Below are positions 1-29,819 of a DNA stretch of 29,819 nucleotides, piece after piece. This DNA is from a virus. The stretch is taken from positions 1 through 29,819 of IMG/VR virus record IMGVR_UViG_3300033143_001973, one strand, 5' to 3'. Position numbers and translations under genes: made by a program. Under the pieces are notes generated by a model. That model was not told where the DNA came from, searched no databases, and saw only the letters and a list, made by a program, of their open reading frames with translations. Every line of letters starts with the position of its first letter. Position 1 is the stretch's first letter.

Positions 1-3000
1 ATTTACGATCTTAACACCACCGTCAATCTGAAACTCAATATGTCTAGGATTCTCTCCAGGCAACCCCTTCATAACAACATCATCAAAATTCTTTAAGGAA
101 GTGTCTATCTTGAATAATATCTGTGCTTTGGTAAGAGGTTTCTTTCCTTCTTCAGCAATGGCATTTTTGGCAAGAGCACTCTCAACTTCTGTGGTAGGAG
201 AAATACCGCCGGCCTTGGACTTACTTATCTCAGCAAGTCTTTCAGTAGCAAGATCAACAGCCTCAACCAGAGTTCTCCTTTGTTCACTTCCTTCAGAGAA
301 TAGAGACTGATCACTGGTCATTTCTTGCTTTAGTGCCTTTAAGACAGGAAGAAGCTTGGAATGATCCAGTTTCTCAATCCAAAGACCACCCTTTCCTAAA
401 ACTTCATCAGCACCCGGAGCTATTTCTTTCTTCTTGAATACTTCCTTTAATTTATCTTTCTGCGTCTTAACAGGCTCAAGATTCCCCTCAATAATCTGTA
501 TCTTTGGCATGTCAGGAAACTTAACAATCGCTCTGCCATAACCCTCATCAAAATTTCCGTCCATACGACGCGAAGGATCTTCATGGCCAACAACTTTACC
601 AATCTTGCCTGCATATTTCTTACCATCTCCGGTATATTTTACCGTAGTGCCAACCTTAATGTCCGGAGACTTACTAATAAGATCGTCACCCTTGAGATAT
701 ACCCATTCATCATCACCTTTAACAGCAGGCTTAACAGCATAAGTTCCATATTCTTCATCAAAACTAACGATCTCTCCAACCTCTTGCGCGATTCCTTTAA
801 CAGGATTCCGAGGAAAAATTACTTGAGATCCTACTTCCAATCTTCCTTTATATACTGTCTCACCAGCCGTATATCCTTCTGGCAACTGATGTGTTATCTC
901 TCCCTGTGGAGGCAGCAAAGGGTCACTATGAAACGCCTTAATCAACGCATCTGACAATTTCCTTTCAGCCACTAGCATTGACACCTCTGCCTGTTCATCC
1001 CCTTGTTCAATGGCTACTCTAACATCATCAATACTAGGGAAGTCAGTCTTAAATGATTTCATGACTGGCCTTAATTTCTCCATGTCAGCCTGCGTGAATA
1101 GCTTAGATTCCATCATCTTTCTTAGAGTTTGAAGAACCTCTCCACCGTAATCTTTATACAGCAACTCTCTAGCCAGCTGTTTAAGATGCCACTCCTTATC
1201 TGCGGTAGTGCCAAAGGTCCTTTTGTCAGACACCACATCTGCTGGATCTATACCGGCGACAACAACTTCAGCATCAACAGAACCGTCTTCATAGTTCTCA
1301 GTGTCCATGAGCCTCTTGCGATCCACAACACCTACCCTCTTAGCATTACGCATAGCATCAAGATCCCCGCGATACAAGGCCCATAGTTCAGCAAAATCTT
1401 CATCATATATCAGTGGAGAGGCAGCGCCTTTATTACCATAAACTTTTACATATCTTGGATCCTTGTTAGCAATCTTATTAGCATGTTCAGTGACAACTTC
1501 ACCGCTAAAGAATAGTGCCTTATCTTCAGGACTTAGAGTATCAACCTGAACGTGTCCGGCTTCATGTAACGCTGTATGGTTGTACCCTATGTGAGATTCA
1601 CCAAGATCAGCAAGGCCAATCCCCTTATATAGATTATCTCCACTCTTGATAGATGTTCCACCACCGGCCAAACCTTCATTGGTTATATTTTCAACATACA
1701 TTATCCCATTATTTATTAAGATCTGCTTAACATCATCAGTTATCAAATCCCACTGAGCCTGTGCTTCTGGAACAACCCACACACCATGAGTGTCTTTAAC
1801 ATACCCAAGGTTATCAAAAGTTACATTTATGTCCTCTGTATCCATCAGAGAACGAATCCTAGCACCCTTCTTTTCTCTTGCTATTTTTTTATCTGCTACG
1901 ATATCGACCTTTGTCTTCTCAGGATCCATGCCGGGAACAACATTTTGAATACCGGTTTGTTCTGTACCAACGACCTCACTGATCCCTTCAACAACAATAG
2001 GAACTTTACCAGCAACAGGCTTGACCACACCCGGCTGACCTATCTGCGTTGAAGGTGTGACTGTCTGGAATCCTTTATCTGCAGGAGAGACAGTAGGTAT
2101 CTCACCTGGCGGTAATCCTTTTCTGTTAGGTCTAAATTTAGCCAACCTCACTTTCAACCAATCAGACATAGACTGCTCAAGAGTGGTTCCTCTAGCAGCC
2201 CTCTTAATATCTTCCATCTGAAGAACATGTTTACCTTTATATCCGGCAGCATGCAGTTTATTACCGATAGTCCTGAGCGTACTAATCAAGGTTTTTTCTC
2301 TTGCCATATTTGCAGTAGCACCCATCAATGCAATATCAATAAGATACTCACTACCCATGGCCGCAATCTTAACAGGCGTAGGAGTCTTGTCAGGAAGAAG
2401 CTCAGACAAAATCTTTATATCCATGGGGTTGTATTTCTCACCCTTTATAGAAGAAACAGTAAGGTTCTTTGCTTGTCCTAGCACCTCAAAACCAAGCTGA
2501 ATTAGAGGGCTGTAACCCATACCTAGACCAAGCGCAGGCGCGCGAGCAATAACATTGTGTAAACTCTTCTTACCTTTGATCCCTTCTTCCGGAGTCAACC
2601 CTGTCGTGTGCGTAAACATCTGATCTGCCATTCTCCGAACGGAATGATCCCAAGAAGATTGCTCCCTCGCCATCTTATCCTTGCCAAATATCTGTTCTGG
2701 AACAGTATCAAAATCAAACAGCTCTCTCTCTAGTTCTTCTTGAGTCATGGGCTTAGGAGCTCTAATCTCAGGAATAGGCCTTGATCGCATCTTTCCTTTG
2801 AATGGATCCTTTGCCAACCATTCAGATGACTTAGGCTCTGATACTTTAAGCGGCTCAGAATCAGCAATGGCAAACCCTTCCGGTAATTCATGAGGACTAT
2901 CTATCTTGAACCCTTCAGGAAGTTCATGCTGTGGTTCTTCCTGTTCTTCAACTTGAAATCCTTGAGGAAGCTTATGCTTATCAACCTTATCAAGATCGGA

Positions 3001-3162
3001 ATTAACTGCGGTCTGTTTAGGTGTGGGAATTGGTGCAGGTTTAGGCTTGGGAGCGCGTTTCCTTTTCTTGCGCTCTTCCTGGTACATATCATCTATAGTT
3101 TTATCAGCAAGAAAACCTGTGGGCGTTCCGCTAGTTATATCAGGGCTGTTGTATAAGGCCAT
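1..3162 (-). CDS. Very large putative ejection/internal virion protein with zincin motif (3' end outside window)
   Basis: The frame is open from an ATG at 3160-3162 to the window edge, giving at least 1054 residues with no stop. GGAGGAAT precedes the start, which overlaps the previous gene by 23 nt. The N-terminus is Lys/Pro-rich. Motifs HKLPQGF (63), HELPEGF (79 and 91) and HQLPEGY (758) recur. At 533-537 the motif HEAGH lies in TALHEAGHVQ, followed by DEDFAELWALYRG (E588/E592), the order seen in lethal-factor-like zincins (HExxH plus a downstream Glu in an ExFAE helix). Residues about 765-895 look like two small SH3/KOW- or MIB-like beta barrels (VGSQVIFPRN, VGTTVKYTGDGKKYAGKIGK). Being the last, largest gene after the tail genes fits a protein ejected with the DNA. 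Protease activity and ejection are inferences; the open frame and motifs are directly visible. Confidence 0.8.
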   Translation of the reverse strand, partial: MALYNSPDITSGTPTGFLADKTIDDMYQEERKKRKRAPKPKPAPIPTPKQTAVNSDLDKVDKHKLPQGFQVEEQEEPQHELPEGFKIDSPHELPEGFAIADSEPLKVSEPKSSEWLAKDPFKGKMRSRPIPEIRAPKPMTQEELERELFDFDTVPEQIFGKDKMAREQSSWDHSVRRMADQMFTHTTGLTPEEGIKGKKSLHNVIARAPALGLGMGYSPLIQLGFEVLGQAKNLTVSSIKGEKYNPMDIKILSELLPDKTPTPVKIAAMGSEYLIDIALMGATANMAREKTLISTLRTIGNKLHAAGYKGKHVLQMEDIKRAARGTTLEQSMSDWLKVRLAKFRPNRKGLPPGEIPTVSPADKGFQTVTPSTQIGQPGVVKPVAGKVPIVVEGISEVVGTEQTGIQNVVPGMDPEKTKVDIVADKKIAREKKGARIRSLMDTEDINVTFDNLGYVKDTHGVWVVPEAQAQWDLITDDVKQILINNGIMYVENITNEGLAGGGTSIKSGDNLYKGIGLADLGESHIGYNHTALHEAGHVQVDTLSPEDKALFFSGEVVTEHANKIANKDPRYVKVYGNKGAASPLIYDEDFAELWALYRGDLDAMRNAKRVGVVDRKRLMDTENYEDGSVDAEVVVAGIDPADVVSDKRTFGTTADKEWHLKQLARELLYKDYGGEVLQTLRKMMESKLFTQADMEKLRPVMKSFKTDFPSIDDVRVAIEQGDEQAEVSMLVAERKLSDALIKAFHSDPLLPPQGEITHQLPEGYTAGETVYKGRLEVGSQVIFPRNPVKGIAQEVGEIVSFDEEYGTYAVKPAVKGDDEWVYLKGDDLISKSPDIKVGTTVKYTGDGKKYAGKIGKVVGHEDPSRRMDGNFDEGYGRAIVKFPDMPKIQIIEGNLEPVKTQKDKLKEVFKKKEIAPGADEVLGKGGLWIEKLDHSKLLPVLKALKQEMTSDQSLFSEGSEQRRTLVEAVDLATERLAEISKSKAGGISPTTEVESALAKNAIAEEGKKPLTKAQILFKIDTSLKNFDDVVMKGLPGENPRHIEFQIDGGVKIVN

Positions 3163-4408
3163 ATTCCTCCGGAGATACCCAACCTCTATTTACACTATAA
3201 ATCAATTTAGATCCATCAACACCAACCGCCTGCTGACCTTCCTTGTAAAGTGTCTGAGGTGCTTGCGGAGTAACCTTTTCTCCAGGTGTTGCAGGCTTTC
3301 CAACTTGCTGTTGCCGTTGCTGATCTTGTCTTGGATGATACTCTTGCTTTGTAGTTCCATCAGGGCTAGTAGATATAGATTTAAGTCCTCCGGTATCCTG
3401 CTTAAAGATTTCCCTACGTTTCTGAAGTTTCTTTTCTTCTTCTTCTTCAGGTGTTGTTACAGCTTCAGGTGGTGCGACCTTTCCCTTCCAAAATGAAGCT
3501 GCTACACTTAGAGGATTAGGAGATTTCTCTACAGGAGTTCCTGATTTCTCCATAGCATCCTGCCACCCCTTAACAACCATAGGATCCGCAGCAGTACCAA
3601 AAGGATTTCTTACAGGCTTAAGGCCTCCCTCCCAAATCCTTTTATATTCATCTTCCCAAGCATCAGCTTGAGCTGTAGCCTCGTCATGATCTGCCGTGTC
3701 ATCAAACTCAGCATTATAAATCTTGAGTCTTCCACTCTTCCTATCCGACTCTATCTGCCCTGGATTCGGTTTCTTCAACCCGGCCTTTACTTGCTCAATC
3801 TGAGCCTTAGCCTCCTTGATAAGAAGATCATACTGAGAAAGAACACCACCTTTGCCAGTAGCTTGGCTGAAATCAAACTTGTCCTTGTCCATACTATCAT
3901 ACCAATCAAGCCCGGTCTTTCCTTTATAAATAACTCCTTTCTGGAACATTGTCATAAGATAATTTGTGATCTGCTGGTTCTTTGAATCATCATCCTCTTC
4001 AAGAACCTTGGCATCAAGAAGCTTTTTATCGTGTATCCTCTGTTCATCAAGAACTTTCTTATCCTGTATTCTTTTATCAAGCTTATCCAACTCTGCCTGA
4101 ACTTGATCATACTTCCTCTGACTACCAAGTATGTCCTTATTATAACTCCTCTGATCATCAAGGATATCCTTCTTATAAGTTTTCTCATTACCTAAAAGTT
4201 GAGCATTATAATCTCTCTGATTTCCCAATAACCCAAATTGATAAGCTCTCTGATCTTCAAGATCACTCCTCTCATTCGCTCTCTCTGCGGCAGCTTGCTG
4301 TTTAGCAGCATAATACTGGGCATAACTTGCAAACCCTTTTAATGCACCACCAAGAATCGGCTCTTGAGGAGCGGGAACTGCCTGTCTTACTGATTTGATC
4401 TGTACCAT
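3140..4408 (-). CDS. Coiled-coil virion protein with 11-residue repeats (putative ejection protein)
   Basis: This 422-aa protein starts at an ATG preceded by AAGGAGGAGG. After an Ala-rich N-terminal part (GALKGFASYAQYYAAKQQAAA), residues 49-103 are five exact 11-residue units: DLEDQRAYQFG, LLGNQRDYNAQ, LLGNEKTYKKD, ILDDQRSYNKD and ILGSQRKYDQV. Less regular units such as IQDKKVLDEQR and IHDKKLLDAKV continue to about residue 138. Eleven-residue periodicity indicates a long, straight amphipathic helix or right-handed coiled coil. The C-terminal half is polar, Pro/Gln-rich and includes a Glu run. Sitting between a small Ala/Gly-rich virion protein and the giant zincin protein, it fits the middle member of a podovirus-style ejection set. 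No enzyme motif is visible and function is inferred from position. Confidence 0.8.
   Translation of the reverse strand: MVQIKSVRQAVPAPQEPILGGALKGFASYAQYYAAKQQAAAERANERSDLEDQRAYQFGLLGNQRDYNAQLLGNEKTYKKDILDDQRSYNKDILGSQRKYDQVQAELDKLDKRIQDKKVLDEQRIHDKKLLDAKVLEEDDDSKNQQITNYLMTMFQKGVIYKGKTGLDWYDSMDKDKFDFSQATGKGGVLSQYDLLIKEAKAQIEQVKAGLKKPNPGQIESDRKSGRLKIYNAEFDDTADHDEATAQADAWEDEYKRIWEGGLKPVRNPFGTAADPMVVKGWQDAMEKSGTPVEKSPNPLSVAASFWKGKVAPPEAVTTPEEEEEKKLQKRREIFKQDTGGLKSISTSPDGTTKQEYHPRQDQQRQQQVGKPATPGEKVTPQAPQTLYKEGQQAVGVDGSKLIYSVNRGWVSPEEYGLIQQP
4100..4264 (-). repeat. 33-bp (11-residue) tandem repeats in the coiled-coil gene
   Basis: Five consecutive 33-bp units code for the 11-residue repeats of the 422-aa protein, with a Q/E-[RK]-x-Y core every 11 residues. 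Nucleotide identity is moderate, so the repeat is seen best at protein level. Confidence 0.75.
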
Positions 4409-4418
4409 TTCCTCCTCC

Positions 4419-5114
4419 TTAAGAGTTTAGATTAAATGTATATTGAGGCTTAACTGGTTTAAGGGCTCCGGTAGAAGGATCCCAGTCTGGATTGTTTCTG
4501 TTGACAACATTATTAGTTATCCTAGACCAGTCAACATTACCTAAACCTGTGTCCATACCCGGTTGTGCAGGCGTATTCATTGGAATAACCTGACCGGTAT
4601 AAGGTATCTCATTACTCCTCGGCATCCTATTCATCATATCAAAAGACTGCTTACCGCTCTGTTGTAATCCAGAATACTCAAGGCTGTCAATATAGTTCAT
4701 GATCTGTGAGTTCCTAGAAGCGTAGTCACCCATAGCCTTGCTACCTTGTTGCATCATAGCTTTAGGCCCGACATCACCCATAGCACCCATAGACATAGTA
4801 TTATCCATAATAGAACCACCTCTTTGGCCAGGTCTCCCATACATAGCCTCCTTAGATTGTAACAACTGACGGTTCCTTATCTGATCTAAAAGGATCTGCA
4901 TGCCGGGGGGAAGTCTGCCAGCCTCATAGTTCAAAGCACCTTGCTGGCCCATCTGCGCCATGTACTTCATATTAGTTGCATCATACGGAGAGGGTGTCAT
5001 CATAGGAAGGTCATATCCCATCTCTCCATCTCTTGCACTACTGTTTTTTATTGCGCTACTTGCCGCTCCTGCTCCGACGGTGATAACTCCTGCTGCGATA
5101 GCTGCCCAAGACAT
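4419..5114 (-). CDS. Small internal virion protein with Ala/Gly-rich N-terminal helix (gp14-like position)
   Basis: The 231-aa product begins MSWAAIAAGVITVGAGAASS, a hydrophobic Ala/Gly-rich stretch like the start of podovirus gp14-type internal core proteins, which help form the channel for DNA ejection. The rest is Met/Gln/Ser/Asn-rich, including a methionine-rich patch around residues 100-125, and has no known domain. The start is set by GGAGG five nt upstream and lies 67 nt inside the preceding cupin gene, an unusually long overlap. The resemblance to gp14 is in composition and position only; I did not detect clear homology. Confidence 0.75.
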   Translation of the reverse strand: MSWAAIAAGVITVGAGAASSAIKNSSARDGEMGYDLPMMTPSPYDATNMKYMAQMGQQGALNYEAGRLPPGMQILLDQIRNRQLLQSKEAMYGRPGQRGGSIMDNTMSMGAMGDVGPKAMMQQGSKAMGDYASRNSQIMNYIDSLEYSGLQQSGKQSFDMMNRMPRSNEIPYTGQVIPMNTPAQPGMDTGLGNVDWSRITNNVVNRNNPDWDPSTGALKPVKPQYTFNLNS

Positions 5115-5593
5115 ATGTCCTCCTTTTCTAAGCCTAATTCCTCATAGCTTTTTGCTATAACTTGGTTTTCAATTTTATCTAAATCCGTTTCATTAGTAAC
5201 ATGAACGGTTGTCCAAACAACTTCCGTATAAGTTCTAAGTATTCTCTTTGTTCCGGCCATAGTAATACCTTGATACGGAGCTTTGATCCTTTGTATTCCT
5301 GACTCTGTGAGTACATCAACCTCACCCTTCATTACAAAATATGGATGCGTAACCTTATGGATCTTACTTGTCATAACAATATCAGCCGGGATCGTAATGG
5401 TCCTGACATAAGCGCCGTCAACAAACTTATGCTCTAGTGGAAAACAATCCTCATACATAGCACCTGTGACCTTGCCAAGTTCTTTCTCAAATGCTTCAAC
5501 CCCACCGCGAAACTTCTCAGGTGAGACTGACGTATCCGAGGTTTTTTTTGGCTGTAACAACGTACAACCTTTTTGTTCCGGCACCATCGTCAT
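5048..5593 (-). CDS. Cupin-like virion-module protein
   Basis: This frame encodes 181 aa. Residues about 50-130 read as one cupin-type beta barrel: a first strand region with HKF and RTITIPAD, then HPYFVMKGEVDVLTE (the usual HxxxVxxGxxxV pattern) and a closing GTKRILRTYTEVVWTTVHV. Such single-domain cupins occur in structural clusters of other phages, where their role is unclear. The ATG at 5593 has only a weak SD and lies inside the preceding 77-aa gene (77-nt overlap). The first 20 or so residues look like out-of-frame sequence, so the true N-terminus may be downstream or come from a fusion with that gene through an A8 run (see finding). The last 22 residues overlap the following gene. Confidence 0.7.
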   Translation of the reverse strand: MTMVPEQKGCTLLQPKKTSDTSVSPEKFRGGVEAFEKELGKVTGAMYEDCFPLEHKFVDGAYVRTITIPADIVMTSKIHKVTHPYFVMKGEVDVLTESGIQRIKAPYQGITMAGTKRILRTYTEVVWTTVHVTNETDLDKIENQVIAKSYEELGLEKEDICLGQLSQQELSPSEQERQVAQ

Positions 5594-5750
5594 AGATAAT
5601 TACCTGTCCTTCTGATACTGATTTAACTGTTGGTAATATAGCGGTATGCTTAACAGACATAGCTTGTGTTCGTATGTCGTCGAGAACATTGTTAAGCGCA
5701 CTAACTTGTGAGTTGTCCAAGCTTGTAACATCTGATGTTTTATCTATCAT
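5517..5750 (-). CDS. Small virion-module protein, 77 aa
   Basis: The gene starts in a TAATG overlap with the stop of the nozzle gene. The product begins MIDKTSDVTSLDNSQVSALN and has a helical first half. A short beta-rich second half (GQVIIYDDGAGTKRLYVVTA) ends in a natural-looking terminal strand, KNLGYVSLT. I do not recognise a family. Near its end the mRNA has eight A residues where this frame and the cupin frame meet, so it could be the N-terminal part of a longer 77-aa/cupin fusion if frameshifting occurs or the run is miscounted. Confidence 0.65.
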   Translation of the reverse strand: MIDKTSDVTSLDNSQVSALNNVLDDIRTQAMSVKHTAILPTVKSVSEGQVIIYDDGAGTKRLYVVTAKKNLGYVSLT

Positions 5751-8700
5751 TATATAATAGTCCTATGTGGTGAGAACAAACCTTTAATCTCTGATATCTT
5801 AAATGAGTAAAGATCATTCTTCTGTACTTCAAAGTTAACTTCTTTTCCGTATGCTGTAGATGGGAAATAGCTATCCCATTGGGTAGGGTATTCATCAAGA
5901 GGAATAACAAATGATCCGCTTGCGTTCTCTGTTTCCCATAATATGTTAAAAGAACCTTGTTCCCCAACATGCCTACTGATAATCTTCTTAAAGATTTTGT
6001 CCATTGATGGCATATTGAAGTTCCTAAGTCCTATGACATACCGGAAGTTAACGGAAGTTTCTGCTATCGTAATGCCTCCATGATATTCATACTTTACCAC
6101 ATATCCATCAGTAAAGTAAACACGCGGATTAGAAACTTGCGTGTCCGTTGCAGTAAACTCTATCTTATATTGGAACCAAACACTTGCGCTTGATAGTATG
6201 TCACTGCCATTAGGATTAGTTAGGCCGGCAGACCAAACTGCACCCTCACAGGTCGCTTGATCTATACCGGTCCTTGTGTGTAAAATTATGTCATCTGATC
6301 CCTCAGTATCTTCGTTCCAAAAGATATTCAAGAGAGTATCAGCATCAATCTGCTGCGATGGAGATACCCACGTTCCCTCTGTGTATGTATTGCTATCCGC
6401 GTCATTGTAAGGCTTCATCAATCCTAAAACTTTCTTCATAAGTCTAAAGGTAGTAGAAGGAGGATCACCTAAATCTGATTCTGCGCTCTCTAATGTGACA
6501 ATATGTGTATGAGGCGAGGCATACCCTGTTGCATGATACCCGTCATTCCCCCAAGTAGCGCTCTCTGTACTTGTTTCAAACACTCCGGCTGTATGCGTAT
6601 GGCTGAAGTTAGCAGCATCACCTGTCGCTGGAGAACTGTCACCTATCTTGAGGAATCTCCCATCATACGTAGTATCTTCAATCCAGCCGTTGCCAGGAGT
6701 GCCTGCAGAAGCAAATAGAGCATAGCAATACTTATCCACACCATCCCAAGAACTCGTTTCACCGACCTTCTTAATGAGCGATAGGGCAACATAATCAACC
6801 TCCCAAGTGTCATTTGTTTCTGTGCTCAAGGCACCTGTAACCGTATGGTTGTGGCCATATCTAGGACCATTCGTACCGCTATCAGATTGAGCAAGGTAAC
6901 CGGACGCTGTTCCTGTTGGTATACTGAACGTATGGCTGTGAGTAGAGGACACGGGTGTTCCTAAGTCAGTTAATCCTTGAGTAATATAGTACCCTATGTT
7001 CGATGATTCTCTCCACCCTTCTGGTGCTGTGGCTTGATCCCACAAGATTGATGCTCCATCAGGAAACTCATACTCAACGGTAGTGTTGTTTTTCTTAAAC
7101 ATCCTATATAAAATACTTCTAGGGATAGGATTAGAGCTGTTAGAATTTGAACCAACCTCGTGCGTATGAGCAGACACAGCTGCTGAATTAGAATCACCAT
7201 AGTTTGTACTCGTACCAAACCACATCTCAATTGAACCAGAAAGATAATGGTTATGATCTGTTCCTGCATCAACAGTTCCGGCTGTCGTGCTGATCTTAAT
7301 AAGCTGATCTTCCAATCCTGTTAGCTCTGTCCAGCCACTTCCCGGCTCACCGGACTCGTTATCCCAAAAAATTATAATATCATCAGGAATAGGATCAGAA
7401 GAAACCGGAGCACCAATCTCGATATAAGGGGAGTTCTCTGTTCCACCAATAAACACATCGTGCGTATCATCAGCAGGCGTGACAGAATCAAAGTAGTTCT
7501 CACAATCTGTCTTTGTTCTTAACCTATAAAAGCTATTGGTGTCCTTCTCTTTTAGTACGAACCCATTGACCGAATCACCCATAAACAAGTCACCAACTTC
7601 ATCGTCACCCGATCGGGATGCAAAGCAGTTAGGCCCGGTTATGTCTGTACCGGTCCACATATCATAAGCCAAGGCCTCTCTTTTAAGATTATAAACAATC
7701 ATTCTATTGTGTGTCTCAGACGCTGAAGTTTTATCGGTGTATGCTGCTAAGAAGTTCTCTTTGTGGAAATACCCAACAACATCGCTGTAATTAGCCGGAA
7801 GAATATCCCCGGTATCAAATTCATCAAAGATAGGTTGTGCGCTTGCACCGTCAAACATATACCAGTGATCCCAACCTAAGAAGATAACACCGTTAGGTGA
7901 CTGGGTGATTGACCATTGAGCCGGACTTCCGATCCAAGCAATAGGATCATCAGCGTACCACGTTGCTGGATCCGCACCAGATACAGCGGAAGTAACATGA
8001 ATCTTACGGATAGAGTTCTTCTTAATGCAGATCATACGATCAAGCTGAATAGGAATACCCATGATTTCATCACCATCATCAGGGCTGATCTCCATATAAT
8101 CTAAGTTCGTGTGCTGCTGTATGTAATGAGGAAGATAGGTGAAGCTGTAATAAATCTTGCTCGTATTTGAAGGATCTCCAGTTATAAACACTCGTTCTCT
8201 ATGTAATTTTAGGATAGAACCTTTCGGCATATCATCAGTAATTGCTGGATAGGCAGTCGTAAGTGATCCATCCGCGATATTATCTGAATATGTTGTCGTG
8301 GTATTATCTGCGAGGGTTGCGAGGAGTTTCAATGCAGAACCATTACCTTCCGTTCGATAGATCTTCCGGTTGGTTGTACCTACGGGGCCTAAGGGGATTT
8401 CTGACAATTCTATCCTGAGATTTGTTGCGTCTGTTGAGACAGTATTTGATATTGCTCCCATATTTGCAGCGTCATCATCATAGGTAATAGCATAATAGTA
8501 ATCAGCATTGGCATCTAAGCTTCCACCAGCAGCGCCTAGGATTGCCTTACAGCCACCCAACTCCCAAGTAACGTTGTCTGACTCACCATCCCACGACCAT
8601 ATGTTATCAAAACCATTAGAGACAATTAGCTGATCTTGATAGGTAAGGAAAGAACACCGCTTGCTTTCTGTTAAATCTGTACGGATAACCGTAGCAACAC

Positions 8701-8995
8701 CGGAATCTGTTATAGAATAAGCATCTGTTCCGGACACAGCTACCCACGTAGCCAAACCACCAGAGGTATAATAACGATATGCACCAACAACAGGCTTACC
8801 TAAAATTCCACCAAGAACAATATTGTTTAGATAAGAAGATGGTTCCCTCTTGTTAACAGCTCCAGGCTCGTTCTCAAAACGACAGTTCTGAGCAGCCTCA
8901 ACCCACTTACTTTTAAGCTCAAGGTCCTCGGCCTTAGCGTTCATACCAGGGATTGTCTTGATATACCATTCTTTTACAATAGCGGATATTCCCAT
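5750..8995 (-). CDS. Nozzle/stabilisation-type tail protein with three inserted HxH collar-like modules
   Basis: This 1081-aa protein starts at a TAATG overlap with the adaptor gene. Residues 1-500 are beta-rich and begin with a pattern typical of P22 gp10-like and podovirus nozzle proteins: a short helix, then WVEAAQNCRFENEPGAVNKREP and propeller-like strands (QDQLIVSNGFDNIWSWDG, LHRERVFITGD, VIFLGWDHWYMFDG). Residues about 870-1081 resume this fold. Between them, about 500-865, lie three roughly 110-residue modules. Each has a W/F-x-P-x-GW segment, a loop with two HxH motifs (DHNH/HTH, HSH/HNH, HTH/HTH) and a closing LYRMFKK, LSLIKK or FRLMKK. HxH pairs bind iron in T4 gp37 tips and the first element recalls tail-collar domains. 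The insertion makes it longer than typical nozzles. Nozzle role is by position and pattern; receptor binding is inferred. Confidence 0.8.
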   Translation of the reverse strand: MGISAIVKEWYIKTIPGMNAKAEDLELKSKWVEAAQNCRFENEPGAVNKREPSSYLNNIVLGGILGKPVVGAYRYYTSGGLATWVAVSGTDAYSITDSGVATVIRTDLTESKRCSFLTYQDQLIVSNGFDNIWSWDGESDNVTWELGGCKAILGAAGGSLDANADYYYAITYDDDAANMGAISNTVSTDATNLRIELSEIPLGPVGTTNRKIYRTEGNGSALKLLATLADNTTTTYSDNIADGSLTTAYPAITDDMPKGSILKLHRERVFITGDPSNTSKIYYSFTYLPHYIQQHTNLDYMEISPDDGDEIMGIPIQLDRMICIKKNSIRKIHVTSAVSGADPATWYADDPIAWIGSPAQWSITQSPNGVIFLGWDHWYMFDGASAQPIFDEFDTGDILPANYSDVVGYFHKENFLAAYTDKTSASETHNRMIVYNLKREALAYDMWTGTDITGPNCFASRSGDDEVGDLFMGDSVNGFVLKEKDTNSFYRLRTKTDCENYFDSVTPADDTHDVFIGGTENSPYIEIGAPVSSDPIPDDIIIFWDNESGEPGSGWTELTGLEDQLIKISTTAGTVDAGTDHNHYLSGSIEMWFGTSTNYGDSNSAAVSAHTHEVGSNSNSSNPIPRSILYRMFKKNNTTVEYEFPDGASILWDQATAPEGWRESSNIGYYITQGLTDLGTPVSSTHSHTFSIPTGTASGYLAQSDSGTNGPRYGHNHTVTGALSTETNDTWEVDYVALSLIKKVGETSSWDGVDKYCYALFASAGTPGNGWIEDTTYDGRFLKIGDSSPATGDAANFSHTHTAGVFETSTESATWGNDGYHATGYASPHTHIVTLESAESDLGDPPSTTFRLMKKVLGLMKPYNDADSNTYTEGTWVSPSQQIDADTLLNIFWNEDTEGSDDIILHTRTGIDQATCEGAVWSAGLTNPNGSDILSSASVWFQYKIEFTATDTQVSNPRVYFTDGYVVKYEYHGGITIAETSVNFRYVIGLRNFNMPSMDKIFKKIISRHVGEQGSFNILWETENASGSFVIPLDEYPTQWDSYFPSTAYGKEVNFEVQKNDLYSFKISEIKGLFSPHRTII

Positions 8996-9729
8996 TATAT
9001 ATTCCTATATGATTTCATTATGATTTCATCATCCTCACGCTCGTTCTTCTTCTCAACACCATAGTCAACCAACTTCTTCATGTACTTATTCCACTGATCA
9101 TTAGCACGCTCAGCCCAACCACGATCCTCAAGTCCGGTTGCCACAGTAAAGTCTACGGCCGCAAGGTGAAGATTGATAGGTAATGTTGGGGAAACAGTAT
9201 CGTCAGACATATCAATGTGATCCTTTGAGTAATATATCTTAAGAGGAGCGCCATCATGCTGATCGCTTGGAGGAGGATAGATCCCAATAACATTTTCCTC
9301 CCGGCTCCAATAGTATTGAAGAGGCTCACTTGTTTGAGATTCATAGTTGTAGTGCGTCGTTCCACCACCATCAACATAGGTGTAACCTACAAGACTCTGC
9401 CATTCTTCTGACTCTACATCAAGATCAGGTCTTCGTGTAGGCTCAAGCCTCTTGTAGTCCTTACCTTCTCGCTTAAAGTAAACCTCATTGACAGCAAAGA
9501 TATTAGGATCCAAGGTGGATAGAGTGAACTCCGTCTTTGCTTCAGCAACAATGTTAGGTTCACAGCTCTGAATATTTATATATCCTGTGTCTCTAAGGCA
9601 CTTGGTTCTCCAAGCAATATTCTTACAGCCAAGGTTTATATAGTTATTGAGCTCTGCATCGCTCCAAAAGGCCGAGGTAGTTTCACCTAATCTCTTCCTG
9701 GATATATCCCGAATCTCTCCTCTTGTCAT
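8995..9729 (-). CDS. Head-tail adaptor (gp6/gp4-like tail-completion protein)
   Basis: I place the start at the ATG at 9727-9729, five nt after AGGAG; a GTG one codon earlier is too close to the SD. The product is 244 aa. Its N-terminus, MTRGEIRDISRKRLGETTSAFWSDAELN, has the helix, W/F-S-D-x-E-L-x-x-Y-I-N-x-G pattern seen across phage adaptor proteins that dock under the portal. A beta-rich middle (YFKREGKDYKRLEPTRRPDL, then a glycine-rich loop) and a C-terminal helical part with HLAAVDFTVATGLEDRGW follow, the usual order. It is one nt from the spanin-like gene and directly upstream of the nozzle gene, the expected neighbour. Confidence 0.85.
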   Translation of the reverse strand: MTRGEIRDISRKRLGETTSAFWSDAELNNYINLGCKNIAWRTKCLRDTGYINIQSCEPNIVAEAKTEFTLSTLDPNIFAVNEVYFKREGKDYKRLEPTRRPDLDVESEEWQSLVGYTYVDGGGTTHYNYESQTSEPLQYYWSREENVIGIYPPPSDQHDGAPLKIYYSKDHIDMSDDTVSPTLPINLHLAAVDFTVATGLEDRGWAERANDQWNKYMKKLVDYGVEKKNEREDDEIIMKSYRNI

Positions 9730-9920
9730 CACATCTCCTTTAGTTTTAACTGCATGACTTCGTTAAAGTAAAACTCTGACATGCAAACCGTACCATCCTC
9801 TTTAATCTCAATATCTGTCTGTGAAATAGGATAGACGGTAATTCCTTTACTTGCGCAGCTTACCAACAACAGCGTTGACATAAGAAGCACGCCTAGCCTT
9901 ATTAGTTTCCGCAAGAGCAT
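9729..9920 (-). CDS. Rz1-like outer-membrane lipoprotein (candidate o-spanin)
   Basis: The ATG at 9918-9920, seven nt after AGGAG, gives 63 aa; a longer TTG start at 9938 is less likely. Residues 1-21 are a basic, hydrophobic signal peptide (MLLRKLIRLGVLLMSTLLL) ending in the lipobox LVSC, with Cys22 as the lipidated residue. The mature part is only about 42 residues. Its pattern (VYPISQTDI, then SEFYFNEVMQ) occurs in small phage lipoproteins, although it lacks the proline richness of lambda Rz1. The gene begins 74 nt inside the preceding reading frame, as Rz1 does in Rz, and follows a holin-like gene. The spanin call rests on the lipobox, overlap and position. Confidence 0.65.
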   Translation of the reverse strand: MLLRKLIRLGVLLMSTLLLVSCASKGITVYPISQTDIEIKEDGTVCMSEFYFNEVMQLKLKEM

Positions 9921-10041
9921 CAACCAGCTCCTTTCCAATTTCAGCTTTCTCTTTAGCCTTCTTCTTATCGGTCTCGCTCTTGAGATTCAAAAAGAAGAAG
10001 ACTATTTTGAGAAATGTTTTAATTGATTCAAACAGTGCCAT
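9847..10041 (-). CDS. Small membrane-associated protein (candidate i-spanin)
   Basis: The product is 64 aa. A short hydrophobic N-terminal stretch (FLKIVFFFLNL, residues 10-20) is followed by a highly charged, Lys/Glu/Ala-rich helix (ETDKKKAKEKAEIGKELVDA). Its 3' end overlaps the lipoprotein gene in another frame, and its 5' end overlaps the holin-like gene by 14 nt. In two-component spanins the inner-membrane partner is an N-terminally anchored coiled-coil protein, which this resembles in miniature. The hydrophobic stretch is short for a full membrane span, so it may only be peripheral. Function is inferred from arrangement. Confidence 0.55.
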   Translation of the reverse strand: MALFESIKTFLKIVFFFLNLKSETDKKKAKEKAEIGKELVDALAETNKARRASYVNAVVGKLRK

Positions 10042-10243
10042 CGCCTGTTCCCTTTGGTCCGTATTTATCTAAAGCGATATACTTTCCAATGAACTTGATG
10101 ACTGTCTTGAAGTAAGCATCATCCTTTAACGTTGGTGTGATCTTGACGATAACCGATCCTGCCAGCACAAAATAGGCAACAGCATCAATTAACAAAGGTA
10201 ATCTCGGTTGAACGTAATTCCATATTGCTAATAATCCATCCAT
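10028..10243 (-). CDS. Small membrane protein, holin-like
   Basis: The product is 71 aa, from an ATG seven nt after GGGGAGG. It has one clear hydrophobic segment, about residues 16-37 (PLLIDAVAYFVLAGSVIVKI), then TPTLKDDAYFKTVIKFIGKYIALDKYG and a Gly-rich tail. Short phage membrane proteins with this TPTxxDD plus amphipathic-helix layout are common beside spanin-like genes. A holin would make the inner-membrane lesion that starts lysis, and the two spanin-like genes immediately after it support that. One transmembrane segment is compatible with a small holin or an accessory membrane protein; the family is not certain. Confidence 0.6.
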   Translation of the reverse strand: MDGLLAIWNYVQPRLPLLIDAVAYFVLAGSVIVKITPTLKDDAYFKTVIKFIGKYIALDKYGPKGTGDGTV

Positions 10244-10245
10244 AG

Positions 10246-12036
10246 TTATTCCTCCCCAGCTTTAATTTCATCGTATTTCATTCCCCAACCGGCATATGAA
10301 CCTTTCCGCATTGAAGGATGCCTTTTAACTTTTACAGGAAAGTTACACCTAGCACAGAAATAGAACTTATCCTCACCTCTGATGCTAAAGTTCCTGCCTG
10401 TAAATACATCATCTGAGTCAAGTTGCCTTGCTCCGTATTCTTTATATAAAAACGTTCCGCACTGAGGACAACCCCCGGTTGTGACGGGATCCTTGATATA
10501 GCGTACGATATCTACATGCAATGGAGAATTAGGTACACCGCTTGCTGAAATAGCATTAAGCTGTAACGTCTGCGGTCTAACGAAGTGAGTTGGATATGCG
10601 TAAGGAGAGTGGAGTGTCAAGGCCAAAGCAAACGATGATGAGTAGTCCGGACCAACCTCAGTCTCTGGTTCATTAACAGTCAACGCTAAGTCTAAGCTTG
10701 TTAATTGTCTCCAGACCTCTTCATCCCAAATAAGAACAATCTCTAACGGAACATCGTCAGGATGTACAAGCGCATCACCCGGAGCTAGTGCGTATATCCC
10801 AAGCTCAAGCGTGTCTGCGTAGAAGCGGGCGTTGTTAAAGGTGTTGTCAAGTATCCTGCCTGTAATTTCTATCGGAGATTCTACAATTTCCGTAGACGAT
10901 ATTGAAAGGCTTGGCTGAAGAACATTAAGGTCTCCCTGTAAATCTAAGTAAGTTGCCTCTCCCCATGGATTAAGGGCATTGCTCGGGCAAGCTACCCTGT
11001 TAAAGTCAACGGCGTGAACAACAATAGACCTAACGTTATTTAGATAGACTGTCCATGGTTCATAGAGATACGCGCCCCAAGACAACGCAACTCTCATCTC
11101 TACTATGGTGTCTCTATTATATGGTTCTATATCACAGATACGCATTAGATGCGTTTCCCATACGTCCGCTGTTCTTATCTCAATGTTACGGCTCCATACG
11201 AATCCACTCTCTCCGCCCTCATCCTCAAAGATGATGGCCATAAACCTGTTGTCAAGTGGGTCTAATTGAGGGTCCGTAACATACTCTACCGAATACACGT
11301 CTGCGGCTATCCAGTCAGTAAGGCTCAAGTCTAGTTTGTACGGCAACACAGGATCGTAACGCAGCGAAGTAAGAATAAGAGGATCAGATAACTCCACAAC
11401 GATATTGGCAGTAAATGTACCCCAAGCAGTTCCGTTCATTTCTAGTGTATCAGGCTGAACAGTTGCGTCTAGGTTGGCTGGAGCCGCTGATACGTCATAT
11501 ATAAACGCCCACGTTCTGCTAGTTCTCGCACCTTCATATGTGTAAGAGCAGGCATAGGAGTAAACTCTAATCCCAGTTACGTTGTTCCATGTTCCTGTAA
11601 CAGTTGGTGTTGAAGTGTGTTCTTCACTTGGCTGGCTATCACCACCATAATAAGGATCCGTATAGCTCCACACCTCAGTCCATACACCACCCATCCGGAA
11701 CTTGATAGAATGATATATCTGAGGTTGGACACCTCGGTTGGCATAGTTGCCTGAATAAGCGTTGCTTTGACCGTATATCTTTGCAGAGAACTCCCCTAAG
11801 GTTGTAGGAGTAGTCCATGTGTGGTCAACTGTGGCTGAGCACACACCCCACTCGTGACCTTCACCAGATGCTAACTGACTGATTCCATAGTAAGTAGAGT
11901 AATCTCCATCGTAGGAATCAGGGCCAGTGCCATAGAAATACTGAGAATATCCGCCACCCTGTTCCACACCTCCTTGTGTGAACCATGTTCTTGAGGCTGA
12001 GTGAACTACACCTGGTTGGTCTATTATATTGGCCAT
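10246..12036 (-). CDS. Tail/fibre protein with LxLxxxLxxP repeats and C-terminal zinc ribbon
   Basis: This 596-aa protein starts in a TAATG overlap with the repeat protein before it. Residues 1-185 are Tyr/Gly/Ser/Trp-rich and beta-like (e.g. EWGVCSATVDHTWTTP, WSYTDPYYGGD), resembling a carbohydrate-binding or discoidin-like jelly roll. Residues about 190-505 contain strands of the repeat type found in neighbouring genes (SLDLALTVNEPETEVGP, FALALTLHSPYAYP). The C-terminus has CPQC at 523-526 and CARC at 561-564, a Cys4 zinc ribbon, then a basic tail. It is probably a surface-exposed tail appendage. A zinc ribbon at the end of such a protein is unusual and may anchor or stabilise the oligomer. 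Function is inferred. Confidence 0.75.
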   Translation of the reverse strand: MANIIDQPGVVHSASRTWFTQGGVEQGGGYSQYFYGTGPDSYDGDYSTYYGISQLASGEGHEWGVCSATVDHTWTTPTTLGEFSAKIYGQSNAYSGNYANRGVQPQIYHSIKFRMGGVWTEVWSYTDPYYGGDSQPSEEHTSTPTVTGTWNNVTGIRVYSYACSYTYEGARTSRTWAFIYDVSAAPANLDATVQPDTLEMNGTAWGTFTANIVVELSDPLILTSLRYDPVLPYKLDLSLTDWIAADVYSVEYVTDPQLDPLDNRFMAIIFEDEGGESGFVWSRNIEIRTADVWETHLMRICDIEPYNRDTIVEMRVALSWGAYLYEPWTVYLNNVRSIVVHAVDFNRVACPSNALNPWGEATYLDLQGDLNVLQPSLSISSTEIVESPIEITGRILDNTFNNARFYADTLELGIYALAPGDALVHPDDVPLEIVLIWDEEVWRQLTSLDLALTVNEPETEVGPDYSSSFALALTLHSPYAYPTHFVRPQTLQLNAISASGVPNSPLHVDIVRYIKDPVTTGGCPQCGTFLYKEYGARQLDSDDVFTGRNFSIRGEDKFYFCARCNFPVKVKRHPSMRKGSYAGWGMKYDEIKAGEE

Positions 12037-12737
12037 TACGTTATTTTCCTCTGAAACTTATGATACCAGATATGTGTTGCCCGGGTAGGAGCGATTAAGA
12101 CTAGAGTGTAGGCTCCGTGATTTGACTTGGTGAAGTTTGTAAAACGACCTTCTTTGCCTGGATCACCATGAGGAAATGTATAAGCCTCTTGGGCTAACTC
12201 GTCAGTTGCGTAGAACATATCATCTATCGTAATACCAATAACTCCCGGTCTATGAATAACAGTTCCCGTTAACTCAAACGTTGGGTGAGCTACCGTTGGG
12301 CCTGACTTTGGAGTATTAAAAGTTGAAGTGAGTCTTACTGTGTCCGGAAAGACAGTTGTCTTATCGCCTATTATGGAGAAACCATATAGCTTGGATGTTA
12401 ATTCAAATGTTTGAGTGACCGGAGTCACAAGAGTTCCTAGGACTAAAGGAGCATTAAGAACTACGGCTATCTCTAGCGTTGGGGGAAATCTATCCAATCC
12501 TGGAGCGTTGATAGTAATAGAACTTGTCAACGGACTAGGAAGTTGGCTAGAGATAATCGTTGGATCAATCCCTTCGATGGTTAACGGCTGGTCTGGTGGT
12601 GCGTAAGAATCGCCTGCCACCGACGGAGCATTAACCACTGCTGCTAACTCTAGTGCACTAGGGGCAAACGTCACAGTAACCGTTGGAGCGTTAGCTGTTA
12701 ACGTTGATGCTAAAATTGGAGGATATTCTGTAGCCAT
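12036..12737 (-). CDS. Beta-repeat virion protein (LxLxxxLNxP repeats)
   Basis: The product is 233 aa. Residues 1-165 consist of about eight imperfect 18-24-residue units, for example SALELAAVVNAPSVAG, PLTSSITINAPGLDRFPP, TLEIAVVLNAPLVLG and TFELTGTVIHRPGV. The shared pattern is a Pro, alternating hydrophobic residues around a conserved Leu, then Asn-x-Pro. This implies stacked beta strands or small beta sandwiches. The last 65 residues are a separate domain (DDMFYATDELAQEAYTFPHG to WYHKFQRKIT). The same repeat recurs in the genes at 10246, 15780 and 17799, so this is one member of a local modular family of probable tail proteins. Confidence 0.75.
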   Translation of the reverse strand: MATEYPPILASTLTANAPTVTVTFAPSALELAAVVNAPSVAGDSYAPPDQPLTIEGIDPTIISSQLPSPLTSSITINAPGLDRFPPTLEIAVVLNAPLVLGTLVTPVTQTFELTSKLYGFSIIGDKTTVFPDTVRLTSTFNTPKSGPTVAHPTFELTGTVIHRPGVIGITIDDMFYATDELAQEAYTFPHGDPGKEGRFTNFTKSNHGAYTLVLIAPTRATHIWYHKFQRKIT

Positions 12738-12756
12738 CTTCCTAGTCCTTATTGAG

Positions 12757-13158
12757 TTAGGCTAATGAAATGATTCCATTAACATGCCATTGAATTGTAA
12801 ACGTACCACTTGTAACTGTCTGAGCTCCACCGAAATCAATGGAACAAACCAGAGAGTTGGTCGCAGTTGCATCATAGATGACTGCGTGGTATGCGGTGAA
12901 CGTAGCTGAAGTCCAGCTGGCGTCGGTTGCATCCCAGTACGTAGTTGCTGCTTCTGTCACAGACATACCGGTCAAGGCTTGTCCACCCTGAGTGTAACCA
13001 CCTAGAGTAGGCAACTCATTTGTTGTTGTGTAGGTTGTATCAGCAGCCGTAAAAGCGTGGCTAATGTCATACAATCCTACGTTGATTGTGTCCGCCTCAA
13101 GATCAACTTCCTTGTTCATGAGGTTGGCCTTAAACCTGTTGTAGATTCCTGATGCCAT
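12757..13158 (-). CDS. Conserved small phage structural protein, 133 aa
   Basis: The ATG is preceded by GGAGGAAGTACA. The sequence begins MASGIYNRFKANLMNKEVDL and continues with NVGLYDISHAF, GGYTQGGQAL, WDATDASWTSATFTAYHAVIYD and a closing SGTFTIQWHVNGI. This order is familiar from a widespread family of small phage virion proteins, often in head or tail clusters of environmental phages and usually annotated only as structural. It is beta-rich and probably oligomeric. I can state family resemblance but not a precise location on the particle. Confidence 0.8.
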   Translation of the reverse strand: MASGIYNRFKANLMNKEVDLEADTINVGLYDISHAFTAADTTYTTTNELPTLGGYTQGGQALTGMSVTEAATTYWDATDASWTSATFTAYHAVIYDATATNSLVCSIDFGGAQTVTSGTFTIQWHVNGIISLA

Positions 13159-13169
13159 TGTACTTCCTC

Positions 13170-13376
13170 CTAGTTTTTAACGGACTGGATCGGACAGAAC
13201 GGTAAAACAACGTTCGTATCATACCCGCCGTTAGCGTTGGGGGTTGTTTCGGTAGTAATATCCACCTCGTGCTCTACCGCTCCAAACATGATTTTGCCCT
13301 TGCTCACATGCTTAGTCTTCTTTTCCTTCTTGTCCTTCTCTGTTGGCTTCTTGTCCTTCTCTGTTGGCTTTGCCAT
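13170..13376 (-). CDS. Small protein with lysine-rich tandem-repeat N-terminus
   Basis: I place the start at the ATG at 13374-13376, seven nt after CGAGGAG, rather than the GTG two codons upstream. The product is 68 aa. Its N-terminus holds a perfect duplication, PTEKDKK twice, encoded by a 21-bp tandem DNA repeat, then more Lys. The C-terminal 40 residues (HVSKGKIMFGAVEHEVDITT to VVLPFCPIQSVK) look beta-rich. The function is unknown. The basic tail could bind DNA or membrane. The start overlaps the end of another small frame by 65 nt. Confidence 0.65.
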   Translation of the reverse strand: MAKPTEKDKKPTEKDKKEKKTKHVSKGKIMFGAVEHEVDITTETTPNANGGYDTNVVLPFCPIQSVKN

Positions 13377-13497
13377 TCTCACACTCCTCGATTAGGGATT
13401 TCGTTACTACTGTTTCCATTAAATCCAAGTGCTTGCGGATTGTCTGTATACAACCTGCCATTACCTGAACATCAACACTCATATTATGTTCGCTCAT
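13312..13497 (-). CDS. Small coupled protein, 61 aa, unknown function
   Basis: The start overlaps the preceding stop as ATGA, a typical translational-coupling arrangement; an independent SD is weak and distant. Residues 1-40 (MSEHNMSVDVQVMAGCIQTI, then a helical MET/Val/Leu stretch) read like a real small helical protein. The C-terminal 20 residues (ANREGQE repeated) come from the same 21-bp tandem repeat that gives PTEKDKK repeats in the next gene's frame. Without this frame, 13377-13493 would be the only unexplained gap in this stretch. Function not recognised. Confidence 0.5.
   Translation of the reverse strand: MSEHNMSVDVQVMAGCIQTIRKHLDLMETVVTKSLIEECENGKANREGQEANREGQEGKED
13327..13368. 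repeat. Perfect 21-bp tandem repeat
   Basis: The unit ending CTTCTCTGTTGGC occurs twice without change (13327-13347 and 13348-13368). It lies in two overlapping minus-strand frames, where it encodes PTEKDKK twice in one and ANREGQE twice in the other. Confidence 0.9.
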
Positions 13498-13742
13498 GCG
13501 TGACCGTTAGCTTTCCTCAACAAAGACTTGACGTCAGCCTTGATCTCTGTAATGTCCTCCTTGATGTTGTTGTGCATCACACGACACACATCGCCTGAAA
13601 CGAACGTGTCTGTCACTTCCTTCCGACACCTGTCAAGACTATCATAAGATACTTTCCGGTGTAGCACATGACTGACTCTCCAAGCCAGCCCTATGACTGC
13701 AACGATTAGGATTCCAATAGCTGTATATTCTGCAATCGTCAT
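13494..13742 (-). CDS. Small single-span membrane protein with C-terminal coiled coil
   Basis: The product is 82 aa with a clear N-terminal transmembrane segment, about residues 7-24 (TAIGILIVAVIGLAWRVS), followed by a basic stretch and a charged helix ending NIKEDITEIKADVKSLLRK with heptad-like spacing. This layout resembles XhlA-type or accessory-holin proteins and single-pass spanin partners. It starts in an ATGA overlap with a 31-aa frame after AAGGGGT. It is separate from the lysis-like genes at 9729-10243, so the phage may have two membrane-active clusters. Exact role unknown. Confidence 0.65.
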   Translation of the reverse strand: MTIAEYTAIGILIVAVIGLAWRVSHVLHRKVSYDSLDRCRKEVTDTFVSGDVCRVMHNNIKEDITEIKADVKSLLRKANGHA

Positions 13743-13834
13743 TTTACCCCTTCACATAAGAGAGCAACCATGCAAATCAGGAACCCTACCTCTTTGTGAA
13801 GGCCTGCCCTATTGTTAGACAATCCTTTTAACAT
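13739..13834 (-). CDS. Putative 31-aa hydrophobic peptide
   Basis: A short frame encodes MLKGLSNNRAGLHKEVGFLI followed by CMVALLCEGVK. The ATG follows GAGGTG closely, and the stop overlaps the next gene's start as ATGA. The hydrophobic part is only about 13 residues. It fills an otherwise unexplained gap between two genes and follows the tight overlap style of the cluster, which is the main support. It could be a tiny membrane peptide acting with the 82-aa protein, or only a translated coupler. Confidence 0.4.
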   Translation of the reverse strand: MLKGLSNNRAGLHKEVGFLICMVALLCEGVK

Positions 13835-13836
13835 GG

Positions 13837-14007
13837 TCACCTCAAGAATATTATATATACTTTGTTAGCCTTGGTAATAATGTCCTTGTACGTCCAACCT
13901 TCTTTGAGCTTGTTGTTGATTTCTCCCTCAATATCAGGAGCGTTACCACCGCTAAGTTCTTCAACCTTACAAACTTCTCTTGGCTTCCTATCTAATGAAC
14001 CGGCCAT
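13837..14007 (-). CDS. Small protein, 56 aa, unknown function
   Basis: The frame starts at an ATG at 14005-14007 in a TAATG overlap with the previous stop, six nt after GGAGG. The product begins MAGSLDRKPREVCKVEELSG and continues APDIEGEINNKLKEGWTYKD to a short hydrophobic end, VYIIFLR. The EGEINNKLKEGWTYKDI part resembles small helix-turn-helix-like helices in which a protein segment is described by 'xxIxxxLxxGxsyxdI', but it is too short to assign. It is well supported by ribosome-binding site and coupling. Confidence 0.65.
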   Translation of the reverse strand: MAGSLDRKPREVCKVEELSGGNAPDIEGEINNKLKEGWTYKDIITKANKVYIIFLR

Positions 14008-14348
14008 TAGCTACCTCCATATTGAACAAAGTGAATAGTTAACGAGCCTGTCGTCGGAGCAGTATCGCACTGAGCAACCATCCGCATATACGGAAAGTAA
14101 CTGTCGCAAGTATCGTAAGTATCTGTCGTTGCCGGTATATCAAACGGTGCTGACCCTATCATAAAGTTATGAGAGAAATCAGCATGAGTTGAACCCTCGC
14201 AATAGATAGACACCACCTGATCCAAGCTGTTCTCAATAATGACAGTCTTTAGACGATACTCATGCAAGGCTATTGTTATCCCGTTATGAACAGAGGTATC
14301 TCTAATGGCTTCAGCATCAAACGTTTTCTCTGTGTTTACTTGACCCAT
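14007..14348 (-). CDS. Small beta-rich virion protein, 113 aa
   Basis: It starts with a TAATG overlap and ends with the next one. The sequence begins MGQVNTEKTFDAEAIRDTSV and is beta-rich (TIALHEYRLKTVIIENSLDQ, VSIYCEG, then SYFPYMRMVAQCD and GSLTIHFVQYGGS). The pattern of an initial charged segment followed by a single jelly-roll-like domain suggests a small structural or decoration protein. It has the same reading direction and coupling as the 165- and 209-aa genes before it, and the three are likely made in related amounts. I do not recognise a named family. Confidence 0.7.
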   Translation of the reverse strand: MGQVNTEKTFDAEAIRDTSVHNGITIALHEYRLKTVIIENSLDQVVSIYCEGSTHADFSHNFMIGSAPFDIPATTDTYDTCDSYFPYMRMVAQCDTAPTTGSLTIHFVQYGGS

Positions 14349-14845
14349 TATGTTTTCTCCCTATACATGGCTGCGTGTCTAACTTGCCGTGTTGATCCTG
14401 TTGATTTGGCATATACCTCAAACCCTGTTGAGAAACCAAACCCTTCAGATGGATTGATCCTGAAGTTCTTCAAGGCTGTCTCAGCCCATACAGGTACGTT
14501 AACTGCGTTAGAAAGACCCAAGGATCCAAGCTGTGCCATGGTTGACCTGAATCTTTCAACTCCGTCTATCCTTATGGATACGTCATACCCAGAGTTACCG
14601 GCTGATGTAGCTACGAAGTCAAGAATACCAACACCAGAGAAAGAATATAACAAAGTATCTGTGCTAGGAACAGAAGTGCCTATATCGTCAATATCCCAAC
14701 GTAACTGATACTTCGTTGGAGATTCATCTCCGGATATAGTCGCGTCAACAGCTAAGGCATTCTTTGTTCCTAGGACAACTGTTACAGGATTACCTAACTC
14801 GTCGTACAACGTTGTGTTTAGCGTATCGTCTTGAATGTCTGCCAT
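14348..14845 (-). CDS. Virion protein, 165 aa, unknown
   Basis: TAATG overlaps join this gene to both neighbours. The product begins MADIQDDTLNTTLYDELGNP and appears to be a beta-sandwich protein: alternating hydrophobic strands (TVVLGTKNALAVDATI, GYDVSIRIDGVERFRSTM) end with FEVYAKSTGSTRQVRHAAMY. No catalytic motif is visible. Placement in the accessory tail region, next to proteins of similar composition, suggests a minor tail or baseplate-like component. Confidence 0.7.
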   Translation of the reverse strand: MADIQDDTLNTTLYDELGNPVTVVLGTKNALAVDATISGDESPTKYQLRWDIDDIGTSVPSTDTLLYSFSGVGILDFVATSAGNSGYDVSIRIDGVERFRSTMAQLGSLGLSNAVNVPVWAETALKNFRINPSEGFGFSTGFEVYAKSTGSTRQVRHAAMYREKT

Positions 14846-15474
14846 TATGCAACTTCATTTCCTATGATGGTTGAGTAAACGTCCGTTGCCGAACCTTGTC
14901 TGTTAGTACGAACAATGTTGACAATACCTGTTCCGGCAAGAGGAACTTCAATAGCCGGAGAGAAGTTAATCTGCTGTGTATCTCCTTGCCTACCGTTTAA
15001 GAACACAACAGCAACAGTCGATAAAGATGCCGTTGGTCCATACTGGATCTCAGCTTTAAGGTTACCACTACCAGATACAATGACCGACCTTAACAAGAAC
15101 GTTGTTCCGGTTACCGTATAGGTATGATCGGACGTGGCGGCTGATGCTACATCTACTGCTGTGTCAAAGTCATGTATCTCATTAGCCGAAACACCAGAGA
15201 TAACTTCAGTCACATAGATAGGGTTAGTGGATGAATTAGCGGCCTCTGTCGCACTGACAGGAACCGGAACCGTAGCCGATACGTCAACATCCTTTATCTG
15301 GATAGTAGCATTGCCATTGAGATCGTCATGAGTATCTTGAATGACCTCAGTTTCTCCGTTAGGGCCGAACCCCGGAGTATTCGTACCGTCACTTGGTGTC
15401 ACAAAGATAGGGTTTGCTAATGCGTTTACGTCTCTGTCTTTTGATACCAAAGCTGGAAATTGGCCATCACTCAT
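14845..15474 (-). CDS. Virion protein, 209 aa, Thr/Ser/Val-rich
   Basis: The sequence begins MSDGQFPALVSKDRDVNALA and then has short repeats of the type NPIFVTPSDG and NPIYVTEVISG, followed by a beta domain (FLLRSVIVSGSGNLKAEIQY, VVFLNGRQGDTQQINF, GTGIVNIVRTNRQGSA). The two NPI[FY]VT segments look like a small duplicated strand motif. This kind of Thr/Ser/Val/Gly-rich sequence is typical of phage appendage proteins. The start overlaps the previous gene's end by 8 nt. Confidence 0.7.
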   Translation of the reverse strand: MSDGQFPALVSKDRDVNALANPIFVTPSDGTNTPGFGPNGETEVIQDTHDDLNGNATIQIKDVDVSATVPVPVSATEAANSSTNPIYVTEVISGVSANEIHDFDTAVDVASAATSDHTYTVTGTTFLLRSVIVSGSGNLKAEIQYGPTASLSTVAVVFLNGRQGDTQQINFSPAIEVPLAGTGIVNIVRTNRQGSATDVYSTIIGNEVA

Positions 15475-15769
15475 TAGGTTCTCCTTTATTTTCTAAACGT
15501 TTTACGTTTGTTCCATCTATGTTAACGACATCTTCTGTGCCAAACTTCTCAAGATTGTCAAGCTTAGCGTACAACATAACAGCCTTGCGTTTGTGCATAA
15601 GGATAGATGCCTCTATTCCTTTAAGCTTTCCTTTTATAATTTCTTCCGCGTTAACCTCAAGCCGCTTAATGGCTACCTCACACTCAGCTATCTGCTGCTC
15701 TGTCCATAGCCTGTGAACTTTAACGTTAGCTACTGGGGTAACTCCTCCGTTTATTCCTAAGTCTGCCAT
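15467..15769 (-). CDS. Helical protein, 100 aa, unknown
   Basis: I start it at the ATG at 15767-15769, seven nt after AAGGA; a longer GTG start at 15805 overlaps the propeller gene and lacks a good SD. After MADLGINGGVTPVANVKVHR, residues about 22-85 are charged and helical (TEQQIAECEVAIKRLEV, IKGKLKGIEASILMHKRKA), as in a coiled-coil or helical hairpin. It sits between the Asp-box protein and beta-rich virion proteins, so it might be an assembly factor or adaptor for them. That is speculation from position. Confidence 0.7.
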   Translation of the reverse strand: MADLGINGGVTPVANVKVHRLWTEQQIAECEVAIKRLEVNAEEIIKGKLKGIEASILMHKRKAVMLYAKLDNLEKFGTEDVVNIDGTNVKRLENKGEPNE

Positions 15770-15779
15770 AATTCTATCC

Positions 15780-17786
15780 TTACTTGTATAGCCATAGACT
15801 ACCACGCCATACTCCGACTAAGACCTTTCCTTGAGTATCTACTGATGTTCTATAGAAAGAAGTGCCCTGACCGGCTGGAACTGAAGGTGTTTTATCTGTC
15901 CAGTTTGAACCTGCGTCCACTGAGGTCTGAACACTGTTATCACCAACTGCGCAAAGGAAGTCTCCAGTTACATCTACGGCGGAGCCATCCCATGAACCTG
16001 CGTTCGTAGCTGTCCACGATACAGCCTTGTTCGTAGTTATGTACACACTTTCATAGTTTCCTGCAGCTATTGAACTTCCGTCATAGTTAGCGTCTATGCT
16101 GAGGTAATCTGTGTCTCCGCCGGCTGTTCCGTTAATCTGCGTCTCAGTCCAAGTTGATCCCCTGTCTGTTGATACGAACTGCTTGATACCCCAGCCACCA
16201 ACAACTATTGTTTGTCCATCGCCACTCACACCCGCTGAACCCCAGTCCACATCAACGTCACCATCCGGTTGAATCTCAGAGAATAAAGTGCCTGAGTTGG
16301 TTGAAAGCCATAGCCTGGAACCTTCGTCACAAGCTACAACAACACTTCCATCAGCACTACAACCTATACCAGACCATTGAGATCCTGTTCCAGCAGGCTC
16401 TACATTTGTCCAGTTGACACCGTAATCTGTTGACTTATAGAGAGGAACATCGTACCCACCAGCATAGATAATGCTTCCGTCATAACTGCAAGCTAATCCC
16501 CAAATGGAATCTGTAGCCAGGCTAGGTTGAATCTCACTCCAAGTAGACCCATCATCCGTTGATATACTCAAATGTGGTGTGTTATACTTACCAGAAGCAG
16601 CTATCAACGTACTCCCGTCTCCGCTAATCTTTACCTTAGAATACTCTTGATCTAGCTGGTAAGCAGCCTCCGCATCTATAAAGTTTGCTCCGCTATCTGT
16701 CGATAAGTACAAGCTCCCCTGATATGTTATCCCAGCAATCACAACAGAGCCATCAGCGTCCACGGCCACAGGACCCCAATATCTGTCAACGTCTCCTCCA
16801 TCCGGCTGTACATCAGTCCATGAAACCCCATTGTCAGTAGACTTCATTACTCTGCTAGGACCTGCACTTTGGCCTGAAGAATAGATAATACTTCCATCTG
16901 TATTGCTTCCATAATGCTGAGTGTAGACATTGTTATCTCCAGTAGGACGCGTCTCAGCCCATGATGTACCAAAGTTTGTCGATACGTACTGCCGAGCATT
17001 TCCTTCCCATGCAATTAGAACGCTTGCATCAGGAGACATCCAGACTCTTTTCCATGATTCATTAGCTGCGCCAATAGGCGTTGTTTCTGTCCAGGTTGAA
17101 CCGGCATTAGAGGATGTGTAGATTCTTCCATTATTAACAGCTGCAACCATATCCTGGCCGTCATTACTTACGCGCACATCATACCAGAACAAATTAGTTG
17201 CACCACCTGGCTGTGCCTCTGTCCACGAAGCTCCGCTATCTGTAGAGATCCACAATCTATTGTAGCCACAACCAGCAATTACAGTTGACCCATCAGAACT
17301 ACAGTCGGACACCCACGTTAAGTTCGAGTCTGTTCCTGCCGGTCTTCTTTCTGTCCAGTTAGCCCCATTATCAGTAGACTGCCATAGCCGACCAGAGTCA
17401 TCCCTGTCGCTTGCCCATATATGGTTTCCATCTTGGCTAATCTTAACGCAATCCCAATCTTGACCTGAAGCTGGTGAAACTTCTGTCCAATTCGCTCCGG
17501 TATCTGTTGACACCCACACTTCACTCGTTCCAACAACCTGTTTTGCTCCCGTGGAACTCATATCAGTTGAGGAGTAGGTCGTTTTATATTGAACATATGG
17601 CTCTATCTGGTACCAAGAACCACCGTTAACGATTTTCAGAGCTGACATTATCTCCGCTGTATCAGGTGTGATAACTGTTGGTGGAAGGGTTATTACCAAT
17701 GAAGGTGCATTAAGCGTCATAAGTATTGCGACAGCTCCCGATCCTGTGCCGTTGATTACCTCTGTTTTTGGTACGTATAATGTCAT
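15780..17786 (-). CDS. Asp-box (BNR-like) beta-propeller virion protein
   Basis: The product is 668 aa. A short N-terminal LxP-repeat segment (GAVAILMTLNAPSLVITLPP, about 18-37) leads into a propeller domain. From residue 92 I count thirteen Asp boxes of the form S-T-D-x-G-x-x-W-T-E, for example VSTDTGANWTEV, QSTDNGANWTER and KSTDYGVNWTNV, spaced about 40-50 residues. The last part ends GSLWLYK, a possible closing strand. Each blade also has SxDG..I.A. Thirteen boxes exceed one seven-bladed ring and suggest two propellers. Asp-box folds occur in sialidases, sortilins and glycan-binding proteins. No sialidase Arg triad is evident, so I call it a likely host-surface binding appendage rather than an enzyme. 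Confidence 0.8.
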   Translation of the reverse strand: MTLYVPKTEVINGTGSGAVAILMTLNAPSLVITLPPTVITPDTAEIMSALKIVNGGSWYQIEPYVQYKTTYSSTDMSSTGAKQVVGTSEVWVSTDTGANWTEVSPASGQDWDCVKISQDGNHIWASDRDDSGRLWQSTDNGANWTERRPAGTDSNLTWVSDCSSDGSTVIAGCGYNRLWISTDSGASWTEAQPGGATNLFWYDVRVSNDGQDMVAAVNNGRIYTSSNAGSTWTETTPIGAANESWKRVWMSPDASVLIAWEGNARQYVSTNFGTSWAETRPTGDNNVYTQHYGSNTDGSIIYSSGQSAGPSRVMKSTDNGVSWTDVQPDGGDVDRYWGPVAVDADGSVVIAGITYQGSLYLSTDSGANFIDAEAAYQLDQEYSKVKISGDGSTLIAASGKYNTPHLSISTDDGSTWSEIQPSLATDSIWGLACSYDGSIIYAGGYDVPLYKSTDYGVNWTNVEPAGTGSQWSGIGCSADGSVVVACDEGSRLWLSTNSGTLFSEIQPDGDVDVDWGSAGVSGDGQTIVVGGWGIKQFVSTDRGSTWTETQINGTAGGDTDYLSIDANYDGSSIAAGNYESVYITTNKAVSWTATNAGSWDGSAVDVTGDFLCAVGDNSVQTSVDAGSNWTDKTPSVPAGQGTSFYRTSVDTQGKVLVGVWRGSLWLYK

Positions 17787-17798
17787 CTCATTCTCCCA

Positions 17799-18854
17799 TT
17801 AAGTTATTACTAAAGTTATTGGCTGTACGGTTTTATCGAGCTGGAGATCACCCAGCGAAATAATTAGTGTTACTGGCTTGATGTCTTTATCAAGTCGAAT
17901 GTCTCCCATAGAAAGAGTTAACGTCACTGGATTTGCTGCGCTGTCAAGCCGAATATCACCGAGAGAGATCGTTAGCGTGACTGGGTTCAATGTTCTATCT
18001 AGCCGAATATCACCCATCGTAAGATACAAATGAGGTGCAAGCACTGTTCTATCAAGAAGAACATCACCCATCAAAAGAGGCAACGTCTCAGTCAAGGCTG
18101 ATATGCTAACAACCGGATCGCGTAGAGTAACAGCCAAAGCAAGCGTTGATGGACTGTCAAAAACCGTGTGGATAGGTGCAACAACCACCACATTGACATT
18201 CAAGATTGACGGAGATACAGAGATAAGTATCGTTGGATCAAGAAGTGTCAAGGCTGCCGGAAGCGTTGCCGGTGCGTGTTCTACGAGAACAATAACTGGA
18301 GTGTGTACTGTTAATGCTAAATTAAACGTTGCTGCAGACTGACCGACAGCAATAATGATTGGTTCGTTTACGGCAATCTGCATCCCAAGTGGAGTCAATA
18401 CCCGGACTATCTGAAGACCTATGTCACCATATCCATATACAGTACATCCAAAGTTTAGGAGCTCGCTTGTGACTGAATGCTCTACCTGAACATCAATGAT
18501 ATCTCCGTAGTTCAACTCCCACGCACTTCCCTTGAAATCAAACTCAAGGTTTCTGTCCGGCCCGCTCCTTCGTACATCTAAATCAGCAGCGTTATAGACA
18601 AGGAAATATTTAGCATATGCTTCGCCTGAAACAACTACGTTCGTTATGTTTAGTAGGAGATCATCAGCAACAACCGAGAATATGGTTGTTCTCACGCCAT
18701 CGGCAACGTTGTTTGCAGTTCCTACGCCCTTGTACGTAACGGCAGAAACTCCCCTGACTGCCATCTCGCCTTCAATAAAAGCAGCAATAGGCTGACCACT
18801 AATATACGTTACGGTGTTAAGCTCTCTCCAGCCCTGTACGATTCTTGTTACCAT
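17799..18854 (-). CDS. Tail-appendage protein with repeat stalk ending in 18-residue tandem repeats
   Basis: The product is 351 aa and starts in a TAATG overlap. Residues 1-150 form a unique beta-rich head (KGVGTANNVADGVRTTIFSV, FLVYNAADLDVRR, YGDIIDVQVEHSV). Residues about 150-260 are 20-residue LxLxxxLxxP units (FNLALTVHTPVIVLVEHAP, TLALAVTLRDPVVSIS). Residues 263-351 are five 18-residue units, GDVLLDRTVLAPHLYLTM, GDIRLDRTLNPVTLTISL, GDIRLDSAANPVTLTLSM, GDIRLDKDIKPVTLIISL and a shorter final copy. This suggests a beta-solenoid or stacked-strand stalk extended by tandem duplication. It lies beside the propeller gene, whose N-terminus has the same repeat, so the two may join in one appendage. 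Confidence 0.75.
   Translation of the reverse strand: MVTRIVQGWRELNTVTYISGQPIAAFIEGEMAVRGVSAVTYKGVGTANNVADGVRTTIFSVVADDLLLNITNVVVSGEAYAKYFLVYNAADLDVRRSGPDRNLEFDFKGSAWELNYGDIIDVQVEHSVTSELLNFGCTVYGYGDIGLQIVRVLTPLGMQIAVNEPIIIAVGQSAATFNLALTVHTPVIVLVEHAPATLPAALTLLDPTILISVSPSILNVNVVVVAPIHTVFDSPSTLALAVTLRDPVVSISALTETLPLLMGDVLLDRTVLAPHLYLTMGDIRLDRTLNPVTLTISLGDIRLDSAANPVTLTLSMGDIRLDKDIKPVTLIISLGDLQLDKTVQPITLVIT
17802..18068 (-). repeat. Tandem 54-bp (18-residue) repeat, five units
   Basis: The end of the 351-aa appendage gene has five 54-bp units coding GD[IV]xLDxxxxPVTLxxSL-type segments; the last unit lacks its final residue. Copies differ by several codons but keep length exactly, so duplication has been in register. 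Confidence 0.75.
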
Positions 18855-19168
18855 TAGTAAGGCTCCTCTTTCATAACTATCCTTAAGCTAATAGGCTCAT
18901 TCCTACTTACATCAAAGAATCTCCAAATCATACGCTGTCCATTCATAGGGATAACCAAACCATACGTTGAGTTCAAGTTCCCAACGTCACCATCCCAACC
19001 ACCAATCTCCTCGTCATCATCGTTCCTCAGATCCATAGACCAGACAGTGTCGGTTGATGTTGGCTCAATAACAATCTGCCACAACAAACCGCGAAGAGGA
19101 AGGTTTGAAATTCCAGATCCTCCCCCTCCAGCGATTGTTATGATATGCTTTTCCCTATGAAAACTCAT
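18854..19168 (-). CDS. Small virion protein, 104 aa, unknown
   Basis: This gene starts in an ATGA overlap and ends in a TAATG overlap. It begins MSFHREKHIITIAGGGGSGI and then has beta strands (LLWQIVIEPTSTDTVWSMDL, TYGLVIPMNGQRMIWRFFDV) and a final RIVMKEEPY. The Gly4 turn and single compact domain suit a minor structural protein. No named family recognised. Confidence 0.7.
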   Translation of the reverse strand: MSFHREKHIITIAGGGGSGISNLPLRGLLWQIVIEPTSTDTVWSMDLRNDDDEEIGGWDGDVGNLNSTYGLVIPMNGQRMIWRFFDVSRNEPISLRIVMKEEPY

Positions 19169-19389
19169 TGATTCGCCTTGTCATATTCAGCTTTATAGGA
19201 CTCACCGTCCATAGGCTCTTTCTTAGGCTTAATCTCCCACTTGTTGCATACAGCATCAGAGGAGATGTTTCCCTGAACGATCTCACAAGTATTCGGATGA
19301 TAAAAGTAATTACAGGTTTGGCACTTTTCGTACTGTCTGTAATTAACATCATCTTTATTCAATGCTTTTGAATCAGGCATCATGCCCAT
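19165..19389 (-). CDS. Small Cys4 protein with HiPIP-like cysteine spacing
   Basis: I place the start at the ATG at 19387-19389, six nt after GGAGGAG; a longer upstream frame would overlap the lipoprotein gene. The product is 74 aa. Cysteines C23, C26, C35 and C48 lie in KCQTCNYFYHPNTCEIVQGN and VCNKWEI, i.e. Cx2C-x8-C-x12-C followed by xxW. High-potential iron-sulfur proteins have Cx2C, a variable gap, C, about 13 residues, C-x-x-W and similar length. A zinc site is equally possible. No export signal is seen. Similar C..C...C....C..W proteins occur in other phage structural clusters, so it may be a virion or assembly factor carrying a metal. Confidence 0.7.
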   Translation of the reverse strand: MGMMPDSKALNKDDVNYRQYEKCQTCNYFYHPNTCEIVQGNISSDAVCNKWEIKPKKEPMDGESYKAEYDKANQ

Positions 19390-19390
19390 A

Positions 19391-19750
19391 TTATTCTCCT
19401 CCGAACAAACCCTTGATTTTACTCCAAGCAATCTGTAAGATTCCTTCTTCTAATTGAGGCTTGAATACCGTATAAGTAGAGAAATCACCTTCATCAATAG
19501 CTCCACTGTTTAGGTTCACCCTGTTTTCCTGATCCACAATAAGCTTCTCGCTTTTGTAAAGAGGAATGTCAAGACCAACACCAGCTTCAAGTTTCTCTTC
19601 TGCTTGAGGATGTGAACCGCACTCGTTAAGCACAGAGCTTAAAAATGATTCGCACGGATCCCTATGTCTACGACTTGAAGCCTCGGCTTCTATTGCCTTG
19701 CAACCCATAAAGGTTACGCAAACCAACATAATAAAAATAATCTTCTTCAT
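19391..19750 (-). CDS. Putative phage-encoded lipoprotein, 119 aa
   Basis: The ATG is five nt after AGGAG. The N-terminus MKKIIFIMLVCVTFMGCKAI is a classic signal peptide with an FMGC lipobox (Cys17, slightly atypical because F replaces L at -3). The mature part (SSRRHRDPCESFLSSVLNEC to QIAWSKIKGLFGGE) has two more cysteines, no further membrane span and a short amphipathic C-terminal helix. A lipoprotein amid head genes is out of place for assembly and could be a moron gene, such as a superinfection-exclusion or surface-modifying lipoprotein, or a second o-spanin. It shows the host has a lipoprotein pathway, consistent with a Gram-negative. Confidence 0.7.
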   Translation of the reverse strand: MKKIIFIMLVCVTFMGCKAIEAEASSRRHRDPCESFLSSVLNECGSHPQAEEKLEAGVGLDIPLYKSEKLIVDQENRVNLNSGAIDEGDFSTYTVFKPQLEEGILQIAWSKIKGLFGGE

Positions 19751-19762
19751 AACTTCTCCTAT

Positions 19763-20026
19763 TTAAGATACAAGTAAACTTATTGTAACTGCCTTTAGTC
19801 CTTGCGTCTTGATTCCTCCTGGAACAGTAATGCTATCTGTGGCACCTGCCGTAAGAAGAGCACCTGCTTTTGTATAATAAACAACATTATCTTTGGAATC
19901 AGCCAAGACAACAAAGTCAGAATCGTTGCCAAATACAACCTGTATTGCTTTTATTGTTACTGGAACGTTTGATACAACACCAGCAGTATCCAGTACTATC
20001 GGATTAGTGGTAACTGAGTTAGCCAT
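19763..20026 (-). CDS. Small head/decoration-like protein, 87 aa
   Basis: The gene begins in a TAATG overlap, with AAGGAT upstream. The product begins MANSVTTNPIVLDTAGVVSN and is almost all beta strand (VPVTIKAIQVVFGND, DFVVLADSKDNVVYYTKAGA, TDSITVPGGIKTQGLKAVTI). A short beta-rich protein this close to the capsid gene is the usual size and place for a decoration or head-completion protein. I recognise no specific family. Confidence 0.7.
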   Translation of the reverse strand: MANSVTTNPIVLDTAGVVSNVPVTIKAIQVVFGNDSDFVVLADSKDNVVYYTKAGALLTAGATDSITVPGGIKTQGLKAVTISLLVS

Positions 20027-20478
20027 TATTTATCCTTTCTTAATGTTTCAATGCTCCGTTCTTCTCCAGGTCTAAGTGTCCGCTGAATCTGTCTGTAGCG
20101 ATCAACAAAGCCTGTTTTCTCATTCTGCTGCAACCAGTGTTGGTGTTTACGAACTGCTCCAGGACACTTACCTGTATTATTCATTTCGTACCTCGTAGGA
20201 AGTCCAATAACGAACCTTTCCTCAAGATCTCGTTCTTCCCTGAACATATTATCTTTGGCCTTACTGTTTAATCTTCCCGGTGAACCCGCCTCGATTTCAT
20301 CTTCATAATGCCTGATCTCTGCTTTGATCTTGCTCTTATCAAGCTGTTCGCCGGCTGTTCCAGCACCAAATCCTTCTGCCGCTGATAATGTTCCCTCAAG
20401 CTCTTTCTTCTCACTCTTTAGGTTTGCTATTTCCCCAACACTCAGTACTTGTTTTTTCTTAATTCCTCTTGGTCCCAT
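20026..20478 (-). CDS. Head-module helical protein, 150 aa
   Basis: Preceded by GAGGAGAATATC, the product begins MGPRGIKKKQVLSVGEIANL. A charged coiled-coil region (SEKKELEGTLSAAE, IKAEIRHYEDEIEAG) is followed by a distinctive C-terminal domain: LPTRYEMNNTGKCPG, VRKHQHWLQQNEKT and RYRQIQRTLRPGEE. The order LPTR-x-EM ... KHxxW ... RxLxPxxE is one I associate with conserved phage proteins next to capsid genes, usually uncharacterised. Its basic, helical character would fit binding to DNA or the portal and scaffold during head assembly. Confidence 0.7.
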   Translation of the reverse strand: MGPRGIKKKQVLSVGEIANLKSEKKELEGTLSAAEGFGAGTAGEQLDKSKIKAEIRHYEDEIEAGSPGRLNSKAKDNMFREERDLEERFVIGLPTRYEMNNTGKCPGAVRKHQHWLQQNEKTGFVDRYRQIQRTLRPGEERSIETLRKDK

Positions 20479-20498
20479 GATATTCTCCTCGGTTTTTT

Positions 20499-20534
20499 TA
20501 GTTAGGGAGGGAGAAGAGTCCGCCTCCCCAACTA
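20499..20534 (-). other. Stem-loop between two head genes
   Basis: The 12-nt arms at 20499-20510 and 20523-20534 pair with one A-C mismatch around a 12-nt loop (TAGTT...GGGAGG / CCTCCCCAACTA). It lies immediately after the stop of the 79-aa gene. In the transcribed direction an A run, not a T run, follows, so it is not a standard intrinsic terminator. mRNA processing, stability or partial attenuation between the highly expressed capsid segment and later genes is possible. Confidence 0.6.
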
Positions 20535-20774
20535 TTATGCTTGTGTACCAACGACGACGCCATCAGCATTCGTATCTACAGGAATAGCAGTATGAATCCT
20601 CAAATCACCAGTGTTATCAACCCAAAGGTAATGAGGTGTTCCATCTGCTTCCTTCAACTCAATCATGCCAGGCTGTGAACCGCCTGTTACGTTTGGGTTA
20701 GGAAGATTGTCTGTGCCTACGGAATTGTGGGTAGAAAAACCCCGTCGTGTGGATGAATGTGTTAACTTTGCCAT
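20535..20774 (-). CDS. Small head protein, 79 aa
   Basis: GGAGAATCAA precedes the ATG. The product has MAKLTHSSTRRGFSTHNSVG, then IELKEADGTPHYLWVDNTGD and LRIHTAIPVDTNADGVVVGT. The run of 'ELKExDGTPxYLWVDNTGDLRI' followed by 'DG.VVGTQ' is a pattern I recognise from small proteins downstream of phage capsid genes, generally unnamed. It probably decorates or stabilises the head. It is the first gene after the capsid gene and follows a terminator-like hairpin. Confidence 0.7.
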   Translation of the reverse strand: MAKLTHSSTRRGFSTHNSVGTDNLPNPNVTGGSQPGMIELKEADGTPHYLWVDNTGDLRIHTAIPVDTNADGVVVGTQA

Positions 20775-20836
20775 TTGATTCTCCTTTGACTCATTGGTTG
20801 AGCAGGTGGATATGCCACTTGCAAAGGTTTTAACTA

Positions 20837-20877
20837 ACCCCTATGCCGATGAAATTGCGAAACATCGACATAGAGGT
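20837..20877 (-). terminator. Terminator-like hairpin downstream of the major capsid gene
   Basis: Arms 20837-20851 and 20863-20877 pair over 15 positions with two mismatches around an 11-nt loop (CATCGGCATAGGGGT region of the transcript). The hairpin lies 10 nt after the capsid stop. The following transcript is TTAGTTAAAACC, which is not a strong U tract, so I expect partial termination or RNA processing. Leaky termination after a capsid gene is known in T7-like phages. Confidence 0.6.
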
Positions 20878-20886
20878 GAGCTATGT

Positions 20887-21783
20887 TTACGCTACGTTAC
20901 TGCCGTAGATCCATGTCCAATCGCTGAATCCATAAGAATAACGAGTATAGACAGACCACTTGCTGATGTAGGTGTCAAAGTCCTTATCCTTGTTGAACTC
21001 AGTAGGAATACGGTTAAACCACTTCAAATACATCTTCATCATCTTGCTATCAATAGCGAACCAGTTGTTACTATCGCTAAGATAATCCCAGACAATGATT
21101 CTGTATTTACCCTTATTGAAGTTAGGGTTATTGTCAGACGTATCCATTTTACCGGTTGCGTTAACAATTTCCCAAGCCTGCTCTTCAAGTGCCGGCGGAA
21201 CCAACAGCGTGTCCACGCGAGAGATAAGCAAGTTATCTGTCTCGTCGGTAAGAGCGCGCATAGCAAGACGTACTGCCTCAACTGCTGTTGCAGATAGAGC
21301 CGTAGAACCTACGTTGCTATTCGTTGTAGTTGTACCAACACGAGTATGTGCTCCTGCACACAACGCCAGTCCATCTCCACCACTGAAAACAGAAGTGTTG
21401 AAAGCATTGTTGAAAACGCTAGACCCATGTTTTTCACGAGTACGTTTTGCGGTCAATGCTAACTGAGCCGGACGTTTGTTGATAATGCTATAAAGGTCAT
21501 CGTCCACAAGCTTACGCTCGATCTTGATACCCTTTACCCATTCCTTGTGAGAATAGCTTACCCGATACTGCTGTTTGAAGTCATCATAAGGAATCGTTCC
21601 ATCAAACTCCTCAAGATCACCCATGCCACCAATACCAAGATCGTATTCCACCGATTTATTGGATTTCTCCATTCCAAACAGGTTGTCGATCTGACCTTCC
21701 GGAAGAGCGTACTCGTCCATGAAGATTTTACGAAGACCTGGATCCAATAGATATCCAAAGTTTTCCGATGCTATTACGCCCAT
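20887..21783 (-). CDS. Major capsid protein (Mu gpT-like / HK97 fold)
   Basis: The product is 298 aa. It begins MGVIASENFGYLLDPGLRKI and continues through FMDEYALPEGQIDNLFGMEK, YDLGIGGMGDLEEFDGTIPY and KEWVKGIKIERKLVDDDLYS, then TAKRTREKHGSSVFNNAFN. This early order (a FxxY/PGLRKIF start, 'GxGxMxxxxEgxxixYdd', 'RKLvdDD') is typical of the gpT-type major capsid family. The middle Gly/Thr-rich loop and the C-terminal IYGSNVA complete a normal-length HK97-like shell protein. Scaffold and a head protein precede it, as expected. It is flanked by stem-loops, in line with being the most abundant product of the module. Confidence 0.88.
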   Translation of the reverse strand: MGVIASENFGYLLDPGLRKIFMDEYALPEGQIDNLFGMEKSNKSVEYDLGIGGMGDLEEFDGTIPYDDFKQQYRVSYSHKEWVKGIKIERKLVDDDLYSIINKRPAQLALTAKRTREKHGSSVFNNAFNTSVFSGGDGLALCAGAHTRVGTTTTNSNVGSTALSATAVEAVRLAMRALTDETDNLLISRVDTLLVPPALEEQAWEIVNATGKMDTSDNNPNFNKGKYRIIVWDYLSDSNNWFAIDSKMMKMYLKWFNRIPTEFNKDKDFDTYISKWSVYTRYSYGFSDWTWIYGSNVA

Positions 21784-21803
21784 TGTGATTCTCCTTTATT
21801 TAA

Positions 21804-22625
21804 TTAAGCATTCCAAACGTTACCAACGATCTTCGCATAAGCAAACGGCTTAGCTAAATCAGGCTTCGCAAGAGGAACACGTACACTTTGATTCGCAACT
21901 CCACCGGGTTGTCGCTGTTTCGGACGGAGAATCTCGCTACCATAGGTATAGGATTCTAACCGGTTTTCAAGAATAACCACACTGATAGAATCAGTGCCTA
22001 CAGTCAACCCATCAACGTCTAACTCACCAGCAGCGATGCCAAGAGCATCTGCGGTAAGAGCGACTTTTTGAGCTAACCCTGTTCCTGCTTGACTCAGCAA
22101 GACACCTGTAGCTGAAGTAGTATTCGTTCCGGTCAAAGTGGTAAGAGTGCTAGTACCAGCTGCTTCAACAGAACTCACAACATAATCCAACTCACCAGTA
22201 TCCGTAGAAAAAGCCCAACCACCACCGAAGTTAGCTGTAATACCGACATACTGAATGTCAGTATCGTTAACAGCAGACCAAACGATAGGTACAGACATGT
22301 CATACGGGATTGCATAGATAGCGCCAGGATTGATGATTACCTTTAAGGTATCCAACGTTCCAAGAGCTTGCGTTCCTGTAAGGGTTGCACCATCATTTCC
22401 GATAGTATAACCAGGTCCACTTAATCCACTTGCTGCGGGTAATGTTTCACCCTGATTCGATACACCTACAAAAGAACCGGTACCAACTCCCATAGAACCA
22501 ATGCAACCTTCTTCGGCCACTGCTGCTTTGAGAATCTCCCCGTCTTGATATGTATCTGGTGCTGCTGGCAAGTCCTTGATAACACACTCGCCTCCATCAA
22601 TACAGTATTTATACTTTGCTGCCAT
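21804..22625 (-). CDS. Head-associated protein, 273 aa
   Basis: I place the start at the ATG at 22623-22625 after AAGGAGAACAATC; an upstream in-frame start at 22676 would overlap the zinc-ribbon gene. The product begins MAAKYKYCIDGGECVIKDLP and becomes Gly/Thr/Ala/Val-rich (EGCIGSMGVGTGSFVGVSNQ, ALGTLDTLKVIINPGAIYAI, STLTTLTGTNTTSATG). It looks like an all-beta protein with a small Cys-containing N-terminal part. The position between scaffold and capsid suits a capsid decoration or stabilising protein, but I do not recognise a family and cannot exclude a second head component. Confidence 0.75.
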   Translation of the reverse strand: MAAKYKYCIDGGECVIKDLPAAPDTYQDGEILKAAVAEEGCIGSMGVGTGSFVGVSNQGETLPAASGLSGPGYTIGNDGATLTGTQALGTLDTLKVIINPGAIYAIPYDMSVPIVWSAVNDTDIQYVGITANFGGGWAFSTDTGELDYVVSSVEAAGTSTLTTLTGTNTTSATGVLLSQAGTGLAQKVALTADALGIAAGELDVDGLTVGTDSISVVILENRLESYTYGSEILRPKQRQPGGVANQSVRVPLAKPDLAKPFAYAKIVGNVWNA

Positions 22626-22659
22626 GATTGTTCTCCTTAGCTTGGTGTACCCACAAGGA

Positions 22660-22887
22660 TTACTTGTGAACTCCAAGCAGCTCAGGATTTATATTAGAGA
22701 TGTCGTAAATTAACCCCTTGCCACATTGCTTACAGACGTACCGGATTCGGGTGGATGTGCTTCGCTGGTGATCCTGCTTCCAACGTTGCGCACCGCACTT
22801 TTCAGTCGGATATTTCGGATGCGGATGTGGACACACAAGAGGTGTACTAAACGCTCTCGGATTTATACCTTTTTGGAATATGCTCAT
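22660..22887 (-). CDS. Zinc-ribbon protein, 75 aa
   Basis: It starts in an ATGA overlap with the scaffold stop. The basic sequence has C19 in VCPHPHPKYPTEKCGAQ, C31, then C52 and C55 in YVCKQCGKGLIYDIS. Cys and CxxC on either side of a basic stretch form a small treble-clef or zinc-ribbon fold, and the many Arg/Lys/Gln residues suggest nucleic acid binding. Small zinc-ribbon proteins are common in phage head modules and may assist assembly or act on DNA. Function is inferred. Confidence 0.7.
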   Translation of the reverse strand: MSIFQKGINPRAFSTPLVCPHPHPKYPTEKCGAQRWKQDHQRSTSTRIRYVCKQCGKGLIYDISNINPELLGVHK

Positions 22888-23630
22888 TTCTGAACCCTTC
22901 CACTCATATAATCTGCTTCTGTCAATCCCATTGCCGCAGCAACTCTCAATTCTTCCTCAGTGGCCACAGCTCCATCAGTCGGTGCCGGAGTTGAGAAACT
23001 TCCTGCAGGTTGTGATAACCCTTGTGCTGAAATCTCTCCTCTTCGATACTTCTCAAGTAATTCTGCTTCCCTCTGCTGAATCATTGTATCTGCATTCTGA
23101 CCTCTGACCATAAAATAAGCGGCTTCTAAGATACCTTGGCCCCCTCTTTGGTTAAGTGGCATACTTCTCACTTGTCCTAAGGCGGTGCTTCGATAATTGT
23201 TGAAGTCCGGATATTTCCTAGCCATAGCATCAGCCTGCGCTTCTAAAGAAGAATCAATACGATCACGCCAGTCCATAGCATACATAATCTCAACCTGGAC
23301 AGCTTTACGCGGATCATCTTCCCATATTTGATCTAACTCCTTACGGGGATCCACTTGAGGCTGTTGAGGAACTTGATGCTGTGCAATCTGTTGATCAGCC
23401 ACTGTTCTCTTTAGCTGAGCTACTTCTTGCTCTAAGGTATTCGCACGACTATGCTCTTCCTGACGCTTAGCTCGTTCTTCCTGTAGAGCTGGTAATGGAA
23501 CCTGTTTAACGTCCGGAGACGAGCCCACCGGTTTAACCACTGGTGGTATTGGCTGTGCATTTTGCGCCGGCACTGGCGGGGCTGCTTGGACGGGAACAGC
23601 TGGTTGAACGTCCGGGATTTTTTCTGTCAT
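22884..23630 (-). CDS. Capsid scaffolding protein
   Basis: The product is 248 aa, after AGGAG five nt from the ATG. It has the usual scaffold layout: a Pro/Gln/Ala/Val-rich disordered N-terminus (VQPAVPVQAAPPVPAQNAQP), a coiled-coil segment (ERAKRQEEHSRANTLEQEV) and a helical C-terminal half (DAMARKYPDFNNYRST, NADTMIQQREAELLEKYR) ending in an acidic/helical tail with EEELRVAAAMGLTEADY. It lies between portal and capsid. Scaffold guides capsid assembly and then leaves. No serine protease fold is visible in or beside it, so removal may be non-proteolytic or use another enzyme. Confidence 0.85.
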   Translation of the reverse strand: MTEKIPDVQPAVPVQAAPPVPAQNAQPIPPVVKPVGSSPDVKQVPLPALQEERAKRQEEHSRANTLEQEVAQLKRTVADQQIAQHQVPQQPQVDPRKELDQIWEDDPRKAVQVEIMYAMDWRDRIDSSLEAQADAMARKYPDFNNYRSTALGQVRSMPLNQRGGQGILEAAYFMVRGQNADTMIQQREAELLEKYRRGEISAQGLSQPAGSFSTPAPTDGAVATEEELRVAAAMGLTEADYMSGRVQK

Positions 23631-23644
23631 AATAACTCCTTTTA

Positions 23645-23663
23645 CGCCATATACGGTATGGCG
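23645..23663 (-). other. Perfect 7-bp stem-loop upstream of the scaffold gene
   Basis: CGCCATA and TATGGCG pair perfectly around a 5-nt loop, within the 48-nt gap between the 67-aa gene and the scaffold gene, about 10 nt before the scaffold SD. No T run follows it in the transcribed direction, so it is not a terminator. It could be an RNA-processing or translation-control element that separates portal from scaffold expression. Confidence 0.6.
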
Positions 23664-23678
23664 AACCGAAACACATGA

Positions 23679-23882
23679 TTAGGATTCTCTATCTATAACA
23701 TCATCAGGTAAATTCTTAATAGATTCATATGATTGAATCTTAGCCTGTATAAGAGGTAATTCATCAACATTACAAGTCCTAAGTTTTGTTAACTCAAAGG
23801 TAATCTTCTTGTCCAATTCTTCAACAACGCCGCCCCACAAAAGGCTTGATTTTAATTCTTTAGCTGTCTGTATATTCATCAT
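23679..23882 (-). CDS. Small helical protein after portal, 67 aa
   Basis: It starts in an overlap with the portal stop; two ATG codons in a row offer alternative starts. The product begins MMNIQTAKELKSSLLWGGVV and is helical throughout (EELDKKITFELTKLRTC, LPLIQAKIQSYESIKNLPDD). A 'W..vv.eL..ri......L..c...eLp..Q.riq..e.i..lP' pattern is typical of a small conserved protein placed just after phage portal genes, whose role is undetermined. Confidence 0.7.
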   Translation of the reverse strand: MMNIQTAKELKSSLLWGGVVEELDKKITFELTKLRTCNVDELPLIQAKIQSYESIKNLPDDVIDRES

Positions 23883-25771
23883 TGTCGTTGCATCCTCATA
23901 GGGTTTTGAACTGGTTGACCAACTTCAGGGGTTTGTCCTTTAGGTCTTTGTCCGGGTCCGGGAGGCCCTTGCTGTGCATCACCGGATTGACCGGCAGGTG
24001 GATTACCATTGAGCTCCATCATAATTTGCTCTTTGGACGCGCCTTCCTGTAATCTCTGTTGGATGTACTGCTGATCCTCAGGACTGAGTTGACCTGGTCC
24101 TGCTTGAACTGGTTTTTGCTGTATGATGATTTTAGAAATATCCTTAAATCCCATAAGCTCTGCAATCCTTCGATTAAGTTCCGCTTGATTGATCGTTCTG
24201 TCATTAGCTGAAACCTCCTTGAACCTTAGCAGTTGACCAATTTGTGATTCCTTGTTCAGCGTCTCACTGATCCCGGTCGGTATGACTTGAACCTTTGCGT
24301 GTAGCATCTCTGGTTTGACCAAAGCTGGTTCATCCTTCCCATCATTAGAAGTAACCTTGATCCACTCAGGCAAAGTCATAAACTGCTGTAAGTGAGATAG
24401 AAACATTATTGACATATTCGTCATTAAATCTACCTCAATTTTTTTGAGTACAGGTCTAAACCTAATTCCAGCAGCACCTTGGAGCATATTTAATCCGGCG
24501 GCAGTTTCCGTCTGATTCTTTTCAGTAGGCATAAGGGGAGCGCTGGCTCCGGTGGCCTCACGATAATCAGCTTTGGCAAGTTCTTCTTCTTTGTATGATG
24601 AAGCTGTGACATCAGGAGTGTCCATCCATCGTATCGAACTAACAGTATCTGACACTTTATGCCAGTGGCCGGGAGCGGAAATCTGTAGTTTTTTAACATT
24701 AATAAGAGGATCTGCACCATTATAGAATCCTTGCTTGTTCAAGACTAAGTCAACGTTGTCAAGTCTTTGGTTAACTATTTTATTCAACCGATCTTGTGTC
24801 GGTTTTCCAACAGTACCAATACCAACACCAAACCAACAAGGTTTAGATTCCGAAAAGAGATTAAACTTTGCAAATGGGGGATGTTGGAAATTGTAAGGAT
24901 TAGGGATTCCACGAACTTTTACTTTTCTGTTAACTATTGTTATCCAATATGGTACGGCTTTTCTTGTTACTGGTTTATCGTCCTGCGTGTACGATTCATC
25001 CCAAGGACCCCAGTAATGAAGTAGCTCATATTCATCACGCCTTTTCTTCTCAATAACTTTTCCGTCAGGATCAAGGAAGTTTGTGCTATCCATCCTTGTG
25101 CTCTCTGTCTTTAATGCTTCTGCTAAATTATTAAAATCTGATTCCGGTTGATCTGCCAACTGTTTCAAATACTCCGCATCGCAAAACTGCCTCCGTACAA
25201 GAGGCAGGCCGTCATTCATTTCTAATTTTGCCGGATGTGGAAACATCTCAAAAAAGTTTACGCTCTTGCAATCCGGTCTGCGATCAATGACAGCTAAATA
25301 TCTATCACCCTGTTTATTAACTTGCCAAGCCTTACGATACAAATACGGAACTTCAACATAGCCAGTACCAATTAAAGTGTTTTGCGTAAGAGAAGGTAAG
25401 CACTCACCCATAACATTAGCCATACGATAATAATGTTTCAGAGTATCTCTAATTAAAATTCCTTGTTCCTTAGAAACTTTACCATATACCGCAACATCAA
25501 TAGGGGCATCGTTAGGGAACAGCGCCGAGAAGATTCGTGGTGTAATAGTTTGTTCACTCGCGAACGTAATAGGACAATGAACTTGATTCATCCAGTCATA
25601 AGATCGACCTGGTGGAACATTGTTCCATTGATCAATAACCTTAGCAGCATCTTCAAATCTGTCTTTGTGGAATTTTTCATAACGCTGAAATTCCTCGACG
25701 ACAAATTCAACCATCTTGTCTTTCTTATCAGAAGTTCCGCTATAAGTATTTTCTTGTTTGTTCGCGCCCAT
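23879..25771 (-). CDS. Portal protein
   Basis: The product is 630 aa, starting from an ATG after GGGAG. It has the size and pattern of podovirus-type portals: a helical N-terminus (VVEEFQRYEKFHKDRFEDAA), a conserved WNNVPPGRSYDWMNQVHCPI segment, TLIGTGYVEVPYL and FFEMFPHPAKLEMNDG, HWHKVSDTVSSIRWMD, a long C-terminal helical and Gln/Pro-rich tail, and DYREATGASAPLMPTEKNQT, which recalls the ATGxxA loop of many portals. It forms the dodecameric channel at one vertex to which terminase and adaptor bind. It is preceded by a short protein gene and followed by scaffold genes, the normal place. Confidence 0.85.
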   Translation of the reverse strand: MGANKQENTYSGTSDKKDKMVEFVVEEFQRYEKFHKDRFEDAAKVIDQWNNVPPGRSYDWMNQVHCPITFASEQTITPRIFSALFPNDAPIDVAVYGKVSKEQGILIRDTLKHYYRMANVMGECLPSLTQNTLIGTGYVEVPYLYRKAWQVNKQGDRYLAVIDRRPDCKSVNFFEMFPHPAKLEMNDGLPLVRRQFCDAEYLKQLADQPESDFNNLAEALKTESTRMDSTNFLDPDGKVIEKKRRDEYELLHYWGPWDESYTQDDKPVTRKAVPYWITIVNRKVKVRGIPNPYNFQHPPFAKFNLFSESKPCWFGVGIGTVGKPTQDRLNKIVNQRLDNVDLVLNKQGFYNGADPLINVKKLQISAPGHWHKVSDTVSSIRWMDTPDVTASSYKEEELAKADYREATGASAPLMPTEKNQTETAAGLNMLQGAAGIRFRPVLKKIEVDLMTNMSIMFLSHLQQFMTLPEWIKVTSNDGKDEPALVKPEMLHAKVQVIPTGISETLNKESQIGQLLRFKEVSANDRTINQAELNRRIAELMGFKDISKIIIQQKPVQAGPGQLSPEDQQYIQQRLQEGASKEQIMMELNGNPPAGQSGDAQQGPPGPGQRPKGQTPEVGQPVQNPMRMQRQ

Positions 25772-25775
25772 TTAG

Positions 25776-25958
25776 TTAGCTCCCGTATTGTCCAATAACT
25801 TCACCGGTCTTTTTATTAAACTTTCCATAGAGTTGTCTGTTGATCGGCTTACCAGTAACAACAGATAAACCTGTGCGTGCTTGAACTTGTTTAGCCGCAT
25901 CTTTTTCAGCCATTCCATCTTTAACTAATGCTTGATACATTTCTTTTACATTTGGCAT
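25776..25958 (-). CDS. Small basic protein, 60 aa
   Basis: It starts in a TAATG overlap with the stop of the disordered protein and ends four nt before the portal start. It reads MPNVKEMYQALVKDGMAEKD, then AAKQVQARTGLSVVTGKPIN and KFNKKTGEVIGQYGS. The first half is a helix-turn-helix-like pair; the second is a basic beta hairpin. The type 'KDAAKxVQxxTGLSxxTGKPI' recurs in small phage proteins beside portal genes. No defined function. Confidence 0.7.
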   Translation of the reverse strand: MPNVKEMYQALVKDGMAEKDAAKQVQARTGLSVVTGKPINRQLYGKFNKKTGEVIGQYGS

Positions 25959-26911
25959 TAGACCGTAAAGGTATCGTAAATACCGCCCTTATCTCTGTTA
26001 TAGAATGAACCATACTCTTGCTCTTGTTGTCCAACATAATTCTGTTGACTCAAATTTCTCGGCTGTGTCATTCCACCAGTGTAATTATAATCATACCCTT
26101 CCTGTTCCGGTTGCTGATACGCAAACTCATTCGGCTGATCATAAAGGTTTTGCTGTGTCTGGTTCTGTGTTTCTTGGGAAGGCTGATAATATGATGGGAA
26201 ACCTTCTTCCGGTGTAAACATCATTCCCTGATAACTTGGTGATTCAAGATTAGGTGTTCCACGTTTCTTCTTCTTCATATTTATCGCACCAAGACCAAGT
26301 CCGGGTATGGCCGTAAGCGGATTGAACATAGCCGTTGCACCCATAAGAGATGGAACTCCCATTGTTCCCGGAGCAGCCAAAGTTCCTCCAAGAGAACCAG
26401 CTCCCCAAGCTCCTCCCATACCCATACCTGAGCCATAACCAACTGCATCCCGGCCACCCTCGTTTGAGTATCCAGACATCTGAGTAAGCTCGTAAGGTGT
26501 TGCTTCGTTACCGCCCGGAGAATATCCGGACCAAGGCGCGTATGTATTTGATTGAGCCCAATCGTCTGTAGGGTTGCCACCTACCTGATAATTGTTCTCA
26601 TATTGATAAGGCTGATATTCCTGACTTGCCCCAATCTCGTCATATCCGCTACCATTCCAATAATCCCCAATATTCGTGTCACGCATGGCTGGAGAAGAAC
26701 CACCACCATATTCAGCTGTAAAGCTTCCCGGAGTTGAAACAGGTGCCATAGGGGTAAAGTTATTCTGATCACCAAAAAATCCTTCATTGTGAGGAGTGTA
26801 ACCCTCTTGACCGTAACTGTCACTTTTCCAATCCCAAGGCGGTGGTACATTATCCGGGCGCGCGCTATTCGGGACCGCGGTCAATGCCATTGATTCTGCA
26901 TTATAGGCCAT
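25958..26911 (-). CDS. Tyr/Gln/Gly-rich, largely disordered virion-module protein
   Basis: The product is 317 aa, between a terminase-side gene and the portal. Except for residues about 170-215 (GSLGGTLAAPGTMG, LMGATAMFNPLTAIPGLGLG) it is low-complexity: Tyr, Gln, Gly, Asn, Pro and Ser dominate (QEYQPYQYENNYQVGG, QPSQETQNQTQQN, EGYDYNYTGGM). It has almost no charged clusters besides KKKKR at about 213. The central Gly/Ala/Leu/Met/Pro stretch could be a membrane-interacting helix. Composition is similar to prion-like disordered domains. Its role is unknown; candidates include a DNA-ejection or head-interior protein, or a condensate-forming assembly factor. Confidence 0.75.
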   Translation of the reverse strand: MAYNAESMALTAVPNSARPDNVPPPWDWKSDSYGQEGYTPHNEGFFGDQNNFTPMAPVSTPGSFTAEYGGGSSPAMRDTNIGDYWNGSGYDEIGASQEYQPYQYENNYQVGGNPTDDWAQSNTYAPWSGYSPGGNEATPYELTQMSGYSNEGGRDAVGYGSGMGMGGAWGAGSLGGTLAAPGTMGVPSLMGATAMFNPLTAIPGLGLGAINMKKKKRGTPNLESPSYQGMMFTPEEGFPSYYQPSQETQNQTQQNLYDQPNEFAYQQPEQEGYDYNYTGGMTQPRNLSQQNYVGQQEQEYGSFYNRDKGGIYDTFTV

Positions 26912-26913
26912 AA

Positions 26914-27012
26914 TTACTCCTCCTTAGGCTTGTTTCCTTCTTCTTTTCCAGCTTTACGCCTCTCGTGAAAAATCTCTTTTCTTGTTTTTTGTTCTTTTTC
27001 TTTCTCAGCCAT
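26914..27012 (-). CDS. Tiny highly charged protein, 32 aa
   Basis: The frame has an ATG at 27010-27012 preceded by AGGAGGG with a seven-nt spacer, one of the best ribosome-binding sites here. The product begins MAEKEKEQKTRKEIFHERRK and ends AGKEEGNKPKEE. It is nearly all Lys, Glu and Arg, so it is helical or disordered and soluble. It overlaps the preceding gene's end by 8 nt and stops two nt before the next gene. Similar tiny charged frames occur between terminase and portal genes in other phages. Function unknown. Confidence 0.6.
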   Translation of the reverse strand: MAEKEKEQKTRKEIFHERRKAGKEEGNKPKEE

Positions 27013-27517
27013 TTGTTTCCCTCCTAAATTTTTCTTCTGCGATCATAGCAGGAAACTCCCTCTGCAATACACCGCCAGATAATCCGTTATATGTTGTAAA
27101 CCCATGATTAGGAAAAGACCACATCTTGTACGGATTTCTACGTGGATCTCTTTCGTGAGCTATTTCATGTTCATAAACTCCCTGCGCTTCTCCAGGTCTT
27201 TGCCAGCCCATGTTCATATCCCTGCGAGGATCATTCTTAGCAGCAAACATGGCCGTAACATTCTTATTCTGATCCAACCAAGGCGGTTGACGTAGATTTA
27301 CTGCCGTTGTAGGATAATCATGCGTCAAAGGAAGAGTTGACGGGTTCATATAAAGTTCTTCCGGTGTAAGCGCATTGGCATAAGCTTCAATATCCTCTGG
27401 ATCAAGCCAATAAGCTGGAGAACCCGGATATTCCTTGACTGATCCGGTTTTCTTATCCTTAGCCTTCAACCAATCCATATACCCAATGTTCATCCGTCTC
27501 TTTTTTTTCTTTACCAC
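27005..27517 (-). CDS. Putative HExxH zinc metallopeptidase, 170 aa
   Basis: The GTG start at 27515-27517 overlaps the terminase stop as TAGTG and follows GGGAG with a six-nt spacer. After a very basic N-terminus (KKKKRR), the middle holds a zincin motif, VYEHEIAHERDP with H117, E118 and H121, and 32 residues later REFPAMIAEE (E154), a possible third ligand. The protein is short for a complete secreted peptidase, but is of minimal zincin size. It sits between terminase and portal, where many phages keep head-maturation enzymes. It could be a prohead protease or simply a virion enzyme. Zinc binding is likely from the motif; activity is inferred. Confidence 0.7.
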   Translation of the reverse strand: MVKKKKRRMNIGYMDWLKAKDKKTGSVKEYPGSPAYWLDPEDIEAYANALTPEELYMNPSTLPLTHDYPTTAVNLRQPPWLDQNKNVTAMFAAKNDPRRDMNMGWQRPGEAQGVYEHEIAHERDPRRNPYKMWSFPNHGFTTYNGLSGGVLQREFPAMIAEEKFRRETNG

Positions 27518-29049
27518 TAAAATCTCCCGGCATTGCTGTCTTCTGTCAAAGAATGATAACTCCCGACCTTTGGACTTTCAACCGGTCTCTTAGTGTATTC
27601 GCCAATATATTCGATATCACCAGATTCCTCGTCCTCTTCAACAATGTATCTCGGCCCAAAATTGTAAATGTACCGCAAACAATCCATAAAATGGTCGTTT
27701 TTCTTCTTCGCAACCTCTTTTTTGTCGTAATCTTCGATATTTCGCTTGTATTCATCCCAAATATAGTGCTGAAACTCATAAATCGTCTGCGTGCAATAAC
27801 TAGATATGTGTAACTGGGGGATTTCGCGCTTTAATAGAGGGGAATATCTTGGAGTTAGTGCCTGACGGATCCTGGCTTTTCCAAGCATAGGATCGGAGTT
27901 AGCTCTCTGAGTAAATACTCCATACTTCATGAGCTCTTTTCGGACATTGAATCCGCCAGCCACCACATTATCCTTATCCGCGTGAGGATCAATCAACATA
28001 ACTTGAGCCGGCATTACTCCGGCCTGAACTTGAATTGCACTTGCAATGCTTTTTATATCCATATCTCTCAACCAAAGCTCATCATAGACATAATGGTTAT
28101 CCTTCTCATCCACAGCTACCCACAGAACAGCAGTTGGTGTACGCTCATGGGGGTCAATCGCCATATACCGACTCCAATGCTGTTTAATCTCTGGAGGCTC
28201 AATGACGTGCGTCTCAGCGAGAAATTCCTTGTAAATAAGGCCGCTAAGGTGCATGAATTTTCCATGCAGGCGAGCTTCCTTTTCCTCATGCGTAAGGCTG
28301 TTTTCAAACTCCTTAATCGCATCTTCCGACAAAAATGTGTTTTCGCGTATATCAATGGTGACACAGAACGTTTGGGGATCCGGATTTGTATAAACTTCAT
28401 CATAAATCCATGGTTGAGTAAGAGGTGTTAGGGTTAGCCAGTGCCGTCCACTATAATCTACGAGGCCCCGGAGTGTCGCAACATACTTGTCGCGCGGCGG
28501 CGGTTCATCAAACCAGGCTACGTGTCCGCGCCAACCCTCAAATTGCTCTGTGGACTGCTCATGCGTCAATATGTCAAAGACCGATCCGTTCTTCAGCTGG
28601 TACTTCGTAGGTATTCCCATAGGATTTTTGATCCTACGGGCGATCATGCTGTCATCCAGCCATTCTTCAAGGAAGGGAGTTATGACTTCTCCTACGCCCT
28701 TCTGGAAATCTTTTGCTATAATCCGCCCTTTGATGCTTCCTTTGAATCTTCCTTCTTCCGGATACCAGTCGGGGTACTGTCCGGTCAAATGGAAGAGGAA
28801 CTCCATCCCACCAGCCACCGTTTTTCCCACACGATTCCCACCAAACAAGGCCCTTCTTGAAGCATGACTCTTGTGAAACAAATCCTGTTTTGGCATCGGC
28901 TCGTATAATAAAAGCTTCTGACTCTTTAACCAGGACACCTCCTCATTCATTAACCGCAGATATGTCTCCTGCTCGTCCCTCGGGAGTTTCTGAAATTCCT
29001 CCGCGGTCAAATGATGACTCTGCAATTGTCTTAAGTCGCTTAAACTCAT
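27517..29049 (-). CDS. terL: Terminase large subunit
   Basis: The 510-aa protein has an ATPase core with Walker A GGNRVGKT (70-77), Walker B HVAWFDEP (D181, E182) and a coupling segment LTLTPL (205-210). An RNase-H-like nuclease domain follows, with MAIDP (D299), LIDPHAD (D354) and NDHFMDCLRY (D452, D456) as the acidic residues. Length and order match phage terminases that package DNA into the prohead through the portal. It overlaps the small subunit by 107 nt, so the start, preceded by GAGGAATTAGTGC, is within that gene. The C-terminal 40 residues are acidic and probably contact the portal. Confidence 0.92.
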   Translation of the reverse strand: MSLSDLRQLQSHHLTAEEFQKLPRDEQETYLRLMNEEVSWLKSQKLLLYEPMPKQDLFHKSHASRRALFGGNRVGKTVAGGMEFLFHLTGQYPDWYPEEGRFKGSIKGRIIAKDFQKGVGEVITPFLEEWLDDSMIARRIKNPMGIPTKYQLKNGSVFDILTHEQSTEQFEGWRGHVAWFDEPPPRDKYVATLRGLVDYSGRHWLTLTPLTQPWIYDEVYTNPDPQTFCVTIDIRENTFLSEDAIKEFENSLTHEEKEARLHGKFMHLSGLIYKEFLAETHVIEPPEIKQHWSRYMAIDPHERTPTAVLWVAVDEKDNHYVYDELWLRDMDIKSIASAIQVQAGVMPAQVMLIDPHADKDNVVAGGFNVRKELMKYGVFTQRANSDPMLGKARIRQALTPRYSPLLKREIPQLHISSYCTQTIYEFQHYIWDEYKRNIEDYDKKEVAKKKNDHFMDCLRYIYNFGPRYIVEEDEESGDIEYIGEYTKRPVESPKVGSYHSLTEDSNAGRF

Positions 29050-29464
29050 GCACTAATTCCTCTGCTGTAAGACCTTTGGTATAACTATATGAAAGATTTT
29101 TAACATTGACAGTGGGGGTAAATTTAGAAAGGGCGTTCGTGTACATCGAGAGGATTTTCTTATCTTCCGGCGTGACCTTCTTCTTTGACTCTATATCTGT
29201 AAATACGCGGGCAATAAGTCTTTGAGCTGTCTTTGTGTTCTGTGAAACCAAATGCTTTGTTTCTTCGGACTGTTTAACTTGGATCTTGAGGTATTCTTGC
29301 TTAAAAAGTGTAGCAACACCTCCAGCGCTAACGTTTCCGGAACAAAGCTTATCAATATGATTTTTTTTCCAACCAATAGCCTTAGCAGCATCTTCACGAG
29401 TCATATCCTCAAGCATCTTAAGGACTTGCCAATGTTTTTCGCTTAATTTAGTTGGCATGCTCAT
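28943..29464 (-). CDS. terS: Terminase small subunit
   Basis: The product is 173 aa. An N-terminal helix-turn-helix, about residues 7-45 (LSEKHWQVLKMLEDMTREDA then IGWKKNHIDKL), would recognise the packaging site. A helical oligomerisation region with TLFKQEYLKIQVKQ and TAQRLIARVFTDIESKKK follows, and the C-terminus (TAEELVHEFKRLKTIAE) is typical of the part that meets the large subunit. Position directly before terL, size and domain order support the call; the sequence family itself is not one I can name. GAGGA lies rather far (12 nt) from the first ATG. A second ATG is two codons later. Confidence 0.82.
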   Translation of the reverse strand: MSMPTKLSEKHWQVLKMLEDMTREDAAKAIGWKKNHIDKLCSGNVSAGGVATLFKQEYLKIQVKQSEETKHLVSQNTKTAQRLIARVFTDIESKKKVTPEDKKILSMYTNALSKFTPTVNVKNLSYSYTKGLTAEELVHEFKRLKTIAESSFDRGGISETPEGRAGDISAVNE

Positions 29465-29491
29465 ATTTAGGTTTTTTCCTCGACAAATAAC

Positions 29492-29529
29492 AAAAAAAAT
29501 AGACAGTTTCCACTTAGGGAAATCTGTCC
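29492..29529 (-). terminator. Intrinsic terminator in the terS leader
   Basis: The transcript folds as GACAG-A-TTTCC / GGAAA-CTGTC (10 bp with one bulged A, 29518-29528 and 29502-29511), loop CTAAGT, then TA and eight T (29492-29499). This is a standard Rho-independent terminator on the minus strand. It lies between promoter and terS and would end transcripts from the promoter at roughly 45-50 nt unless bypassed. Confidence 0.8.
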
Positions 29530-29546
29530 ACTTGCCTCAATGTCTA

Positions 29547-29575
29547 AGTATGGCATTTTTACATAGTTATGTCAA
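29547..29575 (-). promoter_or_regulatory. Sigma70-type promoter for the late operon leader
   Basis: In the transcribed direction TTGACA (29570-29575, perfect -35) is 17 nt from CATACT (29547-29552), with TGC directly before it as an extended -10. Transcription should start near 29538-29541. It is the only strong promoter I see for the whole minus-strand gene block, and the terminator begins about 10 nt later. Confidence 0.75.
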
Positions 29576-29695
29576 ATATATTATAACTTTAATTACATAA
29601 GTCTATATTAAAGCCGGTAGGGGGTAATTTTAACTCCTTTTATACCAATGGTAACCGGATTTATTTTTTAGAAAGCAAATACTTCTCTTGACTTT

Positions 29696-29711
29696 GATTT
29701 CACGTGAAACA
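29696..29711. promoter_or_regulatory. parS-like palindromic site
   Basis: GATTTCACGTGAAACA contains a perfect 12-bp palindrome (29698-29709) and matches the bacterial parS consensus TGTTTCACGTGAAACA at 14 of 16 positions, the two differences being at the left end. It could be a binding site for a host or phage ParB/Noc-type protein, or an operator of a phage regulator. It lies about 120 nt upstream of the promoter. Confidence 0.55.
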
Positions 29712-29819
29712 ATTACTCCGGGGGGGGCAGATTTAGACTTCTTATGTGTAAAGCGCGCCAATATGGACGTTTTTAAGCTCTTAAAAAAGAAAAACTGCTG
29801 ACTTTCTCTTTGACAGGTG

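Follow-up and report, generated by a model that had tools for sequence, protein, structure and literature searches.

HxH motifs hold iron in pyocin fibres, in gp37 and in related spikes, where each site is octahedral and is formed by three symmetry copies of one HxH, each ion receiving six histidines from three chains; the characterised HxH tips named in that work all hold Fe or Zn (PMC6116203). The T4 gp37 tip, gp12 and the collar short tail fibres (PF07484) combine a P..G[WF] collar strand, HxH limbs and a closing strand, and three chains contribute one unit each. The tail fibre gp12 of Alteromonas phage R22Y has six HxH motifs, for which iron binding was proposed, and is one chain of an ordinary homotrimer with six sites per trimer (PMC11705849). 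In SU10, Trp839, Trp847 and Trp857 of one nozzle chain form a quasi-threefold star that docks one trimeric short fibre (PMC9509320); we confirmed the three residues in the sequence. We searched the literature for fibre tips that are pseudo-trimeric or embedded in a nozzle and met no such case; the nearest were SU10 and the pseudo-trimeric claw of mycobacteriophage Mysterious, which docks a trimeric fibre.

Here, we analysed a 29.8-kb virus record (the window) in which a nozzle protein contains three tandem modules of the collar/HxH plan. We propose that this insert is, quite likely, the tip of a short tail fibre, made as a single-chain pseudo-trimer and integrated in the nozzle chain. The modules share the strand, limbs and closing strand of gp37 and the collar fibres; however, the window nozzle supplies three units from one chain instead of one unit from each of three, has two HxH motifs per module unit compared with seven per gp37 chain, and carries its modules inside a nozzle and not at a fibre end. 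R22Y gp12 has the same number of HxH motifs as the insert but no three tandem modules. SU10 gp17/gp16 resembles the window family in the nozzle fold (Z 23.6) and in attaching the fibre after the propeller of one nozzle chain, whereas its fibre gp16 is a separate trimeric protein and the window tip would be part of the nozzle chain.

A nozzle protein with a three-module insert

The minus-strand ORF at 5750-8995 encodes 1081 aa, and by its predicted fold the product is a podovirus nozzle (Hc3). A whole-chain AF2 model built from 32 relatives (pLDDT 84.4, pTM 0.64) matched the Pa223, crAss001, P22, SU10, Pan3, VP1 and GP4 nozzles (VIA-align Z 22-27). Z reached 27.3 for Pa223, 24 for P22 gp10 and the crAss001 muzzle and 23.6 for SU10, with 416-449 residues aligned in these four. 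Together with the match to phrog_8040 (head closure Hc3, E 6e-7), fold matches at Z 23-27 bore out the label "nozzle" that the original prediction had given to this protein. The propeller occupies about aa 50-486, and the insert comes after it and before the C-terminal part. Nozzle homologues are known as hexamers. The SU10-type adaptor gene ends where the nozzle gene starts, and SU10-type portal, capsid and terminase genes lie elsewhere in the window, beyond these two. The genes and parts concerned are as follows.

23879..25771, minus strand: portal protein (SU10_portal PF23899, E 1.6e-13), context
8995..9732, minus strand: adaptor protein (SU10_adaptor PF24175, E 8.5e-11)
5750..8995, minus strand: nozzle (Hc3 / tail tube B-like) protein that carries the insert, 1081 aa, by fold and profile match
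7403..8995, minus strand: N-terminal part of the nozzle, aa 1-531, platform strands and seven-bladed beta-propeller (PDB chains that consist of the propeller alone match model 50-486)
7076..7399, minus strand: module 1, aa 533-640, PGSGW, HNH and HTH
6764..7075, minus strand: module 2, aa 641-744, PEGW, HSH and HNH
6410..6763, minus strand: module 3, aa 745-862, PGNGW, HTH and HTH
5753..6409, minus strand: C-terminal part of the nozzle, aa 863-1081
7247..7255, minus strand: HxH 1a, HNH, aa 581-583, proposed site A; invariant in the alignment of relatives
7160..7168, minus strand: HxH 1b, HTH, aa 610-612, proposed site B; second His invariant, first at least 90% (HxxH in L030)
6932..6940, minus strand: HxH 2a, HSH, aa 686-688, proposed site A; invariant in the alignment
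6845..6853, minus strand: HxH 2b, HNH, aa 715-717, proposed site B; invariant in the alignment
6593..6601, minus strand: HxH 3a, HTH, aa 799-801, proposed site A; invariant in the alignment
6503..6511, minus strand: HxH 3b, HTH, aa 829-831, proposed site B; invariant in the alignment

The insert, at about aa 533-862, consists of three homologous modules of 104-118 residues each. Profile-profile comparison gave E 1e-16 for modules 1 and 2, 3e-20 for modules 1 and 3 and 1e-14 for modules 2 and 3, which confirmed the earlier reading of three tandem modules with two HxH motifs each, six in total. The span of aa 500-865 given at that time does contain the three-module insert and was too wide, as the strand pair 514-527 directly before the insert belongs to the nozzle and is seen in module-less relatives too. 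The "P-x-GW" strand likewise holds as one P..GW per module, the wording being approximate for PGSGW, PEGW and PGNGW. The paired HxH motifs are spaced by 29, 29 and 30 aa across the three modules. When aa 497-866 were shuffled, HxH occurred 0.49 times on average, and six HxH were reached in 0 of 20,000 shuffles.

The kinship to collar and gp37-type tips that had been put forward earlier was upheld by profiles. A combined module profile scored 47 against canonical collar proteins (free, known phages), 61 against the modules of Actinoplanes phage phiAsp2 and 28 against the T4 gp37 tip (35 for module 2), whereas column-shuffled decoys reached maxima of 15-18. As in gp37, the collar strand is followed by an outgoing HxH limb, the tip, a returning HxH limb and, last, the closing strand. 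T4 gp37 (2xgf) was also the best PDB sequence match to the modules among 177,635 sequences, although a weak one (E 0.078). None of the three modules matched Pfam Collar PF07484 at E<=10, no Pfam family was found on single modules, and free single-module relatives match PF07484 only below its curated cut-off.

AF2 predicted the isolated insert confidently as a monomer (pLDDT 81.5, pTM 0.75), with low values only at the arm tips and chain ends. Foldseek of this model against the PDB gave no match at E<=0.001, a result that leaves room for an equivalent fold among solved structures. In VIA, small up-down beta-barrels weakly matched the HxH region (model 92-357, Z up to 4.7), as expected if six limbs share one bundle. 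Against BFVD, the only significant Foldseek matches were phiAsp2 Pas28 and Pas29 (E 2e-11 and 1e-10). These two proteins, annotated in the phiAsp2 record as "possible receptor recognizing protein; contains HXHY motifs", have three modules each, with four HxH motifs per module at matching spacing. Like the window nozzle, each strings three collar/HxH modules in tandem along one chain, the HxH motifs being in matching register; in contrast, they are not nozzles and contain four HxH motifs per module, whereas the window nozzle contains two. The three-module design of Pas28 and Pas29 occurs independently of the nozzle family. A literature search found no published discussion of a single-chain trimer for either protein.

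Arm-bearing, armless and module-less relatives

Scans of viral contigs yielded about 40 distinct nozzle relatives. A tblastn search of named phage records with the nozzle, adaptor and insert found no relative, and a scan of genome contigs for nozzle relatives found none either; therefore, the relatives are confined to uncultivated metagenomic virus contigs. They fall into three types. Arm-bearing nozzles (21 complete relatives) have three modules and 5-7 HxH motifs. The number of modules is exactly three in 21/21, with one extra HMM match in L018, and all six HxH motifs or more are present in 20/21, L030 having five. Among 20 distinct arm-bearers, the 12 histidines of the HxH motifs are 100% identical, whereas the sequence between them is 31% identical. 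Armless nozzles (about 10) keep all three scaffolds and lack the HxH arms in all three modules. Module-less nozzles have a short linker at the module position, so that relatives with zero modules, which the original prediction had suggested looking for, do exist.

Placed on the nozzle tree, the three types require about 9 changes, which fits receptor-binding parts that can be exchanged. Sisters that differ in type share nozzle identities of 0.69-0.78 and scaffold identities of only 0.36-0.40. Because the scaffolds of such pairs have diverged far beyond their nozzles, the cassette was probably swapped as one block; the same divergence weakens the argument that all-or-none arm loss alone proves cooperation between the arms.

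The armless relatives (L026, L033, L027, L021, L034, L024 and L066) have an extra domain of ~150 aa in module 3, which is probably an alternative binding domain. By eye this domain appeared discoidin-like, an assignment that we abandoned when profile searches of the PDB and Pfam brought up nothing clear. A separate addition was seen in L009 (6001-10581), a nozzle relative of 1527 aa with three modules and an extra N-terminal insert containing Laminin_G_3 lectin-like domains (E 6e-41), which makes the propeller part a further site of insertion.

The module-less type comprises eight distinct nozzles (L032, L065, L118, L120, L122, L123, L125 and L126). In each of them, a three-fold [TIVQL][IL][DN] repeat occupies the module site, beginning at the very residue where the modules begin in the other types (YIEIG-RTETIDELTGTIDDLTGTIDM vs YIEIG-APVSSDPIPDD), one element thus taking the place of the other at a single site. 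When each segment was shuffled, no more than 0.3% of the shuffles produced this pattern, which was defined after inspection. A fibre gene (STF) lies downstream of the nozzle in 8/8 of these loci and in 0 of about 25 module-bearing loci having at least 1 kb downstream. The nozzle led to L032 and L065, the repeat to L118 and STF itself to the other five; the first three alone give an exact probability of 3e-4 for this exclusion, ignoring shared ancestry.

In L123, L125 and L126, a free single-module collar protein is encoded between the nozzle and STF. L002 has both modules and a free collar protein, and we therefore dropped an exclusion of modules by any separate fibre; only the dock-associated fibre excludes modules. 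The repeat resembles the three-part dock of SU10 in type, and by this analogy the repeat loop may be a fibre dock. The SU10-type combination of three short hydrophobic repeats and a separate fibre is absent from the window protein. Since module-less and module-bearing loci differ in this way, tips would occur in this family either as separate chains on a three-part dock or as three tandem modules of the nozzle.

A putative arrangement of the modules

Based on these data, we provide a putative model for the insert. Each module would be a small collar/gp37-like unit that starts with the P..GW collar strand. The first HxH would sit on the limb leading out to a variable tip loop and the second on the limb leading back, and a closing strand (..LIKK/..RLMKK) would complete the unit. 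Ordinary fibres take one unit from each of three identical chains, and here all three would come from one chain. The three "a" motifs would then hold one metal in an octahedral His6 site and the three "b" motifs another, giving one tip and two metals per nozzle subunit and six tips and 12 metals per nozzle hexamer, with the variable tip loops contacting the host receptor. Module-less relatives instead have a short three-repeat loop at this point, similar to the dock of the SU10 short fibre, together with a fibre gene of its own; in the window, a permanently attached tip would have replaced the dock and its detachable trimeric fibre. Trimer-like packing, metal and receptor binding are the parts of this model that we infer. 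In known sites, each ion takes one HxH from each of three chains (PMC6116203), and a chain with three modules should therefore form one tip with two His6 sites; the "triplicate metal-binding tips" of the original prediction are probably wrong. A single shared tip is further suggested by the constant module number, the regular HxH spacing, arms that are kept or lost together, histidines that stay invariant amid divergent sequence, the confident prediction of the insert as a monomer and, weakly, its resemblance to one barrel. Additionally, the three modules of phiAsp2 Pas28 and Pas29 provide independent support.

Some observations argue against one shared tip. The all-or-none pattern of the arms may partly reflect exchange of the whole cassette, the repeat pattern is post hoc, and it was the fibre gene that led to five of the eight module-less loci. 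Moreover, there is no significant PDB Foldseek match and no Pfam Collar match, and L002 combines modules with a free collar. Modules of neighbouring subunits could also pair instead, and the original prediction of several metal tips per nozzle would hold if each module folded alone or paired with its counterparts in adjacent subunits as inter-chain trimers. As repeats, the modules separate clearly, hexameric nozzles bring many copies side by side, and gp37-type tips are inter-chain trimers (PMC6116203). Nevertheless, we consider three independent tips unlikely: AF2 gives a confident monomer for the isolated insert, the number of modules is fixed at three, also in the unrelated phiAsp2 proteins, and three copies per chain are needless for inter-chain trimers.

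A tip that shares one bundle may also function as a receptor-binding pseudo-trimer with no bound transition metal, the HxH pairs being a relic or binding only during folding. Armless relatives, which retain the three-module scaffold without HxH, point in this direction; however, the complete conservation of twelve histidines in an otherwise divergent arm, and the Fe or Zn held by all characterised tips named in PMC6116203, make a metal-free tip rather improbable. Least likely, and very doubtful in our opinion, are structural nozzle-extension domains comparable to the Ig-like domains of SU10 that straighten into the delivery tube, with HxH motifs that only stabilise the fold. The SU10 nozzle protein does hold several inserted domains (PMC9509320), and conserved histidines with variable loops would suit such a role. 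Yet SU10 has its extension domains between blades 2 and 3 of the propeller, whereas the window insert lies after the propeller. Moreover, the insert changes repeatedly across the nozzle tree, takes turns with a fibre gene and is similar to the tips of collar fibres.

As the original prediction proposed, a DNA gate and a probable receptor-binding tip would share one nozzle chain. Furthermore, it seems fairly probable that a homotrimeric metal-pinned tip was turned into a covalent single-chain pseudo-trimer in the nozzle, that relatives keep an ancestral-like alternative made up of a three-fold dock, a separate fibre and a free single-module tip, and that the same design was reached separately in phiAsp2. 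If true, this would be a natural homotrimer-to-single-chain conversion with both states within one family. Receptor recognition and the channel gate would reside in one polypeptide, and a binding signal could pass to the opening of the gate with no detachable fibre involved. In a single-chain tip, three arms would be free to diverge separately, which is impossible in a homotrimer. The insert would also lend itself, as a compact monomer, to tests for iron in phage tips. For annotation, a chain with three tandem HxH/collar modules may stand for a single tip.

Other genes around the nozzle

A small protein adjoining the nozzle (window 5048-5593, minus strand; L001 8013-8504; L065 7196-7666) matches phrog_12032 "short tail fiber" (E 1e-28) and also phrog_24280, and a cupin fold is a weak Pfam hint only. 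This protein is present in module-bearing and module-less relatives and is therefore not the exchanged fibre. The free fibre proteins encoded beside module-less nozzles in L120 (2199-2879), L122 (4115-4933), L123 (4349-4921) and L125 (4327-4926) have a hydrophobic, signal-peptide-like start followed by a conserved LPVLNEEL-like motif, which is odd for virion parts assembled in the cytoplasm. In L002, an ORF at 5355-5978, between the adaptor and nozzle genes, probably encodes an HNH homing endonuclease. The protein upstream of the adaptor (window 10246-12036, minus strand; L001 1527-3365; L003 1137-1841) contains a conserved C-terminal zinc-ribbon-like stretch (CPQCG...CSRC in L001, CPQCG...CARC in L003), which is unexplained inside a structural gene block. 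Within the structural block of the window, positions 15780-17786 (minus strand) encode a 668-aa protein with Sortilin-Vps10/BNR repeats (Pfam E 6e-29), a large beta-propeller that is unusual in phage.
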